Positions 1-64,000 of a DNA stretch of 64,000 nucleotides are shown one piece after another; the stretch's first letter is position 1; every line of letters begins with the position of its first letter. Position numbers and translations under genes: made by a program. The stretch lies in the IMG/VR virus record IMGVR_UViG_3300011113_000649, positions 41,554 through 105,553 of that record. One strand, written 5' to 3'. The notes beneath the pieces are model-generated. The model did no database searches, was not told the DNA's origin, and was given only the letters and a program-made list of their open reading frames with translations. This stretch comes from a virus.

Positions 1-1030
1 TTTTAATTTGTTCGGCTGCTTTTTTACCTGCTTCATCATTATCTGTTAAAACTATTAAAGTCATCGCACCAGAAGAGTCTAATAAAATTTTTTGTCTGTC
101 ACTAAGCGATGAACCAAAAATAGCTACACTATTGTGAATACCATTTTCTTCTAGTCTCCACACATTTCCCGGACTCTCAACAATGATTGCTATTCCGGTG
201 TCATATATATGATCTTTAGCAAACCAGAAATTGTAAAGATAGTTTTGACTTTTAAAGTCGGCACTATGCTTCCATTTTGGATATCCCCATTTTTTATCAT
301 CAGATGGACACAAATTAGATGTGTCGTGATAAGATGAGCACTTTGTACATTTTTCAAAAATGCTGCGACCGGTACATCCTACCATATATTCATAATTACT
401 ATCATAAATAGGAACAACCACTCTTTGATACATTGGCTTAGACGGGTTGGCACACAGTCCTACATCATATCTCTGTAGTGTACTATCTTTATAGTTTCTA
501 TCTATATAATATTGCGCTGGAATATTTATAGCTTTTATTATTTGATTTCTAGTAATTCTACTGTCAGACTTTTCTGCTTTAGCGTTTATATAGTTGATAA
601 TATTAGTAAAATTATTTTTCTCTTTTTCTGTTTTAGATATTTTGATACTACTTAGATCTTTATTTAAAAAAGCTTGAACATACTCTAGGGCTTCATTAAA
701 GGAACAACTAGCATCTCCTGGTTCAGACCAATGATATTTTTGATGAGATATGATACCTCTTACAAAACCAATAATTGAAGACTTGAATTCTTGCTCACAA
801 TTATGTGTGCGACACTTCCAATTGCCCCTATACCTGTCTCCGTCTGGATATATATTGAGCGCCGATGGATTATCTCCACCGTGTATGGGGCAACTCATTG
901 AAATCATCTTGGAATTATTTTTAAACTCTAATCCAAATGTATCTAATAGAGTTTCTATATTATCACACAAATCATCGCATAAAACTTTGAGTTTTGATTG
1001 ATCAATTGAAGGGTATTTCTTCTTCATCAT
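1..1030 (-). CDS. DnaG-type DNA primase, 3' part missing (runs off window)
   Basis: This gene should synthesise RNA primers for lagging-strand replication with the helicase encoded just upstream. I translated it directly. The N-terminal region holds a CHC2-like zinc motif (CPIHGGDN followed by CRTHNC), then a linker, then a TOPRIM core with VESPGN (the acidic ExPG motif) and DNDEAG (the DxDxxG motif). A second Cys cluster (CTKC followed by a Cys about 12 residues on) lies before the TOPRIM domain. It starts at ATG ATG inside the end of the helicase gene, a 29-nt overlap without a clear Shine-Dalgarno (SD), so translation is probably coupled. The C-terminal end lies beyond base 1. Confidence 0.9.
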   Translation of the reverse strand, partial: MMKKKYPSIDQSKLKVLCDDLCDNIETLLDTFGLEFKNNSKMISMSCPIHGGDNPSALNIYPDGDRYRGNWKCRTHNCEQEFKSSIIGFVRGIISHQKYHWSEPGDASCSFNEALEYVQAFLNKDLSSIKISKTEKEKNNFTNIINYINAKAEKSDSRITRNQIIKAINIPAQYYIDRNYKDSTLQRYDVGLCANPSKPMYQRVVVPIYDSNYEYMVGCTGRSIFEKCTKCSSYHDTSNLCPSDDKKWGYPKWKHSADFKSQNYLYNFWFAKDHIYDTGIAIIVESPGNVWRLEENGIHNSVAIFGSSLSDRQKILLDSSGAMTLIVLTDNDEAGKKAAEQIK

Positions 1031-2468
1031 AGTCTGCTTGTTCATCTACAACAAATCCTTCGTCTTCGTTTTTAGTGTTGTTTAATAATTCTAATCTTGT
1101 TTTGCCTTCTGTAATTTTGGCACACCAACCCTTCATATGACAATTAATATAATCATTATCATCAAGTCCACCGCCGTGACGGCTCACTAATGGTAGTAGT
1201 TTTCTGTTTCCGTTTGTTGGTCCATCTTCAGCTATTTCTTCATCGCTTTTGCGTTTAAAAATACTAAAATTACTACACAGCCAAATAATTCTATCAGAAC
1301 CACTAGCAGTATCTGTACTTTCTTTCGTAATACCATCCCGGTTCAACTGTATAAATGCAACAATCGGTATTTGATATCTTACAGCAAAATTATGTAAACT
1401 GGTCATCATAAACCCTAAGACCTGATACTCTTTTAGATCTTGATTCATTCCTTGACTATCCATAAGTTTCAAATAATCATAGAAAATCACACATTGTTTA
1501 GCTGTTCCATCGTCATTTAATCCAACTTCTTTTAAGATCCATCTACGCATAATTGCTAATTGTTCTTCAAATGGCTTGCCGGCGATACTCTTATAGAAGA
1601 GTCTAGTAGATTTAAGTTCTTCAGCTGCTTTTAATATTTTAGTTTTAGTATCAGCAGATTCTGCAAATCTTCCTGTTTCTATAGCATTAATTTCTACTTC
1701 TGTCATCATACCAAGAACTCTATTAATATGGTCTACTGTATTCATTTCTGTATCCATATTTAAAACAGGAATATTATGTTTATGTGCTATATGAAAACCT
1801 ATATTATCAGACAACAAGGTTTTGCCTGTTTTTGGTCTAGCCGCAATAACGTTTACAGTTCCTTTTCTTAATCCTCCGCCGATTGCCTGATCATAAACCG
1901 GAAAACCGGTAGGTATTCCTATTTGATCGACTTTGTTTTCTTCAAGACTTTTAATGTACTGATCAATATCTTTACCGATACTTATCGGATTATTGTCTGT
2001 ATCATTTAGCAAAGAAGAAAAATTAAAAACGGCGTCCTCCGCAACACCTAATATAGATGCTATCGGCTCATTACCATTAACTTCTAATAGTTTATCTCCA
2101 GCCTGTTCAAGCTGTTTTCTTAACAGCCTAGCTATTTCTAACTTGCGTATTTTAGCAGCAAATTTGCGAACATTTTCTAGACTAACAGGAAAATCTATAA
2201 TAGCTTTAAGGTGTTGTGCTTCTTCTTTTTTGGTAAAAATATTAGAAACACCAATGTCTTGGGCGGCAGAGTATATAGAAGCCACATCAATTGATGGCTT
2301 TTGTTCGTTTTCGCACAGGTATTTTAAGCATTGATATATAATGCTATTGCTGTCAATAGTAAACGATGACGCTTGAACTATATCTGCAACATCTAAATAC
2401 GCATCTTCTCCATACCTGCAAATACCCGCCAATACCGCTCTTTCAGATGCTGGATCACACAATATCAT
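1002..2468 (-). CDS. Replicative DNA helicase, DnaB/gp41 type
   Basis: This is a hexameric 5'-3' replicative helicase that unwinds the fork and works with the primase encoded immediately downstream. The N-terminal helical domain (about residues 1-110) is followed by a RecA-like core with the Walker A motif ARPKTGKT near residues 210-217, NMDTEM shortly after, FYDYLKLM as Walker B, and SRHGGG near the end. At 488 aa it has the usual DnaB length. No intein is present, although gp41-type helicases are known intein hosts in related phage metagenomes. It lies 4 nt after a small zinc-ribbon gene and overlaps the primase. Confidence 0.92.
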   Translation of the reverse strand: MILCDPASERAVLAGICRYGEDAYLDVADIVQASSFTIDSNSIIYQCLKYLCENEQKPSIDVASIYSAAQDIGVSNIFTKKEEAQHLKAIIDFPVSLENVRKFAAKIRKLEIARLLRKQLEQAGDKLLEVNGNEPIASILGVAEDAVFNFSSLLNDTDNNPISIGKDIDQYIKSLEENKVDQIGIPTGFPVYDQAIGGGLRKGTVNVIAARPKTGKTLLSDNIGFHIAHKHNIPVLNMDTEMNTVDHINRVLGMMTEVEINAIETGRFAESADTKTKILKAAEELKSTRLFYKSIAGKPFEEQLAIMRRWILKEVGLNDDGTAKQCVIFYDYLKLMDSQGMNQDLKEYQVLGFMMTSLHNFAVRYQIPIVAFIQLNRDGITKESTDTASGSDRIIWLCSNFSIFKRKSDEEIAEDGPTNGNRKLLPLVSRHGGGLDDNDYINCHMKGWCAKITEGKTRLELLNNTKNEDEGFVVDEQADYDEEEIPFN

Positions 2469-2472
2469 TTTT

Positions 2473-2832
2473 TCACCCTGCTGAAGTTGAACACTTATTG
2501 CACTTATATCTTTCTACCGATTCTATCAAAGATGGATTAGTTTGTTCTTCTTTTCCACATACTCTGCATTTAACCTTCGCTGGTTTGTAATTTCGAGATC
2601 TTTGCGTTGGGGGTAGTTTTCTTAGTTTCTTGTCTATCTCAACATCGTCTTTATGCATACCTGATTCGGACATTGTATCAAACTTATTTTTAGTTTTTTT
2701 GGCTTTATTTTTCTTAGTATTGGTATTTTGGGCTGGTTTAGATGATTGCTCTTCTACAGAGTCGCTATCGTCCGACAACCCTCTTTGCAAAATAGCTATT
2801 AGTTGTTTAATATCGTCTTGATCAAGACCCAT
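2473..2832 (-). CDS. Small zinc-ribbon protein in replication operon
   Basis: The function is unknown. The first 60 residues are acidic and then very lysine-rich and probably disordered. The C-terminus carries a four-cysteine zinc ribbon, CRVCGKE and CNKC, about 18 residues apart. It is 119 aa long, overlaps the preceding gene by 11 nt and precedes the helicase by 4 nt, so a replication accessory role is plausible from context only. Confidence 0.7.
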   Translation of the reverse strand: MGLDQDDIKQLIAILQRGLSDDSDSVEEQSSKPAQNTNTKKNKAKKTKNKFDTMSESGMHKDDVEIDKKLRKLPPTQRSRNYKPAKVKCRVCGKEEQTNPSLIESVERYKCNKCSTSAG

Positions 2833-3310
2833 TTTTCACCTTATTTCTTTGTATTGATAATAAAATATCTGATAAATTTTTGATACCATTGGCTAAATAC
2901 GAAAGCCTATCTGATCTTTGTTTAGCAAATTTTTTAATATTATTTAATGCTTGTGCTCTATCGTTATGTTTGATAGCCTGCCCACTTTTTTCTAGATATC
3001 CATACCCTTTATAATTATTGATTTCATCAGAAATAGTTTCCTTAATAGTCTCATCTGCCCAATTGTATCTAGCCAACTCTCTATTAATAGTGCGTTGAAT
3101 ATGAAATGAAAATTGGCCAAGACGATATGATATTTGAGCACAGTCTTCCGGATTAAGTTTTTCTAAAGTGTCTCTATTCATTGTCAAGTATTCGTTCAGT
3201 TCGCTTTCTTGCAACAGATCATTCTTATATGTCGGTAGACCTACAGACTGTTCATATTCATCAAGAATATCATCCCAGTATTTTATCTCTTCCTTGGTAG
3301 ATTTATGCAT
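2822..3310 (-). CDS. Hypothetical helical protein in replication operon
   Basis: I do not recognise this 162-aa protein. It is charged and predicted mostly helical, with no cysteines and no membrane segment. It sits between a nuclease-like gene and the zinc-ribbon/helicase pair, overlapping both by 8-11 nt. A helicase loader or single-strand binding role would be a guess from position alone. Confidence 0.65.
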   Translation of the reverse strand: MHKSTKEEIKYWDDILDEYEQSVGLPTYKNDLLQESELNEYLTMNRDTLEKLNPEDCAQISYRLGQFSFHIQRTINRELARYNWADETIKETISDEINNYKGYGYLEKSGQAIKHNDRAQALNNIKKFAKQRSDRLSYLANGIKNLSDILLSIQRNKVKNGS

Positions 3311-3710
3311 TGTTTAATTTCTCTTCCCATTGTGATTCATTTTCATAGTGAGGTAAAACAATATATTTGATGTCGTTTATATCACACCACTCTTCTTTTT
3401 CTCTGTCTCTTTTTTGAGATTTTAAGAAGGCCAACATATTATTATGATAGAATCCAACAAAGTTATAGTGCTGTTCTCCATGTACTTCTACACATAGCCT
3501 TTTAAGAGGTAAATAAAAATCCAAATATAATGTTTCACTGCGTCTAAGCGGAATCGGCACTTCTTCTAAAATTTGTAAAGTCGGAAAATGATTGGTAATT
3601 AATTCTCTGGCTTTTAAATGAAAACTAGAACGATTATTGATTTTACCATGTGCCATGTTCCCTGTCAACTGCCAACTATGAGCTATGCCATCTAAATCTT
3701 TTACTTGCAT
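3303..3710 (-). CDS. PD-(D/E)XK/Vsr-like endonuclease
   Basis: This 135-aa protein resembles the small restriction-endonuclease-fold nucleases (DUF559/Vsr-like). The likely active site is LYLDFYLPLKRLCVEVHGE, where an Asp on one strand is followed by the E-x-H-G-E strand, then QHY. The C-terminus has the family's alternating strand and helix pattern (KYIVLPHYE). It overlaps the UvsX/RecA gene by 10 nt, which suggests a recombination or DNA-processing role. A related active-site pattern occurs in the homing endonuclease at 46506-47408, but this gene is not inside another gene. Confidence 0.65.
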   Translation of the reverse strand: MQVKDLDGIAHSWQLTGNMAHGKINNRSSFHLKARELITNHFPTLQILEEVPIPLRRSETLYLDFYLPLKRLCVEVHGEQHYNFVGFYHNNMLAFLKSQKRDREKEEWCDINDIKYIVLPHYENESQWEEKLNNA

Positions 3711-4717
3711 TTAATTCCCATTGTCTCTTTTAGAGATGACACCAAACCTTCATATGCTTTAGCATTTTCTAACAAGAAATTTCTAACTTTTTCTGTGCCT
3801 TGAAACTTAGGTTTATCTTCAATAGTAGTCAGAGTATACCACGCTCCACCCTTGTGTATCAAACCCATATCTGAAGCTAAGCATATAGCTTCCATATATT
3901 TATCGATACCTTGTCCGTATCTTATATAACTAGTAATTTGACCACCAGGAGGTCCAAGAGCAGAACACGCCACTTGCCACTCAATCTCTTGTCCTATTTG
4001 ACTACTATCGGCACTTAATACCCAAGGCTTGAAAGTTTTTGCTCGAATTTTAATATCTGTTTGATATGCTATCGCCTGACCGCTTTTCTCTTTAAATTCA
4101 GCACCATAACCTGTTGGATTACCCATTAAATGAGTAATACCAATTACAATGTTTTTATTCACAGGTATAACATTCGCAACTTTACGACAAAATTTAGCTA
4201 AAAGTTTTGCACCATCTGCTCTTTGCATTTTATCCATTTCGCTAGTAATTTCTGCTTCTGTACATAGCGCAGAATATGAGTCTATTATAACTATAGACCC
4301 AGGTATTTCATTAATAATTTTCTCTGCTATTTGGAGATATTCTTCGGCGTGTAATATCTTACCCTGTTGACTCCCTATGACATGGAATCTAGATAAGTCT
4401 AAACCCGGTATTCCTTCTAGGTCTCTTTTTTTGAGTCTGCCTTCTATATTTAGATAGTATACTTCCCTAGGTGTTTTTAAATCACCATTATATTCTGGTC
4501 TCTGTGCCGTAGCGGCAAAATCTAAAGAGGTTGTGGTTTTACCACATTTGGGTTGTCCTGTAAATACAACAAAACTTCCTTCTGGTATTCCACCATTAAG
4601 AACTATATCTAAAGAAGGACTAACGGGTATAATTACTAATTTCTTATCAACAACCGCATTGCCACTTAGAATAATATCTTCGCCAAATATTTTAGTTACG
4701 TCTTCTTTAACACTCAT
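3701..4717 (-). CDS. uvsX: Recombinase, RecA/UvsX family
   Basis: This is a strand-exchange ATPase that pairs single-stranded DNA with homologous duplex for repair and recombination-dependent replication. The Walker A motif GQPKCGKTT is at residues 54-62, Walker B is IVIIDSYSAL, and the loop-2 region is followed by GPPGGQ. The C-terminal part (YGQGIDKYMEAICLASDMG then GGAWYTL) follows the bacterial RecA pattern. The 338-aa length is normal. It is uninterrupted by inteins and overlaps both neighbours by about 10 nt. Confidence 0.9.
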   Translation of the reverse strand: MSVKEDVTKIFGEDIILSGNAVVDKKLVIIPVSPSLDIVLNGGIPEGSFVVFTGQPKCGKTTTSLDFAATAQRPEYNGDLKTPREVYYLNIEGRLKKRDLEGIPGLDLSRFHVIGSQQGKILHAEEYLQIAEKIINEIPGSIVIIDSYSALCTEAEITSEMDKMQRADGAKLLAKFCRKVANVIPVNKNIVIGITHLMGNPTGYGAEFKEKSGQAIAYQTDIKIRAKTFKPWVLSADSSQIGQEIEWQVACSALGPPGGQITSYIRYGQGIDKYMEAICLASDMGLIHKGGAWYTLTTIEDKPKFQGTEKVRNFLLENAKAYEGLVSSLKETMGIKCK

Positions 4718-5135
4718 TATCTATATCCTTTAATTTAGAAAATATGTTCTTGGTATTTTTACTATTGATAGGGCCAAACTTTACGCTTTCCACCCTATTC
4801 AAATTGAGAGTTAGATTTGTATTTTCTGCATCTAGTTTTTTCTGTTCTGTTTCTATCATAGGAACAAGATGTGGTGCTCGCAGAGAATAAATTTTTGCGG
4901 CTTTTGGATCTTTTAATGCTCTTACAATAGCAATATCGTTGTACTTTTTAACTAGTTTATACGCAGACGATATTTGATTTTTATAATAAGATGCCCATTC
5001 TTTATTAAGCCAGAACCTATAATGCAAGTCTAGCTTATCTTTTTTCGCCTTATTCTCACAAATTAGTTCGGTTATATATTGTGCCGCACTAACTTCTTTG
5101 TCGTTAGAATATTTCGATATGTATTTTTTAGCCAT
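4707..5135 (-). CDS. Hypothetical protein between recombinase and HTH-like gene
   Basis: This 142-aa protein is unrecognised. It is basic and helical in its first 90 residues (RFWLNKEWASYYKNQISSAY) and has a loose tail. It is co-transcribed with uvsX, overlapping it by 11 nt and overlapping the upstream gene by 8 nt. No catalytic motif is visible. Confidence 0.65.
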   Translation of the reverse strand: MAKKYISKYSNDKEVSAAQYITELICENKAKKDKLDLHYRFWLNKEWASYYKNQISSAYKLVKKYNDIAIVRALKDPKAAKIYSLRAPHLVPMIETEQKKLDAENTNLTLNLNRVESVKFGPINSKNTKNIFSKLKDIDNEC

Positions 5136-5460
5136 TGGGTCTAAAGATAGCGTTTTTGCTTGTTCTAGAAGTTGCTGATCTAAAATTTTTAACTAGTTCG
5201 TCATTAAGTTGAGAAGCGCCTTCTGTCATAACGCTAACATTATTAGTTTTTTTAGCAGCGGTGTGTCTGGTCATTAGGTTTTGACTTTTGCTAATTTTGC
5301 GAGGTTTGTCTTGTTTAGGTTCATCGAGTATACCATCCACGATAGCTTCTGCAATACCTAGTTCTAAAGCGATATCTTTGGATTTAAGCTTTAGTGTGTC
5401 ATGCAAATATTTTACTGCATATTCAGTTTGTTTGTTTCTGGTTTTATTGTTTTTAGTCAT
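5128..5460 (-). CDS. Small helix-turn-helix-like protein
   Basis: This 110-aa basic protein has a possible helix-turn-helix at residues 15-45 (LKLKSKDIALELGIAEAIVD), followed by a lysine-rich, low-complexity tail. It could bind DNA. It abuts the upstream gene at its start and overlaps the next by 8 nt. The family is not recognised. Confidence 0.6.
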   Translation of the reverse strand: MTKNNKTRNKQTEYAVKYLHDTLKLKSKDIALELGIAEAIVDGILDEPKQDKPRKISKSQNLMTRHTAAKKTNNVSVMTEGASQLNDELVKNFRSATSRTSKNAIFRPNG

Positions 5461-5855
5461 TATGCCATCTCTCTTTCTGCATTATTGAGCCATGCTATGT
5501 TTTTTGTTGACAAAAAGTTTAAATATAAATCAAAAATTTTAGGGTTTACTTCTTTGAATTCAAATTCTTTACGGCCAATTTTAGCTATAAACTTTTGACT
5601 TTTACCTTCGCTAAACAAACCCATTGGATTAAAAATTTTGCCATATGTACCAACTTTAATATATAATTTATGTATACCATTTTTGTTAATAGACTTAGCA
5701 ACAACATTTTTTGATTCTTCTTTAGCTTGTGGTCTATTATTAGAGTCTATAAAATCGTGATCTCCTAAAATCGTGAAGTACTGAATATCTGACTCATTAG
5801 CTACTTTGGTTTTACTATTTTGATTGGGCGTAAAAATACAATTTTCTGTTTTCAT
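5460..5855 (-). CDS. Hypothetical protein
   Basis: This 131-aa protein of unknown function has a basic, beta-rich middle part (KLYIKVGTYGKIFNPMGLFS) and a C-terminal helix (LNFLSTKNIAWLNNAERE). The middle pattern is shared with small phage proteins of the replication region, but I cannot name a family. Its start overlaps the FmdB-like gene stop by 4 nt. Confidence 0.6.
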   Translation of the reverse strand: MKTENCIFTPNQNSKTKVANESDIQYFTILGDHDFIDSNNRPQAKEESKNVVAKSINKNGIHKLYIKVGTYGKIFNPMGLFSEGKSQKFIAKIGRKEFEFKEVNPKIFDLYLNFLSTKNIAWLNNAEREMA

Positions 5856-6235
5856 TTTTTTCGGCTCCGTTTATTTTTAATATTATTTGTTCCAGGCCAC
5901 AATGTTTTTTGTGATTTCTTTAGTCTGCTCATACCAGATGGCAATGGCTTAGCTTCTTCTTTATTATCTCTATAGTCATTATGTTTTTGATAAAGCTCTA
6001 TTTTTTGATCTTCGCTCATGCGTTCTGTATTTCTTAAGGCCAAATCCCCTATAGTTTTTAGTTCGCTATTAGACTTTTTAACAGATGCTGACTGGGTTAA
6101 TACGTCGTTTACATAAAGTCTATTGGAGCGTTTATTACATTGAGGACATTTAGCGTGAGGATCATAGTCTTTGATATAAAAGAAAAGCTCAAATACTTGA
6201 TCGCATTTATCGCAGTTATATGTGTAGTTAGGCAT
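5852..6235 (-). CDS. FmdB-type zinc-ribbon protein
   Basis: The N-terminus has the FmdB-family pattern: a YTYNCDKCDQVFE knuckle followed about 20 residues later by CPQCNKRS. The family is thought to be regulatory. The remaining 80 residues are charged and end in a very basic tail. It overlaps the HNH gene by 8 nt. The exact role in the phage is unknown. Confidence 0.75.
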   Translation of the reverse strand: MPNYTYNCDKCDQVFELFFYIKDYDPHAKCPQCNKRSNRLYVNDVLTQSASVKKSNSELKTIGDLALRNTERMSEDQKIELYQKHNDYRDNKEEAKPLPSGMSRLKKSQKTLWPGTNNIKNKRSRKK

Positions 6236-6812
6236 AGTATGCTTCTGGCAAATAAGTTTTCCATTCCTTGGGGATATCTGTTTTTATTTTATGAAGATGG
6301 TGGCTAATAGGCAAGTATTTTTGGCTTTTAGTGGGTTTTATAGGAATATTTATTAGCGGCATATTTGCTTGTTTGGGTGTTTTGTTTCCTTTTTTCCTAT
6401 TACATGGAACACAAGCTGTTACTATATTTGTCCAACAAGTTGGAGAAGCTTGACTATGTGACCAAACAGATTTTGGAATAACATGATCATACGTCAAATA
6501 ACCAGCTTCATACTGATTTCCACAATATTGACAGGTATAATTATCTCTTAAAAAGATATTTTTACGAGAAAATATTAGCGTTTGATTAGTTTGTCTGAAA
6601 AATCTTTTAGTCCTAGCCACCGCGGGTATAGGGTATTTTTTATTATTGACCCCATTAATATGGTCGTTTTTAAAAAAATCAATAATATCAATACCGTATC
6701 GAGGATTATCCTCATACTTCATGTGCCAGACAACCGCTTTTTTCCAATGAATTATAGATAACGGAGTAAAATCTGCATTAAGCAATAAGCACTTACTATT
6801 TTGTTGTCTCAT
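6228..6812 (-). CDS. HNH endonuclease
   Basis: This is a metal-dependent nuclease of the HNH type common in bacteria and phages. The core runs from CQYCG through YDHVIPKS (His of the beta-beta-alpha-metal motif) to ACVPCNRKKGNK (structural cysteines and Asn). It is 194 aa long, with the typical N-terminal extension CLLLNADFTPLS. It is embedded in the replication operon, overlapping both neighbours, so it is more likely a resident gene than a recent homing insertion. Confidence 0.88.
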   Translation of the reverse strand: MRQQNSKCLLLNADFTPLSIIHWKKAVVWHMKYEDNPRYGIDIIDFFKNDHINGVNNKKYPIPAVARTKRFFRQTNQTLIFSRKNIFLRDNYTCQYCGNQYEAGYLTYDHVIPKSVWSHSQASPTCWTNIVTACVPCNRKKGNKTPKQANMPLINIPIKPTKSQKYLPISHHLHKIKTDIPKEWKTYLPEAYYA

Positions 6813-7518
6813 TTTCTACAGTTTCTAGTCTAGCTAAAATTTTGCCAATAATAGGATTACGAATAATATCAGCATTATTCAATTGAGACACACCGATACC
6901 TTCTATGTCTTGTAAGTTAGATATTAATTGTAAAAATCCACCCCTGAGATATCTTTGCAAATCCGATTGGCTTATATCTCCAGTTAATACCATTTTACTC
7001 TCATTGCCAATACGAGTCAATAACATTTTTAATTGATCGTACGAAGCATTTTGACACTCATCAGCGACAATAAAACAATTATGAAAGTTACGACCTCTCA
7101 TCAATCCAAGAGGTACAATTTCTATTTTGTTTTGTGTTTTTAAACTAACATATTGACTTATTGGTATAAAGTGTACAATTTCATCTAAAATAGGTAAAAG
7201 ATATGGGTGAAGTTTTTCTTCTGCTGTTCCAGGCAAAAATCCTAATTTTTCACCAGATTCTACAACGGGTCTTGTGATAACTATTTTATTAACTTTATTT
7301 TCTAGTAAATACTCAATTGCCATACCAACAGCAATATGTGTTTTACCACTACCAGCAACACCCTGGCAAAAGGTTATAGTATTTTCTGCAATTGTTCTTA
7401 CAAATTCATGCTGATTAATAGTTTTTGGTTTAAGTCTATTTTTATAAGCAAAGCCAGAACTATTTTGTACTAATGAATTTGTAGCATCTATAGTCTTTTT
7501 CTTTTTTTGTTTTCTCAA
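6796..7518 (-). CDS. phoH: PhoH-like ATPase
   Basis: PhoH-family P-loop ATPase, very common in phages. The Walker A motif GVAGSGKT is at residues 53-60 and Walker B is FIVADECQNAS, followed by GDISQSDLQR typical of the family. The start appears to be TTG, preceded by AAAGG, and the extreme N-terminus is lysine-rich. It lies between NrdJ and the HNH gene, overlapping the latter by 17 nt. Family roles proposed are RNA- or nucleotide-linked; its phage role is not settled. Confidence 0.88.
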   Translation of the reverse strand: MRKQKKKKTIDATNSLVQNSSGFAYKNRLKPKTINQHEFVRTIAENTITFCQGVAGSGKTHIAVGMAIEYLLENKVNKIVITRPVVESGEKLGFLPGTAEEKLHPYLLPILDEIVHFIPISQYVSLKTQNKIEIVPLGLMRGRNFHNCFIVADECQNASYDQLKMLLTRIGNESKMVLTGDISQSDLQRYLRGGFLQLISNLQDIEGIGVSQLNNADIIRNPIIGKILARLETVENETTK

Positions 7519-7540
7519 GTTATACCTTTCGAAATATGGG

Positions 7541-9733
7541 TTAAATTAGACATGCGCCGCCAGCACAACTAACCTCTTCTATTCCGGCAGTATTATCCTC
7601 TGTTTCTACTAGTTGTGTATAATCAACCTTTTTAAAACTACTAAAAAGATCACAATAGAGTTTCCAGTTATAAACATCTTTCATACAATATGTCAAACGT
7701 CTTATATCTCCACCAAAATATTTACCAGCAAAGTTTTTCATTTTCGTGACAAATAAAAGTTTTTCTTTAGGGTCTTGTTCTTTAGCCTGATTCATACTGA
7801 CATAATCACAAGCAGCCCATAGATTATTATTAAAGGCGTTTAAGCCTAGCTCTATTAATCCAGAGCACCATAACGCAGCGTCACCATACTCTTTGACTAT
7901 TTCTCTGCTTGTGTAAACAGTAGTAAAGGGAGCCTGTGGATAGTCTTTGTCTCCACTTTGGGGGATTAAACTAATACCAGCAAAATATTTACGATTATTA
8001 TAAATATATTTGGTTACCTCGCCCCACTCGTCTGGCTTAACAGTTACAGTATTGCTAACATTATGGCTAAGATATTCTTTTGTGCATAATGACTTATTTT
8101 TACCAGAATTCACCCAATTCTTTTGTGTTTCTTTAACTACGGCCAACATATCTACTGCTGGTAATTGATTTTTAAGTTTAGCTCCGTCTGGAACCTCAAT
8201 AGGAAATTTAATAACCTCGTCAGTATTATTGGCTGACCATGAAGATTTTTCACAGGCTTGTGGGTTATAATTCTTAAAGTGTTGGAATGGTGCTTCTAAA
8301 ATATTGGCCTGTACATGCCTTATATATCGCTTAGCATGATGAGGATGAATACCAGAAGACGTACCAAGCATACTACTACTAGTGCCTTCTGGCTTTAAAC
8401 AGGTTACTCTAGCGGCTTGATTTATGTCGATTTTATCCGCTATAATTTTATTTGTTTCGACCGCAATCTTAGCGCCTTGTTTTAAAACCTTTTCGGACAA
8501 TACCAGATCGTGTTTTTCCATGATACCAGTTAGAGAAACACCTAATAAAGCTTCTCTTTGGAATATCTTGCAGCTTATTTCGCCTAAGTAATCTAATTTA
8601 GTAAAGCCAGCTTGTAATGTTCCAATAATTGCTGCTGCTTTACATCTTTCATAAAAGTCTTCTTCGTCTGTGACACTAGAGCAATTGATCGTAGAAAGAT
8701 TACATCCCTGCCATCCACTTTCTCCAGTTGTTTCATCAACGGGCCACATGCCAATTTCTACACATGGATTAAAAATCATTTCTGTAGATTCGCTCCAAAT
8801 AAATCCTGGTTCTCCAAACTCTTTAACGCTTTCCATCAGCGTTTCAAATTCTTCAAGCGTGGTTTCGTTTTTAAGCAATAAGGCCGAGTTGTTACTTCTT
8901 GCTCTTTGGGGATTGTCTATATACCAATTACCAGTTTTAGCTTTTGCCATTTCTTCATCGTTTGCACTAAATAATGCTAAACTAGCAGATCTCCTTACTC
9001 CACCACTTAACACAGCGTCACTACTATGCATAACAATATCATAAGCATCAATTGGTCTAAGCTTTTTTTGTCCATTAGCAATACAACGATCTAATAGCGT
9101 TCTGACTTTTTCTAGTCCTTTGGCCAATGGTTCAAATCCAGGCGCTTTACCAACACCAGAACTTAGGTCGGATCCTTGTGGCCTAATATTACTATAATCA
9201 AATAGTATATGACAATTTTTATATTGTTTAAATTCTTCAACAGGTTTGCTAAAATATGAACTTAGTAAAACACCCAAAGCATCAGCCCAACCCTCGATAC
9301 TATCTTCTATAAGATAGACAGTGCCTTGATCTTTAGGCGGATTGTGTTCAAGTGTTGGTAGTTTAGCAACATGGTGTTTTTGTACGCTAAAACCAGTACC
9401 ACTGCCACAAAGCAATAGCCAAAAACATTCCTGAAAAAATCTTAATCTATCACAATAAGAACTTGTGCAGTTGTATATCTTGGCATGTCTTTTTAGAATG
9501 GGGTCGCCACCAAACTGTAGCCCTCTTTGACTCCCCAAAATCTTTTTTTTGTACATAATGTCATATGCCCAATCAATCTCGTCTGAGATATTTTTGTCGG
9601 CATACATTGTATGCATCATGTTTTTAACTCTTTCAACGGCCTCTTTCCATGTCTCTCTTCTTTTTTTATCTTCTAGCCAACGAGCATATTTACTAACAAA
9701 TGTATAATTTTGCAATTCTTGAAGAGCGGACAT
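7541..9733 (-). CDS. nrdJ: Adenosylcobalamin-dependent (class II) ribonucleoside-triphosphate reductase
   Basis: This enzyme reduces ribonucleotides to deoxyribonucleotides using B12, independently of oxygen. The 730-aa length matches the monomeric RTPR family. Visible residues are the first redox Cys at about 89 (IYNCTSS), the thiyl site NPCVEIG, the partner GWQGCNLSTINC, the phosphate-binding LKPEGTSSSMLG, and the C-terminal reducing pair CAGGAC at 723-728. A strong SD (TAGGAGAT) sits inside the end of the upstream micro-gene. NrdJ is a known split-intein host in phage metagenomes, but this copy is continuous. Confidence 0.93.
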   Translation of the reverse strand: MSALQELQNYTFVSKYARWLEDKKRRETWKEAVERVKNMMHTMYADKNISDEIDWAYDIMYKKKILGSQRGLQFGGDPILKRHAKIYNCTSSYCDRLRFFQECFWLLLCGSGTGFSVQKHHVAKLPTLEHNPPKDQGTVYLIEDSIEGWADALGVLLSSYFSKPVEEFKQYKNCHILFDYSNIRPQGSDLSSGVGKAPGFEPLAKGLEKVRTLLDRCIANGQKKLRPIDAYDIVMHSSDAVLSGGVRRSASLALFSANDEEMAKAKTGNWYIDNPQRARSNNSALLLKNETTLEEFETLMESVKEFGEPGFIWSESTEMIFNPCVEIGMWPVDETTGESGWQGCNLSTINCSSVTDEEDFYERCKAAAIIGTLQAGFTKLDYLGEISCKIFQREALLGVSLTGIMEKHDLVLSEKVLKQGAKIAVETNKIIADKIDINQAARVTCLKPEGTSSSMLGTSSGIHPHHAKRYIRHVQANILEAPFQHFKNYNPQACEKSSWSANNTDEVIKFPIEVPDGAKLKNQLPAVDMLAVVKETQKNWVNSGKNKSLCTKEYLSHNVSNTVTVKPDEWGEVTKYIYNNRKYFAGISLIPQSGDKDYPQAPFTTVYTSREIVKEYGDAALWCSGLIELGLNAFNNNLWAACDYVSMNQAKEQDPKEKLLFVTKMKNFAGKYFGGDIRRLTYCMKDVYNWKLYCDLFSSFKKVDYTQLVETEDNTAGIEEVSCAGGACLI

Positions 9734-9734
9734 A

Positions 9735-9869
9735 CTATCTCCTATTAATTAGTGTTAAAAGACCTAATATTACCAATCCTTTAAAAGATTTTTCTATCAT
9801 TAGAGTATCAGAGGTAATATTGAAATATAAATAAAAAAATAACATTATAAAAAAACAAATCTTATACAT
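9735..9869 (-). CDS. Micro membrane protein (44 aa)
   Basis: This short reading frame begins at an ATG overlapping the dCMP deaminase stop (ATGA arrangement) and ends 1 nt before nrdJ. It encodes two hydrophobic segments (ICFFIMLFFYLYF and GLVILGLLTLI) separated by a polar turn. The end of the frame carries the SD of nrdJ. The stop-start coupling and membrane pattern support a real gene; the function is unknown. Confidence 0.6.
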   Translation of the reverse strand: MYKICFFIMLFFYLYFNITSDTLMIEKSFKGLVILGLLTLINRR

Positions 9870-10339
9870 CATATTACACCACACAAATGTTTCAGCCACG
9901 AAAGATTTGGTTCTATATATATAATATTAATGCCACTCATTTGTACAAAAGTTGTAAATCTTTTTTCAGCATCAGCATCAAATAAATGTGTACCATGATC
10001 TTTTGTCATGACTATAGTACGAATACCTTCTTGCCACAAAGCCATAACACAATCATTACAACATTGTCCTGTAACATACGCGATACCATTTTCTGGTCGT
10101 ATAATACAATTAGATAATGCATTACGTTCAGCATGAATCATCCAAGAATATTTTTCCGGTCGTGTTTTGGGCAATAGACCATCGTCTAAGCCTCGAGCAA
10201 ATCCATTATATCCTATTCCTAGTATACGGTGATTATTGTCAGTAATCACGCACCCATGCTGAGTTTGTAGGTCATGACTACGTTGAGAAACAACTTTAGC
10301 CAAGCCTAAAAAATAATCTATCCAGTTTGGTCGTTCCAT
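9869..10339 (-). CDS. Deoxycytidylate deaminase
   Basis: This zinc enzyme converts dCMP to dUMP and so feeds ThyX (56455-57081) for dTMP synthesis. The zinc site is HAERNAL (His and catalytic Glu) with GQCCNDCVMAL providing the cysteines. The 156-aa length is typical of ComEB/dCMP deaminases. The -10 element TATAAT ends 7 nt before the ATG and there is no SD, so the mRNA is probably leaderless. Confidence 0.9.
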   Translation of the reverse strand: MERPNWIDYFLGLAKVVSQRSHDLQTQHGCVITDNNHRILGIGYNGFARGLDDGLLPKTRPEKYSWMIHAERNALSNCIIRPENGIAYVTGQCCNDCVMALWQEGIRTIVMTKDHGTHLFDADAEKRFTTFVQMSGINIIYIEPNLSWLKHLCGVI

Positions 10340-10346
10340 AATAAAT

Positions 10347-10374
10347 ATTATAGCACGACGAGTCGTTTGGTCAA
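10347..10374 (-). promoter_or_regulatory. Sigma-70-like promoter of dCMP deaminase
   Basis: On the minus strand TTGACC (10374-10369), a 16-nt spacer and TATAAT (10352-10347) are visible. The predicted start of transcription falls at or next to the ATG at 10339, giving a leaderless message. The -35 box overlaps the stop codon of the upstream gene. Confidence 0.75.
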
Positions 10375-10622
10375 GATGTCTTTGTAAGCTTATTATAGAG
10401 AATTAGTGTTAAAACGCCGCCAGCAATACCCATAAAAATACCAGATGGACTTAGGCTGTTATATGTTCCTAAAAGATATAAAACAGCACCACCCATGTAT
10501 GAGCCAGCAACACCAACCGCTACGGTTTGAAAAAAACCCATACGCTCTTCACCAGGAACGAGAGATTTCGCAATACTGCCTACGAACAAACCATATACAC
10601 ACCAGACTAATAAATTAAACAT
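10371..10622 (-). CDS. GlsB/YeaQ/YmgE-type small membrane protein
   Basis: This 83-aa protein has three hydrophobic, glycine-rich segments with the pattern of transglycosylase-associated (YeaQ/YmgE) proteins: WCVYGLFVGSIAKSLVPG, then GVAGSYMGGAVLY and GIFMGIAGGVLTLILY. It should sit in the inner membrane. The family's biochemical role is unclear, often stress-linked. It is the last gene of a run of small membrane genes. Confidence 0.8.
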   Translation of the reverse strand: MFNLLVWCVYGLFVGSIAKSLVPGEERMGFFQTVAVGVAGSYMGGAVLYLLGTYNSLSPSGIFMGIAGGVLTLILYNKLTKTS

Positions 10623-11004
10623 TTGCAGCCTCCACTAGAGTAATTACTTCATCATCCCTGAGGTTTTCTCCTACATCTAAAATAGAACTAAGCAACGAGG
10701 TTCCATATTTTTTATACTGATCATTAGACATTTGTTTACGAATAACTTTTTTAATTCTCAACTTGGTAAACCAACCTCTTTTGATAGAATATGACTTAAT
10801 TTCATCCCCGTATAAGTTGTATTTGTCTTGTGCTGATGACAGACTGAGATTTTTATTTTTGTTGCATTCTTGCAGAATTCTTATAAGGGTCAATGTTATA
10901 CTAATAATCATTAATATCGCCATAACACTGCCAAAGTTTTCTTCTTCTGGTATGTGTGATTCTTTTCTAATTTTCTCGGCTATGTTTTTTAAATTGTCGT
11001 TCAT
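10615..11004 (-). CDS. Membrane-anchored hypothetical protein
   Basis: This 129-aa protein has one transmembrane segment at about residues 25-45 (SVMAILMIISITLTLIRIL) and a soluble basic C-terminal part (RGWFTKLRIKKVIRKQM). No known family is recognised. It overlaps both neighbours by 4-8 nt in the membrane-protein operon. Confidence 0.65.
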   Translation of the reverse strand: MNDNLKNIAEKIRKESHIPEEENFGSVMAILMIISITLTLIRILQECNKNKNLSLSSAQDKYNLYGDEIKSYSIKRGWFTKLRIKKVIRKQMSNDQYKKYGTSLLSSILDVGENLRDDEVITLVEAANV

Positions 11005-11312
11005 TTTTGATGTACTCTGGTTTTACATTCTGGTTTTAATATTACTGGTGGATGAATTACCTCAGAATCTTTGGTTTCTGGTTCACAATATCCACAATCA
11101 ACCATTTTGATGCCGTCTCCGCTTAAATATTTACCAGCACCCTTACAAACAGGACAGTTTTTTCTAGGATATTTTTTTTCTGTATCTATGTGTTTGCTTT
11201 TTATAATAGATCCAGCTAAAGTTACTGCTGCGGTTGTTGTGCCATTATAACCATAATCACTATGTGCAATAACAATAGAAGATATTAATATTAAACCAAG
11301 AATTTTATTCAT
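11001..11312 (-). CDS. Exported small protein with CxxCxGxG motif
   Basis: This 103-aa protein starts with a signal-like segment (ILGLILISSIVIAHS). The middle holds one DnaJ-type zinc knuckle, CPVCKGAGKYLSGDG, paired with CGYC. An exported zinc-knuckle protein is likely. It overlaps the preceding micro-gene by 8 nt. The function is unknown. Confidence 0.65.
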   Translation of the reverse strand: MNKILGLILISSIVIAHSDYGYNGTTTAAVTLAGSIIKSKHIDTEKKYPRKNCPVCKGAGKYLSGDGIKMVDCGYCEPETKDSEVIHPPVILKPECKTRVHQK

Positions 11313-11466
11313 CTTGTTTTCTCCATCTTGGACGCCGTTTTTTATCTGGTTTGGGAAAATCTATTTCTTCTACGCTTTTTGGTGACAAGATTTTTATTAA
11401 ACTTAATATAAAACTAGAAATAATACTTAATAGTCTATTCAGAACGATCTTATCAATTATTTTCAT
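11305..11466 (-). CDS. Micro-gene product (53 aa) after cysteine peptidase
   Basis: The frame starts at an ATG overlapping the peptidase stop (ATGA) and ends inside the start of the next gene, so coupling is strong. The first 30 residues are amphipathic to hydrophobic (NRLLSIISSFILSLIKIL) and the tail is very basic (KKRRPRWRK). It may attach to the membrane. No family is known. Confidence 0.6.
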   Translation of the reverse strand: MKIIDKIVLNRLLSIISSFILSLIKILSPKSVEEIDFPKPDKKRRPRWRKQDE

Positions 11467-12389
11467 AAATAATCCTCAAAACCATAAGAGGGAAGTTTTT
11501 GAACAGGAAACCCATCAAAGTTGCTAAACGCATAAGCGCCATTTTGTTTAAGCATCCCTGCTGCTGTATCTGAATCAATTAAAAACGAACCATCTGGTAT
11601 TTTACCCCACGCTGGATGACCACCATCATTCCATTTACCCCAACTGTTTTGAATTAGAAATGCTAGTTCGCCATTAGTATCATCACAAGCTATCCAGGCC
11701 ATAGCATGGGCCCAACTTCCACTGACTTTTGCGAAACCCTTACTATCTCTTTTGTTACTAAATCCATAACTAGAACATACGGATAAGCCATATCCATTAG
11801 CTAAAGCATCTCTAGCTTCTTCTATAGTCGTAACCAAACTAACAGTTTTAATTTGATGGTCATTAGCTAAGTCTATAACCTTGTCAGGCAATCCTCTAGC
11901 ACCCCAACCTGCACCAAGATTTCCATTATATTTAGTAAAGTCAGCAACACCCCTATAGTCTTTTCTAACTAGAACCCCACCACTCTGGCTAACGAATGTA
12001 GCAGCTCTAGAGCAGCTCATGCCTTGTCCTCCGTGACCACGAGCGCCATAAATTCCTTCGGTTGCTCCTCGCGCTACCCAACTCTCTTTGTCTCTATGTA
12101 CATCAATTTCTACGGCTCTACTCACGTCTAAAGCATTTCGTGTTGCATGAGACACACAATCTCCAGTAGTTTGTCTTTCATTATAAGGGTTTTTATCAAA
12201 CTTTAAAACACTTTTATATGGGATGCTGAGTTTGCCTTTACCACTATTTTTTATTTTTTTAGCGCCGTCAGCAAAATATGCATATTTAGAACTCTCCATA
12301 AGTTCATCAAACATGTGTTGCTCCCACAAGCAACCCTGAAATCCTTTTTTATAATTTAGATAAAGATCATTTGGAGAAAATTTAGACAT
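11463..12389 (-). CDS. Papain-like (C1 family) cysteine peptidase
   Basis: This protein has the C1 peptidase triad: Cys78 in QTTGDCVSHA, His228 in GSWAHAMAW and Asn248 in IQNSWGKW, with a Gln before the Cys that can form the oxyanion hole. At 308 aa it lacks the classical propeptide and signal peptide, so it acts in the cell or in the virion. It heads the block of small membrane proteins; a role in virion maturation or lysis is inference. Residues 120-130 add an odd GGQGMSCSR loop. Confidence 0.82.
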   Translation of the reverse strand: MSKFSPNDLYLNYKKGFQGCLWEQHMFDELMESSKYAYFADGAKKIKNSGKGKLSIPYKSVLKFDKNPYNERQTTGDCVSHATRNALDVSRAVEIDVHRDKESWVARGATEGIYGARGHGGQGMSCSRAATFVSQSGGVLVRKDYRGVADFTKYNGNLGAGWGARGLPDKVIDLANDHQIKTVSLVTTIEEARDALANGYGLSVCSSYGFSNKRDSKGFAKVSGSWAHAMAWIACDDTNGELAFLIQNSWGKWNDGGHPAWGKIPDGSFLIDSDTAAGMLKQNGAYAFSNFDGFPVQKLPSYGFEDYL

Positions 12390-12883
12390 TATTTGCTACC
12401 CTCATAAACGGCCCAGGCCAAAGCTCTAAACGCTTCAACAGCTTTTTTTCTTAATTCAGCATCTAGTGGGACTATATCATCACCAATTTGACTACCTATA
12501 ATAACCTGAGAAGCATCAGATAGTCCTGGATATTTATTTTTTATATTCATTCTCAACATTAAACCACCCAAAGAATTAGCTTGTCTAATTTCTTCTGTTG
12601 TTTTCACCACTTCGTTTTCACCATCAAGTTCTATAAGAGTAGCCAAATCCATATACAAATCAGATAGTCTTTGAGCATCTTGTGTTTTTTCTTTTAATGA
12701 GATATTTTTAAGAATATCAATTATTAATTTACATTTTGCCCTGAGATCAGAATTTTCTGGAGGAGTTATAATAACTATATTATCTACAACAACAGGTTTA
12801 TTAATTGGTAGATTAAAATTAGGTTTAGTAATTCCAATTAGTATTAATACAGCGGCTAAAATCCATAAAAAGTTTTTATTCAT
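12389..12883 (-). CDS. Membrane-anchored hypothetical protein
   Basis: I prefer the internal ATG at 12883, preceded by GGAAAG, to the longer open frame. The product (164 aa) has an N-terminal transmembrane segment (FLWILAAVLILIGI) and a helical outer or cytoplasmic domain. It overlaps the upstream gene by 8 nt and abuts the peptidase gene. No family is recognised. Confidence 0.65.
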   Translation of the reverse strand: MNKNFLWILAAVLILIGITKPNFNLPINKPVVVDNIVIITPPENSDLRAKCKLIIDILKNISLKEKTQDAQRLSDLYMDLATLIELDGENEVVKTTEEIRQANSLGGLMLRMNIKNKYPGLSDASQVIIGSQIGDDIVPLDAELRKKAVEAFRALAWAVYEGSK

Positions 12884-13289
12884 TGTTTTTCTTTCCACAT
12901 ACATTAGGACTTAAATAAGGAAACATCTCATCAGCAACTTCCACCGCTTTATTACAGCCACACCTTAATGCTAGGTCTCTCGTTTCTTTCCATGAAACAA
13001 TGAGCTTAAAAAAAGAATTGTCAGGTTCTTCTTGGCTATTTTCTGCGATAGTTGTAGCCAAAACTAACGGAGCATTTGTTGAAACGGTAACGGCTGGGAC
13101 TACGGGCTTTGTTTCTTTTTTAGTCAAAATTCCTTTCACAGATTCTGCCAATAGGTTTATAGCGCCCTGAACTGGGCTTAGCTTGTCTTTAAAAAGAACC
13201 CATATTACAATGCCTATGCCAGCATAAAGCATCAAATCAGTTGAGCTTAAGCCTTTGCTAAATTCTTCAAAACTCTGAGTAAAATTCAT
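12876..13289 (-). CDS. Membrane-anchored hypothetical protein
   Basis: This 137-aa protein has one hydrophobic segment (LMLYAGIGIVIWVLF, residues 19-33), a Val/Ala-rich linker, and a C-terminal part with cysteines (LRCGCNKAVEVADEMFPYL). The C-terminal part resembles soluble domains of small phage membrane proteins, but I cannot name a family. It is part of the peptidase/membrane operon. Confidence 0.65.
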   Translation of the reverse strand: MNFTQSFEEFSKGLSSTDLMLYAGIGIVIWVLFKDKLSPVQGAINLLAESVKGILTKKETKPVVPAVTVSTNAPLVLATTIAENSQEEPDNSFFKLIVSWKETRDLALRCGCNKAVEVADEMFPYLSPNVCGKKNNE

Positions 13290-13290
13290 A

Positions 13291-13707
13291 TCAAGCCTCT
13301 TTATTCATTTTTTTAAGAAAAACACCAGTATTTCTGAAAGTTGTCACTAGCGCATCTATTGTTGCGCCAACAAGTATCATCAAAAATGCTTTGACATACT
13401 TATGTATAATAGGCTCTAAAACATTAGGAACAACAGGAATATCCACAACAACAAACACGCTATCGTAGAACCTATTTAATAAATCCATAGCCAAAGCTTT
13501 TTTGTCTGAACTACTAATATCATGTCCTAATTTCTCTATTATTTGTATAACACTAGCTGTGGCTAATTGTAAAATCTTCCAAGCTTCACTTATCGCTAAT
13601 CTTTTTACTTCTGCTAGGCTGTTTTTTACGTTTAGTATTAGTTTGTCTACTTCTGCTCTTATTAGGTCTTGGCTCAATAGTGGTGTTACTGTTTTGATGT
13701 CGCTCAT
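13291..13707 (-). CDS. Hypothetical helical protein with C-terminal membrane segment
   Basis: This 138-aa protein starts after a good SD (AGGAA). It is alpha-helical with a hydrophobic stretch near residues 105-122 (YVKAFLMILVGATIDALVTT). Its first 122 nt overlap the 3' end of the preceding gene in another frame. A holin or structural role is possible but unproven. Confidence 0.65.
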   Translation of the reverse strand: MSDIKTVTPLLSQDLIRAEVDKLILNVKNSLAEVKRLAISEAWKILQLATASVIQIIEKLGHDISSSDKKALAMDLLNRFYDSVFVVVDIPVVPNVLEPIIHKYVKAFLMILVGATIDALVTTFRNTGVFLKKMNKEA

Positions 13708-13948
13708 CTTCTGTTTCCTTTTCTTTGAACTGTTGTTTGATTTTTGTTCTACCGTTCACATATTTATATAAAATAATAAGTTGTCCACCTATTAATATAC
13801 ACGATTCTACACCATGAGATATGGTTGTGATAAGTTCTTCTTTTTGGCCATTATCTGTAATAAGACCAGTTAAATATAGTCCGCTAAATATAAAACTTAC
13901 TAAAGTAAACCAAAATTCACTAGTTCTATATCCTGGCTTAGGTTTCAT
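13586..13948 (-). CDS. Two-TM holin-like membrane protein, overlapping next gene
   Basis: The start has a strong SD (AGGAGA) within the previous gene. The 120-aa product has two transmembrane helices (FWFTLVSFIFSGLYLTGLI and SCILIGGQLIILYKYV) and a 50-residue Arg/Lys/Ser-rich tail. The size and topology fit class II holins. The basic tail is exactly the part encoded in the 122-nt overlap with the next gene. Confidence 0.65.
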   Translation of the reverse strand: MKPKPGYRTSEFWFTLVSFIFSGLYLTGLITDNGQKEELITTISHGVESCILIGGQLIILYKYVNGRTKIKQQFKEKETEDERHQNSNTTIEPRPNKSRSRQTNTKRKKQPSRSKKISDK

Positions 13949-14142
13949 GCAGGGGAGTCTCCTGAATAGTATCTTGTGTCATCAAATCTAGCGTCATATT
14001 TATTTTGTATATCTGCGATAGTTGGTTGATTTGATACTGCTGTGTTCAAAGCGGAATATTCTCCAGTCCACGAACAAGTAACAACGGCTGTCCCGTTTTT
14101 TACTACCACACCACTAATTGCTGCCTGAATATCATTTGCCAT
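13945..14142 (-). CDS. Small hypothetical protein (65 aa)
   Basis: This protein is acidic and beta-prone, rich in Ala/Val/Thr/Ser (GVVVKNGTAVVTCSWTGEY). It overlaps the holin-like gene by 4 nt and follows the next-upstream gene by 2 nt. It could be a small virion protein; the family is unknown. Confidence 0.55.
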   Translation of the reverse strand: MANDIQAAISGVVVKNGTAVVTCSWTGEYSALNTAVSNQPTIADIQNKYDARFDDTRYYSGDSPA

Positions 14143-14144
14143 AA

Positions 14145-14465
14145 TTAACTCCTATCTATTCTTTCTTCTAGAGCTTCTAGTGTTTTGCCTAAAGTAGCAA
14201 TTTGTATTTTTAGTTCATTCATAACCTCTATAACCTTTTGTAGAGTTATAGATAGAGCTGTTTGGGTTTCTTTGTTTATGGCTAATCTTTCCATAATAAA
14301 TTCACGATCTTTACAATATGGACTCTCGTGCTGAACCATATTACTAATCTCTTCTTTAGTAAGAATTTTTCTACCAACTCCAACCCAAAAGCCAACCAAA
14401 GTAACAATTATGCCAATACTAGCCGAAGCCACAGACTGCCAAAAATGTAGCATTGATTCATTCAT
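14145..14465 (-). CDS. Membrane protein with coiled coil
   Basis: This 106-aa protein has one N-terminal transmembrane segment (SASIGIIVTLVGFWVGVG) and a C-terminal coiled coil with regular hydrophobic spacing (VIEVMNELKIQIATLGKTL). It resembles small phage lysis-region membrane proteins of the spanin/holin neighbourhood in architecture only. Confidence 0.6.
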   Translation of the reverse strand: MNESMLHFWQSVASASIGIIVTLVGFWVGVGRKILTKEEISNMVQHESPYCKDREFIMERLAINKETQTALSITLQKVIEVMNELKIQIATLGKTLEALEERIDRS

Positions 14466-14485
14466 TTAAATTATTCCTTTATAAG

Positions 14486-14521
14486 TAAAAAGCCAAAAGA
14501 TACTAATTGCATCCTTGGCTT
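14486..14521 (-). terminator. Possible rho-independent terminator
   Basis: On the minus strand AAGCCAA (14521-14515) pairs with TTGGCTT (14496-14490) and is followed by TTTA. The loop is long (18 nt), so the terminator is weak. It lies between the repetitive protein gene and the membrane-protein operon. Confidence 0.4.
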
Positions 14522-14551
14522 AATACTAGATTAAATTATATACAAATATAA

Positions 14552-15121
14552 TCAGTTGGTTTTGGCCTTATAATCATCAAGTTTTGGAATTGGACTACCT
14601 TGTAGATATACCAATTCGCCAGGAACAGATTTTGTTGGAGCAGCAGCTTGGTCTGTTGAAGTGGCGGAAGTAGCACCAGTGGAAATATTCCAAAATGCGT
14701 CTACAGCACCACTTGGAAAACCAGCTTCCCATTCTCCGCTATATTCATTCCACTTATTATTTCTAATAGCCGTTGTTGTTCTACGAGTTCTAACAACTTC
14801 TAGTTTATTAATACTTTTTGCGTTTGTGGTATCATTAGCACCACTACGTAAAAAGTTATTAGTAACGCCAGCTAAAGATGTTGTGACCTTAGGAGCTGTT
14901 GGAGTGGCATTGTTGTAAGCAAAAGTACCGGCAGATAAAGCCTTGTCAGCATCGGCATTATCAACTACTACGTTTGCATAAACACCGACCTGAGCGGCGG
15001 CTGTGGCTTGACTTCTAACAACGTTGGAAGATACGGTGCCATTAGCGGTCATAACGCCGCCATTATTAACTGTTGATGTTGCTGTTACAGCAGACGAACC
15101 ATTTTTTTGTACTGTGGCCAT
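14552..15121 (-). CDS. Ala/Thr/Asn-rich protein, possible virion component
   Basis: This 189-aa protein has a low-complexity first half (AVTATSTVNNGGVMTANGT) and a more ordered second half with RTRRTTTAIRNNKWNEYSGE. Such composition is typical of phage fibre, decoration or surface proteins, but I recognise no family. It is preceded by an AAATGG-type start with an SD-like GGAGTAAC and followed by a possible terminator, so it may be a monocistronic, well-expressed gene. Confidence 0.6.
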   Translation of the reverse strand: MATVQKNGSSAVTATSTVNNGGVMTANGTVSSNVVRSQATAAAQVGVYANVVVDNADADKALSAGTFAYNNATPTAPKVTTSLAGVTNNFLRSGANDTTNAKSINKLEVVRTRRTTTAIRNNKWNEYSGEWEAGFPSGAVDAFWNISTGATSATSTDQAAAPTKSVPGELVYLQGSPIPKLDDYKAKTN

Positions 15122-15172
15122 TTGTTACTCCGTATTGAATTGCTAAAATCATGAATAACTTTTTATACACCA

Positions 15173-15841
15173 CTATTCTTTTTGTTGAGTTAAATTGAAT
15201 CTAAGAAAATTTTCTAATGCATGTAACGAGGTTGTTCTAAAGCCAAATAGGCCGGATTTTATGATAGTTTCAAAATGCTTATTCTGCCAAAAATTACCAG
15301 TGCAAATTATCTTTAGGTCTTTTGAGTTAGTATACAAAAATACAGACGCAAGTATATTATCTGCTAAATTATCTATAAAATAGCAGCTAGAAGGAAAAAC
15401 ATATTTTATGCCCATTTCTTCAAAAATTTCACAAGTTTTTTTTAAGCAAAAATGGTCAAATTTTCTATATTCTAGTATATATCTTACTGTAGCATTATGC
15501 GACTTAGAAATATCTACTATATTTTTGATATCATCTCTAATTTTATCGTATTTTCTATTTGCGGCCAAGACTTGAGGCATGCTAATATCTAGGGTATTAA
15601 ATCCTGCTTTTAATGCTTGATCGACCGCCGAACATCTGGTTTTAGCATCAGACACCCCCAAAGGATAATCTATCAAACAAGAAAAGTCATATCCTTCATT
15701 GATAAAAGGCTTAATAAGTTTAAAAAAATAATATGGCAGAGTGATGCTATTAACTAGATTATTCGATATAATATGTTTTAATAAGTCTCGAGCCTTAGAC
15801 TCGTTAATATCCGTATCAATAATAGCAAAATCAATATACAT
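15173..15841 (-). CDS. DeoC-like TIM-barrel protein lacking the Schiff-base lysine
   Basis: The middle resembles deoxyribose-phosphate aldolase: LIDYPLGVSDAKTRCSAVDQ and AGFNTLDISMPQVL match the IGFPLG...TK and A.EID motifs, and VRYILEYRKF matches the following strand. At the strand that carries the catalytic Lys (usually IKTSTG) the protein reads YVFPSSC. It is probably a barrel with an altered or lost aldolase activity. It abuts a ClpP-like protease gene, sharing 1 nt. Confidence 0.6.
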   Translation of the reverse strand: MYIDFAIIDTDINESKARDLLKHIISNNLVNSITLPYYFFKLIKPFINEGYDFSCLIDYPLGVSDAKTRCSAVDQALKAGFNTLDISMPQVLAANRKYDKIRDDIKNIVDISKSHNATVRYILEYRKFDHFCLKKTCEIFEEMGIKYVFPSSCYFIDNLADNILASVFLYTNSKDLKIICTGNFWQNKHFETIIKSGLFGFRTTSLHALENFLRFNLTQQKE

Positions 15842-16509
15842 TATATTTTTTTGATGTAGTTTTTGATGTAGTCTATGTTCGGAAATTTTTTACTACCAAG
15901 AATACCATCCGCAAAGCCATAATCAACAGCTTCTTCTGCTGTTAAGATCCAATCTCTTTTTGTTGCCAATTGTGTTACGATATGTTTTTTGGTCATCATT
16001 TTTTTCCAATTTTTTTCTTTACATATCCTACTAGACATACACCTTTCAGTAAATATATCTATCATCTTTTCGCTTTCTTTTTCACTCCAATGTATCATGC
16101 TCAATGCCGCTTTATGTTCATTATCTACGCTGATAGATCCATAATGGATTAAAAAATTTGCATTAGGACTAAGAATTCTTAAATCTGCTGCTTGTAATAA
16201 AACTGTACTACTAGATTCTACTTTTGCATATGCTACTATACACACAGGACTTTTGCTATTTTTAATATTATCATATATGCCGAGACAGTCTTGCCAATCT
16301 CCTCCAGGTAAATGCATGTGTACTAGTATTGGATCTAATGAAAGAGTATTAAGATATCTCAAATTTTTTTCAAAAGTTATAGCCGATCTGTAGTCTACAC
16401 CGGCTTCATTCTCTCCATCAAAATAAGAATGTAAGTATATTTCTCTATTATCTATGTCTATACTATGATTATGTATGTCGTAAAGAATATTGTTGTTTAC
16501 AGTTTCCAC
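15841..16509 (-). CDS. ClpP-type serine protease (S14), possible prohead protease
   Basis: The ClpP/crotonase fold is evident: HMHLPGGDWQDCLGIYDNI (oxyanion strand), nucleophile region ESSSTVLLQAADLR, catalytic His in FLIHYGS, and Asp near VDYGFADGIL. ClpP-like proteins serve as capsid maturation proteases in many tailed phages, but no capsid gene is in view. It is 222 aa long. The neighbours are a DeoC-like protein and unknown small proteins. Confidence 0.8.
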   Translation of the reverse strand: METVNNNILYDIHNHSIDIDNREIYLHSYFDGENEAGVDYRSAITFEKNLRYLNTLSLDPILVHMHLPGGDWQDCLGIYDNIKNSKSPVCIVAYAKVESSSTVLLQAADLRILSPNANFLIHYGSISVDNEHKAALSMIHWSEKESEKMIDIFTERCMSSRICKEKNWKKMMTKKHIVTQLATKRDWILTAEEAVDYGFADGILGSKKFPNIDYIKNYIKKI

Positions 16510-16513
16510 ATTA

Positions 16514-16930
16514 TCACTTTTTTGTTAAATAATAGACAACATTATCAGTAATAGATCTCATAATTTCATTATCTACAAAACACTTACCTATACCAATTCT
16601 GAATCTATATCTAGTAAACACATCCAACAGTTCAACGCCATCACATTTTTCTATTATGTTTACTATTGGTTTAGATATGTTGAAATTTGTGTGACCCACC
16701 CAAAAATTAAAAATTTTACTAGATGCAGTGTGTTCGTTATAGGGTATTAGCCCTAGTGGAGATGATATAACTTTTATTGGCTTACTATTAGCTTTTATCA
16801 TCTCTTCTTCTAAGATCTCTTGGTCTTCGTCTAGCTCTAAATCATCATCATATTTATGCCACTTTAATTCGTCTGAATTTTCTCCAAACGGATCGTTCCA
16901 TTTTTCCCAAATAATTTTATGGTTTGTCAT
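16514..16930 (-). CDS. Hypothetical acidic protein
   Basis: The chosen ATG (16930) overlaps the end of the upstream gene by 14 nt; the frame remains open upstream to 17005. The 138-aa product is very acidic near the start (DDDLELDEDQEILEEEM) and then beta-rich. No family is recognised. It belongs to the operon with the ClpP-like protease. Confidence 0.6.
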   Translation of the reverse strand: MTNHKIIWEKWNDPFGENSDELKWHKYDDDLELDEDQEILEEEMIKANSKPIKVISSPLGLIPYNEHTASSKIFNFWVGHTNFNISKPIVNIIEKCDGVELLDVFTRYRFRIGIGKCFVDNEIMRSITDNVVYYLTKK

Positions 16931-17306
16931 TATGTTTGATACCATTACTAAAGGCTGTTGGTTTAATATATGGTTCGGTTGTGTCTCCATATGATGTATT
17001 ATCATCTACTAGGTCTTGCCAAGCGACCATTACCTCTTTTACATAATGTTTGATTTTTGGATCTTGTTTGGATATGTCTATAAGAATATTTAATAAAGAA
17101 GTCATGTACTCACCAGAATTAATACCGAACAACATTTCTGCTAAACTGTCTATCGACTCGGGATCTGTATCAACAATATAAATTTTTGCATATGATTGGT
17201 TTGCTTCTACCCAAAAGGTTACTGTGTTGTGTTTGGGCAAAGATTCTTCTATATTATTTTTTTTCTTTTGATATTGACATAATTTGTTTAAAATAGATTT
17301 GATCAT
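16917..17306 (-). CDS. Hypothetical protein
   Basis: This 129-aa protein is unrecognised. A basic N-terminus (QYQKKKNN) precedes a mixed alpha/beta domain with VTFWVEANQSYAKIYIVD. It overlaps the upstream gene by 4 nt, which suggests one operon with the sigma factor. Confidence 0.6.
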   Translation of the reverse strand: MIKSILNKLCQYQKKKNNIEESLPKHNTVTFWVEANQSYAKIYIVDTDPESIDSLAEMLFGINSGEYMTSLLNILIDISKQDPKIKHYVKEVMVAWQDLVDDNTSYGDTTEPYIKPTAFSNGIKHNDKP

Positions 17307-17692
17307 TTCAATCTTTGGGTAACCTCAAATAGTATATTGCTATATGGATTTGGTTCTTGATAAATAAATTCAAACCAACATGCCCCATTTCCTATGCTAT
17401 TTGTTTTGCTAGTTATAAAACCATAGATCATATTTAATGTATCTTCATTGTCTGAGATATATTTAGTATCTATATTAATAAGTTGAGGCAATAATTCTAT
17501 ATCATTAACATATATGTATTTTTTTAAATAATCAACAAGATATGTCTCAGTGTTTTTTAAAAAGTCACTATTACATACAAAGTTGGGAAACTGTATTTGA
17601 TCTTGAGATAAAGACAAGACAAACTGTTTATTGTTTGGAATATCTGTAGATAAGACAACGCATTGGATATTTACTGTATATTTATTGTGCAT
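17303..17692 (-). CDS. Hypothetical protein
   Basis: This 129-aa protein of unknown function is rich in Ile/Asn and beta strands (YTVNIQCVVLSTDIP). It overlaps the sigma factor gene by 11 nt. There are no visible motifs. Confidence 0.6.
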   Translation of the reverse strand: MHNKYTVNIQCVVLSTDIPNNKQFVLSLSQDQIQFPNFVCNSDFLKNTETYLVDYLKKYIYVNDIELLPQLINIDTKYISDNEDTLNMIYGFITSKTNSIGNGACWFEFIYQEPNPYSNILFEVTQRLK

Positions 17693-18338
17693 TTTTTAAA
17701 CCTCTGATTAAATCTAGGGCTTTATTTAAGCCTTGCCTAACAGCCTCTCTAGTAATACCGTACTTTTTACCAATTTTTTCAAATGTGTAATTCTCAAAAT
17801 AGTATAGTCGTATATAATCCTTTTGTCTATCTGAAAGATAGTCTATTGATAGTATATTATCAATTAATCCAGCTAATGAATCGGATTGTTCTTTTTCTAT
17901 CAGTTGTTCGTCTGGAGTTTTTGTATTGTGGTCTTTAATTAGTTCATAATTAGATAGTTCCATATCTTCGTTTTTAAAGTCTAGAGAATAAACATTTTTT
18001 ATATTTTTGGGCTTTTGATAAATTTTGCTAACATAAGTTTGGATAGCCCATAAAGCACATTGATTTCTATATGAATATTTAGTTTTTTTAGTTCCTTGTT
18101 TATTTGTATAGTTTTCATCCCATCTCCAATCAGCCATCATAATAGCATTAGCCACAGAAGATACTGCATCTTCATCTTTTAGCATCTTTTGAGATAGGCC
18201 ATTAAATATTGCATTAGCAAATTTAGAAATTGCTTTTTTGGCAAGTAACAAGTATACATCCAGGGTATCAAATTCTATTTCTGAATGATTCTTATAGGCG
18301 ATTTTTTGATTTCCAATTCCGTTGATCTGTAGCAACAT
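17682..18338 (-). CDS. Sigma-70-family RNA polymerase sigma factor
   Basis: This protein redirects host RNA polymerase to phage promoters, most likely middle or late ones. Residues 25-110 look like region 2 (DVYLLLAKKAISKFA and YSYRNQCALWAIQTYVSKI). Residues 160-215 form a clear region 4 with a helix-turn-helix: YLSDRQKDYIRLYYFEN, FEKIGKKYGITREAVRQGL. Its 218 aa fit an ECF/phage type without region 1. It is co-transcribed with three unknown genes. Confidence 0.85.
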   Translation of the reverse strand: MLLQINGIGNQKIAYKNHSEIEFDTLDVYLLLAKKAISKFANAIFNGLSQKMLKDEDAVSSVANAIMMADWRWDENYTNKQGTKKTKYSYRNQCALWAIQTYVSKIYQKPKNIKNVYSLDFKNEDMELSNYELIKDHNTKTPDEQLIEKEQSDSLAGLIDNILSIDYLSDRQKDYIRLYYFENYTFEKIGKKYGITREAVRQGLNKALDLIRGLKNAQ

Positions 18339-18385
18339 TATTTAAGGTTCCTTGGGTATTTAAATTAATAACATCTTCGATTAAA

Positions 18386-18589
18386 TTACGCGTATATTCT
18401 CAGCATCGATCTGGGGTTATCATCGTAGCCTATGATAATATTACCAGAATCTATTTTATCTATTTGTTTAGATAATATAAAGTCTATAGTTTGAATAAGT
18501 CTAATAATCGCCATGTCACCTACACAATAATAATGTAGATGAAGTAATCTCTGGACAAGCCAGTGTAAAAAATTTATATCCTCATCCAC
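18386..18589 (-). CDS. Small hypothetical protein, partial similarity to 42964-43275 product
   Basis: This 67-aa protein begins with HWLVQRLLHLHY, resembling WIAQRLVNRY at the start of the 103-aa protein at 42964-43275, so the two may be paralogues. The function is unknown. It lies 47 nt upstream of the sigma gene. Confidence 0.5.
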   Translation of the reverse strand: MDEDINFLHWLVQRLLHLHYYCVGDMAIIRLIQTIDFILSKQIDKIDSGNIIIGYDDNPRSMLRIYA

Positions 18590-18620
18590 AAAACTATTCC
18601 TATTTATCCAAATCTTATCT

Positions 18621-19322
18621 TTATTTAGTTAATCTTTGCCACTGTTCTGTTTGTGGTCTGTCTTTATCTCCAGGTTGTGCTGGGCGATATTTTTTTCCTT
18701 CTCGTTCTCTTTTCTTGCGAATATTTTCCCATAATCCTGGTCTAGTATTTTGTCCCATTGTTGTTGTAACGCCAGGATATTTTTTGTATTGATATTCATA
18801 ATGAGGCAAGTCTGATATTTTTACTTTTTTACGTTTTTTTGTTGTGTCGTTTTCTGGATTCACAACCGATTCTGTTTCTTCATAGTCATCGTCATCTGTC
18901 TCGACGAACATGACAAAATCATGGATACTTCTCAAATGATCCTCTGCAACCGCAATCATACCTTGAAGATGTGGTGCTGTCAAATTTTCTTTTACCATAG
19001 GACTATCTAAGTAATCCAGTATATCTTTGGCATGACTCATTATTGCTCTTAATGAGCCAACACTCATATCATAATAACTTTTTTTGTATTCTGATTCTTC
19101 TTCTTTTTCTTCATCTTCTTCTGGCATATCATTAGATAGCAAGCTTAATCTATCGTCTTCATATTCATTTTCGGGATATACATCATCTTCTTGTTCATAA
19201 TCACAACCACAACTATCTGCTTTAGTGGTTTTTAATTCTGTTTTTTCTTGGGTGTCGTGTGTTTTGTGAGTAGCATTTACTGCGTCTTTAATACCGTTGA
19301 GTATATCATTAAATCTGGTCAT
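18621..19322 (-). CDS. Acidic protein with conserved C-terminal phage motif
   Basis: This 233-aa protein has a long acidic, disordered first half (CGCDYEQEDDVYPENEYEDD). It has a helical middle, and a basic tail with RPGLWENIRKKREREGKKYR. The tail motif (P-G-L-W-x-N-I-x-x-K-R) recurs in phage proteins of the structural region. A scaffold or internal protein role is possible. Confidence 0.6.
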   Translation of the reverse strand: MTRFNDILNGIKDAVNATHKTHDTQEKTELKTTKADSCGCDYEQEDDVYPENEYEDDRLSLLSNDMPEEDEEKEEESEYKKSYYDMSVGSLRAIMSHAKDILDYLDSPMVKENLTAPHLQGMIAVAEDHLRSIHDFVMFVETDDDDYEETESVVNPENDTTKKRKKVKISDLPHYEYQYKKYPGVTTTMGQNTRPGLWENIRKKREREGKKYRPAQPGDKDRPQTEQWQRLTK

Positions 19323-19363
19323 TATAGTATTTCCCTAATATGTTTGTAGTTAATTAAATTATA

Positions 19364-20032
19364 TTACCAAGCTTTACAAGACCAATATCTTGCTTTCCAT
19401 TTGGGGCCTGGATTGTCACAATTGTGTCTGGCTCTGAAACTTTTGCGACGTTCTGGAATGTTTTTTTTAATTTTCATGTTTGGATCACCAAATCTGACTA
19501 TCACAATGTTGCCACTCTCATTCTTTGTATAAACTGCAAATTTTTTAGGTCCGCTAGGAGTCCTAAAAGGTTTATTTAAGGTTACTTTACGACCCTGATA
19601 TTCTGCTGCTTTTGCTTCTCCATCAAATCGAAGATATCTATTATTTTTTCTATAGTTACCCTTTTTTTCAAAATAAAACAACTCGTTAGTAACCGGATCT
19701 AAATATTGATATTTTGCAATTGATGATACGTCTAAAATTTCCGTTTCTTCACCCATATCCTCATAGTCTATATCATTTGGAACAATGAGATTATTAGCAG
19801 ACAGTAATTCTGCTTCGGTTTCACAGTTATCACACTCATAGGACATTGAGAAACCCAGTATATCTAATACATAGTCCAATAATCCAGCTTTGTTCTTTTT
19901 GCGTGTCTGTCCCAAACAAATAGCTACTCGTTGTTGAGTATTAGGATAGTCTTTTTTCATGGTTTCGTTGCTCATACAACGACCAATGAATTTTTGTCTA
20001 TCTTCGTTTGGTTTTTTTTCTGGGATTGGCAT
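19364..20032 (-). CDS. Phage protein with conserved N- and C-terminal cysteine motifs
   Basis: The N-terminus (PNEDRQKFIGRCMSNETMKK then YPNTQQRVAICLGQ) and the C-terminus (RKSFRARHNCDNPGPKWKAR followed by YWSCKAW) are patterns I know from many tailed-phage proteins, often near prohead protease, portal or structural genes. The function is not settled. The middle domain is variable with a CDNC pair. It overlaps the glycosyltransferase gene by 35 nt. Confidence 0.65.
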   Translation of the reverse strand: MPIPEKKPNEDRQKFIGRCMSNETMKKDYPNTQQRVAICLGQTRKKNKAGLLDYVLDILGFSMSYECDNCETEAELLSANNLIVPNDIDYEDMGEETEILDVSSIAKYQYLDPVTNELFYFEKKGNYRKNNRYLRFDGEAKAAEYQGRKVTLNKPFRTPSGPKKFAVYTKNESGNIVIVRFGDPNMKIKKNIPERRKSFRARHNCDNPGPKWKARYWSCKAW

Positions 20033-21119
20033 GATAACTATTATTCCTTGTGATTGTTTGGTCTATAATTGAAGCCGTATTATTCCACGTAAAATGCTTG
20101 GCTGTTAATAGGCCATTAGGATTACTACGTACATTATTACTATACACAAATCTCATAAGATCTACCGTTTGGTCTAATTGTGGTTGTCCTAATTTAGCCC
20201 AGCTGCCTTCTCCATGAAACCATTTTTTATCATTTGCAATTTCTGTTTCGGTAATATTTACTAAATATGCATTATCTTTAGTACAATATTCTGTATGTGC
20301 TGAATAATTAGTAGCTATTATTGGCTTATTTAAAGCCATGCTTTCTAATATAGAATTATTCCACCCTTCTGCTCTGGACAGATAAATTCCACAATCCCCA
20401 TGAAAGATATATTCTGCTAAATGATATTGTGTTGGTAGTCTGCCAAATATTTTTATCTTATTAGCAAGTTTAGAATTTTTTGCCATACTGATCCAAAATT
20501 GTTCTTCTTCTGGTTTTAAGAACATATTATGTGGTAACAACCATAGTTCAACGTCATCATTTTCGTCGAACGCGGCATTAAATGCTTGAATTAAAAAATC
20601 GTGACCTTTTCTGTGTTCCCATTTACCTATGTGAAAAAACCTGTAAGTATTTTCTACTTTAATTTTAATTGGTAATTTAAAAATTTCTAAGTCCACAGCT
20701 AGCGGTGCAACATACACAGGCTTAGTGATATTATTTTCTTGTAAAATTTGTTTGCCCCATTTAGAAGCAACAAAAATTCCATCGCAAGAATTTAGATGAA
20801 CTTTTTCAATAGGCTTAAGTTTATCTACCTCAAAAAATGGAAATGAGTAATAGTGTCCACTGCCTATTCTAGAAGCCAAATCAAATTGATGCCAAATTTT
20901 AAGACACGGAGCTTTATAGTCAAAATTTTGAGCATTACTGACTACTTTTTGTAGAAGCCCCTTTTCTGTTTCAGAATTTATTTCTATTTGGTCCCCACCC
21001 ATAGGGAATAGGCTGACATCTATATTAAGATCAACTAATTTTTTTAATATATTCAGAGACGTAATACCATAACCAGTTTTGCCTATGGCACAACTTAGAT
21101 TTAATTTTTTAGATATCAT
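19998..21119 (-). CDS. Glycosyltransferase, GT4/GT1-like (GT-B fold)
   Basis: The 373-aa protein has two Rossmann-like halves. The C-terminal half shows the GT4 signature: FFHIGKWEHRKGHDFLIQAF, then IYLSRAEGWNNSILESMALN with an E-x7-E nucleotide-sugar site, and KPIIATNYS. It should transfer a sugar to a glycan or protein acceptor. It opens the surface-glycan island and overlaps GuaC by 4 nt. Confidence 0.82.
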   Translation of the reverse strand: MISKKLNLSCAIGKTGYGITSLNILKKLVDLNIDVSLFPMGGDQIEINSETEKGLLQKVVSNAQNFDYKAPCLKIWHQFDLASRIGSGHYYSFPFFEVDKLKPIEKVHLNSCDGIFVASKWGKQILQENNITKPVYVAPLAVDLEIFKLPIKIKVENTYRFFHIGKWEHRKGHDFLIQAFNAAFDENDDVELWLLPHNMFLKPEEEQFWISMAKNSKLANKIKIFGRLPTQYHLAEYIFHGDCGIYLSRAEGWNNSILESMALNKPIIATNYSAHTEYCTKDNAYLVNITETEIANDKKWFHGEGSWAKLGQPQLDQTVDLMRFVYSNNVRSNPNGLLTAKHFTWNNTASIIDQTITRNNSYHANPRKKTKRR

Positions 21120-22228
21120 TTTTCGTAAACTTTATTGTGTGTGTTATTCACTTGTATAAATGTTGTTTTTTTACCAAAATCTTTAATTTTGTTAGCTCCT
21201 ATATATGTACAGGAGCTTCTTAATCCGCCATAAATATCTTGTATTACTTCTTCTGCCATGCCTTTATATGGGACAATAACGCATTTGCCTTCGGCTGTTC
21301 TATATTTTGCAACTCCGTTGTGGTGTTTATTCATAGCATCTTTGCTACTCATACCATAATATTTTAGTGATACTTTTCTTTTTTTATGGTCTAATCCGCC
21401 GGGATCAAACGGTTGCCATCCTCCACTACGCATTGCATATTCGTATTTCCATTCTCCTTCACATTCGTCGCATCCTGCAAACATACTGCCAAGCATTACA
21501 AAATCACTATTACCACCAAAAGCTTTACAAACATCTCCAACTACTTTGCATCCGCCATCGCTACAAATGTGACCACCAAGACCATGAGCGGCATCTGCAC
21601 ATTCCATTACAGCACTCAGTTGGGGGTATCCGACGCCAGTTTTTAAACGGGTGGTACACACACTACCTGACCCTATACCAACCTTGACTATATCAACTTT
21701 GCCATGAATAATAAGTTCCTCGACCATTTCTTGAGTTACCACATTTCCGGCCATAAGAATAATTTCTGGAAATAATTTTCTTATATGTGTGGCTGTTTTT
21801 ACGAACTGTTCAGTATAACCATTTGCTACATCCAAACATACGTTGGGAATATAAAATCCACTAGCTTTAATAGTATTTAGTACTATTTCTAGTTTATCTA
21901 TATCTTTTTTAGACGTACCGGTAGAATAGAATATTAAATTTTTATTACTACCATGATCGCAGTAAAAATTGATTAAATCGTCGTGATCATAATGTTTATG
22001 TAAACAAGTAATTGCGTTGTGATCGCTTAGAGATTTGGCCATATATAGAGTACCCACCGTATCCATATTTGCTACCATGATAGGAACACAAGACAATTCT
22101 CTGGGGCTATGTACGAATTTAAATGCTCTAATCAAATCCACCTCGGACCTACTATTGAGGGTGGACCTTTTTGGTCTGATTAATACATCGTCGAAATCTA
22201 ACTTTGTTTCATTAATGATTTTTTGCAT
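21116..22228 (-). CDS. guaC: GMP reductase (IMPDH/GuaC family)
   Basis: This enzyme converts GMP to IMP with NADPH. The TIM barrel contains GIGSGSVCTTRLKTGVGYPQ with catalytic Cys191, then ECADAAHGLGGH and SDGGC, followed by FGGNSDFVMLGSM, which is closer to GuaC than to IMPDH. No CBS domains are present. The 370-aa length is slightly above E. coli GuaC. IMPDH/GuaC-type phage genes are known split-intein sites, but this copy is intact. Confidence 0.88.
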   Translation of the reverse strand: MQKIINETKLDFDDVLIRPKRSTLNSRSEVDLIRAFKFVHSPRELSCVPIMVANMDTVGTLYMAKSLSDHNAITCLHKHYDHDDLINFYCDHGSNKNLIFYSTGTSKKDIDKLEIVLNTIKASGFYIPNVCLDVANGYTEQFVKTATHIRKLFPEIILMAGNVVTQEMVEELIIHGKVDIVKVGIGSGSVCTTRLKTGVGYPQLSAVMECADAAHGLGGHICSDGGCKVVGDVCKAFGGNSDFVMLGSMFAGCDECEGEWKYEYAMRSGGWQPFDPGGLDHKKRKVSLKYYGMSSKDAMNKHHNGVAKYRTAEGKCVIVPYKGMAEEVIQDIYGGLRSSCTYIGANKIKDFGKKTTFIQVNNTHNKVYEK

Positions 22229-22270
22229 TTGTTTTTTTGCCTAAAGATAATCTATTAAAATCAAATAAGT

Positions 22271-22804
22271 TTATAAGGTAAAAAATCTCCACCTGTTATA
22301 ATATTCTATTTCTGCGTCTGTGTGTATATGCTGTAGATAGTTTTTAACCTCTAGCCAAGTAGAAAATATCATTTGGTGTGGGATAGTACCAAACAACCAA
22401 TCTGGAGTTTGACTTTTTCCCTGCTCCATATGAACAATAATTGGTTTTTTAGATCTATTCGCTAAAAATATTTCTTCGTATGTTCCACACGGATGAATAT
22501 CAAGATCTAGATTAACTATAATAAAATCGCTTATATCTACTAGTCTAAGATCAACGGCTCTGATAGTTTTCATCATTGCCGATAATTCATCATAGCGACC
22601 CATTTGTTTGAGTTTTGTTTTTATATGATGGGTATCATTATCTTCAAGACCTATATCTGTTGGTTTGCTAATAGGATTGAAAACTACAATACTTAAATTT
22701 TCTAAGAATGGAGTTATAGAATCTCGCCACCCAGTACCACGGTCTGCAACTCTATCCATAGCGCCAGCCAAATATACTCTTTGATTTGTAAGTCTTTGGT
22801 TCAT
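22271..22804 (-). CDS. Nucleoside 2-deoxyribosyltransferase-like protein
   Basis: The start VYLAGAMDRVADRGTGWRD and the later ISDFIIVNLDLDIHPCGTYE give the family pattern: an N-terminal nucleotide-binding loop and an Asp plus G-T-x-x-E catalytic region. The family exchanges bases on deoxynucleosides or hydrolyses dNMPs. It is 177 aa long. It sits beside guaC, which suggests purine nucleotide remodelling. Confidence 0.72.
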   Translation of the reverse strand: MNQRLTNQRVYLAGAMDRVADRGTGWRDSITPFLENLSIVVFNPISKPTDIGLEDNDTHHIKTKLKQMGRYDELSAMMKTIRAVDLRLVDISDFIIVNLDLDIHPCGTYEEIFLANRSKKPIIVHMEQGKSQTPDWLFGTIPHQMIFSTWLEVKNYLQHIHTDAEIEYYNRWRFFTL

Positions 22805-22813
22805 ATATGGTAT

Positions 22814-22951
22814 TCAATATCTCGTATCAAAAACATAATCAAATAAATTATTGGTTCTCGGGAAATGTTTTCTATTTGTTTTTAGTTCTTTAATTCCATT
22901 TAAAAGACCGAGAAACATAGAAATAGCAAAAATCCAATATAATGTTGTCAT
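22814..22951 (-). CDS. Small membrane protein (45 aa)
   Basis: The start is the ATG at 22951, which overlaps the stop of the GT2 gene (ATGA) after AGGAC. The product has one transmembrane helix (LYWIFAISMFLGLLNGI) and a basic tail. The function is unknown. Confidence 0.55.
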   Translation of the reverse strand: MTTLYWIFAISMFLGLLNGIKELKTNRKHFPRTNNLFDYVFDTRY

Positions 22952-23691
22952 TTTGTCCTTTGTTCTTGTAGAATTGCTAAATATGGTAATCTGCTTCGCT
23001 GTACTTCTGCTAAACATTTTTGTAAATGTTCTGAATTGGTAGAACGCCCAGTAGGGTTTTCATAATATAAGCCAACTGGATGATTGACCAGTTCTATTGT
23101 AGCACCGCCGAACGCACAACGCAACCAGAATTCTCCATCAGCCGCTGATATGTAAGACTCATCAAAATATCCAAACCTGTCATGTAAACTTTTTCTCCAT
23201 AAAGGCATACAGTGTGGCGAATTATTTCTTAATAAATTTTCTAACGAGTGAGGCAAATAGGGATAGATAACATTATATTCATTATGTTCATATTTTTCAT
23301 TCGGGACATGCGACACATATGTGATGCCGTACACAACATCAATATCAGGCTTATTGGCTAGCCTATTGTATAAAATCTCTATGCTGTTAGGCGACTTTCT
23401 ATCGTCTACATTCCAATTACCAATGATATCAGATGAACAATGTTGAATAGCTATATTCCAACACTGATATAATCCAGGATCACTATCTAGTTTAATATAT
23501 TTTATATTTGAGTATTTATTTAATAGTGGAAGTATGTGTTGTTCCTCGTTTTCTGGTGAATCACAATTTAATAAAACAAACTCGATATCAGAGAAAATAG
23601 TTTGCCGCAACATATCTTCTATGTATCCTTGTATAAATTTTTCACCCTTGTAAAAAGAACAAAATATTGAGCATTTATAGGCGTTGTTCAT
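22948..23691 (-). CDS. Glycosyltransferase family 2 (GT-A fold)
   Basis: The N-terminus (SIFCSFYKGEKFIQGYIEDM) and FVLLNCDSPENEEQ match the GT2 nucleotide-binding region. NWNVDDRKSPNSIE is the likely DxD-type site, and SAADGEFWLRCA follows the acceptor-loop ED/DGE pattern. It is 247 aa long. It probably adds a residue to the island's glycan. Confidence 0.8.
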   Translation of the reverse strand: MNNAYKCSIFCSFYKGEKFIQGYIEDMLRQTIFSDIEFVLLNCDSPENEEQHILPLLNKYSNIKYIKLDSDPGLYQCWNIAIQHCSSDIIGNWNVDDRKSPNSIEILYNRLANKPDIDVVYGITYVSHVPNEKYEHNEYNVIYPYLPHSLENLLRNNSPHCMPLWRKSLHDRFGYFDESYISAADGEFWLRCAFGGATIELVNHPVGLYYENPTGRSTNSEHLQKCLAEVQRSRLPYLAILQEQRTK

Positions 23692-23698
23692 GGTAGTT

Positions 23699-24652
23699 TT
23701 ACTTTAAATAAATTTGTTTAAATATTGGGATTACTTTTTCTGGAGAAAATTCTTGATAACAATTCCATTCCGATGAGTTGATTTCTTTTTTATTAAGATT
23801 TAATATGATATTATCTATCTCTTTTTTATTGCTGTAATATATACCCTTATTTCCTAAAACCTGTATATGATTTTTTTCTGGCGAATCTCTATATGTTATT
23901 ATTGGTTTATTTCTGATGGAAAATTCTCCACATGATAAACCAAATGACTCACCAATATATCTAGCATGAAGCATAGCATCGCATGTGTTAATAAACTTTA
24001 CTTTTTCATTTAAATTTGGTGTTGAATTTAAATATATAATTTTTTCATGCTTATAAAATGGCTGAGTATATTGAAATATAAACCATATATCATTTCTTTG
24101 TTTTAAGCAGCCGATAATAGATTCTTTTACAAATGGTATATCAAAAGTTTCCCAGCCTCCATTTCTTCCAAAAACTAAATCACTATTTGGGATATTGAGT
24201 TCATTTCTCATATCCTCTCGATAGTCTGGAAGATAAACAATATGTGGAACATACGGTATAGAAAACCCCGTTATCTCTGACAACCATCTAGACCCCATAG
24301 CATAAATATCGCCATGAATCCAATTACGTTCCCAGTGTCCTGATACTGCGTTTATTAAATTTTTAGATACAGAAGATATAACACCGTCAGGTTTTCCTCC
24401 TTTTATCATAAAAAAATAATCACACGTGTTTTGTTTTAAAATATTATCAATTTGATTTTTATCTTCATATCCAAAAACAGCGAACTCTTTTTCAAACTTT
24501 TTAATAACACTATTATCATTAAAATTATTTTTGAGATCAAACACAATAATTGGCTCAACATCAAGATAATACCGAGTCCAATATGCCCAATCATAGATTG
24601 CTATAGTAGTCCCTCTTAAGCACAAGGAATTGTCATGGAATGCTATTTTCAT
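23699..24652 (-). CDS. Glycosyltransferase, GT4-like
   Basis: This 317-aa protein has a GT-B C-terminal half: DLVFGRNGGWETFDIPFVKE, a helical stretch, then LHARYIGESFGLSCGEFSIR with the E-x7-E-like acceptor, and NKPIITYRDS. It lies in the very AT-rich part of the island. The sugar donor is unknown. Confidence 0.72.
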   Translation of the reverse strand: MKIAFHDNSLCLRGTTIAIYDWAYWTRYYLDVEPIIVFDLKNNFNDNSVIKKFEKEFAVFGYEDKNQIDNILKQNTCDYFFMIKGGKPDGVISSVSKNLINAVSGHWERNWIHGDIYAMGSRWLSEITGFSIPYVPHIVYLPDYREDMRNELNIPNSDLVFGRNGGWETFDIPFVKESIIGCLKQRNDIWFIFQYTQPFYKHEKIIYLNSTPNLNEKVKFINTCDAMLHARYIGESFGLSCGEFSIRNKPIITYRDSPEKNHIQVLGNKGIYYSNKKEIDNIILNLNKKEINSSEWNCYQEFSPEKVIPIFKQIYLK

Positions 24653-24708
24653 ATTAATAATAAATATTTTAACATTTTATCATCTAATTTATTTAAAGAA
24701 TATGTCAT
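24649..24708 (-). other. Very short reading frame upstream of GT4-like gene
   Basis: A 19-codon frame (starts MTYSLNKLDDK) ends in a TGA overlapping the ATG of the next gene. It may be a leader peptide or the remnant of a lost island gene. The evidence is only the stop-start overlap. Confidence 0.25.
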
Positions 24709-24720
24709 ATTTTTTTAATA

Positions 24721-25353
24721 TCAAGTATTTAAATTTGCAAACAAAACATTTCCGCCGTCTTTCCATTCTAATTCCTCATAAACTACAGCAAAGCCGTTCT
24801 CTTCAAGAAAAATTTTAAAATCTGGATATAATATATTGCCCTCATAATTTTCAAGTATAGATACTTCTGTATATAAATATTTAGTAATATTTAAAGAATT
24901 TAGCGAGTCTCTTAAAACTATAGGTTCATATCCTTGCATATCTAACCACATTAAATTAATTTGATCTATTGTATTACTTTTTACAAAATCATCAAGTCTT
25001 ATCGTTTTAACCTCAGTTTGCTTTTTAAAGGTTATATCGGGATGATTTATCAGATGATTTTTTGGTACGAGAAAAGACGATGATCCCCATGTGTCATTAA
25101 ATCTATCGCTAACATTCATGTTTTTTTTCCCATTTGAATCAGACAGTGCCAAATTATAAACATTAACATTTTTTCTATTAGAAATTTTATTTTGAGTTTT
25201 TTCGAAAAGATCAAATATTGGTTCAAATCCGTATATTTTTCCTTCAGGAAAATTGTCTGCAAAGAACAAGGTGTCTATACCTTCACAAGTACCAGCCTCT
25301 ATTATAGTTGCATTTTTTGGTATGTTTTTTAATATCCACTCATGTATTCTCAT
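24721..25353 (-). CDS. FkbM-family methyltransferase
   Basis: This SAM-dependent methyltransferase has motif I IIEAGTCEGIDTLFFA, motif II KIYGFEPIFDLFEKT and NVYNLALSDSNG, then INLMWLDMQGYEP typical of FkbM proteins. Such enzymes O-methylate sugars, which fits the glycan island. It is 210 aa long and overlaps the GT10 gene by 4 nt. Confidence 0.85.
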   Translation of the reverse strand: MRIHEWILKNIPKNATIIEAGTCEGIDTLFFADNFPEGKIYGFEPIFDLFEKTQNKISNRKNVNVYNLALSDSNGKKNMNVSDRFNDTWGSSSFLVPKNHLINHPDITFKKQTEVKTIRLDDFVKSNTIDQINLMWLDMQGYEPIVLRDSLNSLNITKYLYTEVSILENYEGNILYPDFKIFLEENGFAVVYEELEWKDGGNVLFANLNT

Positions 25354-26231
25354 ATTAAACTCTTAATTCTATTTGTAAATTTTAAAACTATATGATCAAA
25401 TAATATTCTAGGATATTGTTCATCATTGAACAACATTTCGTTTCTAATTCTATTAAACTCTTCATCGTTTTTATCAATCTCTATTATGAAGTCAATCATT
25501 TCATTCAAATTTCTAAAATTTGAAAGATTAATTAAGCATTTGTCATTAAAATCTACAGATATGTTTTCATCCGACCAATAAATTGGCACACATCCTGCAA
25601 CTTTGGCGTGTAAAAGTTTTTCGGTATAATATCCAGGAAAAATAGAATTTTCAAAACAAATATTGAATCTATATTCTGATATTATATCTAATTTTTTATC
25701 TTCGCCATCACCAATATTTTTATATCTATTTCCATATACATTTACTAATTTATATTTAGATAGTTCATTTATTATTTCAGATCTATAAGGAGATTGACCA
25801 TTATATACAATAGAACAAAATTTATTTTTTTGTTTATTATAAAAATCATTATTTGTAATTTTTTTAGGATCTATTGTAAATTTTGGATTAGAATAATTTA
25901 TTTTACCAAACCAGTCTATTTGTAATACCCATAAAGGTACTCTTATTTTTTTATCGTCCTCATCAAAATCAAAACTAAGACATATATCACAGTTTGACAT
26001 ATAGCTTAATTTATTTAAATATTCTACTCTTCTTAAGTTTTCGCCGGTATAAAATACCCTTATTTTATCTTTATATTTTTCATTTAAATTACCATAGCAG
26101 GAAAAAAATAAAATATCACAATCATTTGGATTAGATATTTTGACACCATCTATTACTGATGACATCATGTGTGTAAAAAAATTATTACTGATATCAAAAT
26201 TATGCCAGAAGTCTAAAAAAGCTATTTTCAT
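25350..26231 (-). CDS. GT10 alpha-1,3/4-fucosyltransferase-like protein
   Basis: The C-terminal half has the GT10 signature: YRFNICFENSIFPGYYTEKL, followed by AGCVPIYWSD, as in bacterial and eukaryotic fucosyltransferases using GDP-fucose. The N-terminal half is the acceptor domain. It is 293 aa long. No GDP-fucose synthesis genes are visible, so a host donor is implied. It overlaps both neighbours by 4 nt. Confidence 0.85.
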   Translation of the reverse strand: MKIAFLDFWHNFDISNNFFTHMMSSVIDGVKISNPNDCDILFFSCYGNLNEKYKDKIRVFYTGENLRRVEYLNKLSYMSNCDICLSFDFDEDDKKIRVPLWVLQIDWFGKINYSNPKFTIDPKKITNNDFYNKQKNKFCSIVYNGQSPYRSEIINELSKYKLVNVYGNRYKNIGDGEDKKLDIISEYRFNICFENSIFPGYYTEKLLHAKVAGCVPIYWSDENISVDFNDKCLINLSNFRNLNEMIDFIIEIDKNDEEFNRIRNEMLFNDEQYPRILFDHIVLKFTNRIKSLI

Positions 26232-26866
26232 TTGTCAATTATTTGTTTTAATCCAGGTTCTATCCATGAGACCTTTAAATTGTTAAGTTGGATAATCTCG
26301 TTCATTTTATAGTCAATTGCATTATTGATATTTTCACAACCGCTTAACATTTTAATTGAAGCCTCTCTTGATATTATATACGCGTGTGTACATCTTGTTT
26401 TGTGATCTTTATGGTATTTTAATAATTTTTCAGAGATATCTGGGGATATAAAATCTAAAAACGTACCAATCATTACTAAATCATAATAACTTTTAGCTAA
26501 TTCAGCTTCTATATTCTGTATAAGATTTGAAAAATCATTTGGAATTTCACAATCATCCTCAAGTATTAAAATAAATTCGTTATTAGAGCATACTTGTTTT
26601 TTCCAACAATCTATATGTTTTAAAACCAAGCTTATACTTGATTTGTTTTTTTTATTTGGATTATTAGTATAAGAGTAATTTTTTATTTGAGAAATATATA
26701 AGTCATTATGTATATTATAATCAGCATTGTCAATTAATTTTTGATCAAACGATTCTGGACCAAAGCCATCTACTATTTCGTATTCTATAGATTGTGAATC
26801 AAGTGAGTTTGTTATTCTTTTTCTTCTATTAGAAAATTTAGGATGGTTTAGAACGTATATTTTCAT
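26228..26866 (-). CDS. GT25 (LPS-type) glycosyltransferase
   Basis: The sequence follows the GT25 pattern: IYVLNHPKFSNRRKRITNSL, then YEIVDGFG, SLVLKHIDCWKKQ, and FILILEDDCEIP with the EDD metal site. GT25 members add hexoses to LPS core or O-antigen. It is 212 aa long. Confidence 0.85.
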   Translation of the reverse strand: MKIYVLNHPKFSNRRKRITNSLDSQSIEYEIVDGFGPESFDQKLIDNADYNIHNDLYISQIKNYSYTNNPNKKNKSSISLVLKHIDCWKKQVCSNNEFILILEDDCEIPNDFSNLIQNIEAELAKSYYDLVMIGTFLDFISPDISEKLLKYHKDHKTRCTHAYIISREASIKMLSGCENINNAIDYKMNEIIQLNNLKVSWIEPGLKQIIDK

Positions 26867-26871
26867 ATTTA

Positions 26872-27654
26872 TTATTTTTGATAAATAAACTCATATCTGT
26901 CTTCATCATATACTCTTAAGTCTATTTCCTCAATATTTGAGGATTTAAAAGTTTCCCAAGAGTTAATCCAAGGAAATTTAAAACAAGGAAAATAAACTTT
27001 ACCTTGACCCAAAAACGCCGCCCACCAACTAAATGTGCTATTAGCTATAATAGTTTTTTTTGAATATTTCACATAAACAAAATCAGCTAAAAATTTATTT
27101 ACACCCCAATTAGAATTATCTTTAATTTTACAGCCCATACTTTTAAGAATATCAAGTTTTGAATTATTGGGCTCGTCACAGATAATAGTAGCATTGTTAA
27201 AGGACTCTTTGTTTAAAATATTTATATAATATTCCATCTCAATATCCCAACCTAATTTGACATAGTCTCCGAGTCTAATACTTAAAACCAAATCATCGTC
27301 ATTAGGTTTATCATAAGAGTCTTCGTTTTCAATGAATAACCATTCTCTTATAGAATTTTTATTCGAAATGTAATGTTCGTATCTTTGTGAGTAGCCGGAA
27401 ATAATAATTTGACCATTATGATTATTTATATAATTCATGTCAAAAATTTGAGTATTCTCTGGAGTTCTGTAAGGATTATGATAATTTTCTATGCCTTCAG
27501 TATTATTATATGTTATTGGAAATCCTGGTATAATAGGAGCTACTAATTTATAGTTCTTCTTTTCTGCTATTTGTCTAGCCCAACAATATTGAAATAGTCT
27601 ATTGCCCAGTCCTTGTTTGCTAACATCATAATATATTGTTTTAAGTTTTATCAT
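26872..27654 (-). CDS. GT11 alpha-1,2-fucosyltransferase-like protein
   Basis: I take the internal ATG at 27654 because the longer frame overlaps the upstream gene. The 260-aa product shows GLGNRLFQYCWARQIA (the GGLGNQ-like motif I), then LSIRLGDYVKLG (the HxRxxD-like motif) and ANSTFSWWAAFLG (motif III). It should transfer fucose in alpha-1,2 linkage. The upstream leader is nearly pure A/T and has no SD. Confidence 0.82.
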   Translation of the reverse strand: MIKLKTIYYDVSKQGLGNRLFQYCWARQIAEKKNYKLVAPIIPGFPITYNNTEGIENYHNPYRTPENTQIFDMNYINNHNGQIIISGYSQRYEHYISNKNSIREWLFIENEDSYDKPNDDDLVLSIRLGDYVKLGWDIEMEYYINILNKESFNNATIICDEPNNSKLDILKSMGCKIKDNSNWGVNKFLADFVYVKYSKKTIIANSTFSWWAAFLGQGKVYFPCFKFPWINSWETFKSSNIEEIDLRVYDEDRYEFIYQK

Positions 27655-27697
27655 TTTATTTTTTTTTAAAAAATATTTATTAAAATTATTTAAGTCT

Positions 27698-28633
27698 TTA
27701 TGATTGGCTAATTTCAGCAATATTACTTTTATAAAAATCAATAATATATTTTACAATATTTTTGGAAGTATATTGTTTCATAACTTTATTACATCCCTCG
27801 ATTGCTATTTTTTCTCTTTCTATAGGATTGTCTAGATAGTAAACAATTTTCTCAAGAGCCTCCTCTTTTGTATCATAAAATATGATTTCTTTATTTTCAA
27901 TAAATATTGAATCTAATTTTTTATTTGGAGATAATCTGTTTGTAATAACTAATTTTTTACATGCCATACCTTCAAAAATTCTTCTTGATATTTCTCCAAA
28001 TCTAGCAACTTGTAGAATAATTTTTCCATTTCTAAATAGATCGCCATTTTCTATATCTACAAGATTGTTCTTTAAATAAAAAGACTTATCAAGATGGCGT
28101 TGTAAGAACGGTATAATTTCACCCCTGTCCCCACACACGGATGTTACAACATCGAATGGACTATAATCTGTTAAAGATGGATAAAAAATATTGGTGTCTG
28201 CCCAATGAGCCGTAAATATAGAATTATAATCATTGTTTTTATAATAGTTATGACACTCTATGCCTGGTGTTAAAATAAGATCGGCATGTTTTATTCTTTC
28301 TTGATTATATCTTAGCGTTTGTGGTTCATCTCCACAATCGACTATTAATTTACTTTCTGGAAAATTTTCTTTTTTGAATAAGTGGTCTGGTCCTAGCCCG
28401 CAAGACATCCATAATATTATTTGTGGGACAAAAATTTGATCGTCATATAATTTTTTAAGTTCATAAAAACCAAATTCTCTATTGTTTGGTGGCAGAGGGA
28501 ACGACCTTATATGTTGTACTAATTCACTATATTTGAAAGCATTATAAATACTTTTTGGTGTTGACCAATATTTTTCTTCTCCATATTGGAGATAGTCTTC
28601 TATAGAATAGTCGTATAATATTGCAATCTTCAT
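27698..28633 (-). CDS. CgeB/YkvP-like glycosyltransferase
   Basis: This GT-B protein of 311 aa has DCGDEPQTLRYNQERIKHAD and LILTPGIEC in the first half. The second half has VARFGEISRRIFEGMACKKL, the E-x-x-x-C glycosyltransferase helix, then VITNRLS. It resembles the CgeB family used in surface glycosylation. It overlaps the GT47-like gene by 4 nt. Confidence 0.75.
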   Translation of the reverse strand: MKIAILYDYSIEDYLQYGEEKYWSTPKSIYNAFKYSELVQHIRSFPLPPNNREFGFYELKKLYDDQIFVPQIILWMSCGLGPDHLFKKENFPESKLIVDCGDEPQTLRYNQERIKHADLILTPGIECHNYYKNNDYNSIFTAHWADTNIFYPSLTDYSPFDVVTSVCGDRGEIIPFLQRHLDKSFYLKNNLVDIENGDLFRNGKIILQVARFGEISRRIFEGMACKKLVITNRLSPNKKLDSIFIENKEIIFYDTKEEALEKIVYYLDNPIEREKIAIEGCNKVMKQYTSKNIVKYIIDFYKSNIAEISQS

Positions 28634-29490
28634 ATTTTTTTAATTATATTATCATAGGTAGATTGTAGTGTAAAATATTTATGATATAATTTTTTACCGC
28701 TAAATACTAATTCGTTATATTTTTTATTATCTATTTTATTTAGAATATTTTCTATATTATAGATTTCATTTTCATTAATTAAAACAGAAAAACTATTCCA
28801 ATCAATCTCGTCACTCCAAGGCAAATAAAAATCATTACTTATGATAATCGGCACAACACCAAGTTGCAAAACCTCATAAAGTCTAAAAGAATTTAATCCA
28901 TAACCTCTTGGACAAAAACCATAGTAACTCTGTTGAGTAATATGTATAAAATCATAGAGATTATTTATAGCTATATTAGGATTCCATGACTTATATTTGA
29001 TGCAATATCCGGATTTGTTAATAAATTGATCGCATAGTTTTTGCCTAATAGGATGGGTAATAGATCCTACGAACGATGCTTTATATTTCTTGGACTGAGG
29101 CTTTATTAAATCTTTTGGTATAGCAGAACAAACCAGTGGAATAGGAATAGTATGCGAATTCCTGACATTACCCCCAGCACTGAATATTAAGCAGCTGTCT
29201 GGTAGTTTTTCTCTTGGTGCATCATCGTGTTGACAAACTGTAAAATATTGATATTCTGGATTAAGACTATTTAATTTTTCTTGTAGTCCATATGTTTGGC
29301 CTTGTATATAAACTGTTGTCCAAGATACAGGGATATAATATCTATTAGTCGAGGTATCATTAGATAAAAATTGATTATAAAAGTAATCTTCTAGATAATC
29401 GCCACTATGGTATGGGGGATATGTTGGATATGTTGGAACTAGTCTATATTCGCTAAATAGACTATTAAGATATTTTTGATAACAGTTCAT
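28630..29490 (-). CDS. Exostosin/GT47-like glycosyltransferase
   Basis: The ATG at 29490 is the first ATG of the frame; upstream starts would be TTG/GTG. The 286-aa product contains KASFVGSITHPIRQ and YYGFCPRGYGLNSFRLYEVL, then LGVVPIIISND and LPWSDEIDW, the exostosin-domain pattern. It lies in the glycan island and overlaps the upstream gene by 26 nt. Confidence 0.78.
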   Translation of the reverse strand: MNCYQKYLNSLFSEYRLVPTYPTYPPYHSGDYLEDYFYNQFLSNDTSTNRYYIPVSWTTVYIQGQTYGLQEKLNSLNPEYQYFTVCQHDDAPREKLPDSCLIFSAGGNVRNSHTIPIPLVCSAIPKDLIKPQSKKYKASFVGSITHPIRQKLCDQFINKSGYCIKYKSWNPNIAINNLYDFIHITQQSYYGFCPRGYGLNSFRLYEVLQLGVVPIIISNDFYLPWSDEIDWNSFSVLINENEIYNIENILNKIDNKKYNELVFSGKKLYHKYFTLQSTYDNIIKKI

Positions 29491-30100
29491 ATTTTTCGCG
29501 AACCAACTTAAGTAAAGATATCTTATTTTGAACACCAACTACCCAGTTGGCGTGGTGTATTAATATGTCTCTTGGTATATCAAAATCTTGACCATTCCAT
29601 ACAGTTCCTATATTTTGAGCAACTGTGTAGAATCTGTGAGATAAAAATTTAGCATTACATGTTTTTATATGATAATTTAATGAAGTTTGATCTTCATCTA
29701 TGTATAGTTTACTAATTTTGTAGAATAAATCTTTGGTTCTGTTATTGACTTTACAAACAAAAAAACCAGAGCAATATGGTAAATATCCAGTATCGTATTG
29801 ACAGGCTATATCATGATCTAATAATTCTTTGAGAAGATCATCAACTATAGAAGAACAAAAAAATTGAACATCGACATCTGAAAAAATAAAAATATCTTTT
29901 GGATTTTCATCACATGCTTGTAAAAAAATTTTTGTTTTTCTATAACAAGTTTGACTCCATCCTCTATCTTTGAAATTTGCCGTATCACATTCTTGAGGAA
30001 TTAAATGACTATTTAACTCTAAGTCTTGTGGTAGGGTTGGTAAAAAAAATTGTTGATATAATTGATTATGAGAATCTGAATGTGCAGTATATATTTTCAT
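29465..30100 (-). CDS. GT-A fold nucleotide-diphospho-sugar transferase
   Basis: The start at 30100 overlaps the stop of the macro-domain gene (TGATG). The 211-aa product carries FIFSDVDVQFF, a DxD metal site, and CQYDTGYLPYCSGFFVCK, like GT77/putative nucleotide-sugar transferases. The acceptor is unknown. It is the first glycosyltransferase of the AT-rich part of the island in the transcription direction. Confidence 0.75.
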   Translation of the reverse strand: MKIYTAHSDSHNQLYQQFFLPTLPQDLELNSHLIPQECDTANFKDRGWSQTCYRKTKIFLQACDENPKDIFIFSDVDVQFFCSSIVDDLLKELLDHDIACQYDTGYLPYCSGFFVCKVNNRTKDLFYKISKLYIDEDQTSLNYHIKTCNAKFLSHRFYTVAQNIGTVWNGQDFDIPRDILIHHANWVVGVQNKISLLKLVREKYELLSKIS

Positions 30101-30615
30101 CAGATAGTATGTACACAGGTTGTGTAATTTGACCAAATATCTTCTATAAGTTTTTCTATAAAATTCCATTCTCCTCCAGCTAAACCACTACCAAATTTAG
30201 GACAATGAATTTGTATCTTTTCTTTGTCTAAGTTTTGAGCATAATTCCTAACTTCTACCATACACTTGACAAGAGCTTCGTAGTTAAGAGGTCTGGGATT
30301 GTTTTGACTAATAGTTCTATTTTGAGCTATCATGTTCGCAAAAATTAATTCATGCAAATATTCTGGATCTTTCATTACTCTAACGTACTGAACATATCCC
30401 AATTTAGTTTTGTTACCAAGTAGTTCAAAATTAGTGGCTACTATAGGATAGGATTCTCTAACAGCAGCAGCAAATCCAGCACCAAACAGCCCTATATTAT
30501 TACACACATGAGGTATTATAATAGTACTGCCTAGATGTTTTGATTGAATAATATTTTTAGTCACCTCAAATATATTAGATTTTACTAGTCTTAGTCTTGG
30601 CTTGTCTTTAAGCAT
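30100..30615 (-). CDS. Macro-domain (ADP-ribose phosphatase-like) protein
   Basis: The fold is shown by IIIPHVCNNIGLFGAGFAAA (ADP-ribose-binding loop with an Asn where Asp/Asn is usual) and CPKFGSGLAGGEW (second loop). The family binds or hydrolyses ADP-ribose derivatives such as ADP-ribose-1''-phosphate. It is 171 aa long. It could reverse ADP-ribosylation or clear metabolites; it sits at the edge of the glycan island. Confidence 0.82.
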   Translation of the reverse strand: MLKDKPRLRLVKSNIFEVTKNIIQSKHLGSTIIIPHVCNNIGLFGAGFAAAVRESYPIVATNFELLGNKTKLGYVQYVRVMKDPEYLHELIFANMIAQNRTISQNNPRPLNYEALVKCMVEVRNYAQNLDKEKIQIHCPKFGSGLAGGEWNFIEKLIEDIWSNYTTCVHTI

Positions 30616-30619
30616 ATTT

Positions 30620-30847
30620 TTACCATCTATTTATAGGACACTTTTGATCCGCCCATGCTAATTTATTCATGAATATTTCTTTAGTATTTATATTGCATCC
30701 GCATTGTAGGCATTTAGATTCTTGATCATCGAAAAACTCACAAGCAGCACAGATTCCATATCTTTTTAATATTTGTTTTTTTGAACACTTGGGTGAGCCA
30801 TGGTAAATATGCCAAAATAATGCTTTAATAAATTTTAGAATTTTCAT
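30620..30847 (-). CDS. Small zinc-binding protein
   Basis: This 75-aa protein has a Cys pattern GICAACEFFDDQESKCLQCG followed by CN and a late CPINRW, likely binding one or two zinc ions. Similar short proteins accompany phage glycosyltransferases, but the function is unknown. It overlaps the upstream gene by 23 nt. Confidence 0.65.
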   Translation of the reverse strand: MKILKFIKALFWHIYHGSPKCSKKQILKRYGICAACEFFDDQESKCLQCGCNINTKEIFMNKLAWADQKCPINRW

Positions 30848-31064
30848 TTTTATATTCTTTAATAGGTAAGATATTATTATCTTTGTCTAGTATATAAACT
30901 GGGTTAACTTCTATTATAGTATTACTGTCAAGCCATTTAGCATTTCCGTTCAAAAGACTATAACACAACTTTTTACCATTGGCCTTAAAGTCAGACGTTA
31001 ATAACCAGTAGCTATTATCTAACTTAAATGTATCACCATTACTGATTTCCTCTAGATATTTCAA
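30825..31064 (-). CDS. Small hypothetical protein (79 aa)
   Basis: The product is beta-rich with an SH3-like pattern (GDTFKLDNSYWLLTSDF and WLDSNTIIEV). No known family. It overlaps both neighbours slightly. Confidence 0.55.
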   Translation of the reverse strand: MKYLEEISNGDTFKLDNSYWLLTSDFKANGKKLCYSLLNGNAKWLDSNTIIEVNPVYILDKDNNILPIKEYKNENSKIY

Positions 31065-31255
31065 CTATATTCCTCCCAGTCCTCCCACTTTTCTTCTTCT
31101 TGCATTTCCTGAATTCTCTTTTTTATAGTTTGTTTATTTAGTTTTTTAAATCTTTGTTCTTCATTAAAATCACTAGATAATTTTCTATCTTTTTTTTTGC
31201 TATCTATTTTTTCTTTACGAAAAGATTTCCTGTCAAAACTATCAAAGTCTTTCAT
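31061..31255 (-). CDS. Small charged protein (64 aa)
   Basis: A highly charged, lysine/glutamate-rich helical protein (KKRIQEMQEEEKWEDWEEYS at the C-terminus). The start ATG overlaps the stop of the broken protease fragment upstream. Function unknown. Confidence 0.5.
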   Translation of the reverse strand: MKDFDSFDRKSFRKEKIDSKKKDRKLSSDFNEEQRFKKLNKQTIKKRIQEMQEEEKWEDWEEYS

Positions 31256-31462
31256 TTTATTTTTTTAGTTTTATGTTCTTCAATCCAAGAGATGAATTTT
31301 TGAATTCTAGTATGGCCTGACTGTTCATTATATTTGCTGTTGGGAGATCTGTCAATAGCCACTACACAAGAATTTATTCCAGCAAAACGACTATCTATAA
31401 AAAAGACCATCATCACTATCTCCACCAGCAATTAAAAACACACATAATATAGTCTTGATCAT
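31252..31462 (-). pseudogene. Trypsin-like protease remnant with internal deletion and frameshift
   Basis: A short ORF begins with a signal-like segment (MIKTILCVFLIAG) directly followed by GDSDDGLF, the serine active-site region. It then stops after YR. In another frame the sequence continues as FAGINSCVVAIDRSPNSKY and SGHTRIQKFISWIEEHK. That matches the C-terminus of the intact protease at 48623-49390 (LAGINSCIMTIGRSPMSKYG, SGHTRIYNFLEWI). The whole middle with catalytic His and Asp is missing. Confidence 0.75.
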
Positions 31463-31471
31463 AAAATATCG

Positions 31472-31783
31472 TTATTTATAGGGTTTGTTTTTTATCTTAT
31501 TTAGGTACAGTTCGCAATCTTCTATGACATATTTATTCCAGCTTTTATAGTCCATTAAATGGCCAAATATAAAATGGCAAGGATCATCACACAAAGTAAT
31601 CAGATTTGACGGATCTAGTTCTCTATCTGGATTGCAATGAACGGGTTCTATATGATGAACCTCTAATTTTTTATTTCTACCGCAAGCCGCACAAGTTGGC
31701 TGATTATTAAGATGTTCTTTTCTAACACTACTCCATTTTGGAGAACGGTAAGCAAATCTAAGAAATTTTTTGAATCCAAACAT
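31472..31783 (-). CDS. Small HNH endonuclease
   Basis: This 103-aa protein is a compact HNH nuclease: WSSVRKEHLNNQPTCAACG, LEVHHIEPVHCNP (HH of the HNH motif), NLITLCDDPCHFIFGH. It resembles the small HNH proteins often found next to phage packaging genes, although none is in view. Confidence 0.85.
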   Translation of the reverse strand: MFGFKKFLRFAYRSPKWSSVRKEHLNNQPTCAACGRNKKLEVHHIEPVHCNPDRELDPSNLITLCDDPCHFIFGHLMDYKSWNKYVIEDCELYLNKIKNKPYK

Positions 31784-32433
31784 TATTGTTGTTCTTTAAA
31801 CTCATAAAAATACAATTCTTCTTCGCTCTCGCTAATCCATCTACTACCAGTATTTTCGCAACTGAATTCTAGACTAAATACTTCCCAATCTGGTTTTTTA
31901 TCAAATTTTTTAACAATAAAACTACCGCCGTCCATCCAAAGCACCCTATTGTTAGGCTGCAAAAAATATTGCCCACCAGACCCCTGAAAAAAATGTCCAC
32001 ACTTATGACCAGCAGACATTTCTCCATAGCCACTTTGATATTGTGGCCCCAAACACCAATCTATAGTAAATAGATATTTTGCTTTGTGTAGCGTTTTATC
32101 CTTAAGAAAGATATTTGCCGCTCTATTTTTAGAGTATTGGTCTATTTTGATAGAAGCATAATAACTAATACTATCCCACAGCTGAATCCAGTCTAATAAA
32201 TAGTTTGACCCACCCGATTCTGTTGATCTTAAATAGTGAATTGGAACTCTAGCGTGCTGACTACCATATTCGGTCATCACAGAAAATAACGCACATCTTT
32301 GTGGAATACTAGTGAAGTTAAAAACCTCTACCGCTATTCTTTCTGAGTTAACATCTGGAGGTTTATTGTAGAAAAAATTTGTATCTAAGTAGCAAAAAAA
32401 AGTAGGAGTATCTATATTTAGATAATTACTCAT
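31783..32433 (-). CDS. Hypothetical protein
   Basis: This 216-aa protein is aromatic-rich and mostly beta (FFCYLDTNFFYNKP, FLQPNNRVLWMDGGSFIVKK). No known family or motif. It overlaps the actin-like gene and the HNH gene by 1-4 nt. It could be a structural or sensor protein, but nothing more can be said. Confidence 0.6.
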   Translation of the reverse strand: MSNYLNIDTPTFFCYLDTNFFYNKPPDVNSERIAVEVFNFTSIPQRCALFSVMTEYGSQHARVPIHYLRSTESGGSNYLLDWIQLWDSISYYASIKIDQYSKNRAANIFLKDKTLHKAKYLFTIDWCLGPQYQSGYGEMSAGHKCGHFFQGSGGQYFLQPNNRVLWMDGGSFIVKKFDKKPDWEVFSLEFSCENTGSRWISESEEELYFYEFKEQQ

Positions 32434-33431
32434 AACACTTTAGATGCTATTAAACACCCTTTAGAAACCGCATGTAGTGGATCTGAGGCGTGAACGACCT
32501 CTTTAACTGGTAATGGAAAATTATTTTGAGTCAATTTTTGTGCAAATAATTCAATATATCCTTTTGCTTGTGATGTACCACCAGCAATAACAATTTTAAG
32601 AGGATTCTTAAATTTAGGAAGAGATTTATGATTAGTTAATGCAAATGCTAGCTGTTTTGTAGTATAATCAATTAATCTTTCATAATATGCCGACACAGCA
32701 GCAAGCACAGGATTCTCGTTCTGTTCACCGATTTTAAAATCGCCGCCCTCTTTCTCTGCTTGAACAACACTGTCTGTTTCTCCAGTGGCTACAGCACTCA
32801 TGCGGTCGATCCAATCGCCAGACTTTGTTGTGCTAAAGACTACTGTAGGTTCGCCATTTAACATGACACACACATTTGTCATACCGGCACCACAACTAAT
32901 TGCTATACCAGTATAGTCTTCGTTTTCTAATTCAGCATAGCACAAAGCTTCTGCTTCATTGATTGCTCTAGCATCATAGCCACACTCTGCTAATACTGTT
33001 TTAACCACATCTTCGTGATAGCCTACATCAAAATCTTCATCTTCTTGATCAACTGGTTGTGCGGGGACACAAAATACTAATTTTTCTTCTGTCTCTGAAG
33101 ATTGTCCGACTACTTCTTTTAAAATAAACGATAGGATTCTTTTTGCGTCTTTTTCTTTAGCGGACACAACCCCTCTATACATGGGTCTTTTGGCAGCGTC
33201 GTTTCTTTCTACGGCTTTTTCTATGGCATCCTTGCCCAAGATAATAAAAGATCCATCATTATCTTTAATAAATGTTTTTCCCGACAAGCCTTTTTCTATC
33301 ATTTTTGTAGCAACTGGCGTTGTGGGCTTTATAATATAAAAAGCATCTCGAAAATCTTTATATTCTATATTTCCATTTTTTTCTTGCGATAAAACTATAA
33401 AACTTGTACCTACATCTAAGCCCTTAGCCAT
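32430..33431 (-). CDS. Actin/ParM/Hsp70-fold ATPase
   Basis: The actin-superfamily motifs are in order: phosphate-1 GLDVGTSFIVLSQ at the N-terminus, connect-1 around INEAEALCYAE, phosphate-2 AISCGAGMTNVCVML, and the adenosine motif IVIAGGTSQAKGYIELF. The 333-aa length fits ParM/MreB-like filament proteins. It could form a filament that positions DNA or a complex. The next gene encodes a membrane protein, a possible anchor. Confidence 0.8.
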   Translation of the reverse strand: MAKGLDVGTSFIVLSQEKNGNIEYKDFRDAFYIIKPTTPVATKMIEKGLSGKTFIKDNDGSFIILGKDAIEKAVERNDAAKRPMYRGVVSAKEKDAKRILSFILKEVVGQSSETEEKLVFCVPAQPVDQEDEDFDVGYHEDVVKTVLAECGYDARAINEAEALCYAELENEDYTGIAISCGAGMTNVCVMLNGEPTVVFSTTKSGDWIDRMSAVATGETDSVVQAEKEGGDFKIGEQNENPVLAAVSAYYERLIDYTTKQLAFALTNHKSLPKFKNPLKIVIAGGTSQAKGYIELFAQKLTQNNFPLPVKEVVHASDPLHAVSKGCLIASKVL

Positions 33432-33435
33432 AATT

Positions 33436-33756
33436 TTACCTCTTTAAATTTTTGAGTTTATTTACAGAATTAGAAATATTATCTTGTGTTTTTTTAACTT
33501 CTCCCAAAGAGTCGTATTTTTTTTCTAATCCTTCTGTTTTAATATCTGTTACAAACGTCTTATCGTCTATGGAAATAGAATTATTTTCTTTGGTAGTAGA
33601 ATTTTGTTGTTTAAAAAATGATTTGGGCCGATCTGTAGATACACCATTTCGACTAGAAGATAAGCCAAATAAATAGCCTATAATAAAAGTATTGACTATA
33701 ACAATAGTACCAACAAAAATTATAATAGTGTTTATATCAATCATTGATTCAGCCAC
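33436..33756 (-). CDS. Membrane protein next to actin-like gene
   Basis: This 106-aa protein has an N-terminal transmembrane helix (TIIIFVGTIVIVNTFIIGYL) and a disordered, charged cytoplasmic tail. It starts 4 nt upstream of the actin-like gene, so the pair may work together. No family is recognised. Confidence 0.6.
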   Translation of the reverse strand: MAESMIDINTIIIFVGTIVIVNTFIIGYLFGLSSSRNGVSTDRPKSFFKQQNSTTKENNSISIDDKTFVTDIKTEGLEKKYDSLGEVKKTQDNISNSVNKLKNLKR

Positions 33757-34118
33757 TCATTATATTTATTTTTAGAATATCCTTTAATTCGAGATTTAGT
33801 TTTATCTTGAAAAATAATCCTAGAATCCGGAATAACAGATATGTCATATTTTTTCTTTAGATCTTCATTGTTATTGACGTCTATATAACATATAATATAT
33901 TTATCAATAGCTGGACTAAGATTAAACGACAAAATATCATCCTTCAAGAGATTACAAAAACGGCAATCGTCAGTACCAAATATCAATAACATTGGCTTAT
34001 TCAAAGAGTTAGAAATTCTTTGAGCATCGCCGATATCACGCATAATGAAAGTTTCATTAGCATAAGACTGTAACGAAAACATAGTTACTATAAACGCAAA
34101 CAATATTATTTTGAACAT
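33741..34118 (-). CDS. Exported thioredoxin-like protein
   Basis: A signal peptide (IILFAFIVTMFSLQSYA) precedes a thioredoxin fold: IFGTDDCRFCNLLKDD with a CxxC site, then YIDVNNNEDL, and the cis-proline loop VIPDSRIIF. It is 125 aa long. It would act in the periplasm, perhaps for disulfide reduction or isomerisation. It overlaps RuvB by 13 nt. Confidence 0.78.
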   Translation of the reverse strand: MFKIILFAFIVTMFSLQSYANETFIMRDIGDAQRISNSLNKPMLLIFGTDDCRFCNLLKDDILSFNLSPAIDKYIICYIDVNNNEDLKKKYDISVIPDSRIIFQDKTKSRIKGYSKNKYNEWLNQ

Positions 34119-35005
34119 ATTGCACCTATGATTCTACCCTTTTGTGTACGATGAACAAAACCTTTTCTAACTAAATAGGGTTCGATACTATTTTCAATAG
34201 TTTCGATAGCAATACCAGTTAGAGAACTAATTGATTTCAAGCCCAATGGATTACCCTTATTATTTTTTAAAACATCTAAATACATTCTATCATACACATC
34301 TAAACCATATTCATCAATACCTTGTAGACTAAAAATGTCGTGGATAGTTACACTATTACCATTGCACATCTTATAGTTTTTATACCACTGCAATCTTCCA
34401 TTGAGAATTCTTGGTGTGCCTTTACTTCTTTTGGCAATTTCTAAAAGATCTGAATCTGGTATGACTAATCCTAAATTACTAGAATTCAATCCTGCTAGTT
34501 TGGCTAGTTCATTATCGGTATAAAACGATAAATGTTCTTTAATCTGAAAACGATCATAAAATGGTTGGCTTAAACTACCACCGCTGGTTGTGGCCCCAAC
34601 TAAGGTAAATGCTGGTATTTCTATTTCTTCAGGCTCTTTTTCGAGAATAATATTAATTTTGAAATCTTCCATTACTGGATATAAAAACTCTTCAACTAGT
34701 TTGGGTAGGCGATGAATTTCATCAATAAAGAATACAGATCTTTTAGTCATTCTCATTAAGTATGGTAGAACGCTTTTAACACTTCTTAAATTAGCCGCGT
34801 TAGCAGTGTACAAATTTACTTCCATTTCTGTGGCTATAGCACCCGCTATGGTTGTTTTACCAAGGCCAGGAGGCCCATCAATTAAAACATGGGGTAGGAC
34901 GCTACCGCTTTTTTTACAGCCGGTCGTAGAGATTTTAAGGCGTTCAACCACATCGGATTGTCCAATAATTTTATCAAAGGATGTTGGTCGTTTAATTGTT
35001 GACAT
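34106..35005 (-). CDS. ruvB: RuvB-type Holliday junction branch-migration ATPase
   Basis: This is an AAA+ motor for branch migration. It has an N-terminal RPTSFDKIIGQ, Walker A GPPGLGKT (44-51), Walker B FFIDEIHRL, sensor 1 LVGATTSGG, RFQIKEHLSFY, sensor 2 SKGTPRILNG, and the winged-helix end. The 299-aa length is slightly shorter than bacterial RuvB. No RuvA gene is visible, but the adjacent upstream gene has a RuvA-domain-III-like tail. Confidence 0.92.
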   Translation of the reverse strand: MSTIKRPTSFDKIIGQSDVVERLKISTTGCKKSGSVLPHVLIDGPPGLGKTTIAGAIATEMEVNLYTANAANLRSVKSVLPYLMRMTKRSVFFIDEIHRLPKLVEEFLYPVMEDFKINIILEKEPEEIEIPAFTLVGATTSGGSLSQPFYDRFQIKEHLSFYTDNELAKLAGLNSSNLGLVIPDSDLLEIAKRSKGTPRILNGRLQWYKNYKMCNGNSVTIHDIFSLQGIDEYGLDVYDRMYLDVLKNNKGNPLGLKSISSLTGIAIETIENSIEPYLVRKGFVHRTQKGRIIGAICSK

Positions 35006-35420
35006 TTAATTCTCCCAAATTTTGTAATATATATTTAATCAATAATCCCGCATGTGTTACAGGATGTTTTTCGAAAGCTTTTGTAGTCATTGATAGTGAT
35101 TCTTGACTAGTAAAACCATATCCACATAAAATCTTAACGCATTGATTTTGTAGACTACTTGGTATAGTCTGAGTGGCTACTAATGGTTTTGGCGATAAAG
35201 TAGGCGTAACTTTGTTATCTGTTATATAGCATATATTCAGCTTGACGATCTGTTTTGGTTTAAATATGTTACCGCAGTCACAAACCATTTTAAAGTTTTT
35301 TGTTTGTGCTTCTTTCAAAGATATCCAATGATCATAGTTGCACTTTTTGTCTGGACATCTATATTTCAAATGAACATCCACATCAATCGGTTTTAGGTTT
35401 TTCTTTTTCATTTTCGTCAT
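34992..35420 (-). CDS. Zinc-ribbon protein with RuvA domain-III-like C-terminus
   Basis: The first half is a zinc ribbon: YRCPDKKCNYDHWISL and VCDCGNIF. After a Thr/Pro linker, the last 50 residues (CVKILCGYGFTSQESLSMTT then LLIKYILQNLGEL) resemble the three-helix RuvB-binding domain III of RuvA. It lies directly upstream of ruvB with a 14-nt overlap. I infer a DNA-binding adaptor replacing RuvA; this is not proven. Confidence 0.6.
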   Translation of the reverse strand: MTKMKKKNLKPIDVDVHLKYRCPDKKCNYDHWISLKEAQTKNFKMVCDCGNIFKPKQIVKLNICYITDNKVTPTLSPKPLVATQTIPSSLQNQCVKILCGYGFTSQESLSMTTKAFEKHPVTHAGLLIKYILQNLGELNVNN

Positions 35421-35808
35421 CTTTTACCCAAAAAACAAAATCATTTGACTCATCATCAAATGCCATTTCTACCAATCCCTTTTGAACTAATCCATTTATA
35501 ATATTACTTACCATTCTATCATTAAGTTTATGGACTATATCAGCAAACATATCTTCGTTTAAGACATATCTAATTTTTTTAGTAATTTTATTTCGTTCTT
35601 TTTTAATATTCTCTTTGATTATCACTAAAGACTCTTGATGTGATAGCGTCTTGTCGAATTCTTCTTTTTCGTTATCTTTAACATCATCTATCATTAGATC
35701 TAAAACAGATTTATCTTGCCAGACTCCAAAATTATTATATACTATTGCCCTAGCTTTATCTGTAAATTCTGATAAGTTCGCAACGACAAACCATTGAGAT
35801 TCTGACAT
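35383..35808 (-). CDS. Hypothetical protein, paralogue of 51538-51921 product
   Basis: This 141-aa protein ends LVEMAFDDESNDFVFWVKDD, which matches LVECAWDDTLNEMVFW in the protein at 51538-51921. The order of segments is similar (a variable helical first part, then this conserved end). It might be a wHTH-like regulator; the function is unknown. It overlaps the zinc-ribbon gene by 38 nt. Confidence 0.6.
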   Translation of the reverse strand: MSESQWFVVANLSEFTDKARAIVYNNFGVWQDKSVLDLMIDDVKDNEKEEFDKTLSHQESLVIIKENIKKERNKITKKIRYVLNEDMFADIVHKLNDRMVSNIINGLVQKGLVEMAFDDESNDFVFWVKDDENEKEKPKTD

Positions 35809-35817
35809 TTTTCCCCC

Positions 35818-36246
35818 TTAGTTTAAGATATCAAACAATCCTTTGTAATAGTTTGGTTGTTGTATAAAGTGTTTAGCGTTTGATTGCAGGTGTAGTTTAT
35901 ACTCTTGATTTATGGGATCAAAAACAAAATATTTGCTTTTCCATATGGGTATACCACTATAATTGGATCCCAAATACTGGAGTTTTGAGTTGCTCTCAGT
36001 ATTGGGGTTCCAACTATTCACAGGAAACACATACATAGGAAATCCAGAGATATTAGTTATTTTATAATCATTATTCTCTGGATTTTTAAGGATATCATTG
36101 ATCATTTTGGCGATCCATTCTGATAACGGGGCATTATTTATATCAAATTTGAAATAGAACTTATATGGATCGTATTGATCATTGTTATCATAATCATAAT
36201 GATCGTCATCATATCCATCATCTTCGTCATCGTATGGATCATGCAC
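35818..36246 (-). CDS. Hypothetical acidic protein, GTG start
   Basis: I choose the GTG at 36246, which follows GAGGAG with 6-nt spacing, over the longer open frame that would run through the tRNA-like element. The 142-aa product begins with a strongly acidic Asp/Tyr-rich stretch and continues with a beta-rich domain (YKITNISGFPMYVFPVNSW). Function unknown. Confidence 0.6.
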   Translation of the reverse strand: MHDPYDDEDDGYDDDHYDYDNNDQYDPYKFYFKFDINNAPLSEWIAKMINDILKNPENNDYKITNISGFPMYVFPVNSWNPNTESNSKLQYLGSNYSGIPIWKSKYFVFDPINQEYKLHLQSNAKHFIQQPNYYKGLFDILN

Positions 36247-36265
36247 AGCAAACTCCTCATTTAAA

Positions 36266-36329
36266 AGGGAATTAGGGAATCGAACCCTAAGACTTAGCAC
36301 TAACTAGTCCAGTCACCAGACTATTCTCT
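36266..36329 (-). tRNA. tRNA-like remnant or truncated tRNA
   Basis: A clear T-arm is present (TAGGG TTCGATT CCCTA), followed by ATTCCCT, which pairs with upstream AGAGAAT except for one A-C mismatch. Between them only a 3-bp D-like stem and a 5-bp stem with an 11-nt loop fit, giving 64 nt instead of about 72, and no normal anticodon loop. It may be a decayed tRNA. It sits in the gap between rIIB and the GTG-start gene. Confidence 0.4.
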
Positions 36330-36338
36330 TGACCTTAA

Positions 36339-37202
36339 TCAGCCAGGATACGAGTTGTCGTAATCGTCTTCGTCCTCATAATCTTCATTATCATCAAACT
36401 GATCCCAGTAATCGTCGCGGATATCATAATCCTCGTCATCCTCATAATCAGCATACTCATCTTCTGAAAAGTTTGCCGAATAAAGAGGCTTGAGAAGTTC
36501 GCCTTGATACTCTCCAACAACTTCATATTGGCAAGTGCGAAGTTTCTCACAATTACAGTCGCTAGGAACACTAACTACATCACGAGGATTAATCTTTACG
36601 ATAACAATATGATCACCAGCTTCTAGACTACCATAACCAGCAACATAATTCAATGCACCAGCATGAAGACCATCAGAACAACCTCTGGCACGATCATCAT
36701 CAACCTTGGCTCTTTGCATCTTGCAAATCTTGCCAACACTATTATCAAATACTCCACGATACTTGTCCTTAAAATCACTTCTAACAGCCTTATAGGCAAG
36801 GAAATGACCATCCTCAGTAATCGGCAGATGCTCATGCTCAAGGAAATCATACAGTTCCTTTTGACTCTGCATACTAGGATTCTCCATCAGATTATTGAGA
36901 AAATTAACAAGAGGCTGAAAAGGTAGACCCTTGCTCATAAACTCAAGAATACGCTTGCTGATAGATCCATGAACAACCTCACCCTCATAGGTGACTTGAC
37001 CATTCTTAATCTCAACAAGACCATCACTAAAAGTAGCCACAGCCTTTTCAACATCAACAATATCAAGAAGTTCATCTGCGGTCGCTGTTGGCAACGCCTC
37101 AATAATCATCTTGTAGTTAATATGATCTGGCAAAACCTGATAGGTTCTGTTATTAAGAACCAACGTAAGATTACCATCAACCCACATAAAAGGAACGCTC
37201 AT
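36339..37202 (-). CDS. rIIB: rIIB-like protein
   Basis: This 287-aa protein (start after CAGGAGAAAT) contains the rIIB core: LPITEDGHFLAYKAVRSDF, VGKICKMQRAKVDDDRARGC and SDGLHAGALNYVAGYG. In T4 the rII pair controls lysis timing and exclusion; the biochemical role is unclear. The last 50 residues are extremely acidic. It follows rIIA with 26 nt between. Codons are less A/T-biased than those of the glycan island. Confidence 0.85.
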   Translation of the reverse strand: MSVPFMWVDGNLTLVLNNRTYQVLPDHINYKMIIEALPTATADELLDIVDVEKAVATFSDGLVEIKNGQVTYEGEVVHGSISKRILEFMSKGLPFQPLVNFLNNLMENPSMQSQKELYDFLEHEHLPITEDGHFLAYKAVRSDFKDKYRGVFDNSVGKICKMQRAKVDDDRARGCSDGLHAGALNYVAGYGSLEAGDHIVIVKINPRDVVSVPSDCNCEKLRTCQYEVVGEYQGELLKPLYSANFSEDEYADYEDDEDYDIRDDYWDQFDDNEDYEDEDDYDNSYPG

Positions 37203-37228
37203 TTTATTTCTCCTGTTTCCTGTGAAAA

Positions 37229-39874
37229 TCAACCAATAATTTGACCAAAAGATAACTTCAATTCTTCAACACGACTATCATCCATCTTATTCAGCCAGCG
37301 GTCTGACCGATGACCATAATAATGTTCAGTATCAAGTTGATTGAGAGGATTAGTCTTTCTAAGTTCTCTCAGATTGCCCGTTACCGGATGGATACACATA
37401 ATATACTTCATCATCGGGTTGTTGTCAACCTCCACTTTGATCGTTTTTCTGAGATCAGCCATTTTTGGACAATCATACTGACCATTAGATGCGGACTTGA
37501 AAATCTTCTGGTATTGTCCAACAACATCATCGTTATAGATTGTCGTTAGCATACCGTTGATTTGATTGTAGACTACATTAGCATCCTTGATTTTGGCACT
37601 ATCAAGACCATTCACACCAAAATCATGCAATAACTTTGTCATATGGGCATAGTAATCATCCTTCTTGAATCTGGCGATATCAAAACTCTCACGATGAATA
37701 GTGTCTGCAAAGAACTCCACAATCATTAGACTATTAATGATGTCTACAACGTTAGGCTTATTGATAAACTTTTCATATTCCAACCCAAAAACATTTAGGA
37801 TATGAAAAAGGAATTGTCTATCGACATAACCTTCACGGTAGGAACGCTCGTTCTTATCATCAAGATTATATTCATTCTTACACTTTTGTACAAGATCGTT
37901 AAACTGATAGATATCCTTAAACTTGATATCGTTCAATTTCTTGAGCCGCTTCTTGAACCAAGTATTAAAATCCACAAGGTTATAGCCGTCTTTCTTTAAA
38001 CGATCAACGACGCTTTTCTTAATAGCATAAACATTTGTATTGTCAATTATCTTGTGCTGAGTAAGAAAGTCTTTGTATCCACACAACTTGTGAATTTCTG
38101 GATAAATACTATCAGCAATACCATATCTCACAATAGGAAGATAAATAATCTCGTCCTCGTTCTCAAGATCATCCAGTCTCTCCTGACTAAGACTTCTCAT
38201 ATAATGAGCATCGTTATAGTCATAGTTAAGACTCTTGGTATCCTTTGTGTCTCCCAAAATCAAGAAGATTTCTTGATCACTAACGTTACCCTTGCTGTCC
38301 TTGCTGGCACGATTCTTGGGAGTAGTTTTAATAAGATCACGATAATCAGAGACATTAAGAATATTATGTTCGCCAACGTCCTTGACTAAAGACTTAAAAC
38401 CACTGCTAACCCTTGTGTGATCATTCGAGTCCACCATAAGATATGCAAAACAATCGTTAGCATTACAATACTTGGTGATAATCTTCTTTGCTGTTTCTGT
38501 AGCACTAATATCACACCAGAAGAATTTCATCTCTCCGTTCTTTTTGCCGCTACTGTTCCAATAGTTATAACCCTTACCGGTAAGAGTATCGTGATGAATT
38601 CTATCAGTAAGATAAACCATGCGACGAGAACGATAACCTGCTGTTCGATAATTGAATACATACAGATTTTCTTCCTTATCCAACTTATATTCAATATCTT
38701 CTCCAGAGTTAATGCTATGGTCTTTGCCAGATGAGTCTGTCCAAGAAGCACCAACTCCCCATCCTCCAGCAAGATCATTCATCTGGTAATATGTCTGGAT
38801 TGCTTCCACCTTGGTTTTAGCAGTAGCGATCTTGTTACTGAAATTCTTCTTCAACTCTACGAAAATATCTTGTGTCTTTTCACGCAAAGTCTTAACAACA
38901 GATTTTGTATACTGCAAACCCTCTCGACTAACATCCATCTCAAGTTCGCCAATACCAAAATCAAGTTCAAGATAAAGACCTTGATCAATGATTTCTCCAA
39001 CAAAAGCCTTCCAAGAAGCAATATCTGCCTTATTGAAAGCCCTATTCCACTTAGCGATATGGTCTGGGGTTTCAGCCTTTTCCTCACCAACAAGGTGAGA
39101 AACTTCAACGGGATATGCAATATTGCCCATCAAAGCAACAACGCCACTTTGAATACGATAATAACTGCTGGGAAACTTCATATTGTCATTATTGAGTCGG
39201 CAAACACGCCAACCTTCGCCATCAATCACAACATTACGCTGACTATATTCTTTGGTAAAGTCCCAATAAACACCGCCCTCAATAATTGGCTTCATCTTAA
39301 AGTAATGAAAAATCCTGATGGCCTTCTGACTGAACTCTTGGAAATCATATTGCTTAACAGCAAAACTAATTTCAAGACCATTAGGCTCATTAGTATCCGT
39401 ACTATGAATAAGATTTAGAGTAGGAACACCAGCCTCATCAATAGCGGCAATATAAGTATACTGCATACCATTAAAATAAGAAGTAGTTGTAAAACTCTTG
39501 GTATAAGCGAATGGACTCTTAGAACCTAGACCAAGACAACCAACAAAATCATTACTGTCATTCTTATTGCTAGCACCATATGTTGTATAAAGATGCTCCA
39601 TGTCCTTCTGACTAAGACCAGTGCCATAATCACGAACACTAAAATTAGGATTAGCGGCAGTAGGAAGCGTTACCTTAAAAGAATTCTTATTACCAGCACT
39701 GATATGGCTATCATAAGCATTAGTAGCAAGTTCACGAATAACAGCCATGACCTTATCGGAGTATAGAGAGTCCGAAAGGATTTTAAACATTTTGCTCGTT
39801 TGAGCAATAGTGAACTGATTTGTATTGTTGATACCCGCACTGTGAACCTCAACCGTCCGATCCGCAAGTTTCAT
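37229..39874 (-). CDS. rIIA: rIIA-like GHKL-ATPase protein
   Basis: The ATG at 39874 has a good SD (TTGGAG) and begins MKLADRTVEVH. The 881-aa product has a GHKL ATPase fold: VIRELATNAYDSHISAG (N box), VRDYGTGLSQKDM (G1 box) and LGLGSKSPFAYTKSF (G2 box). The rest is the long rIIA-type C-terminal region. It forms an operon with rIIB. A consensus-like sigma-70 promoter lies about 30 nt upstream. Confidence 0.88.
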   Translation of the reverse strand: MKLADRTVEVHSAGINNTNQFTIAQTSKMFKILSDSLYSDKVMAVIRELATNAYDSHISAGNKNSFKVTLPTAANPNFSVRDYGTGLSQKDMEHLYTTYGASNKNDSNDFVGCLGLGSKSPFAYTKSFTTTSYFNGMQYTYIAAIDEAGVPTLNLIHSTDTNEPNGLEISFAVKQYDFQEFSQKAIRIFHYFKMKPIIEGGVYWDFTKEYSQRNVVIDGEGWRVCRLNNDNMKFPSSYYRIQSGVVALMGNIAYPVEVSHLVGEEKAETPDHIAKWNRAFNKADIASWKAFVGEIIDQGLYLELDFGIGELEMDVSREGLQYTKSVVKTLREKTQDIFVELKKNFSNKIATAKTKVEAIQTYYQMNDLAGGWGVGASWTDSSGKDHSINSGEDIEYKLDKEENLYVFNYRTAGYRSRRMVYLTDRIHHDTLTGKGYNYWNSSGKKNGEMKFFWCDISATETAKKIITKYCNANDCFAYLMVDSNDHTRVSSGFKSLVKDVGEHNILNVSDYRDLIKTTPKNRASKDSKGNVSDQEIFLILGDTKDTKSLNYDYNDAHYMRSLSQERLDDLENEDEIIYLPIVRYGIADSIYPEIHKLCGYKDFLTQHKIIDNTNVYAIKKSVVDRLKKDGYNLVDFNTWFKKRLKKLNDIKFKDIYQFNDLVQKCKNEYNLDDKNERSYREGYVDRQFLFHILNVFGLEYEKFINKPNVVDIINSLMIVEFFADTIHRESFDIARFKKDDYYAHMTKLLHDFGVNGLDSAKIKDANVVYNQINGMLTTIYNDDVVGQYQKIFKSASNGQYDCPKMADLRKTIKVEVDNNPMMKYIMCIHPVTGNLRELRKTNPLNQLDTEHYYGHRSDRWLNKMDDSRVEELKLSFGQIIG

Positions 39875-39906
39875 TGTTTTTCTCCAAGTGTCCTGTGATG
39901 AGCCCA

Positions 39907-39934
39907 ATCATACCATACTAGTATCGGTTGTCAA
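39907..39934 (-). promoter_or_regulatory. Sigma-70-like promoter of rIIA-rIIB
   Basis: TTGACA (39934-39929), a 16-nt spacer and TATGAT (39912-39907) are visible. The spacer begins ACCGATAC, containing the CGATA motif shared by several promoters here. The -35 overlaps the stop of the upstream membrane-protein gene. Confidence 0.8.
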
Positions 39935-40173
39935 GCCTCGCTTATTGAATTTTTAATGGCTCTCCAGCCAAGATACGCGGTAAGTAATCCTAGCAGTCTT
40001 ATTGGGGTCACTACAATAGTAGTCCACCATAATCCTAAACAAATCGTAACAATGGCTAAAATTTGTATTATTGTCTTAGGTAATAAGCCATATTTAGATA
40101 TTAAAAATATAGTTGGACCAGACAAAAGTACAACTAAGAAAATCAAACCAACGATAAGTGCTAAACTAGCCAT
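39931..40173 (-). CDS. Small membrane protein (80 aa)
   Basis: Nearly the whole protein is hydrophobic with two to three transmembrane helices (LALIVGLIFLVVLLSGPTI, IIQILAIVTICLGLWWTTIV). Function unknown. It ends at the rIIA promoter. Confidence 0.65.
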   Translation of the reverse strand: MASLALIVGLIFLVVLLSGPTIFLISKYGLLPKTIIQILAIVTICLGLWWTTIVVTPIRLLGLLTAYLGWRAIKNSISEA

Positions 40174-40179
40174 GCTTGA

Positions 40180-40500
40180 TCAATTATCTTCCTCACTCGA
40201 CCAGAAATCATCTTCTTTTGGAACCCAAGTTTCGTCTGTATCTGTATCATAGTCATTTTCTAGATCTTCATCATCTTCTTCCGTAAGCATGATAGTGAAA
40301 TTATTTAATATTTCCAACATAGTATCAACTTTAAATACTATATTTTGAACCTCTTTTTTAATTTCTGATATTTCTTTAGCAATTTTTGTGTTGTATTTCT
40401 GCAGTTCTACTATTTCTTTTGAGAATAGTTTGTCATTTTCGTTTAGTTCTTTACTAGTCTTGTCGATTTGTTTGCTAATCTGATCAAGATCTTTTGACAT
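40180..40500 (-). CDS. Coiled-coil protein with acidic tail
   Basis: The first 70 residues form a coiled coil (DQISKQIDKTSKELNENDKL and onward with heptad spacing). The last 25 residues are strongly acidic with aromatic residues (WVPKEDDFW). It is 106 aa long. No family is known; its start shares 1 nt with the preceding stop. Confidence 0.6.
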   Translation of the reverse strand: MSKDLDQISKQIDKTSKELNENDKLFSKEIVELQKYNTKIAKEISEIKKEVQNIVFKVDTMLEILNNFTIMLTEEDDEDLENDYDTDTDETWVPKEDDFWSSEEDN

Positions 40501-40832
40501 TATACTCTCCTAAATTGCTTATATACTGATATATCGCCATTTTGGTCTATTTTTTTATCTTCATACGAAGAGGCGGCTCTTCTATAAAATTCTTGTTTGA
40601 TATTTTCTAATACACCAGTTATCATTGCTATCTTATTATAATTTAACTCTCCGCTAGTCCTCATTATAATATTACTAAATAGATAATTTAAATCTCCAAG
40701 CACTTTCATAAATTGAACATCTGACGGGTCTGTTTCGAGACATATTTTTTCCATAGTACATCTAAAATAGAATCCTATGTCTTGAGCGTATTTATCAAGT
40801 GCTGGTCTATTTTGTTCATTAATATAGGGCAT
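40500..40832 (-). CDS. Conserved phage protein, DUF6899-like
   Basis: The pattern MPYINEQNRPALDKYAQDIG, then GDLNYLFSNIIMRT, IAMITGVLENIKQEFYRR and AASSYEDKKIDQNGDI matches a small protein family found across tailed phages. The function is unknown. It is 110 aa long. Confidence 0.75.
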   Translation of the reverse strand: MPYINEQNRPALDKYAQDIGFYFRCTMEKICLETDPSDVQFMKVLGDLNYLFSNIIMRTSGELNYNKIAMITGVLENIKQEFYRRAASSYEDKKIDQNGDISVYKQFRRV

Positions 40833-40835
40833 TTA

Positions 40836-41369
40836 TTATTCCTCGCATTGACATTGATATTTTAAACAGTAACAGCATTTTGGGCCGGGACAAGAATTTC
40901 CCCAAGCATTAGCATTTCCATCAAAACTTTCTTTACCAGTGTCTATACAAACAACTTTTTTCTTTTTTCCTCTATTAACCAACCCAACATTATACCAATG
41001 ACAATCCCAAAATTTTAAGCCGGTTTTAGAATATATTTCATCGACCAGAAATTGAATATTAGCCATACCAATTCTAGTATTCGCCTTATGGGTGATAGCC
41101 AATTCCGTAACATATCCCCAATCACTAGGTTCTGGCTGATAAAGATCATTTTCTGGAGCAAATTCTAGTTTAGAAATTGTGCTGTATATTTTTGGTGCAA
41201 GATCGAACTCTTCTAATTTTTTGTGATATCTATATGATTCTTGGGCTTTTTTTTTATTACGAATCTCCTTAAATACCATATCTTTCTTATCTTTGATGGC
41301 ATAAACCTGACAATATCCACCCTCATCAAACCAATCGCTATAATCTATAAGATAATTAGGATTAATCAT
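40836..41369 (-). CDS. Protein kinase-fold protein (minimal)
   Basis: I use the ATG at 41369, which overlaps the previous stop; a TTG farther up is also open. The 177-aa product has YCQVYAIKDKKDMVFKEIRN (glycine-loop/beta-3 Lys region). It then has WDCHWYNVGLVNRGKKKKVV and CIDTG, resembling the catalytic loop (D-x-H-x-x-N) and the DFG-type metal site. The end is a Cys-rich tail (CCYCLKYQCQC). A small kinase or pseudokinase is likely; the substrate is unknown. Confidence 0.6.
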   Translation of the reverse strand: MINPNYLIDYSDWFDEGGYCQVYAIKDKKDMVFKEIRNKKKAQESYRYHKKLEEFDLAPKIYSTISKLEFAPENDLYQPEPSDWGYVTELAITHKANTRIGMANIQFLVDEIYSKTGLKFWDCHWYNVGLVNRGKKKKVVCIDTGKESFDGNANAWGNSCPGPKCCYCLKYQCQCEE

Positions 41370-41691
41370 GTGTTTTGTCAACAATTTTTGATCCCATGAT
41401 TTCTTGAGCAATATGAATAGCCTCGTTGAGATCGTTTGCTTCGGCCAATTTAATTGGGCCTTTTGGAATATCTATCCAATATGATCCATATACTCCATAA
41501 AAAACATTCCCAAGGGTACGGTCGTGCATCAAAAATTCTGTAGCGTCATAAAATATATCCAGATGCCATTCACCATTTTCGTCTTGAACCTCTTTTACTG
41601 TATCAACAAGAAGAAAAGAAAAATTAGGGTGCTTAAAATCTGGATCGCTGTAAACAACTCCTCTATAAAATTTATTAGGTAGACTTATCAT
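41362..41691 (-). CDS. Hypothetical protein
   Basis: This 109-aa protein is beta-rich (FYRGVVYSDPDFKHPNFSFL) with a helical end (ANDLNEAIHIAQEIMG). It belongs to the operon with the kinase-like gene, overlapping it by 8 nt. No family is known. Confidence 0.6.
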   Translation of the reverse strand: MISLPNKFYRGVVYSDPDFKHPNFSFLLVDTVKEVQDENGEWHLDIFYDATEFLMHDRTLGNVFYGVYGSYWIDIPKGPIKLAEANDLNEAIHIAQEIMGSKIVDKTHD

Positions 41692-42037
41692 TATGTTTTT
41701 TCCAATCTTCAGTTAAAAATTCTTCTCTGTTGGAGTATAGAGGAACAACTTTTGTTTGATTATCATATTGATTATAGTGGAGTCTTAGATCATAGAGATC
41801 AAGTCTTTCGTTTAACTTACCAAAAGCAACGGGGTTTTCAAATATTTGTTTAATATCTTTGTTTTCTTGACGAGTTTTAGCTAAATCTTTTTCACAACTT
41901 AGCCATCTTTCAGAATTTTTGCTGTCTTCTTTTAATTGTTGCAACTCTTGCTTGGCATTATTAACAACAAAACGATCAGCACCATTTGCCCAAGCAAAAT
42001 CAATAAGGAACTCTATGGGATTTGAGTGTTCATTCAT
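41675..42037 (-). CDS. Hypothetical helical protein
   Basis: This 120-aa protein begins EHSNPIEFLIDFAWANGADR and continues with a charged helical stretch. It has no motifs and overlaps both neighbours by 4-17 nt. Confidence 0.6.
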   Translation of the reverse strand: MNEHSNPIEFLIDFAWANGADRFVVNNAKQELQQLKEDSKNSERWLSCEKDLAKTRQENKDIKQIFENPVAFGKLNERLDLYDLRLHYNQYDNQTKVVPLYSNREEFLTEDWKKHNDKST

Positions 42038-42252
42038 GAAGAAAATCCTATTTTAAATTTTTCTGGAGCCATAGTCTCTATAGTAGAAGGAGCAAAGTAT
42101 TCTGTATAATATGACCGACCATTCCACCAGCCACATTTGTAGCTAACATTATTATCGCTAGAAATATTAATTTCGACAATGGTTCCATAAACATCGTCGG
42201 TCAACTTAACCTTACTACCAATCTTGTTTAGTTCAATTACATTTTTGCTCAT
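42034..42252 (-). CDS. Small hypothetical protein (72 aa)
   Basis: The protein resembles a small beta-barrel (IGSKVKLTDDVYGTIVEINI, then CGWWNGRSYYTEYF). It is preceded by AAGGAAAT and is the first gene after the tRNA-Leu-like gene, so it may be co-transcribed with it. Confidence 0.6.
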   Translation of the reverse strand: MSKNVIELNKIGSKVKLTDDVYGTIVEINISSDNNVSYKCGWWNGRSYYTEYFAPSTIETMAPEKFKIGFSS

Positions 42253-42292
42253 TATATTTCCTTAAGGCTTGTTTCAATATCTACTAATTAAA

Positions 42293-42365
42293 TAAGAGCG
42301 GCGGGATTCGAACCCGCACTTGCGACATTTTAAGTGTCGTGTCTCTGCCGTTGGACTACGCTCTC
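42293..42365 (-). tRNA. tRNA with anticodon UAA (Leu), short variable loop
   Basis: The cloverleaf is complete: acceptor GAGAGCG with CGCTCTT (one G-U), D-arm GTCC/GAGAC, anticodon stem CGACA/TGTCG with loop CTTAAAA (anticodon UAA), variable CAAGT, T-arm GCGGG TTCGAAT CCCGC. The CCA is not encoded. Bacterial tRNA-Leu normally has a long variable arm; here it is only 5 nt. It would read UUA, a common codon in this AT-rich genome. Confidence 0.88.
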
Positions 42366-42468
42366 ATAAGTAATCGACTATAATAATCATTGGTCGAGGT
42401 TGATTATGTTTGGGCCTCGCTCATTATAACTATTGTAGCCGACTACACTAATTTTAAACTATCGACTC

Positions 42469-42750
42469 TCAGCCGTTAGTATGGGCCTTGAGGCGACGAA
42501 CAATCTCAGCCATAGCCTCGACGTTATCAACCGTCTTAGTAGGCTTTGCACGTTCCATAGAAGGCAATTCAATGCCCTTCTTAGCCAGAGCGGCTTTTGT
42601 ACGAGCAAATCGTGCCATCGTACTAGCAACCTTCTGACCAGTCTTAATAGCAATCTCAGCATAAGTCTTGGACGAATAAACTGCCTCAAGAAATTGTTCA
42701 TCACCGCAACGAACACGCTTCTGCTTCTCAACATTAGTAACTTCAGCCAT
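42469..42750 (-). CDS. Small basic protein, possible HTH DNA-binding
   Basis: The start (ATG 42750) follows TTTGGAGG. The 93-aa product is basic and helical with a possible helix-turn-helix (SKTYAEIAIKTGQKVASTM then ARFARTKAALAKKG). It has its own consensus-like promoter and less A/T-biased codons, so it is probably well expressed early. A regulatory role is inferred. Confidence 0.65.
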   Translation of the reverse strand: MAEVTNVEKQKRVRCGDEQFLEAVYSSKTYAEIAIKTGQKVASTMARFARTKAALAKKGIELPSMERAKPTKTVDNVEAMAEIVRRLKAHTNG

Positions 42751-42828
42751 AATCAACCTCCAAATCTTAACTAACCAACTATCTACGCGAGTCAGTCACG
42801 CGACTGATTCTCTCGCTTCGACTCTTGT

Positions 42829-42856
42829 ATTCTATCATGCTTTATCGACTTGTCAA
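42829..42856 (-). promoter_or_regulatory. Sigma-70-like promoter of small HTH-like gene
   Basis: TTGACA (42856-42851), a 16-nt spacer starting AGTCGATA, and TAGAAT (42834-42829) are visible. The leader of about 75 nt contains a GC-rich inverted repeat (AGTCGCGTGACT). Confidence 0.78.
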
Positions 42857-42967
42857 CAGGCCGACTTGATTTTTTTCTTTGTTACTGAAAATATTTTTCC
42901 AATTTTTTTCCCAAACCTCATAACTTACTGTCTTTGGCCTCGTTTTGTCTCCTTTTCCATTACTCAT
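42842..42967 (-). CDS. Conserved micro-protein (41 aa), 'GKGDK' type
   Basis: The start overlaps the upstream stop (ATGA). The product begins MSNGKGDKTRPKTVSYEVWE, and the GKGDK-R-P plus W/F-x-x-N-x-x-x-IF pattern is known from many phage and bacterial micro-proteins of unknown function. The 3' end overlaps the next promoter. Confidence 0.7.
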   Translation of the reverse strand: MSNGKGDKTRPKTVSYEVWEKNWKNIFSNKEKNQVGLLTSR

Positions 42968-43275
42968 TTGAGTATCTCCGATAAATTTATATCCTCAAAA
43001 GTTTTTGTATTTTTATCTATTGTAATCTGAGTAGCGGTATTATTTGTAATTGATCTCAACTTATTAGAATAATTTACTACTTCTTGTAAGTTTTTAATAC
43101 AACTAGGCATTGTTTGTAATATAAAATCACCGTAAGTTTTATGTGTAGAAATTTCTGCTATAATTTTACATATGATATCATCAATGACTAAGATTATTTT
43201 TGGATCTTCTCTGTATCTATTGACTAGTCTTTGTGCTATCCATCGAATATATTCTAAATCATTTTGATTTAACAT
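42964..43275 (-). CDS. Hypothetical protein, possible paralogue of 18386-18589 product
   Basis: This 103-aa protein has an N-terminal LEYIRWIAQRLVNRY helix similar to the 67-aa protein at 18386. The rest is helical, with a Thr/Ile-rich linker. Function unknown. Confidence 0.6.
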   Translation of the reverse strand: MLNQNDLEYIRWIAQRLVNRYREDPKIILVIDDIICKIIAEISTHKTYGDFILQTMPSCIKNLQEVVNYSNKLRSITNNTATQITIDKNTKTFEDINLSEILK

Positions 43276-43311
43276 TCTAGTACGAAACTCCAGTATCTAC
43301 TATCTTCTTTC

Positions 43312-43470
43312 TTAGTTATTTATAAAGAACGTATCGTTAACCATAAATCCTAGTATAAATCCTATTGACAATAATCCTAAAAACTGATCGTGTGACCAAA
43401 AACAAGAACCTATAAAACTAGCAGTAGCCCCATATAATATTATCAGTTTTTGTTTTTCTTGTTTAGTCAT
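43312..43470 (-). CDS. Micro membrane protein (52 aa)
   Basis: A short frame starting after AGGGATC encodes two hydrophobic segments (LIILYGATASFIGSCFW and FLGLLSIGFILGFMV). The compact topology and fit into the gap between two genes support it. Function unknown. Confidence 0.6.
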   Translation of the reverse strand: MTKQEKQKLIILYGATASFIGSCFWSHDQFLGLLSIGFILGFMVNDTFFINN

Positions 43471-43485
43471 GCCGATCCCTTTAAT

Positions 43486-44106
43486 TTATTTATCAGATTT
43501 TTTAAGATTATCTATAGCCCATAGTGGTTGCAAATTACTATAATGAAAACATTTTTTCTGTTCTTCTATTTTTGTTAGATCAAAACTAGCACAAGGCTTT
43601 ATATGGTCTATATGCCATTTTCCATAGTTATCCCAATTCATACCATCGACAAAAAGATTCTCTAAATATAGTTTTAGATAGTCCCAAGAACAACCAGTTA
43701 AATCATATGATGTGCTATTTTTTGATCCTCGTATTAAAGCCATTCTAATACGATTACTAATAATTGTTCTTAATCTAAATTGAATATTCTTTTTTCTTTT
43801 AAGTCTGCGTTGTTTATTAATTTTATCTCTGTATTTTTCTCTATATTTTTTAGCATTTATTGAAATTTTATCTGGATTATTTTTTCCCCACAGTTTTCTA
43901 TGTTCATTAAGACAATCTCTATTTTTCTCACGATATGCCTTTTGTTGTTGCTTTATTTTCTTTTTATTCTTTTGCCTTCTAATCTGATTGTATACTTTAT
44001 GACAAAGTTTACAGTATGGGGATTTTCCATCTTTTGATGCTTTTTGACTATGGAAATGATCGATTTTTTGTTTTTTATTGCATTTTATACATTGTTTTAT
44101 TTTCAT
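43486..44106 (-). CDS. HNH homing-type endonuclease (paralogue 1 of 3)
   Basis: This 206-aa protein has an N-terminal zinc finger (CIKCNKKQKI ... YCKLCHK). It has a lysine-rich helical linker, the DLTGCSWDYLKLYLENLF segment, and the nuclease core WHIDHIKPCASFDL to HYSNLQPLWAIDN. It is a paralogue of the two plus-strand endonucleases at 44977 and 55822. Such genes are usually selfish insertions. The shared TTGGTGTAT element lies about 24 nt upstream. Confidence 0.85.
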   Translation of the reverse strand: MKIKQCIKCNKKQKIDHFHSQKASKDGKSPYCKLCHKVYNQIRRQKNKKKIKQQQKAYREKNRDCLNEHRKLWGKNNPDKISINAKKYREKYRDKINKQRRLKRKKNIQFRLRTIISNRIRMALIRGSKNSTSYDLTGCSWDYLKLYLENLFVDGMNWDNYGKWHIDHIKPCASFDLTKIEEQKKCFHYSNLQPLWAIDNLKKSDK

Positions 44107-44129
44107 TGGTATATATCTTTTCGCTTATT

Positions 44130-44140
44130 GTATACACCAA
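44130..44140 (-). promoter_or_regulatory. TTGGTGTATAC element upstream of HNH paralogue 1
   Basis: The same 9-11 nt element (TTGGTGTAT, here followed by AC) occurs 24-30 nt upstream of all three paralogous HNH genes. It may be an extended -10-type promoter, or part of the inserted element's end. Confidence 0.45.
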
Positions 44141-44146
44141 ATCAAA

Positions 44147-44848
44147 CTAATTTTCAAAAACGTATGACCAATACCTAGAATCTGTTTTATTTTGCTTGGC
44201 ATCCCAAAATATGCACCTAGCAATATATGCAGGAACGCCTAGTTTACCACAATTAACACTCCAGTGCCTTTCCATCTTTTTATATTGATCAAGACCTTTT
44301 TTTGATTGATATGTCAGTGTTTTCATACCATACAATTCCAACATATGAGTGTCTCCACAAAAAACTCTGCACTCATTAGGGTGACACTGTTCCAAAGCAA
44401 ACGAAACTTTAGCGGTTCCTAGACCAGAGATATTATTAACAATCTGATCTCTTTTCTTTACATGATACTTTTTACTGGTTAGATAAAATTGCTTAGGATC
44501 TTGCCAGAATTTATCCTTAAACTGCCAAATAAATTTTGTACGATTATTATATAGTCCGCATCCACTATTCTTGATTTTTTCTCTAAGCAGTTCTTTATTG
44601 TCGATCCAATCATTGAAATCTTTGATAGCATTGTAGCCATTAACATTACTTTTCCATGTTGTATGAACACTCATAAAACTAAACAAATATCGTCGGAAAA
44701 TATCTTCCACATTTTGAGGACGAACACCCTCCCAGTATTCTTTATATGCTACCACCTTATCTCGCGGAAAAGTAGCAAAAAAAGTATCGGCCTCGCTTTT
44801 GTCAAGAATAGTATTCTGAATAGGAATTACTGTGTTTTCAACAATCAT
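44147..44848 (-). CDS. HhH-GPD-like DNA glycosylase-type protein
   Basis: The ATG at 44848 follows TTGGAGACTACC. In the 233-aa product, residues 130-175 look like a helix-hairpin-helix followed by the conserved Asp (VNNISGLGTAKVSFALEQC, then FCGDTHMLELYG). This is like endonuclease III/HhH-GPD glycosylases. No iron-sulfur cysteine cluster is apparent. It may be a base-excision enzyme; the substrate is unknown. It has its own strong promoter. Confidence 0.5.
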   Translation of the reverse strand: MIVENTVIPIQNTILDKSEADTFFATFPRDKVVAYKEYWEGVRPQNVEDIFRRYLFSFMSVHTTWKSNVNGYNAIKDFNDWIDNKELLREKIKNSGCGLYNNRTKFIWQFKDKFWQDPKQFYLTSKKYHVKKRDQIVNNISGLGTAKVSFALEQCHPNECRVFCGDTHMLELYGMKTLTYQSKKGLDQYKKMERHWSVNCGKLGVPAYIARCIFWDAKQNKTDSRYWSYVFEN

Positions 44849-44873
44849 GGTAGTCTCCAATGGGTATGCTACG

Positions 44874-44902
44874 ATTCTACACTAGTGGTATCGGCTTGTC
44901 AA
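44874..44902 (-). promoter_or_regulatory. Sigma-70-like promoter of glycosylase-like gene
   Basis: TTGACA (44902-44897), a 17-nt spacer starting AGCCGATA, and TAGAAT (44879-44874) are visible. It lies in the intergenic gap shared with the divergent plus-strand HNH gene. Confidence 0.8.
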
Positions 44903-44936
44903 GACCCGTTTCTTGAGTGTAGGGAATCTAAATTTT

Positions 44937-44947
44937 TTGGTGTATAC
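44937..44947 (+). promoter_or_regulatory. TTGGTGTATAC element upstream of HNH paralogue 2
   Basis: TTGGTGTATAC occurs 29 nt before the start of the plus-strand HNH gene, at the same place as in the other two paralogues. TATACT could serve as a -10 box; no -35 box is clear. Confidence 0.45.
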
Positions 44948-44976
44948 TAATACTAGTATCTAAATAAGGAGTCCGT

Positions 44977-45615
44977 ATGAAAAAACAATGTAGTGAATGT
45001 GGTAAATATAAAATTGCTAATAATAAAAATTTCCATAAAAGCAAACATCATAAATATGGACTTCATCCGTACTGTAAGGTATGTCAGAAATCTAAAGACA
45101 AAAAAAGATATAAAAAAAACGGCGATAAAATACGCAACAGAGTTAGACAAAGAACTAAAGATTATCCAGAAAAATTAAAAGCAGAACGTAGGGCATATTA
45201 TCGTAAAAATAAAAGTAAATTACTCAAACAATGTAAAGAATACGCTCAAAGACCAGAGAGAAAAAAAAGAATGAGAGAAATACATCAACATAGAATGGAA
45301 AATGATATTTTGTATAAATTAAGATTTGTGTTAAGATCAAGAATAAGTAAAGCGTTTAAAAGAAAAACTGAAAAAAGTAGAGATATTTTAGGTTGTTCTA
45401 TTGAAGAAGTTCGTAAACATTTAGAAAACCAATTCACCGAAAAAATGTCCTGGGATAATCATGGAACTTATTGGGAAATAGACCATATAATACCTCTCGC
45501 ATCTGCCACAGATCAAAAAACTCTTAGAAAATTATGTCACTATTCCAATCTACAGCCTTTGGAGGCTAGTAAAAATAGAATAAAAGGTTCTAGATTAGAT
45601 TGGACAAATATTTAA
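44977..45615 (+). CDS. HNH homing-type endonuclease (paralogue 2 of 3), plus strand
   Basis: This is one of only two plus-strand genes. The 212-aa protein has CSECGKYKIA ... YCKVCQK (zinc finger). It then has a long Lys/Arg-rich linker, ILGCSIEEVRKHLENQF, and the core YWEIDHIIPLASATDQ to HYSNLQPLEASKN. The SD is AAGGAG. It ends directly at the stop of the ligase C-gene. The opposite orientation and exact fit between genes indicate a mobile insertion. Confidence 0.88.
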   Translation: MKKQCSECGKYKIANNKNFHKSKHHKYGLHPYCKVCQKSKDKKRYKKNGDKIRNRVRQRTKDYPEKLKAERRAYYRKNKSKLLKQCKEYAQRPERKKRMREIHQHRMENDILYKLRFVLRSRISKAFKRKTEKSRDILGCSIEEVRKHLENQFTEKMSWDNHGTYWEIDHIIPLASATDQKTLRKLCHYSNLQPLEASKNRIKGSRLDWTNI

Positions 45616-46533
45616 TTAAGTATCTCTTTTTTCTCCATAAAGATATTTAAAGGTCGGAAAACGAAGACTTAGATTTCCGTCTTGGTTCTTCGTTTCTTCA
45701 AAATATTGTACCAAAATTTGCTTACCTAAAATCTTACAAGGATTACAATAAAACTCTTGTCGTTGATCAATAGTAAAACCACTACCAACTCTAACAGTAT
45801 GACCCTTATGCTTGATCATAACGCAACTTAGCATAGTTTCTTCATGCTCCTTGCCATTTAACACATACCTAAACGGCCCCATTTCTGTGTCTACTACTTC
45901 ATATTCATCATCAAAAAACTTCTTCACCTTTAGCAAATCTTTGCTTCGCTTGCCCTTATATGGTTCATCTGCTCGTAGCATAACTCCTTCCCAAAAATTA
46001 TCTGCTGCTTCTTTAACCCATTCTTGAAAATGTTCATCATTATGAATCAACTCTTGCTCCAAGACAGTCAAGCATGGACACTCATTGGGTTGCATAATGG
46101 CACACAGATGAGCGTATCGAATAGAATATGGTCGATTGCTTTGTCCTTTTTTGCTGTAAAATTCATCAATAGTAATTATATCGAAAATCTTAAATGACGG
46201 ATTAGGAATAGTATGATCCTTCTTGCGAAGTTCTTTCATAACTCCTTGAAAATCTTCATTACCATCTTCATCTACTAGACAAAGTTCTCCATCAAGAACT
46301 ACGTTAGAAATACCAAGAGCTTTAATCCCATCCCTAACAATATTAAGAGTATCAAAAATTTTTCCTGTGCGGGAATAGAAGGTAGTATCGCCATTAGTAT
46401 CAACAATACCAACACATCTACAATTGTGTTTGAGTATACCATTAGCAAAAAAATTAGCATTATCTGCAACTTCTAGTTCATATTTATATTTTGATTCAAT
46501 TTTTTCTATTGACTTAATTTTAACAGTTTGCAT
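45616..46533 (-). CDS. ATP-dependent DNA ligase, C-part, preceded by split-intein C-fragment
   Basis: Residues 1-37 form an intein C-fragment: the block ending FFANGILKHN, followed by Cys+1, is the canonical HN|C splice junction. The extein (268 aa) continues CRCVGIVDTNGDTTFYSRTG and has ligase motifs III (VVLDGEL), IV (FWEGVMLRAD) and V (LLKVKKF), then the OB-fold end. The nucleotidyl-accepting Lys is not here; it lies in the gene at 47467-48285. Trans-splicing is needed to make an active enzyme of about 435 aa. Confidence 0.92.
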   Translation of the reverse strand: MQTVKIKSIEKIESKYKYELEVADNANFFANGILKHNCRCVGIVDTNGDTTFYSRTGKIFDTLNIVRDGIKALGISNVVLDGELCLVDEDGNEDFQGVMKELRKKDHTIPNPSFKIFDIITIDEFYSKKGQSNRPYSIRYAHLCAIMQPNECPCLTVLEQELIHNDEHFQEWVKEAADNFWEGVMLRADEPYKGKRSKDLLKVKKFFDDEYEVVDTEMGPFRYVLNGKEHEETMLSCVMIKHKGHTVRVGSGFTIDQRQEFYCNPCKILGKQILVQYFEETKNQDGNLSLRFPTFKYLYGEKRDT

Positions 46534-47408
46534 AATCTAGTCTCAATTTTGTTAATATTTTTCTGTATGTCCGATGCCCATAATAGGTATACCTTGTAGC
46601 CAAAACTTTTCAAGTGGTTGACGCGAATTTTATCTTTTTTCCAAACATCTTTGGCACATAATTCTCCTGCCCATGTTATGATTATATCATTTGGTTTATA
46701 TTTTCTAGGATTGGCATGAAATGTATCTCCATAAATTTCGATAATAATCTTTTTTTGTTCTATAATTATATCTGGTCGAGGATTATATATTTTTTTTAAG
46801 GCTTTGTTGTATCTATTAAACTGTATACCATCAATATTTTCACTTATATAGATTATATTGTATTTATCTAATATATTTTCTACTCTTTGGTGTGGTATAG
46901 ATTTTTTACCATTATTTCTTCTATAGCTTGGCAAATCAACCGGATTTTCCACTCCATATTTTTTAATAAGTGTTTGTTTAGTTTTTTCTTTAACGCTTTC
47001 TAATTGAAAAACATTAGTAATTCCTTTACCATATTTTTGTTCTATGGTTTTCTGGGTTTGCTTAGATTGAAAATTATTCTTATAACCATAATTTCTTAAA
47101 TTAGTTTCTATTCTTTTTTGTTTAGTATTCGGATTATTTGCTGCCTCTTTGAGGGTCTGTGTTTTAATGCCTAGCTCTTTGCATCTAGTAATTATATGCT
47201 TAGTTTTAATTTTAGCATTGTTTATCTCTAATTCTAGCTGATAGCAAGACTTGCCTAACTTAATTATATTATCTTTTAGGTATTTTTTAGTTAAAATTTT
47301 ATTTCTATAATTAGTTATATATTGAACATAATTTTTACATTTCGCTTGATGCCCATATAATTGTTGCTTAGTCTTTAATCCGGCCTTATTGCAATATTGA
47401 CATTTCAT
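46506..47408 (-). CDS. Vsr-like (EDxHD/I-Bth0305I-type) homing endonuclease
   Basis: This 300-aa protein has an N-terminal C2-type zinc finger (CQYCNKAGLKTKQQLYGHQ), then several NUMOD-like DNA-binding helices (NLRNYGYKNNFQS, KYGVENPVDLPSY). The C-terminal nuclease domain has RPDIIIEQKKIIIEIYGDTF-H and a WKKDKIRVNHLKSFGYKVYL helix-strand, as in Vsr. It sits between the two ligase half-genes and overlaps the second by 28 nt, so it probably spreads the fractured-intein locus. Confidence 0.82.
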   Translation of the reverse strand: MKCQYCNKAGLKTKQQLYGHQAKCKNYVQYITNYRNKILTKKYLKDNIIKLGKSCYQLELEINNAKIKTKHIITRCKELGIKTQTLKEAANNPNTKQKRIETNLRNYGYKNNFQSKQTQKTIEQKYGKGITNVFQLESVKEKTKQTLIKKYGVENPVDLPSYRRNNGKKSIPHQRVENILDKYNIIYISENIDGIQFNRYNKALKKIYNPRPDIIIEQKKIIIEIYGDTFHANPRKYKPNDIIITWAGELCAKDVWKKDKIRVNHLKSFGYKVYLLWASDIQKNINKIETRLCKLLKLSQ

Positions 47409-47466
47409 TTAAAAATTTCCCTTCTGGTATTTAATACACAGATATCGAGAAAGTTGGATGGAAATT

Positions 47467-48285
47467 TCAATCAAAAAGAATTTCTTCACTTCCGTCCAGT
47501 TCATCTACGCGACGATAACACTTGAGTTTAGGAATATATACTGTGTCATTACCAGTAATATTAAGAGTAATGCCATTTTCTAAAGTAATTTTATACCATT
47601 GTGTAGGCTTGGTTTCAGAAATATCATGAGCATTACTCATATGATTAATAATTGGTTTATACTCAATTTGATTAGTTTTATGATTAAAAGACTTAATATT
47701 CCCATTAATCTTATGCTCCACAACATAGCCAATAGGCAATACAACACCGGTATCAAACTCTACCAGAGTGTCATAATCTACACAGCCATCAATCTTTCTG
47801 CTAACATACCAACCGTCCTCCCAGTCTACAAGTTTAGGTTCATATTTATCAGCAAGAGCAACACTGAATTCTGGAATATGATCTTTGATTGCTTTGTTAA
47901 TAATCTTATCGCCAGCACGGGTTTTCAAATCCTTGTCGATAATACAATGGATCAAATCCTCATGGTGCGGATAAGTGTCAACAAAAGAATTAACCGCACC
48001 AATAGCGTCGTGACCAGTAATCTTGCGACTCTTTAGATCATCAAGAAGATCAAAAATATTATCATATCTTATTCCACGAAGATGACTTTTCTTTTTCAAA
48101 TTATCGCTTGTGACATTATATTGCCACATTGGATGATAAGTATACAGAAAAATATTCTTAGCAAAAGTTGCTGATGCTGTTTGGTGACAGCAATAGTCTA
48201 CAATAATACCTTCTTTATCCTTAGTGCTGCTAGTAGCCCTAAGATCACGAACCATTCCCCAAACATAATCAAAATCGTGAGTCAT
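47467..48285 (-). CDS. ATP-dependent DNA ligase, N-part, fused to split-intein N-fragment
   Basis: The ATG at 48285 follows CAGGAGAC. The N-extein of 167 aa ends with SRKIDG, the ligase motif I with its adenylated lysine. The last 105 aa form an intein N-fragment starting CVDYDTLVEFDTGVV, continuing KPTQWYKITLENGITLNITG and ending YRRVDELDGSEEILFD. The usual block B His is replaced (TGND). The frame then stops. The other half is encoded at 45616-46533. Confidence 0.92.
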   Translation of the reverse strand: MTHDFDYVWGMVRDLRATSSTKDKEGIIVDYCCHQTASATFAKNIFLYTYHPMWQYNVTSDNLKKKSHLRGIRYDNIFDLLDDLKSRKITGHDAIGAVNSFVDTYPHHEDLIHCIIDKDLKTRAGDKIINKAIKDHIPEFSVALADKYEPKLVDWEDGWYVSRKIDGCVDYDTLVEFDTGVVLPIGYVVEHKINGNIKSFNHKTNQIEYKPIINHMSNAHDISETKPTQWYKITLENGITLNITGNDTVYIPKLKCYRRVDELDGSEEILFD

Positions 48286-48310
48286 CCAAATAGTCTCCTG
48301 TGTTTGGTGC

Positions 48311-48339
48311 AGTATAACACACTCCAAAGCGTCTGTCAA
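48311..48339 (-). promoter_or_regulatory. Sigma-70-like promoter of ligase N-gene
   Basis: TTGACA (48339-48334), a 17-nt spacer and TATACT (48316-48311) are visible, giving a leader of about 20 nt with a strong SD. The spacer lacks the CGATA motif. Confidence 0.8.
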
Positions 48340-48343
48340 ATAT

Positions 48344-48469
48344 CTATTTTGAGCTGTGCTTTTTTAGCTTTTCTTTTAATTTTTTGAGATATTTATCTTG
48401 TTCTAATTTTTTAGGATCTTGTTCTTCTTTTTTAAGAATTTTTTTATACAACTTTTTCCAGAAACTCAT
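48344..48469 (-). CDS. Lysine-rich micro-protein (41 aa)
   Basis: A short frame starting after AAGGATA with its own promoter encodes a highly basic amphipathic helix (FWKKLYKKILKKEEQDPKK). It could bind nucleic acid or the membrane. Function unknown. Confidence 0.6.
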   Translation of the reverse strand: MSFWKKLYKKILKKEEQDPKKLEQDKYLKKLKEKLKKHSSK

Positions 48470-48520
48470 CTTTATTATCCTTAAGTAAAATAGAGAAAGG
48501 TCGTGGGCTACGCTTAGAAT

Positions 48521-48548
48521 ATCATAACTATCTGAATCCTATTGTCAA
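48521..48548 (-). promoter_or_regulatory. Sigma-70-like promoter of micro-gene 48344-48469
   Basis: TTGACA (48548-48543), a 16-nt spacer and TATGAT (48526-48521) are visible. CGATAA lies just upstream of the -35 rather than inside the spacer. Confidence 0.7.
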
Positions 48549-48622
48549 TTATCGACAGTCTGGCTCTGATTCTTTAAGACTTCCTGTTTTAGTCTTATGT
48601 CTAAGATGATAAAGATTATATA

Positions 48623-49390
48623 TTATTTAACTGATTTATCTAACTTAGTTTTAGATTCATTTATCCATTCCAAAAAATTATATATTCTAGTATGACCAGA
48701 TTCTTCTCCATACTTAGACATCGGTGATCTTCCAATCGTCATAATACAAGAATTTATTCCAGCTAGTTTTCCATCTATAAATAAACCACCACCACTATCT
48801 CCACTACATATCATATACTCTAAAGAAGTATGACTTTTACTTTCGGGCCAAGAGGGAGAACAAATTAATAAATCTTTATGTATATCATCTACAGTGTTTG
48901 AGCCTGCTCTTAATTTATTATCTGATTTACTAATACCAGTATTGAAATTTCCTGTTAATCCCCAACCCGCTATTGATGCTAATTTTCCACTTTCTTTGCC
49001 TTCTCTATATAAAGGAGGGTAGTTTTTTAAATTAAAATCTTTTTTAGAATATCCTATGGCGATATCTGCAGTTCCAACTTTTGTTTTAAAATCTTCATGA
49101 ATAATTATATTATCTAGTAAAAATTTTTCTTCATTAATTTTTATATAGCAAATTTTGTAACCTTTTACAACATGTGCTGCGGTAAGCACAAAATGTTTTT
49201 CTATAACAACACCAGACGCACAAAATACAGTACCATCTTCATATGTACCATATACTTGTACTACGCAATAGAATTTAGAGCCAAAATCTAAATACTCTTT
49301 ATCTGGTATGTTAGGATCTATCGTTCCTGAATAAGATAGTGAAGTCAATCCGAATAAAAATAACAAAAGTAATCTTTTAAAGATAAGCAT
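48623..49390 (-). CDS. Exported trypsin-like serine protease
   Basis: A signal peptide (LLLLFLFGLTSLSYSG) precedes an S1 chymotrypsin fold. It has His73 in LTAAHVV, Asp109 in GTADIAIGY, and Ser199 in CSGDSGGGLF, with the final helix ending in LEWINES. The product (255 aa) would be secreted to the periplasm or outside. An SD (AAGGAGG) sits in the loop of an 8-bp inverted repeat. A deleted copy is at 31252-31462. Confidence 0.88.
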   Translation of the reverse strand: MLIFKRLLLLFLFGLTSLSYSGTIDPNIPDKEYLDFGSKFYCVVQVYGTYEDGTVFCASGVVIEKHFVLTAAHVVKGYKICYIKINEEKFLLDNIIIHEDFKTKVGTADIAIGYSKKDFNLKNYPPLYREGKESGKLASIAGWGLTGNFNTGISKSDNKLRAGSNTVDDIHKDLLICSPSWPESKSHTSLEYMICSGDSGGGLFIDGKLAGINSCIMTIGRSPMSKYGEESGHTRIYNFLEWINESKTKLDKSVK

Positions 49391-49421
49391 AATTAAGCCT
49401 CCTTATATGGGTAGCTTAATT
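49391..49421 (-). promoter_or_regulatory. Inverted repeat with SD in loop upstream of protease
   Basis: AATTAAGC (49421-49414) and GCTTAATT (49398-49391) form a perfect 8-bp hairpin with a 15-nt loop carrying the SD AAGGAGG. A TATAAT box lies just upstream. It may expose or control the ribosome site, or be an operator. Confidence 0.4.
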
Positions 49422-49429
49422 ATAATACA

Positions 49430-49783
49430 CTATTTTATTAGTTTTCTGTTTCTAACCAAGATTAGATAATTCAATGCTTTAACTACACCTTCCAAATTAT
49501 CTCCTAATTTTCCTAACCCCTCATTACATTTACTACACAACCAACCCCTAAAACTATCGTCACTATGATTATGATCTAAACACCATTTGAAAGGAACTTT
49601 TCCACAACATTCGCATACTTCTGGTTTTGATGGAGCCTTTTTATGAAGTTTACTTCTTATCTTAGAATGTTTTTTGACGCATTTTCTACATCTACTATCT
49701 AGATTATCTTTATACATACTGTGCTTAGGAAAACTTTTGAAGTTTTTTCGTTCGTGACAGTATGCACAAATTTTTCTAGGCAT
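49430..49783 (-). CDS. Recombination endonuclease VII-like (His-Me/HNH) protein
   Basis: This 117-aa protein shows an N-terminal cysteine pair (CAYCHERK ... CRKCVKKH) and the endonuclease VII core CECCGKVPFKWCLDHNHSDD, then FRGWLCSKCNEGLGKLGDN. Members resolve DNA junctions or act as homing nucleases. It is preceded by AGGAGAAT. Its position next to the tmRNA may reflect insertion. Confidence 0.88.
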   Translation of the reverse strand: MPRKICAYCHERKNFKSFPKHSMYKDNLDSRCRKCVKKHSKIRSKLHKKAPSKPEVCECCGKVPFKWCLDHNHSDDSFRGWLCSKCNEGLGKLGDNLEGVVKALNYLILVRNRKLIK

Positions 49784-49828
49784 CGTTACACTTTATTCTC
49801 CTAAAAATTTATTATTTTTATATTTTAA

Positions 49829-50184
49829 TGGAGGCGAGGGAAATCGAATCCCTGTCCTATCATATTTCAAATTATATATTCTACAAGTTTATTTTATTCA
49901 TAAATTAAATAGGATTACAGAACAAACAAGATTAATTCCTATCTTATCGACTTCTCTTAACCTGCAACCCGTCGAACATTGTAGGTGCAGAGGGATTTAA
50001 CGACAGACTTTTGATCCCTACCCTCATTCGGTATCGCAGTCTGTTACTGCCCTTTTTTGTCAGGCAGCAAGTGCTAACTGAGTTTCGCCAGTTAAAGCGT
50101 TTAATCGACTTTTAAAGTGGCCTGTCGATCAACCACTACTTGCTAATATAATCTTCTTTATGTAGTCGAAACCTTTACGCCCCC
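49829..50184 (-). ncRNA. ssrA: Phage-encoded tmRNA (ssrA-like)
   Basis: The 5' end GGGGGCGTAAAGGTTTCGAC and the 3' T-arm GGACAGGGATTCGATTTCCC then CGCCTCC-A fold into the tRNA-like domain; acceptor GGGGGCG pairs with CGCCTCC. Within about 356 nt a short frame ends ...GCA CTT GCT GCC TGA (tag ALTGETQLALAA at 50098-50060), with the classic ALAA end. Stalled ribosomes would add this degradation tag. The gene overlaps the end of the upstream ORF by 1 nt. CCA is not encoded. Confidence 0.93.
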
Positions 50185-50396
50185 TAATTTTTAGGAAATG
50201 TTTTTTCTGATTCCAATTTTTTAATTTCTTTTGTCAATAAATTATATTCATATAAACTCACCCAAGGATTAACTGCGGAGATAAATTCATTTGACTTGTT
50301 AAGTCTATAATTAAGAATTATATTATATCCAAAAGAGACTGATAGTAAACCAATAAGTATTGTGTATATTGGTAAATGTTTTGATCTGTATTGCAT
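50184..50396 (-). CDS. Small membrane protein (70 aa)
   Basis: This 70-aa protein has one transmembrane helix (YTILIGLLSVSFGYNIIL) and a charged tail. Its stop codon touches the 5' base of the tmRNA, and it starts 23 nt downstream of the tRNA-Ile gene, so it may ride on the tRNA/tmRNA transcript. Confidence 0.55.
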   Translation of the reverse strand: MQYRSKHLPIYTILIGLLSVSFGYNIILNYRLNKSNEFISAVNPWVSLYEYNLLTKEIKKLESEKTFPKN

Positions 50397-50418
50397 AATA
50401 TGAAAACCTCTGCGTTAA

Positions 50419-50492
50419 TAGGGTGTGTAGGAGTCGAACCTACCTTTTGAATACCTTATAAGAGTATTTGCAACAACCGGCTGCAACACCCC
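50419..50492 (-). tRNA. tRNA-Ile (anticodon UAU)
   Basis: The acceptor GGGGTGT pairs with ACACCCT. The D-arm region GCAGCCGGTTGTTGC and anticodon stem ATACT/GGTAT surround loop CTTATAA (anticodon UAU). The T-arm is GTAGG TTCGACT CCTAC. The body resembles phage tRNA-Met genes except for the anticodon. It would read AUA directly. A consensus promoter lies 9 nt upstream. Confidence 0.82.
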
Positions 50493-50500
50493 ATTTTTAT

Positions 50501-50529
50501 ATTATAGCATATTGACTAAACCATGTCAA
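50501..50529 (-). promoter_or_regulatory. Consensus sigma-70 promoter of tRNA-Ile/tmRNA region
   Basis: TTGACA (50529-50524), a 17-nt spacer and TATAAT (50506-50501) match the bacterial consensus exactly. It could drive tRNA-Ile, the 70-aa membrane protein and the tmRNA. The -35 overlaps the stop of the upstream gene. Confidence 0.85.
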
Positions 50530-50867
50530 CTCTTGAATCTAAAGTCGTGAACCTTTAGACCATATTCTGTGGCTAGATCAAACATCATCTGGGTACCAAT
50601 TCCCCCATTGAATAAAACACATGCGTCTGCATATTCTGCCATTTGTTTGTTTCGTAGATAGCCTGCTCTTTTGCCATATTTGTTCCAATTTGCTGGAAAT
50701 ATTTTAATAGGAACATCATTCCTCCTGCCCCACAATTCACCACAAGCATCCACCCCTCTTGCTGCTCCAGATACAACTTGACTAATTTCTGATCTAAGAT
50801 TGTCTAATTTAAGGAAATCTTCATCTGTTAGGATATATTCTCTACCGCCAGCAATAATCGTTTTCAT
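50526..50867 (-). CDS. SLOG/DUF2493 (YspA-like) nucleotide-binding protein
   Basis: This 113-aa protein has the family signature TIIAGGRE, VVSGAARGVDACGELWGRR and KRAGYLRNKQMAEYADACVL. The SLOG superfamily binds nucleotides or related ligands and has been linked to signalling and defence systems. It overlaps the SpoU gene by 4 nt. Confidence 0.85.
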   Translation of the reverse strand: MKTIIAGGREYILTDEDFLKLDNLRSEISQVVSGAARGVDACGELWGRRNDVPIKIFPANWNKYGKRAGYLRNKQMAEYADACVLFNGGIGTQMMFDLATEYGLKVHDFRFKS

Positions 50868-51397
50868 TTTTGAGACTCAACAAAATTTCTGTATGTACCC
50901 ATTACTATTCCACTAGTTGTACCAACATTGAGAGAACGAACACTTCCATAATTAGATATAGTTAGAATAACATTAGCTCTATCTAAAATTAGATTAGATA
51001 GTCCTTTACTCTCTTCCCCAAAAATAAATATAGGTTCAAGAGCGTTATCGAATTTATAATGAAAAAGGTTAATGGTTTTATCGTCATATTCTGGAATATT
51101 ATTTTCTATAGCAATAAGAGTTCGTCCAGAACACTGTGCAAGAAAAGACTCTTCATCTTTATGATGATAAATTGGCGTGTAGTGATGAGTTCCTACACTA
51201 CCCCTTTTATCCCACTTTCTTTTGCCTACATAATGCACACTACGAAAGCCAAAAAAATTTGCATTTCGAATCATTGTGCTAAGATTGAAGTCTCCTCCAA
51301 TATTGATCATACCAACGCTAGCGGGAATACTATTCTGAGAACAATATTTAGCAATATCCGGCACTGTCAAATCTTTAAGATCATCAAGTACGTTCAT
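50864..51397 (-). CDS. SpoU/TrmH-family RNA 2'-O-methyltransferase
   Basis: The SPOUT fold is shown by ASVGMINIGGDFNLSTMIRN (motif 1 with Asn and Arg), FIFGEESKGLSNLIL (motif 2) and GSVRSLNVGTTSGIVM (motif 3). It methylates rRNA or tRNA ribose using SAM. It is 177 aa long. It lies two genes upstream of the tRNA/tmRNA block, so a tRNA target is plausible but unproven. Confidence 0.88.
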   Translation of the reverse strand: MNVLDDLKDLTVPDIAKYCSQNSIPASVGMINIGGDFNLSTMIRNANFFGFRSVHYVGKRKWDKRGSVGTHHYTPIYHHKDEESFLAQCSGRTLIAIENNIPEYDDKTINLFHYKFDNALEPIFIFGEESKGLSNLILDRANVILTISNYGSVRSLNVGTTSGIVMGTYRNFVESQK

Positions 51398-51581
51398 CTT
51401 TGTTCAATTTTCTTTCCAAGCCTTTTAATTCTTGTTCCAACCTAAATATTTTATCATACATTTCAGAACAACGACGACAAAAATCAGAACTAATGTAAGT
51501 TCTGGTTTCCCATATTTCTTCTTTAATATTAGATATTCTATTGACTATCTTTTCTCTTTCGTTTTCGTTTGGGTTTATCAT
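51384..51581 (-). CDS. Small coiled-coil protein (65 aa)
   Basis: The protein is highly charged and helical (IVNRISNIKEEIWETR; RLEQELKGLERKLNK) with a CRRC pair in the middle. Function unknown. It overlaps the SpoU gene start by 14 nt. Confidence 0.55.
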   Translation of the reverse strand: MINPNENEREKIVNRISNIKEEIWETRTYISSDFCRRCSEMYDKIFRLEQELKGLERKLNKDERT

Positions 51582-51921
51582 TTTTTGGAGTCTCCTTTTG
51601 CCAAAAAACCATCTCGTTTAATGTATCGTCCCAAGCACATTCAACCAAATCTTTTGCTGCGAGTTTAGCCAGGCCGACATTATGAATCCAAGCAGATACT
51701 TGTTCAAAAATATTTTGATTAGTTTCTTCATTAAGAAGAGGATATTCATGATCATCGAAACCAAGACAGTTATTCTTGACCAGACCAATCATTTGATCTA
51801 AACTAATATAAGAATCTAAATCATCGTTTGAACTATTTTCACTAATACTGTCTGCTGCTGCTGCTCTCATTTGAGAAACGTAACCATTCAAATCAATGAT
51901 CGCATATACTTCTTTTTTCAT
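51538..51921 (-). CDS. Hypothetical protein, paralogue of 35383-35808 product
   Basis: The ATG at 51921 follows TTGGAGACTACA, a leader almost identical to that of the glycosylase-like gene. The 127-aa product shares the ending LVECAWDDTLNEMVFW with the protein at 35383-35808 and adds a Lys/Arg tail. Function unknown. Confidence 0.6.
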   Translation of the reverse strand: MKKEVYAIIDLNGYVSQMRAAAADSISENSSNDDLDSYISLDQMIGLVKNNCLGFDDHEYPLLNEETNQNIFEQVSAWIHNVGLAKLAAKDLVECAWDDTLNEMVFWQKETPKNDKPKRKRKRKDSQ

Positions 51922-51933
51922 TGTAGTCTCCAA

Positions 51934-52200
51934 TTATTTGATAAATTTAGATACACCACCGGACGAATCGCAAGTATCTTTAATACGGTCAATAGTATCT
52001 TGAAAAGTCAACTGTCCTCTTGGTAGCCATTTTACATCATTATACAAGGCTGTCAATATCTGAGGCATCCAGTGTTGGTACGCATCTGAATATTGTTCAG
52101 GAAAATATATTTGTAATATCGCATCTACTTTAGTAAGAGATTGCTTTATTTCATCTCTAATATTCAATAAATCGTTTATCTTAGATTGCTGATTAGACAT
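51934..52200 (-). CDS. Small hypothetical protein (88 aa)
   Basis: A helical protein (LLNIRDEIKQSLTKVDAILQ) with an aromatic middle (YQHWMPQILTALYNDVKW). No family is known. It lies in the operon behind the 52660 promoter. Confidence 0.6.
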   Translation of the reverse strand: MSNQQSKINDLLNIRDEIKQSLTKVDAILQIYFPEQYSDAYQHWMPQILTALYNDVKWLPRGQLTFQDTIDRIKDTCDSSGGVSKFIK

Positions 52201-52213
52201 GATAAGGTTGTTG

Positions 52214-52627
52214 CTATGTATTTGTTACAGCGTCTTTCTTTTTAAGTTTGAAAATCTTGTGTTTGACTTTCCAAACGCCGGTTTCTGGATTTTGGTAGTC
52301 TGGTCCCATATAAATATGGGCAAATCCAGTGTTTTTGTCCAAACCCCAAGCATGAATTCCTTTAGGGTCAACTCGTTCAACAACAAACTTACCCCTATAA
52401 CCCATAGGAATAAGTTCGCCATCATGCAGAAAATATGGGCCTCCACCAACCTTGATTTTATCACCCTTTTCAAGTTGCTTCCAATCAAAATCTTTCACAA
52501 ACTTGAGAGTACGCTTTTCTTTATTGGTAATCTTAAAAGAAAAAACATGGTTGCAATTCTTACAAACATAGGCTCGTGGCCCACAAAGATCATTACAATC
52601 TGGACAAGTCTTTTTACCTTTTGGCAT
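52214..52627 (-). CDS. Zinc-ribbon protein with KOW/SH3-like domain
   Basis: The N-terminus MPKGKKTCPDCNDLCGPRAY and VCKNCNHVF form a zinc ribbon. The second part is beta-rich (LEKGDKIKVGGGPYFLHDGE). It is 137 aa long with its own strong promoter and an SD (AGGAG). It may be an early DNA- or RNA-binding regulator; the family is unnamed. Confidence 0.7.
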   Translation of the reverse strand: MPKGKKTCPDCNDLCGPRAYVCKNCNHVFSFKITNKEKRTLKFVKDFDWKQLEKGDKIKVGGGPYFLHDGELIPMGYRGKFVVERVDPKGIHAWGLDKNTGFAHIYMGPDYQNPETGVWKVKHKIFKLKKKDAVTNT

Positions 52628-52659
52628 CGTTGTTCTCCTGTGTCAGTAGTGATAACCTA

Positions 52660-52687
52660 AGTATACAGCACTTATCGGCGTTGTCAA
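52660..52687 (-). promoter_or_regulatory. Sigma-70-like promoter of zinc-ribbon gene
   Basis: TTGACA (52687-52682), a 16-nt spacer starting ACGCCGATAAG, and TATACT (52665-52660) are visible. The spacer carries the CCGATA motif. Confidence 0.8.
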
Positions 52688-52697
52688 GCGGTGTTCT

Positions 52698-53156
52698 TTA
52701 AGAATTCCTGTGAGTCTCACAAAGAGTGGTGATCCACCCGCCTTTATTTGGTTGTCCTTTATTTCCGCAAACCTCACAAATATTATACGAAATTGCTTCT
52801 GCCATACTCACTAAACCCTCCACATAATCGTCACCACCACTAAAATAGATTCTTAATCCACCATACTTTTCTTTTATCTGATCAAACTTTACAGGAAAAT
52901 ATTCTGGTTCTTCACCATCTATTCTTATTCCCATAGAGTCTTGTATCTCTTGTTTTTGTTTTTCTTTCCATTCTTTTTGCCATCTCTTATTATCCTCATA
53001 CTGTCGAATCATCCAGCAAAGAGATGCTAATATTTCATACCAGCCATTTCCGTGCTCGCACCCCCATGCCATGCAACTAGATTGTATCCCCTTATCTTTA
53101 TTGCTAAAAAACTGTGGATATTTTTCGTATAATTTATTTTGTAATTCTAGATCCAT
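52698..53156 (-). CDS. Conserved phage protein of unknown function
   Basis: This 152-aa protein contains SCMAWGCEHGNGWYEILASL, IKEKYGGLRIYFSGGDDYVE and SYNICEVCGNKG, a pattern I know from many phage and bacterial hypothetical proteins. The late CEVCG may bind zinc with the final Cys-x-x-His. Function unknown. Confidence 0.75.
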   Translation of the reverse strand: MDLELQNKLYEKYPQFFSNKDKGIQSSCMAWGCEHGNGWYEILASLCWMIRQYEDNKRWQKEWKEKQKQEIQDSMGIRIDGEEPEYFPVKFDQIKEKYGGLRIYFSGGDDYVEGLVSMAEAISYNICEVCGNKGQPNKGGWITTLCETHRNS

Positions 53157-53376
53157 TTTCTTTGTCTCTATCTGAAATGATAGTCAAATTACCCGGAGAG
53201 TAATGACAAAAATAACTACTATCAATTTTTCGCTTGATTAGATTATCTTCTTCAATTTCAGTATAAATATTAATTCTATATCTATTTTCCCATACATTGA
53301 TTATCTTAGTCATAAAATGATGCTTGGGTTTTTCTACTTGCTTAAACAGCAAACTCTCAATTTCAAGATCGTTCAT
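53134..53376 (-). CDS. Small hypothetical protein (80 aa)
   Basis: The protein is beta-rich (MTKIINVWENRYRINIYTEI) with a basic middle. It overlaps the next gene by 23 nt. No family is known. Confidence 0.55.
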   Translation of the reverse strand: MNDLEIESLLFKQVEKPKHHFMTKIINVWENRYRINIYTEIEEDNLIKRKIDSSYFCHYSPGNLTIISDRDKENGSRITK

Positions 53377-53573
53377 GAATTATCTCCGCTATCAATTTGA
53401 ATATAAATTTCTTTTTTGATATCTTGATCATACATTTCTATCAGATCGGCATGGTATAGCACTCCGTCTTGATTATCATATACTTGAACTGCTGCTTGCC
53501 AGTCAAATTTTCCAAAATATTTTAGATTGTTGGCTCGTTGATGAAGAAAGTTATATAGATCAAGCCAGTTCAT
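53373..53573 (-). CDS. Small hypothetical protein (66 aa)
   Basis: The sequence MNWLDLYNFLHQRANNLKYF is followed by a beta-rich part (LYHADLIEMYDQDIKKEIYI), a pattern found in small phage proteins near the 152-aa family. Function unknown. Confidence 0.6.
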   Translation of the reverse strand: MNWLDLYNFLHQRANNLKYFGKFDWQAAVQVYDNQDGVLYHADLIEMYDQDIKKEIYIQIDSGDNS

Positions 53574-53626
53574 TTTGAATCTCTCCTTCTTTAATTGGAA
53601 GTATCGAATTTTGCGGTTTCATAAAA

Positions 53627-53845
53627 TCATCTAGCACGACGATTTGCTCTGTCAAGAATACGAATAGTTTCTGTAGCATTACTTGGAACCATAACCAGAC
53701 TAGGAGCGGTTTTGTGTCCCCAGTCCATGAATCCTATAGCACGATTCTCTATACTACAGTCTTTGCAAATAATTTTACGACCAGTTTCAACAAGAAACTC
53801 ATACCTCTCAAAATCCATACAGTTCTGACAGTAAATACAATTCAT
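53627..53845 (-). CDS. Small zinc-finger protein (72 aa)
   Basis: The start CIYCQNCMDFERYEFLVETG and the later ICKDC form a zinc-binding site. The C-terminal part is basic (ETIRILDRANRRAR). The start follows CGGAGGAT. It has its own promoter and probably acts early. Confidence 0.65.
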   Translation of the reverse strand: MNCIYCQNCMDFERYEFLVETGRKIICKDCSIENRAIGFMDWGHKTAPSLVMVPSNATETIRILDRANRRAR

Positions 53846-53864
53846 TGGTATCCTCCGGTAATCG

Positions 53865-53892
53865 GATTATACCATAACCATCGGCACGGTCA
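53865..53892 (-). promoter_or_regulatory. Sigma-70-like promoter of zinc-finger gene
   Basis: TTGACC (53892-53887), a 16-nt spacer with CCGATGG, and TATAAT (53870-53865) are visible. The leader is about 12 nt and contains the SD. Confidence 0.8.
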
Positions 53893-54325
53893 AGTCTGTT
53901 TCTGCAATCAAATTTTCAAAACTATCACAAAAATATCCAGTGTCGGTGCTATAATAAATATCAGTCAAACCAACAGTATGAAGAAGTTTATCACAGTTTT
54001 CACATGGTTTACTGCCTAGAATAAGTCCTTTTCGATTGATACGCATAACAACAATTGACCAATTAGGATCAATGGTATTATACCTATCCAAAAGTTTAGA
54101 AATAAGATGAGATTCGCTGTGGTAATATGGAAATTCTTTATATTTTGGAAGATTAAAGTCTTCTCCTATACGATAAGCACCGGTATGAGTTTTAATAGGA
54201 TTGTTTTGAGTGAAACAAATCATCTTAGTGCCATCAAACGCAGCACTATAATGATAGCATCTTACTTCCTTACATGGACTCCAGTTCTGATATGCCTTGC
54301 GAATTGTTTTGTTTATTATCTTCAT
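53867..54325 (-). CDS. Cytidine deaminase-fold protein
   Basis: The zinc site is YYHSESHLISKLL (His and Glu) together with GSKPCENCDKLLHTVGLTDI (P-C-x-x-C). The family deaminates cytosine-containing substrates. It is 152 aa long. The active-site spacing is compatible with a CDA fold, but the substrate is unknown and it differs from the dCMP deaminase at 9869. Its 3' end overlaps the next promoter. Confidence 0.7.
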   Translation of the reverse strand: MKIINKTIRKAYQNWSPCKEVRCYHYSAAFDGTKMICFTQNNPIKTHTGAYRIGEDFNLPKYKEFPYYHSESHLISKLLDRYNTIDPNWSIVVMRINRKGLILGSKPCENCDKLLHTVGLTDIYYSTDTGYFCDSFENLIAETDLTVPMVMV

Positions 54326-54458
54326 TTGAATTTATTGATTTTGTATACACATCGTCATACATTCCCTCTGGATAATTATCTTTTGATGGTAATGGAGTTA
54401 AATTTACCCTTTTGCTTTCTGGGGAATCTGTTAATTTAATACGTTTTGGTTCTTTCAT
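54270..54458 (-). CDS. Small hypothetical protein (62 aa)
   Basis: A hydrophilic, probably disordered protein rich in Pro, Ser, Asn and Lys (KRIKLTDSPESKRVNLTPLP). Its last 56 nt overlap the deaminase-like gene. Weakly supported. Confidence 0.45.
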   Translation of the reverse strand: MKEPKRIKLTDSPESKRVNLTPLPSKDNYPEGMYDDVYTKSINSNEDNKQNNSQGISELESM

Positions 54459-54471
54459 AATTTATAATCCT

Positions 54472-54618
54472 TTATTTTGCTGCTAGCATATATAGACCAA
54501 CATTAGCAAAAGCATATCCTAAGTATGTAATCAGCATACCATAGTTGCCTTTGTATCCTTGTTCACCGGCAACATAAAGATAGCAACACCCTGTAAATCC
54601 AATTAACCAAGCACTCAT
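54472..54618 (-). CDS. Conserved phage micro membrane protein (48 aa)
   Basis: The start overlaps the UV endonuclease stop (ATGA). The product (MSAWLIGFTGCCYLYVAGEQ, then GNYGMLITYLGYAFANVGLY) has two transmembrane helices and a pattern I know from many phages. Function unknown. Confidence 0.72.
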   Translation of the reverse strand: MSAWLIGFTGCCYLYVAGEQGYKGNYGMLITYLGYAFANVGLYMLAAK

Positions 54619-55529
54619 ACAGTTACTCCTTTCATTAGCAGTTCATGATTAGCAATTGCCAAATCTTTTGATTTCAATTCCATATCAATATCAAAATCCA
54701 GACCATAAGTATCGAAGATATTATCTGAATAATCTGCGTGTTTACGAGGATTATTTCCGGGTGCGGATTCGCTATAATGAAAAAGCGGTCTATATCCATG
54801 CCATGTATCGTAGCACATTTTAAGTGCGGTTTCTTCGTCTAGTCCATTAGGATTGCACTTGTGATGAAGATAATCAAAAGTGATGGGAATGTTGGTAGCA
54901 GGATGAAATATATTAACGAGTTCATCTACACTCCAGCAGTTAACTTTGTCATCATTTTCAATAACCAGTCTAGCCCTACAATTAGGATCAAGACGATTAA
55001 AATTTTGCATAAATCTATCAATGATTTCAACATGTGTTCCGTTTTTATTGTGTACATGAAGGTTCATGGGCGAATTATAATTTGCCGGACAGCCGATTCT
55101 GTCGAAGAAACTGCTGTAGAAATTGAGTTCTGTGATTGTTTTTTCGACTGCTTTAGGATTGGTTGAAGCAAGGACGTTAAATTCACTAGGATGACAAGTA
55201 ACACGAACATTAGTAGTGGCAATACTTTGTGAGATATTATCAAACTCGCTTTGAATATTGTTATAATTAGGCAAATCCTCTAAATCTACATTGGCTTCGT
55301 CATAAGTAATAAGAGGAAAAATGTCGCTACTAACACGATAAGTATAATTATTTTCAGCACAAAATTGAATAGTCTTGTCGGTTACAACTAGATTGTTATA
55401 AATTCTATCTCCAAGAATTTCTAGTGCTTCTTCTCGTGGCAAACTAGAAAAACGTTTATAGGTCATCGTCTGATGACTAAAACCTTGCTCTTTGAGTTTG
55501 AGCGAAATACAACACAAGCCTAGACGCAT
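54615..55529 (-). CDS. uvsE: UV damage endonuclease, UvsE/UVDE family
   Basis: This TIM-barrel repair enzyme nicks 5' to UV photoproducts. The family pattern includes RLGLCCISLKLKEQGFSHQT at the start, VRVTCHPSEFNVLAST, MNLHVHNKNG, LVIENDDKVNCWSVDELV and FDYLHHKCNPNG, followed by PLFHYSES; these hold the metal-binding His/Glu residues. The 304-aa length is typical. It is expressed from its own promoter. Confidence 0.92.
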   Translation of the reverse strand: MRLGLCCISLKLKEQGFSHQTMTYKRFSSLPREEALEILGDRIYNNLVVTDKTIQFCAENNYTYRVSSDIFPLITYDEANVDLEDLPNYNNIQSEFDNISQSIATTNVRVTCHPSEFNVLASTNPKAVEKTITELNFYSSFFDRIGCPANYNSPMNLHVHNKNGTHVEIIDRFMQNFNRLDPNCRARLVIENDDKVNCWSVDELVNIFHPATNIPITFDYLHHKCNPNGLDEETALKMCYDTWHGYRPLFHYSESAPGNNPRKHADYSDNIFDTYGLDFDIDMELKSKDLAIANHELLMKGVTV

Positions 55530-55548
55530 AGTTTCCTCGTTTCTGGTC

Positions 55549-55576
55549 AGTATATCACATTATCGACCACGGTCAA
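55549..55576 (-). promoter_or_regulatory. Sigma-70-like promoter of UV endonuclease
   Basis: TTGACC (55576-55571), a 16-nt spacer GTGGTCGATAATGTGA with the CGATA motif, and TATACT (55554-55549) are visible. Confidence 0.8.
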
Positions 55577-55767
55577 GAGGCTACTTGAGAAATTTCTTCA
55601 GCACTGTAAATTTTTACAAGAGTGAACTCGATAGAAGGAAAATGTAATTTAAAATTATCTATGGCATTTTCTGGAGAAAATCCATCGAATTCTTGATTGA
55701 AAAGTATAGTTTGTTTACTGAGATCATTATTTTTGTAAACTTGTGCTGTAATATTAAAAAGTTTCAT
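55573..55767 (-). CDS. Small hypothetical protein (64 aa)
   Basis: The protein has a ferredoxin-like beta pattern (LFNITAQVYKNNDLSKQTIL; GFSPENAIDNFKLHFP; FTLVKIYSAEEI). Function unknown. Its stop overlaps the -35 of the UV endonuclease promoter. Confidence 0.6.
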   Translation of the reverse strand: MKLFNITAQVYKNNDLSKQTILFNQEFDGFSPENAIDNFKLHFPSIEFTLVKIYSAEEISQVAS

Positions 55768-55786
55768 TTGTGTAAATTCTTGAAAA

Positions 55787-55795
55787 TTGGTGTAT
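55787..55795 (+). promoter_or_regulatory. TTGGTGTAT element upstream of HNH paralogue 3
   Basis: TTGGTGTAT occurs 26 nt upstream of this HNH gene, as for the other two paralogues. The TATAC half is altered to TATTT here. Confidence 0.4.
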
Positions 55796-55821
55796 TTTTT
55801 TTAAAAAGGAGTAAGTAATAA

Positions 55822-56460
55822 ATGTCTAAAAAAATATGCAGTTTATGTAAAAAAGGGAAAACATTTTCAAAATTTTATCATAAAAAAGGTGGTGCTTTTG
55901 GATTGGATTCAAAATGTAAAGATTGTGTAGCATTATATCATAAAAAATATTTTCAAAAAAACAAGTCAGAAATTTTGTTAAACCGCCAAAATTATATGGT
56001 GGAGTATAGAGAATCAAATAAAGAAAAAATTTCAGAATATAATAAAAAATACTATGACCAAAATAGAAAACAAATACTTAAACATAAAAAATCTAAAGAA
56101 TATCGAAAACATTCTAGAAGATATGAAAAAAATAAAAGAAAAAACGATATATCATTTAGAATTATGGGCAGTCTAAGAAGCAGGTTAAATTTGGCTATAA
56201 AAAATAATACAAAGCATGGAAAAACAAAAGACTTAATAGGTTGTAGTATTGATTTTTTAAAAGAATATTTATCGAATATGTTTCAAGAAGGAATGAGTTG
56301 GAATAATTATGGTAAAAATGGCTGGCATATAGACCATATCATGCCTTGTTCAAGTTTTGATTTAACCATATTAGAACAACAAAAATTATGTTTTCATTAT
56401 ACTAATTTACAACCTTTATGGGCAAAAGAAAATATCAGCAAATCAAATAAAATTTTATAG
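55822..56460 (+). CDS. HNH homing-type endonuclease (paralogue 3 of 3), plus strand
   Basis: This 212-aa protein is a paralogue of those at 43486 and 44977: CSLCKKGKTFSKF (zinc finger), a Lys/Asn/Tyr-rich linker, DLIGCSIDFLKEYLSNMF, and WHIDHIMPCSSFDLT to HYTNLQPLWAKEN. It follows AAAGGAGT. It lies antisense between the 64-aa gene and thyX, overlapping the thyX stop by 6 nt. Confidence 0.88.
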   Translation: MSKKICSLCKKGKTFSKFYHKKGGAFGLDSKCKDCVALYHKKYFQKNKSEILLNRQNYMVEYRESNKEKISEYNKKYYDQNRKQILKHKKSKEYRKHSRRYEKNKRKNDISFRIMGSLRSRLNLAIKNNTKHGKTKDLIGCSIDFLKEYLSNMFQEGMSWNNYGKNGWHIDHIMPCSSFDLTILEQQKLCFHYTNLQPLWAKENISKSNKIL

Positions 56461-57081
56461 ATTAAATGCTTCTATGGTATATTTAAACGGATTATTTTCA
56501 ATATTTTTGACTAAATCTAACATCGTTTGTGCTATTTCTCTAATCTCTAATTGAGCATTAGGTTTATTTCTAAGAGATTGAAAATGATAAAAACTTCTCC
56601 AGTTGAAACTAACATCTGCTGTTATCTGAGTATTATATGCTCTAAAAAATCTTGCAGATTCTTTGGCTCTTTTTCTATCCATGCCGTAAGTCTCTGTCAA
56701 ACTATTTATGCAGTTATGGTATAGTTCTAGTCCTTGCTGGGTATGATGTTTTAGTTGTTCTTTCCAAATTTCAGGCCAATCATTTGGAATTAAAAATTGA
56801 TCTTCTTGAATTTCTTTATATCTTGCACTTTCTCCATTCACACTTACTCCTATTCGGTGTTTAATTATATGAATATGAGAAGCAATATCTGTAGTAACTA
56901 AAAAGTGTAGATAAGATTTTTCAAAAGGAGTATGATGACCTTCATCGGCCAACATTTTTAATAGTTTAGGTATTCTTTCAATTTTATCATATGATAGATT
57001 GCGTGATGTACTAGTCCATGCTGAACAAGCGTGAGTTCTATCGTCACCATAATATCCTAATAGTTCTATAGTGTTTTGCAT
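56455..57081 (-). CDS. thyX: Flavin-dependent thymidylate synthase
   Basis: This enzyme methylates dUMP to dTMP using FAD, NADPH and methylene-THF, working with the dCMP deaminase. I choose the ATG at 57081 (MQNTIELLGYYGDDRTHACS). The signature is present as KHRIGVSVNGESARY, with K for the first R of RHRxxSxNxxSxRY. It also has FFRAYNTQITADVSFNWRSF. The 208-aa length is normal. A longer frame upstream is open but overlaps another gene. Confidence 0.9.
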   Translation of the reverse strand: MQNTIELLGYYGDDRTHACSAWTSTSRNLSYDKIERIPKLLKMLADEGHHTPFEKSYLHFLVTTDIASHIHIIKHRIGVSVNGESARYKEIQEDQFLIPNDWPEIWKEQLKHHTQQGLELYHNCINSLTETYGMDRKRAKESARFFRAYNTQITADVSFNWRSFYHFQSLRNKPNAQLEIREIAQTMLDLVKNIENNPFKYTIEAFNL

Positions 57082-57085
57082 AATA

Positions 57086-57343
57086 TTAATAATCCGATGT
57101 TGTGATTTTTTTGGTTTCTTGATTTTCTTTATATTCTTTTTGATGTTCAAGCCACTTATTATCTGTAATATGATTATATATTGCGGTTGCAACCTTGCTT
57201 ACTCTTAACGCTACGCCAGTTACGGATGGGTCTTCATTTTTAGACCAGTAATAACTTGCTCCATTCAAACTGTCATCTTTTTCTTTGACTATGGAATAAC
57301 CCCAATCTTTAGCCCAACTTTTGATTTCTGTAATTTTAAACAT
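57086..57343 (-). CDS. Small hypothetical protein (85 aa)
   Basis: The ATG at 57343 is 2 nt after the previous stop. The product (MFKITEIKSWAKDWGYSIVK, then GASYYWSKNED) has the look of a small conserved phage protein. The promoter at 57356-57383 lies just upstream, so its leader is very short or absent. Confidence 0.6.
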   Translation of the reverse strand: MFKITEIKSWAKDWGYSIVKEKDDSLNGASYYWSKNEDPSVTGVALRVSKVATAIYNHITDNKWLEHQKEYKENQETKKITTSDY

Positions 57344-57345
57344 AG

Positions 57346-57645
57346 TTAACAACCCATTGTATCAGTTCGTTGCGGCTTGTCAAGATTCTTGGCGGCAGTA
57401 CCGTCGTTTTTGTCATATCTTTTCCACGCTTCTTTGTGTTTAAAAGATACAATTTGTTCGGTTTGTTGTGATATGATTTTTCTTTGATAATCAATTAAAT
57501 TCCATAACTGTTTAATATAATCTAATATTTCATCTCTTTTATATTGTGTAATAATTTTATTAATTGTCGAACTATTCATTGGGTCATACTTTAATTTTAA
57601 ACCAAACTCTTTTTCCCAATCTTGTGGATTATACATTGGTGTCAT
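57346..57645 (-). CDS. Hypothetical protein (99 aa)
   Basis: A helical, charged protein (DEILDYIKQLWNLIDYQRKI) with no known family. It overlaps the next gene upstream by 4 nt and ends inside the promoter of the 85-aa gene. Confidence 0.6.
   Translation of the reverse strand: MTPMYNPQDWEKEFGLKLKYDPMNSSTINKIITQYKRDEILDYIKQLWNLIDYQRKIISQQTEQIVSFKHKEAWKRYDKNDGTAAKNLDKPQRTDTMGC
57356..57383 (-). promoter_or_regulatory. Sigma-70-like promoter upstream of 57086-57343
   Basis: TTGACA (57383-57378), a 16-nt spacer and TACAAT (57361-57356) are visible. The predicted start is only about 5 nt before the ATG. It would also serve thyX downstream. Confidence 0.7.
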
Positions 57646-57836
57646 TTTTGTAGTTGTTCCTCTGCGGAATATTTGCGTTTAGCCTCAAATCCAGCCGCAT
57701 ATCCTTTTATGTATACTTGTTTTAATAAGCTTATAATTCTGTCATCAATCTCTCTATAAAGATCTCCGTTATTTTGTATAAACCAGCCATCAAAAGATTT
57801 TTCTTCATCGCATAACTCATCCAAGTTTTTTGTCAT
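57642..57836 (-). CDS. Small hypothetical protein (64 aa)
   Basis: I choose ATG 57836 inside the end of the upstream gene; the frame is open to 57872. The product has an aromatic first part (DGWFIQNNGDLYREIDDRII) and a helical end (YIKGYAAGFEAKRKYSAEEQ), a pattern of small phage proteins. Function unknown. Confidence 0.55.
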   Translation of the reverse strand: MTKNLDELCDEEKSFDGWFIQNNGDLYREIDDRIISLLKQVYIKGYAAGFEAKRKYSAEEQLQK

Positions 57837-58440
57837 GTTTTCTATGCTTTCTATAAATAGACATAATACCATTTATAAGATTAGGGTCTAAATTAGTTCG
57901 TATGAACTCATCATCATTATCAGTAATATATGCCTGTAGTTCATCGTTTAGTACGCTTTTATCATAACCTTTTTTAAGAATATACTTAGATGCTTTAGAA
58001 AATTGTTTATAATATTTTTTTATAAAGATATCTATTTCATGTTTATACTTTTTATCATATCCATACATAGCATGAGACAGTTCGTGTCGTAATGTGCTAT
58101 TATTTTGAGCACCTATAATATAGTAGTTATCGTTTCGGTACTTTAAAAGTCCTAATAGTTCTTTTTCTTGAGTTGTTAATGGATCAAATAGTCCTTGTTT
58201 GAATGACACCAATACCGAACTAGGAAAATTAAACCCTACCCATAGTTCACTGTATAAATCGCCTCCATATTGGAGACTATAGTAGCGTTTAATATCACCA
58301 AGAGTAAAAATTTTATTCCGATATTTTTTACTTGGACTTTCATAGTATTCTTGAAAACGAATAAATGTTTCTCCAAGCTCTTTTTGTGAGTCAGCACTTA
58401 TCCAAACGCTGTTGTAGGGTTGTTTTTTTAGTTTTAGCAT
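57817..58440 (-). CDS. HExxH-type putative metallopeptidase
   Basis: The 207-aa protein has STLRHELSHAMYGYDKKYKH, the zincin motif HExxH, in a helix preceded by IIGAQNN. The first part is beta-rich (YSELWVGFNFPSSVLVSF). It lacks a signal peptide. The protease activity is inferred from the motif only. It overlaps the next gene. Confidence 0.65.
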   Translation of the reverse strand: MLKLKKQPYNSVWISADSQKELGETFIRFQEYYESPSKKYRNKIFTLGDIKRYYSLQYGGDLYSELWVGFNFPSSVLVSFKQGLFDPLTTQEKELLGLLKYRNDNYYIIGAQNNSTLRHELSHAMYGYDKKYKHEIDIFIKKYYKQFSKASKYILKKGYDKSVLNDELQAYITDNDDEFIRTNLDPNLINGIMSIYRKHRKHDKKLG

Positions 58441-58444
58441 TATT

Positions 58445-58723
58445 TTACTTATAAACTATGACTGGTTGATAAACCCATTGAGTTACTGGTTGCGTTATAA
58501 TTGTTTGCTTTTTACAGAACAGATATTTTTGCTCCACAATTATATTTTGTTGAACAACGACTGGGGTCAATTGATAAACAAGAAATGGTTGAGGTTGATA
58601 AACTTGAACATATTGTTGAACAACTTGTGTTTGAGGATAACCTTGAAATGATATCCATTCTTGAGCATAAGATGGTGATTCTAATCCCATGAATATAAAA
58701 ACTAAATATTTTATTATTTTCAT
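58445..58723 (-). CDS. Exported Gln/Val/Tyr-rich protein
   Basis: A signal peptide (MKIIKYLVFIFMGLESPSYA) precedes a low-complexity chain of QPxxVYQ-type repeats (QYVQVYQPQPFLVYQ; QWVYQPVIVYK). It is 92 aa long. Possibly a surface or periplasmic protein; the function is unknown. It lies 4 nt upstream of the metallopeptidase-like gene. Confidence 0.6.
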   Translation of the reverse strand: MKIIKYLVFIFMGLESPSYAQEWISFQGYPQTQVVQQYVQVYQPQPFLVYQLTPVVVQQNIIVEQKYLFCKKQTIITQPVTQWVYQPVIVYK

Positions 58724-58732
58724 AATATCTCC

Positions 58733-58924
58733 TTAATTATTACTCTTCCCTTTCCATTCTGGGAAATTATTTATTTCTACATTACCCAAAATTAACATAG
58801 ATGGATTTTTGGCAAGATTTCGTATAACAAAACATTTATTACCATTAATATCATAATCACAGCTAGTTATATCATATTCGGTTACGCTGTGAAGCATTTT
58901 GATAAGTATTTCAATTTCAGACAT
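58733..58924 (-). CDS. Small hypothetical protein (63 aa)
   Basis: The product (LIKMLHSVTEYDITSCDYDI, then CFVIRNLAKNPSMLILGNVE) is alpha/beta with no motif. It overlaps the next upstream gene by 8 nt. Confidence 0.55.
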   Translation of the reverse strand: MSEIEILIKMLHSVTEYDITSCDYDINGNKCFVIRNLAKNPSMLILGNVEINNFPEWKGKSNN

Positions 58925-59153
58925 TTGAATCGGGCTCTTTTTTATCTGATTGGTTCGGTATCATATATTTATTAATCGTTGATAATTTACCATCTGCTTC
59001 ATCTAGCAAGGACACATATTTTTTGAGTTCTGCTAAAATATCTGAATGTTCACCAACCCCAACTGGAGAATTAAGATATACAGAAAGTGTGGCTAGTGCT
59101 TCACTAATTTGAGCGTTATAATGATCAATTAATGCTTTTGTAAATGGATTCAT
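58917..59153 (-). CDS. Small hypothetical protein (78 aa)
   Basis: A helical protein (FTKALIDHYNAQISEALATL; GEHSDILAELKKYVSLLDEA). Function unknown; it is part of a run of small genes. Confidence 0.55.
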   Translation of the reverse strand: MNPFTKALIDHYNAQISEALATLSVYLNSPVGVGEHSDILAELKKYVSLLDEADGKLSTINKYMIPNQSDKKEPDSNV

Positions 59154-59158
59154 ATTTT

Positions 59159-59374
59159 TTATTCCTTAATCATTTTGATAAATTCGATTACATATCGTGC
59201 TGTGTCTGGAACGCTACTTCCATCCATATAGTAACTGCCAACGAAATCAAAAAAACGAGATTGATTTTTATCTTTTCTATATTCCTCATAATCCTTTGAT
59301 TCGTATTCCATAAGCAGATACTCTCCAACACAATTCATAAACTCTGTAATTTGAGCATTAAGTTTATTCTTCAT
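59159..59374 (-). CDS. Small hypothetical protein (71 aa)
   Basis: A helical acidic protein (ITEFMNCVGEYLLMEYESKD) ending VPDTARYVIEFIKMI. Function unknown. Confidence 0.55.
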   Translation of the reverse strand: MKNKLNAQITEFMNCVGEYLLMEYESKDYEEYRKDKNQSRFFDFVGSYYMDGSSVPDTARYVIEFIKMIKE

Positions 59375-59387
59375 TTTTATGTAGACT

Positions 59388-60116
59388 CTAAGTCCAAAGA
59401 TAACTTCTAATTTTAATTAATTCAATCAACATCTGGGTATCTTCGTTATCATACGCATCTTCCATCTTGGTAATCTTACGATAATAGTATTTTCCATCTT
59501 TTTCTTTGGTATAAATAGTATAAGGATCAGCCCTATTATCTCTGTTAGTCCACCAATTATACAAATCATAAACTTTTTTGGCTACTACGGCTTGATTAGT
59601 TGGTTTTCCATAATCCTTATCTTTAGGATTTACTCCATAATCTTCATTCATAATTAATTGACCAGCCCAGATTAGGTGATCCAAACCCGCTTGTTTGCAT
59701 CTTCCTTTAATAAACCTATAATTTCTATCCTCATAGGCTTTCATGGTGTGAGCCAACTCACTCTCTACATAAATCACCAACTCATTAAATAGTCCATTAA
59801 GAATTCTCCAATCCAAATCGTAATAAGTCCCCGGTTTGAGTCCGGTGCGAATATAATGAATCTTATCAATATAACGATTACGAAAATAGATATATATGGT
59901 ATGATAGATATCCATAGGCAAATTAACGATATCCTGCAAAAAATCCAATCCTTCTTCTGCCAACCAATATCTAAAAGAATTATCTTTTTTACTATTGTTT
60001 CGCCAAGTATCCCACTCGTCTAATTCTAGTGCGAATGGTTTATTTGTTCCTCTTATCCAATCAGCAAATCTGGAACAACTCCAGTAATCGAATCGGGCTC
60101 TTTTATTTAGTTTCAT
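59388..60116 (-). CDS. Conserved phage protein of unknown function
   Basis: This 242-aa protein shows FADWIRGTNKPFALELDEWD, FRYWLAEEGLDFLQDIVNLP, IRTGLKPGTYYDLDWRILNG and LFNELVIYVESELA, a pattern familiar from many tailed phages. Function unknown. It overlaps the next gene by 4 nt. Confidence 0.78.
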   Translation of the reverse strand: MKLNKRARFDYWSCSRFADWIRGTNKPFALELDEWDTWRNNSKKDNSFRYWLAEEGLDFLQDIVNLPMDIYHTIYIYFRNRYIDKIHYIRTGLKPGTYYDLDWRILNGLFNELVIYVESELAHTMKAYEDRNYRFIKGRCKQAGLDHLIWAGQLIMNEDYGVNPKDKDYGKPTNQAVVAKKVYDLYNWWTNRDNRADPYTIYTKEKDGKYYYRKITKMEDAYDNEDTQMLIELIKIRSYLWT

Positions 60117-60334
60117 AGATCTATGTTTATAAAATAATGTTCTAGTGCTGCAAATAAATGGGTACGTATTGCTCCAAGCATTTCGTCGGCAGTTTTAAAG
60201 TTGTGTCCATACTTTTCATATTTTCTTAGTTGTTCGTTTAAATCCCATAATGCGAGATGATAGTTTCCAGCTTTAGATGCCTTCTCAAACTCTATCATAT
60301 CATCTGGAAGATCAAAAGTCAATGTAGCCTTCAT
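60113..60334 (-). CDS. Conserved phage protein (73 aa)
   Basis: The ATG at 60334 overlaps the previous stop (ATGA) after AAGGAG. The product begins MKATLTFDLPDDMIEFEKAS and YHLALWDLNEQLRKYEKYGH, a common small phage protein of unknown function. Confidence 0.72.
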   Translation of the reverse strand: MKATLTFDLPDDMIEFEKASKAGNYHLALWDLNEQLRKYEKYGHNFKTADEMLGAIRTHLFAALEHYFINIDL

Positions 60335-60636
60335 GATGGAAAATAACTCCTTCCATTCAACGGGTCGGTATCGTGAGGATATTTGCAAGGCCCAAGAATT
60401 CTTTTACGAATTTTCTTCATACATTCTAATATTTCATTAAAACAGTGTTCGCAGATTTCAATATTATACTGAGTTCCATCTTGATTGGAAAAATACCCCC
60501 ATGTTGCTTCAATAGTGGCATATTCATGATCAAAGGATGGTTTAATTGTTGGAACTTCTTTGGTGCAAGATTGTCCACAACAATCGCATAAAATCTGGTC
60601 AACAACCTTAGTTAGTTTTTTCTTGTATGTTTTCAT
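60331..60636 (-). CDS. Zinc-binding hypothetical protein (101 aa)
   Basis: The cysteines CDCCGQSC and ICEHCFNEI suggest a zinc site around a beta-rich middle (ATIEATWGYFSNQDGTQYNI). Similar proteins occur in other phages. It has its own promoter. Confidence 0.65.
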   Translation of the reverse strand: MKTYKKKLTKVVDQILCDCCGQSCTKEVPTIKPSFDHEYATIEATWGYFSNQDGTQYNIEICEHCFNEILECMKKIRKRILGPCKYPHDTDPLNGRSYFPS

Positions 60637-61171
60637 TAAATCCAGCCTCCCAAGACGCTATTATACTCCACGATTTGTTTGAGTCAAGCCTGTAGTGAGA
60701 ATATTTGATATTAACAACTCTACCACTTTTTATTTGTATATGAGCCATTCTAAAATCTTCATAAGTTTCTGCTTCTTTTTCGGGGCCAGTAGCATAACTA
60801 CCATATTCAACCCATGTTTCTGTCATGTATTTAACATTAAGATCAAGATGCCCCTTCATTACCGGCATGAAATAATTTTTGCGACCAACTGGCTGAACAA
60901 CATCACCTCTCATAACCCATTGGTCACAATATTCAAAGTATTCTAATTCTATTTCCTTTATAGGAACAACTTCTGTTCGCCCCCAAGGATGAATACTTTC
61001 TACGTTTCCAACAACGCTGGTTGATACTATCTTAGTTTTATCAACTGGTTTGGGTTTTTGAAGTTTTTCAATATTGTTTTTATGAACAGGATTTAAAAAA
61101 TGCGCTACTAATCCAACAAGAATAATAAGAAATGCTATTCCATAGCATATAAAGTCATAAGTTTTATTCAT
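60608..61171 (-). CDS. Membrane-anchored beta-rich protein
   Basis: The ATG at 61171 overlaps the previous stop (ATGA). The 187-aa product has an N-terminal transmembrane helix (FICYGIAFLIILVGLVAHFL) and an exposed domain with two beta-rich parts. Function unknown. Its 3' end overlaps the next gene by 29 nt. Confidence 0.62.
   Translation of the reverse strand: MNKTYDFICYGIAFLIILVGLVAHFLNPVHKNNIEKLQKPKPVDKTKIVSTSVVGNVESIHPWGRTEVVPIKEIELEYFEYCDQWVMRGDVVQPVGRKNYFMPVMKGHLDLNVKYMTETWVEYGSYATGPEKEAETYEDFRMAHIQIKSGRVVNIKYSHYRLDSNKSWSIIASWEAGFNENIQEKTN
60660..60687 (-). promoter_or_regulatory. Sigma-70-like promoter upstream of 60331-60636
   Basis: TTGACT (60687-60682), a 16-nt spacer and TATAAT (60665-60660) are visible, lying inside the end of the upstream gene. 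The leader contains GGGAGGCT as SD. Confidence 0.72.
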
Positions 61172-61407
61172 ACTTCCACACACTCCACTACTTTAATAGT
61201 TCTACAGTTTTTAAAATATTGTGATGCTTTTTTAGATTCATTGACCCAATTTTCTGCTTGATCAAAAGTAAAAAAATCTACCGGCTCATAATGACCCAAT
61301 GGGCCAGTAGCAACAGTAATCCAACTCCAAAATAGCCAACCTTTTTTCTTAATCTGATATGTAACAGCACCATTACCGTTTACTAGTTTGCAGATTTTAT
61401 ATTTCAT
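61168..61407 (-). CDS. Small hypothetical protein (79 aa)
   Basis: The ATG at 61407 overlaps the previous stop after AAGGGG. The product (YQIKKKGWLFWSWITVATGP, then FFTFDQAENWVNES) is beta-rich with many aromatic residues, a pattern of small surface or phage proteins. Function unknown. Confidence 0.6.
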   Translation of the reverse strand: MKYKICKLVNGNGAVTYQIKKKGWLFWSWITVATGPLGHYEPVDFFTFDQAENWVNESKKASQYFKNCRTIKVVECVEV

Positions 61408-61901
61408 TCTAGCCCCTTGAATAACCACTGTTTAATTTCCATAGGATGCTTATCAGTATGAGGCTGAGTCGCACTAATATAGCCTACGGCAAAATCAATC
61501 ATTCTATTTAGATTATCTCTAACTATTTCTAGATCTTTAATTCTATTCTTTTGTCCTTGATTAACATCATAAGAAGTAGTTAATTGTTGTTTTAGATCTG
61601 TAATTTGCTGGTTTAATGGTATAACTTTAGTTTTTAATAAATCATCAATAACAGCTTGTTTACTATTTTCTGCTAGTGATAATTGTTCTTCTAGTTGTTT
61701 ATAGGTTAATTTTTTAGGATCATAAACGGTTGCTGCAAACTTATCAAGTGACTGATAGTATTTTCTTAATTCAATAACAGAATTCTCTAATTCTTTATTT
61801 TTATGTTCTAATTCAGTTATATCATCTGAAAGAGATAATATATAATTATCAAGATTTGCATATTCTTTTCGTAATTGTTCAATGGTTTTATAATCGTTCA
61901 T
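61404..61901 (-). CDS. Long coiled-coil protein
   Basis: This 165-aa protein is almost entirely heptad repeats (LSDDITELEHKNKELENSVI; VIPLNQQITDLKQQLTTSYD). A structural or scaffold role is possible. It overlaps the upstream gene by 14 nt. Confidence 0.62.
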   Translation of the reverse strand: MNDYKTIEQLRKEYANLDNYILSLSDDITELEHKNKELENSVIELRKYYQSLDKFAATVYDPKKLTYKQLEEQLSLAENSKQAVIDDLLKTKVIPLNQQITDLKQQLTTSYDVNQGQKNRIKDLEIVRDNLNRMIDFAVGYISATQPHTDKHPMEIKQWLFKGLE

Positions 61902-62472
61902 TTAACATCCTTTTCAATTGTTTAATAGCCATAGTTTTGCTGTCTTTCATTAGATCAGTAATAAGACCATCAACCTTCTCGTCTAGCGTCAATTCTGCTG
62001 GTTTAGGTTGAACAGGCGGGTCTATCAAGTCTTTAAATATGGATCGCAGATCAACCATTTGAAGTCCTGTGATGGGATGAACCATGCCAAGCAAGTAATA
62101 GTCTGAGGTATAAAAATTTTGATTATTAGAATAGTAGTCGTTAGTTCTAAATAAACCACTATCAACATCTGTATTATTGTTGGTTTTATGTACAATAATA
62201 AACTTATCAAGTATTGTTATTTCATTATCTAGGTTAAGAGATATTCTATCAATAAAGTTATTATCTTTAATATTCCAGTGATTATATTCAGTTAAATGAA
62301 TTATACTGGTAAGACCTGTGTTGCTACTATAGTCCCCGTATGTTTCTACTTCTCTTATAGCATAAGTTCCGCCATTAATACACCAATAATATCTTTGTTT
62401 TTGTGCTAGATTTCCTTCGCACAGATATGAGGTATAGTGTAAGCAATATACTGCTATATCTTTAAGTTTCAT
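61888..62472 (-). CDS. Hypothetical protein with beta domain and helical tail
   Basis: This 194-aa protein has a beta-rich, aromatic first part (QRYYWCINGGTYAIREVETY). The middle has GMVHPITGLQMVDLRSIFKD, and after a Pro-rich hinge there is a helical end. No family is known. Confidence 0.58.
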   Translation of the reverse strand: MKLKDIAVYCLHYTSYLCEGNLAQKQRYYWCINGGTYAIREVETYGDYSSNTGLTSIIHLTEYNHWNIKDNNFIDRISLNLDNEITILDKFIIVHKTNNNTDVDSGLFRTNDYYSNNQNFYTSDYYLLGMVHPITGLQMVDLRSIFKDLIDPPVQPKPAELTLDEKVDGLITDLMKDSKTMAIKQLKRMLNERL

Positions 62473-62765
62473 TTTTCGTCCTCTTTCAAAAATCCTTCAT
62501 TAACTTTAACTCTTATTCCATCAGTATGAAATATACTAAAATCTGTTTGATATAATGGTAGATTAACTCCGATAACTTTGTTAGTTTTACCGCATCTAAT
62601 CAGACTAATATCAGCACCCTCACCTTTTATCCACTCATTATAGGTAGAAGCACTACTATCTAAAAGTAGTTCTACTCTATCACTTTCTTTATCTATCCAT
62701 AAAGACGCACACGGGTTATATTTTTTACTATCTTCTACCCAAGCGTCCCAATCAAAATTATTCAT
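62469..62765 (-). CDS. Small hypothetical protein (98 aa)
   Basis: The ATG at 62765 follows AGAGGAAAT. The product (NNFDWDAWVEDSKKYNPCAS, then RVELLLDSSASTYNEWIKGE) resembles small phage proteins that bind no known ligand. Function unknown. Confidence 0.6.
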   Translation of the reverse strand: MNNFDWDAWVEDSKKYNPCASLWIDKESDRVELLLDSSASTYNEWIKGEGADISLIRCGKTNKVIGVNLPLYQTDFSIFHTDGIRVKVNEGFLKEDEK

Positions 62766-62840
62766 ATTTCCTCTTTGTATTGAAAGCACCCCCATTATTG
62801 AGCGTCACTTAAATGATATAAGGAGAGGCTACAGGATGCT

Positions 62841-62879
62841 ACTATCTGCGATCAACTAGATAGTGTCGGTTAATTCCGA
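62841..62879. repeat. Two small inverted repeats in intergenic gap
   Basis: ACTATCT (62841-62847) and AGATAGT (62858-62864) form a perfect 7-bp inverted repeat. Directly after it TCGG-TTAATT-CCGA forms another short one. Neither is followed by a clear T-run on the minus strand. They lie between micro-gene 62952-63104 and the 98-aa gene and may be operators or RNA hairpins. Nothing else is seen in 62766-62951. Confidence 0.4.
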
Positions 62880-62951
62880 TCTCTGTTAACTTTGTTTATA
62901 ACATATAGTATTGATCGGGCCAGTAATATACCACAAGTAATCTCTAATACT

Positions 62952-63104
62952 TTAGGCAGACTTATCCACAGCATATTCTGCTTCCACTTCTAGTATTCTA
63001 GGTTTTGACCTTGCATACCCCATAAAAACTGTGCTAGTAATAACTCCCATCCCAGCGACGAGAGTTACTATTATTCCTACTACGAAAATAATAAAATCGT
63101 TCAT
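62952..63104 (-). CDS. Micro membrane protein (50 aa)
   Basis: The start overlaps the stop of the preceding micro-gene (ATGA). The product has one long transmembrane helix (FIIFVVGIIVTLVAGMGVIT) and a charged tail. Function unknown. Confidence 0.6.
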   Translation of the reverse strand: MNDFIIFVVGIIVTLVAGMGVITSTVFMGYARSKPRILEVEAEYAVDKSA

Positions 63105-63259
63105 TTGGTTAGATTACCCAGTGCCAGTATTGATGGAACCCAAAGACCCACAAAAATTGCTTGCTGCTTGTTAATATCAGCATCACCAGCAAACCATAGA
63201 ACAACACTAAAAACAAAACTTGCAAATGCGGCCACTAGAAAATAATTCGTACTCTTCAT
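63101..63259 (-). CDS. Conserved phage micro membrane protein (52 aa)
   Basis: The product has two transmembrane helices (YFLVAAFASFVFSVVLWFAG; AIFVGLWVPSILALG). The GLWVPSIL ending is a pattern seen in micro-proteins of many phages. Its stop overlaps the next start. Function unknown. Confidence 0.72.
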   Translation of the reverse strand: MKSTNYFLVAAFASFVFSVVLWFAGDADINKQQAIFVGLWVPSILALGNLTK

Positions 63260-63272
63260 AATAATCTTTCTA

Positions 63273-63453
63273 TTAAAGTTGAAAACCTTTCAATATCTCC
63301 AATATTCGTCGTGCCAACGAGGCACTACCAACAATTCTTCCATCAGTATAGTCCTCACCATATCCAGCATCCTTTTCATGCTGTTTTTGGTCTTTGATTT
63401 TTTGGTTACAGTTTTATAACCTCAAGTATAGTATCTTTTTGTTTTTGATTCAT
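63273..63453 (-). pseudogene. Small phage gene with +1 frameshift
   Basis: The ATG overlaps the upstream stop (ATGA), the first 15 codons read to a TAA, and the +1 frame then continues KDQKQHEKDAGYGEDYTDGR and SASLARRILEILKGFQL to a stop. The downstream part looks like a real protein (GYGxDYxDGR) but has no start codon of its own. Either a single-base frameshift, a programmed shift, or a sequencing error. Confidence 0.55.
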
Positions 63454-63635
63454 TCGTCAATAAGACCTTGATGAAATCCTTCGTCATATCCTGTTTCGTA
63501 TGCTGCTTTTAACCAATCTTTTATTTGGTTCCAGTTATCAACAGGGTCTTTTGGATCTCTCACAAGATCATCATAAGCCCTTTCCATGCGTAAGGAAAAT
63601 CCTTCAACTTCATTGAGCCATTGGTCAAAAGTCAT
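63450..63635 (-). CDS. Small conserved phage protein (61 aa)
   Basis: The product (TFDQWLNEVEGFSLRMERAY, then AAYETGYDEGFHQGL) is acidic and helical; the YxxGYxxG end resembles other micro-proteins in this region. Function unknown. Confidence 0.62.
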   Translation of the reverse strand: MTFDQWLNEVEGFSLRMERAYDDLVRDPKDPVDNWNQIKDWLKAAYETGYDEGFHQGLIDE

Positions 63636-63937
63636 TGTGATATTCCATAGTCTTGAACAGGTTTCTCTTGTAGAATTTTTCTCATAGAATCTGATATATT
63701 TTTGTCTTGTTCAATTTTATTGTTATGAAGTCGCACAATATATTCGGTGGTTGTTTGGTCTAATGCTCCAGCGTCCACAATATTGTATTCATATGTCTTA
63801 TCATAGGTATCTGGATGAGTATAAAGTATCGGCTCAACCGGCACAATAATTCTGCACCAGCACTCTGGTCCGCTAAAACATTCCATAGTTTTCCACGGCA
63901 CTAGAAAAGACTGTTCTCTTGCTTGTTCAAAGTTCAT
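63632..63937 (-). CDS. Hypothetical protein (101 aa)
   Basis: I use ATG 63937 after GAGGACAAC. The product begins MNFEQAREQSFLVPWKTMEC with a CFSGPECWC cluster, then a beta-rich part (CRIIVPVEPILY). No family is known. It overlaps the end of the partial gene upstream. Confidence 0.58.
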   Translation of the reverse strand: MNFEQAREQSFLVPWKTMECFSGPECWCRIIVPVEPILYTHPDTYDKTYEYNIVDAGALDQTTTEYIVRLHNNKIEQDKNISDSMRKILQEKPVQDYGISQ

Positions 63938-64000
63938 TGTTGTCCTCACAAAGTTTAGGTTGCATTACTTCACTCCACCATTGTGAACGATGATTATTGC
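63927..64000 (-). CDS. C-terminal end of a gene cut by the window edge
   Basis: Only the last 23 codons are visible; they read NNHRSQWWSEVMQPKLCEDN and end in TGA, overlapping the next start by 11 nt. The Trp/Gln-rich reading frame suggests real coding, but no function can be given. Confidence 0.45.
   Translation of the reverse strand, partial: NNHRSQWWSEVMQPKLCEDNNEL

What the first reader, a model, noticed from the sequence alone, without database searches (positions are those of the whole stretch)
45616..48285. DNA ligase encoded as two genes joined by a split intein (fractured gene)
The N-gene ends its extein at SRKIDG, the adenylation-lysine motif I, and then runs 105 aa into an intein N-fragment starting CVDYDTLVEF. 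The C-gene begins with 37 aa ending FFANGILKHN, then Cys+1, and the rest of the ligase (motifs III, IV, V). Neither part alone can ligate: the catalytic lysine is in one and the other motifs in the second. Removing both intein parts gives KIDG-CRCVG, a normal ligase motif. Published 'fractured genes' (Dassa and colleagues, 2009) show this arrangement in phage helicase, NrdJ and IMPDH genes. Here those three genes are intact and the ligase is the split one. The small N- and C-parts resemble very fast split inteins of the gp41-1/NrdJ-1 type.
Basis: partly seen in the sequence, partly recalled or inferred. Interest (0 to 1): 0.92.

Follow-up and report, generated by a model that had tools for sequence, protein, structure and literature searches.

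The report
Phage DNA ligase split by intein
A bacterial virus carries its DNA-joining enzyme as two genes whose protein products should be stitched together by a split self-splicing element, with the gene for that element's DNA-cutting 'spreader' enzyme lodged between them; the arrangement is a known type, but this element belongs to a family that keeps invading the same active-site spot of phage ligases and lacks a catalytic residue long thought nearly indispensable.

Summary
Confirmed, with one part missed. On the minus strand a T4-like ATP-dependent DNA ligase is broken after motif I (KIDG|C). The endonuclease is a distant EDxHD/Vsr type (best fold match I-Bth0305I). This is the published 'fractured gene' arrangement.

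Six other viral contigs carry the same intein in relatives of this ligase; 74 relatives are uninterrupted at exactly this point. Occupied ligases sit on separate tree branches, and one pair shares a ~92%-identical insert between much more divergent flanks, so the element is mobile. Intein, endonuclease and both ligase halves are under purifying selection.

New: relatives of this intein sit at or beside motif I in one DNA-ligase and three RNA-ligase families. In two clades the block B histidine, reported as the most conserved intein residue, is Asp (7 DNA-ligase alleles) or Asn (9 RNA-ligase alleles). The +1 Cys comes with the element: 63 empty alleles have Ala/Val. 'Ultrafast gp41-1/NrdJ-1-like' is not supported. 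Trans-splicing and target cutting are inferred. Dassa 2009 could not be read, so a ligase locus may already be listed there.

The parts
47785..48285 (-). N-extein: DNA ligase residues 1-167, ending SRKIDG (motif I with the adenylated lysine)
47470..47784 (-). IntN, 105 aa, Cys1, block B TGND (no His)
47467..47469 (-). stop codon of the N-gene
47409..47466 (-). spacer between IntN and the endonuclease gene, partly conserved in relatives, with a ribosome-binding-like AAGGGA / AGGAG stretch
46506..47408 (-). homing endonuclease gene, 300 aa; C-terminal EDxHD/Vsr-type nuclease domain; overlaps the C-gene start by 28 nt
46423..46533 (-). IntC, 37 aa, ends HN; block F Glu and Ala instead of Asp and His
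45619..46422 (-). C-extein: Cys+1 and ligase residues 168-435 (motifs III-V and OB domain)
48311..48339 (-). candidate extended -10 promoter (TTGACA-17-TATACT) upstream of the N-gene; consensus match only, total matches in the region not above chance

Best explanation
A mobile 'fractured gene'. A phage ATP-dependent DNA ligase is interrupted at its catalytic motif I by a split intein that carries a free-standing EDxHD/Vsr-type homing endonuclease gene between its halves. Expected sequence: the two precursors are made separately; IntN and IntC associate; Cys1 attacks at Gly(-1); the chain moves to Cys+1; the intein's last Asn cyclises; the product is a 435-aa ligase with KIDG-CRC at motif I. 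At DNA level the endonuclease is expected to cut uninterrupted ligase alleles near the motif I codons during co-infection, and repair copies the whole cassette plus the Cys+1 codon into them. The intein works like a class 1 intein but has Asp instead of the block B His, so its first acyl shift must be activated another way. Shown here: anatomy, exact empty sites, recurrent occupation, horizontal transfer, purifying selection, nuclease-fold similarity, loss of the His in two clades. Inferred: trans-splicing, cutting of the target, and the compensating chemistry.
For: Anatomy and domains. Same cassette at the same codon in L001-L004 (1361-1363 bp) and L109; intein with an endonuclease relic in L136; 74 exact empty sites. 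In the ligase tree the four full-length occupied alleles need four separate changes. L001/L003: insert bins 85-98% nucleotide identity, IntN 98% aa, against a ligase N part of 76% aa and flank bins averaging about 70%. Cys+1 in every occupied allele, Ala/Val in all 63 full-length empty alleles. dN/dS 0.03-0.15 for IntN, 0.06-0.21 for the endonuclease; ligase halves of split alleles 0.06-0.15, close to 0.02-0.13 between intact alleles. Endonuclease fold. Related split inteins at or beside motif I in one DNA-ligase and three RNA-ligase PHROG families; Asp clade support 100/98, Asn clade 95/97.
Against: No experiment shows splicing or cutting. The intein lacks HisB:10 and has Glu at F:4 and Ala at F:13; Ala in place of HisB:10 abolishes trans-splicing in AceL NrdHF (PMC7891396). 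No compensating residue was identified. Identity of the endonuclease to characterised enzymes is low (about 21% to I-Bth0305I), its profile match to 3r3p/Vsr is marginal (E 0.03-0.16) and its model is of modest confidence (mean pLDDT 60). Its target was not tested.
Confidence: 0.88

Rival explanations
1. The intein has lost splicing. The ligase is either dead or works by non-covalent assembly of the two halves through the still-associating IntN and IntC.
For: Three assisting residues (B:10, F:4, F:13) differ from the usual ones.
Against: Cys1, block B Thr, final HN and Cys+1 are invariant; IntN dN/dS 0.03-0.15; ligase halves as constrained as intact ones; the His-less state persists in two clades with 16 distinct alleles. 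The break lies inside motif I, where unspliced intein would sit next to the catalytic lysine.
Confidence: 0.07
2. Splicing is conditional: slow or triggered (redox, temperature, a partner), so the split intein delays or regulates ligase activity in infection.
For: Unusual catalytic residues would be expected to slow the first step; inteins as sensors are described for other proteins (e.g. PMC6195587 abstract).
Against: No direct evidence; most sister phages do without the intein, so regulation is not generally needed.
Confidence: 0.15
3. The endonuclease gene is an independent free-standing invader of an already split intein, and does not drive the intein's movement.
For: Endonuclease on the opposite strand in L118 and L124, missing in L133, relic in L114 and L136: gene and intein can part.
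Against: Endonucleases related to each other accompany these inteins across DNA and RNA ligases and were found nowhere else in the scans; in the L001/L003 pair intein and endonuclease moved as one block.
Confidence: 0.1
4. Artefact: a frameshift or misassembly of a continuous intein-containing ligase.
For: None beyond the single window.
Against: Six contigs with the full cassette and a seventh with the split intein, separate open frames, overlapping start of the C-gene in all.
Confidence: 0.01

Closest known systems
'Fractured genes' with split inteins and a free-standing endonuclease (Dassa et al. 2009, doi 10.1093/nar/gkp095; paper not readable here)
   Same: Phage enzyme gene broken by a split intein with an endonuclease gene between the halves; a Vsr-related endonuclease family was named there (abstract recalled from memory; title seen in reference lists).
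   Different: Extein is an ATP-dependent DNA ligase at motif I; whether ligases are among that paper's eight enzyme types could not be checked. Block B His missing. Related inteins recur in several ligase families.
NrdJ-1 and gp41-1 split inteins (PDB 8ubs; 6qaz, 6riz)
   Same: Fragment sizes (about 100 + 37-40 aa), split position, Cys1, C-terminal HN.
   Different: About 29% identity to NrdJ-1, E 5e-4 and 0.011; NrdJ-1 has TPDH and a block F His, this one TGND and Ala.
AceL NrdHF split intein (PMC7891396)
   Same: Phage fractured gene with an endonuclease gene in between; unusual catalytic residues.
   Different: Class 3 intein, GIY-YIG endonuclease, block B His retained and essential.
Tko CDC21-1 intein (in PMC4031507, PMC6333167) and PolB16 OarG intein (PMC10189870)
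   Same: Natural loss (CDC21-1) or dispensability (PolB16) of the block B His.
   Different: CDC21-1 uses Lys58 and has Leu at -1, here -1 is Gly. PolB16 is a Ser1 intein that relies on a motif NX His preceded by R/K; no such pair is seen here.
I-Bth0305I (EDxHD homing endonuclease, PDB 3r3p) and Vsr (1vsr, 1cw0)
   Same: Best solved matches of the endonuclease by profile and fold.
   Different: About 21% identity over the nuclease domain; other N-terminal part; sits in a split intein.

Membership tests
Fractured gene (split intein + free-standing endonuclease) | Conserved enzyme coding region broken in two by a split intein | tested here: met
   N-part ends and C-part starts at PHROG 114 position 250
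Fractured gene (split intein + free-standing endonuclease) | Endonuclease gene between the two halves | tested here: met
Fractured gene (split intein + free-standing endonuclease) | Trans-splicing rebuilds the enzyme | not testable with these tools
   inferred from conserved nucleophiles and purifying selection
Class 1 intein | Cys/Ser at position 1, final Asn, Cys/Ser/Thr at +1 | tested here: met
Class 1 intein | Block B TxxH | tested here: not met
   T-G-N-D in all 7 Asp-clade alleles; so it works like class 1 but is not a canonical member
Class 1 intein | Block F Asp (F:4) and His (F:13), the commonest residues | tested here: not met
   Glu and Ala in window and L001-L004
Class 3 intein | Cys at F:4 and no nucleophile at position 1 | tested here: not met
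   Cys1 present, Glu at F:4
gp41-1/NrdJ-1-type ultrafast split intein | Very fast trans-splicing | not testable with these tools
   weak similarity and different catalytic residues
EDxHD/Vsr-type homing endonuclease | EDxHD/Vsr nuclease fold | tested here: met
   Foldseek 3r3p E 4.4e-4, then 1vsr, 1cw0; profile search same order, E 0.03-0.16; model of modest confidence
EDxHD/Vsr-type homing endonuclease | The catalytic residues of the family | tested here: inconclusive
   invariant D213, H231, D254, D259 and others in the five homologs, RPD and H aligned with Vsr; not mapped on a confident model
EDxHD/Vsr-type homing endonuclease | Cuts the uninterrupted allele | not testable with these tools
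   exact empty sites and transfer are consistent
T4-like ATP-dependent DNA ligase | Nucleotidyltransferase and OB domains after joining | tested here: met
   intact homolog L006 matches T4 ligase 6dt1 at E 4e-18

The most novel reading that the evidence does not exclude
A lineage of phage split inteins is specialised on motif I of nucleotidyltransferase-superfamily ligases (DNA ligase and three RNA-ligase families). Two of its clades splice as Cys1 inteins without the block B histidine, with Asp or Asn in its place, by an activation not yet described, and the shared endonuclease family accounts for movement between the matching active-site codons of different ligases.
Probability: 0.6. Interest if true: 0.75.

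Novelty: new variant of a known kind. Interest (0 to 1): 0.62.

Why it matters
The block B histidine was called the most conserved intein residue, with only two natural exceptions in a 2014 review (PMC4031507). Two clades of natural split inteins under purifying selection with Asp or Asn there are ready material to test what that residue does, and may give new orthogonal trans-splicing tools. The locus is also a clean natural experiment on homing: exact empty sites, several independent occupations, a transferred block, and stages in which the endonuclease is intact, inverted, a relic or gone. It shows mobile elements returning to the stretch of a ligase that can change least, its adenylation motif.

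Tried and rejected
Assembly or frameshift artefact: rejected, seven contigs agree. Class 3 or class 2 mechanism: rejected, Cys1 present and F:4 is Glu. Stop-codon recoding in the window: not indicated, TAG ends ordinary genes there. Ser1-type motif NX His as compensator (PMC10189870): no R/K-His pair seen in the Asp-clade alignment. Intein or endonuclease in bacterial genomes: nothing. Close intein relatives in cultured phages: none better than E 3e-3; the annotated 'intein-containing RNA ligase' of phage KLEP7 has its intein at another site, with TPNH; H55 in a Streptococcus phage is a distant TGNH intein at a different site. Sequence search of the endonuclease alone against PDB gave nothing; only the profile did. 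The endonuclease model is weak (pLDDT 60), so its fold match is accepted only because the profile search agrees. Promoter and terminator scan: not above chance. Dassa 2009 not held, so an earlier ligase locus cannot be excluded; searches for ligase inteins found nothing relevant. The His/Asp/Asn tally is shaped by the search patterns (ITGN[NDH], WY[EK][IV][ET]LE), so it is no population estimate; several loci are near-copies of one another.

Full report
OBSERVATION. The window is part of a 105,553-bp virus record. On its minus strand the reported halves are present: a 272-aa protein (48285-47467) of 167 ligase residues ending SRKIDG followed by 105 residues starting CVDYDTLVEF, and a 305-aa protein (46533-45616) of 37 residues ending FFANGILKHN followed by CRCVG and the rest of a ligase. 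PHROG 114 (ATP-dependent DNA ligase) is matched at 98-250 by the first and 250-501 by the second. The joined 142-aa intein passes the Pfam and NCBIfam intein cut-offs. The joined exteins make 435 aa, and an uninterrupted homolog (L006) has the fold of T4-type DNA ligases.

Between the halves lies a 300-aa gene (47408-46506) whose last 28 nt overlap the start of the C-gene. It has a Cys/His-rich N-terminus, a DUF7487-like middle and a C-terminal nuclease domain matched by DUF559, Vsr and PHROG homing endonucleases. A profile of that domain ranks I-Bth0305I (3r3p) first and Vsr next among solved structures, at marginal E-values. The predicted model, of modest confidence, gives the same order by fold (3r3p E 4.4e-4). 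It is most likely an EDxHD/Vsr-type homing endonuclease, and the locus is a three-gene cassette of the 'fractured gene' type.

REPLICATION AND EMPTY SITES. A search of viral contigs with the N-gene returned 80 relatives. Four (L001-L004) carry the same cassette at the same codon, 1361-1363 bp long; 74 are uninterrupted exactly there (many are near-copies, 42 distinct proteins among 67 full-length rows). A more distant phage, L109, has the complete cassette; L136 has the split intein with only a relic of the endonuclease, insert 628 bp. All occupied alleles have Cys at +1, whereas the 63 full-length uninterrupted alleles have Ala (61) or Val (2). So the +1 nucleophile arrives with the element, and no 'Cys but empty' allele, the scar expected of precise loss, was seen.

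MOBILITY AND SELECTION. In the ligase tree the four full-length occupied alleles lie on four branches with empty neighbours; well-supported branches force four changes. L001 and L003 share an insert with 60-nt bins of 85-98% identity (IntN 98% aa, endonuclease 92% aa), while the ligase N part is 76% identical at protein level and its nucleotide bins average about 70%: a transferred block. IntN (dN/dS 0.03-0.15) and the endonuclease (0.06-0.21) are under purifying selection. So are both ligase halves of split alleles (0.06-0.15, against 0.02-0.13 between intact alleles).

THE INTEIN IS ATYPICAL. Block B reads T-G-N-D in place of TxxH in the window, L001-L004, L109 and L136. Block F has Glu for the usual Asp, and Ala (Ser or Glu in L109 and L136) for the usual His. 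Cys1, the block B Thr, the final His-Asn and Cys+1 are kept. A 2014 review calls HisB:10 the most conserved intein residue and lists two exceptions, one a pseudogene (PMC4031507). Ala there abolished splicing of AceL NrdHF (PMC7891396). Bulky residues at -1 can compensate in Ssp DnaB M86 (PMC6333167), but here -1 is Gly. The comparison with ultrafast gp41-1/NrdJ-1 inteins is therefore not supported.

A FAMILY AT LIGASE MOTIF I. Searches with IntC and with broadened IntN alignments found relatives in further viral contigs. Almost all sit at, or two residues after, the KxDG/KxHG of motif I in phage ligases: DNA ligase PHROG 114 (also L114/L140, L142/L143), RNA ligase PHROG 968 (L110, L115, L117, L122-L129, L133), Rnl1-like PHROG 562 (L118, L135, L144) and RNA ligase PHROG 24030 (L132, L134). 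L145 and L147 are at other sites. Block B is TGND in seven DNA-ligase alleles, TGNN or TSNN in nine distinct RNA-ligase alleles, and ends in His in the rest; the Asp clade (100/98) and Asn clade (95/97) are each supported. Related endonucleases lie between the halves in most. They are on the opposite strand in L118 and L124, reduced to relics in L114 and L136, and absent in L133 (insert 510 bp). His, Asp and Asn codons differ by one base, so point changes suffice.

MECHANISM, SHOWN AND INFERRED. Shown: anatomy, exact sites, repeated occupation, transfer, selection, fold similarity, loss of the His. Inferred: association of the halves, acyl shift at Cys1, transfer to Cys+1, Asn cyclisation and ligation to KIDG-CRC; cutting of empty alleles by the endonuclease; and a substitute for HisB:10. 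One half holds the catalytic lysine and the other the remaining motifs, and both stay constrained, so working splicing is much the likeliest reading.

NOVELTY. The arrangement is known. A ligase locus may or may not be in Dassa 2009, which could not be read. Searches of the open library found no ligase split intein. The recurrent motif I family and the two clades without HisB:10 were not described in anything I could search. Rating: new variant of a known kind.

Noticed in passing
window 49829-50184 (-): Phage-encoded tmRNA with tag peptide GETQLALAA (ARAGORN and Rfam RF00023); a tRNA-Ile(tat) lies close by at 50418-50493.
   Followed up: partly
window 43486-44106 (-), 44977-45615 (+), 49430-49783 (-), 55822-56460 (+): Several HNH/endonuclease VII-like free-standing genes; the one at 44977-45615 ends directly against the ligase-C stop, in convergent orientation.
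   Followed up: no
L099:1960-4023, L100:826-2868; window homolog 11463-12389 (-): Two related phages carry a full-length, LAGLIDADG-looking intein in a papain-like protein before the Cys of TGDC|VSHATRNA; the window's homolog is empty. These inteins have ordinary TxxH.
   Followed up: partly
L110:1352-2344 (contig IMGVR_UViG_3300001598_000239): The endonuclease between the RNA-ligase halves is open only if TAG is read as Gln (5 positions), suggesting a stop-recoded phage.
   Followed up: partly
L003:5868-5984: The ligase-C frame of L003 meets a stop after about 32 codons, close to the contig end: sequencing error or decay.
   Followed up: no
L118:4921-6371: IntN of an Rnl1-like RNA ligase seems to carry a one-base frameshift, and its endonuclease lies on the opposite strand.
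   Followed up: no
window 44147-44860 (-) and 48623-49390 (-): An OGG-like 8-oxoguanine glycosylase and a trypsin-like protease lie near the ligase locus.
   Followed up: no
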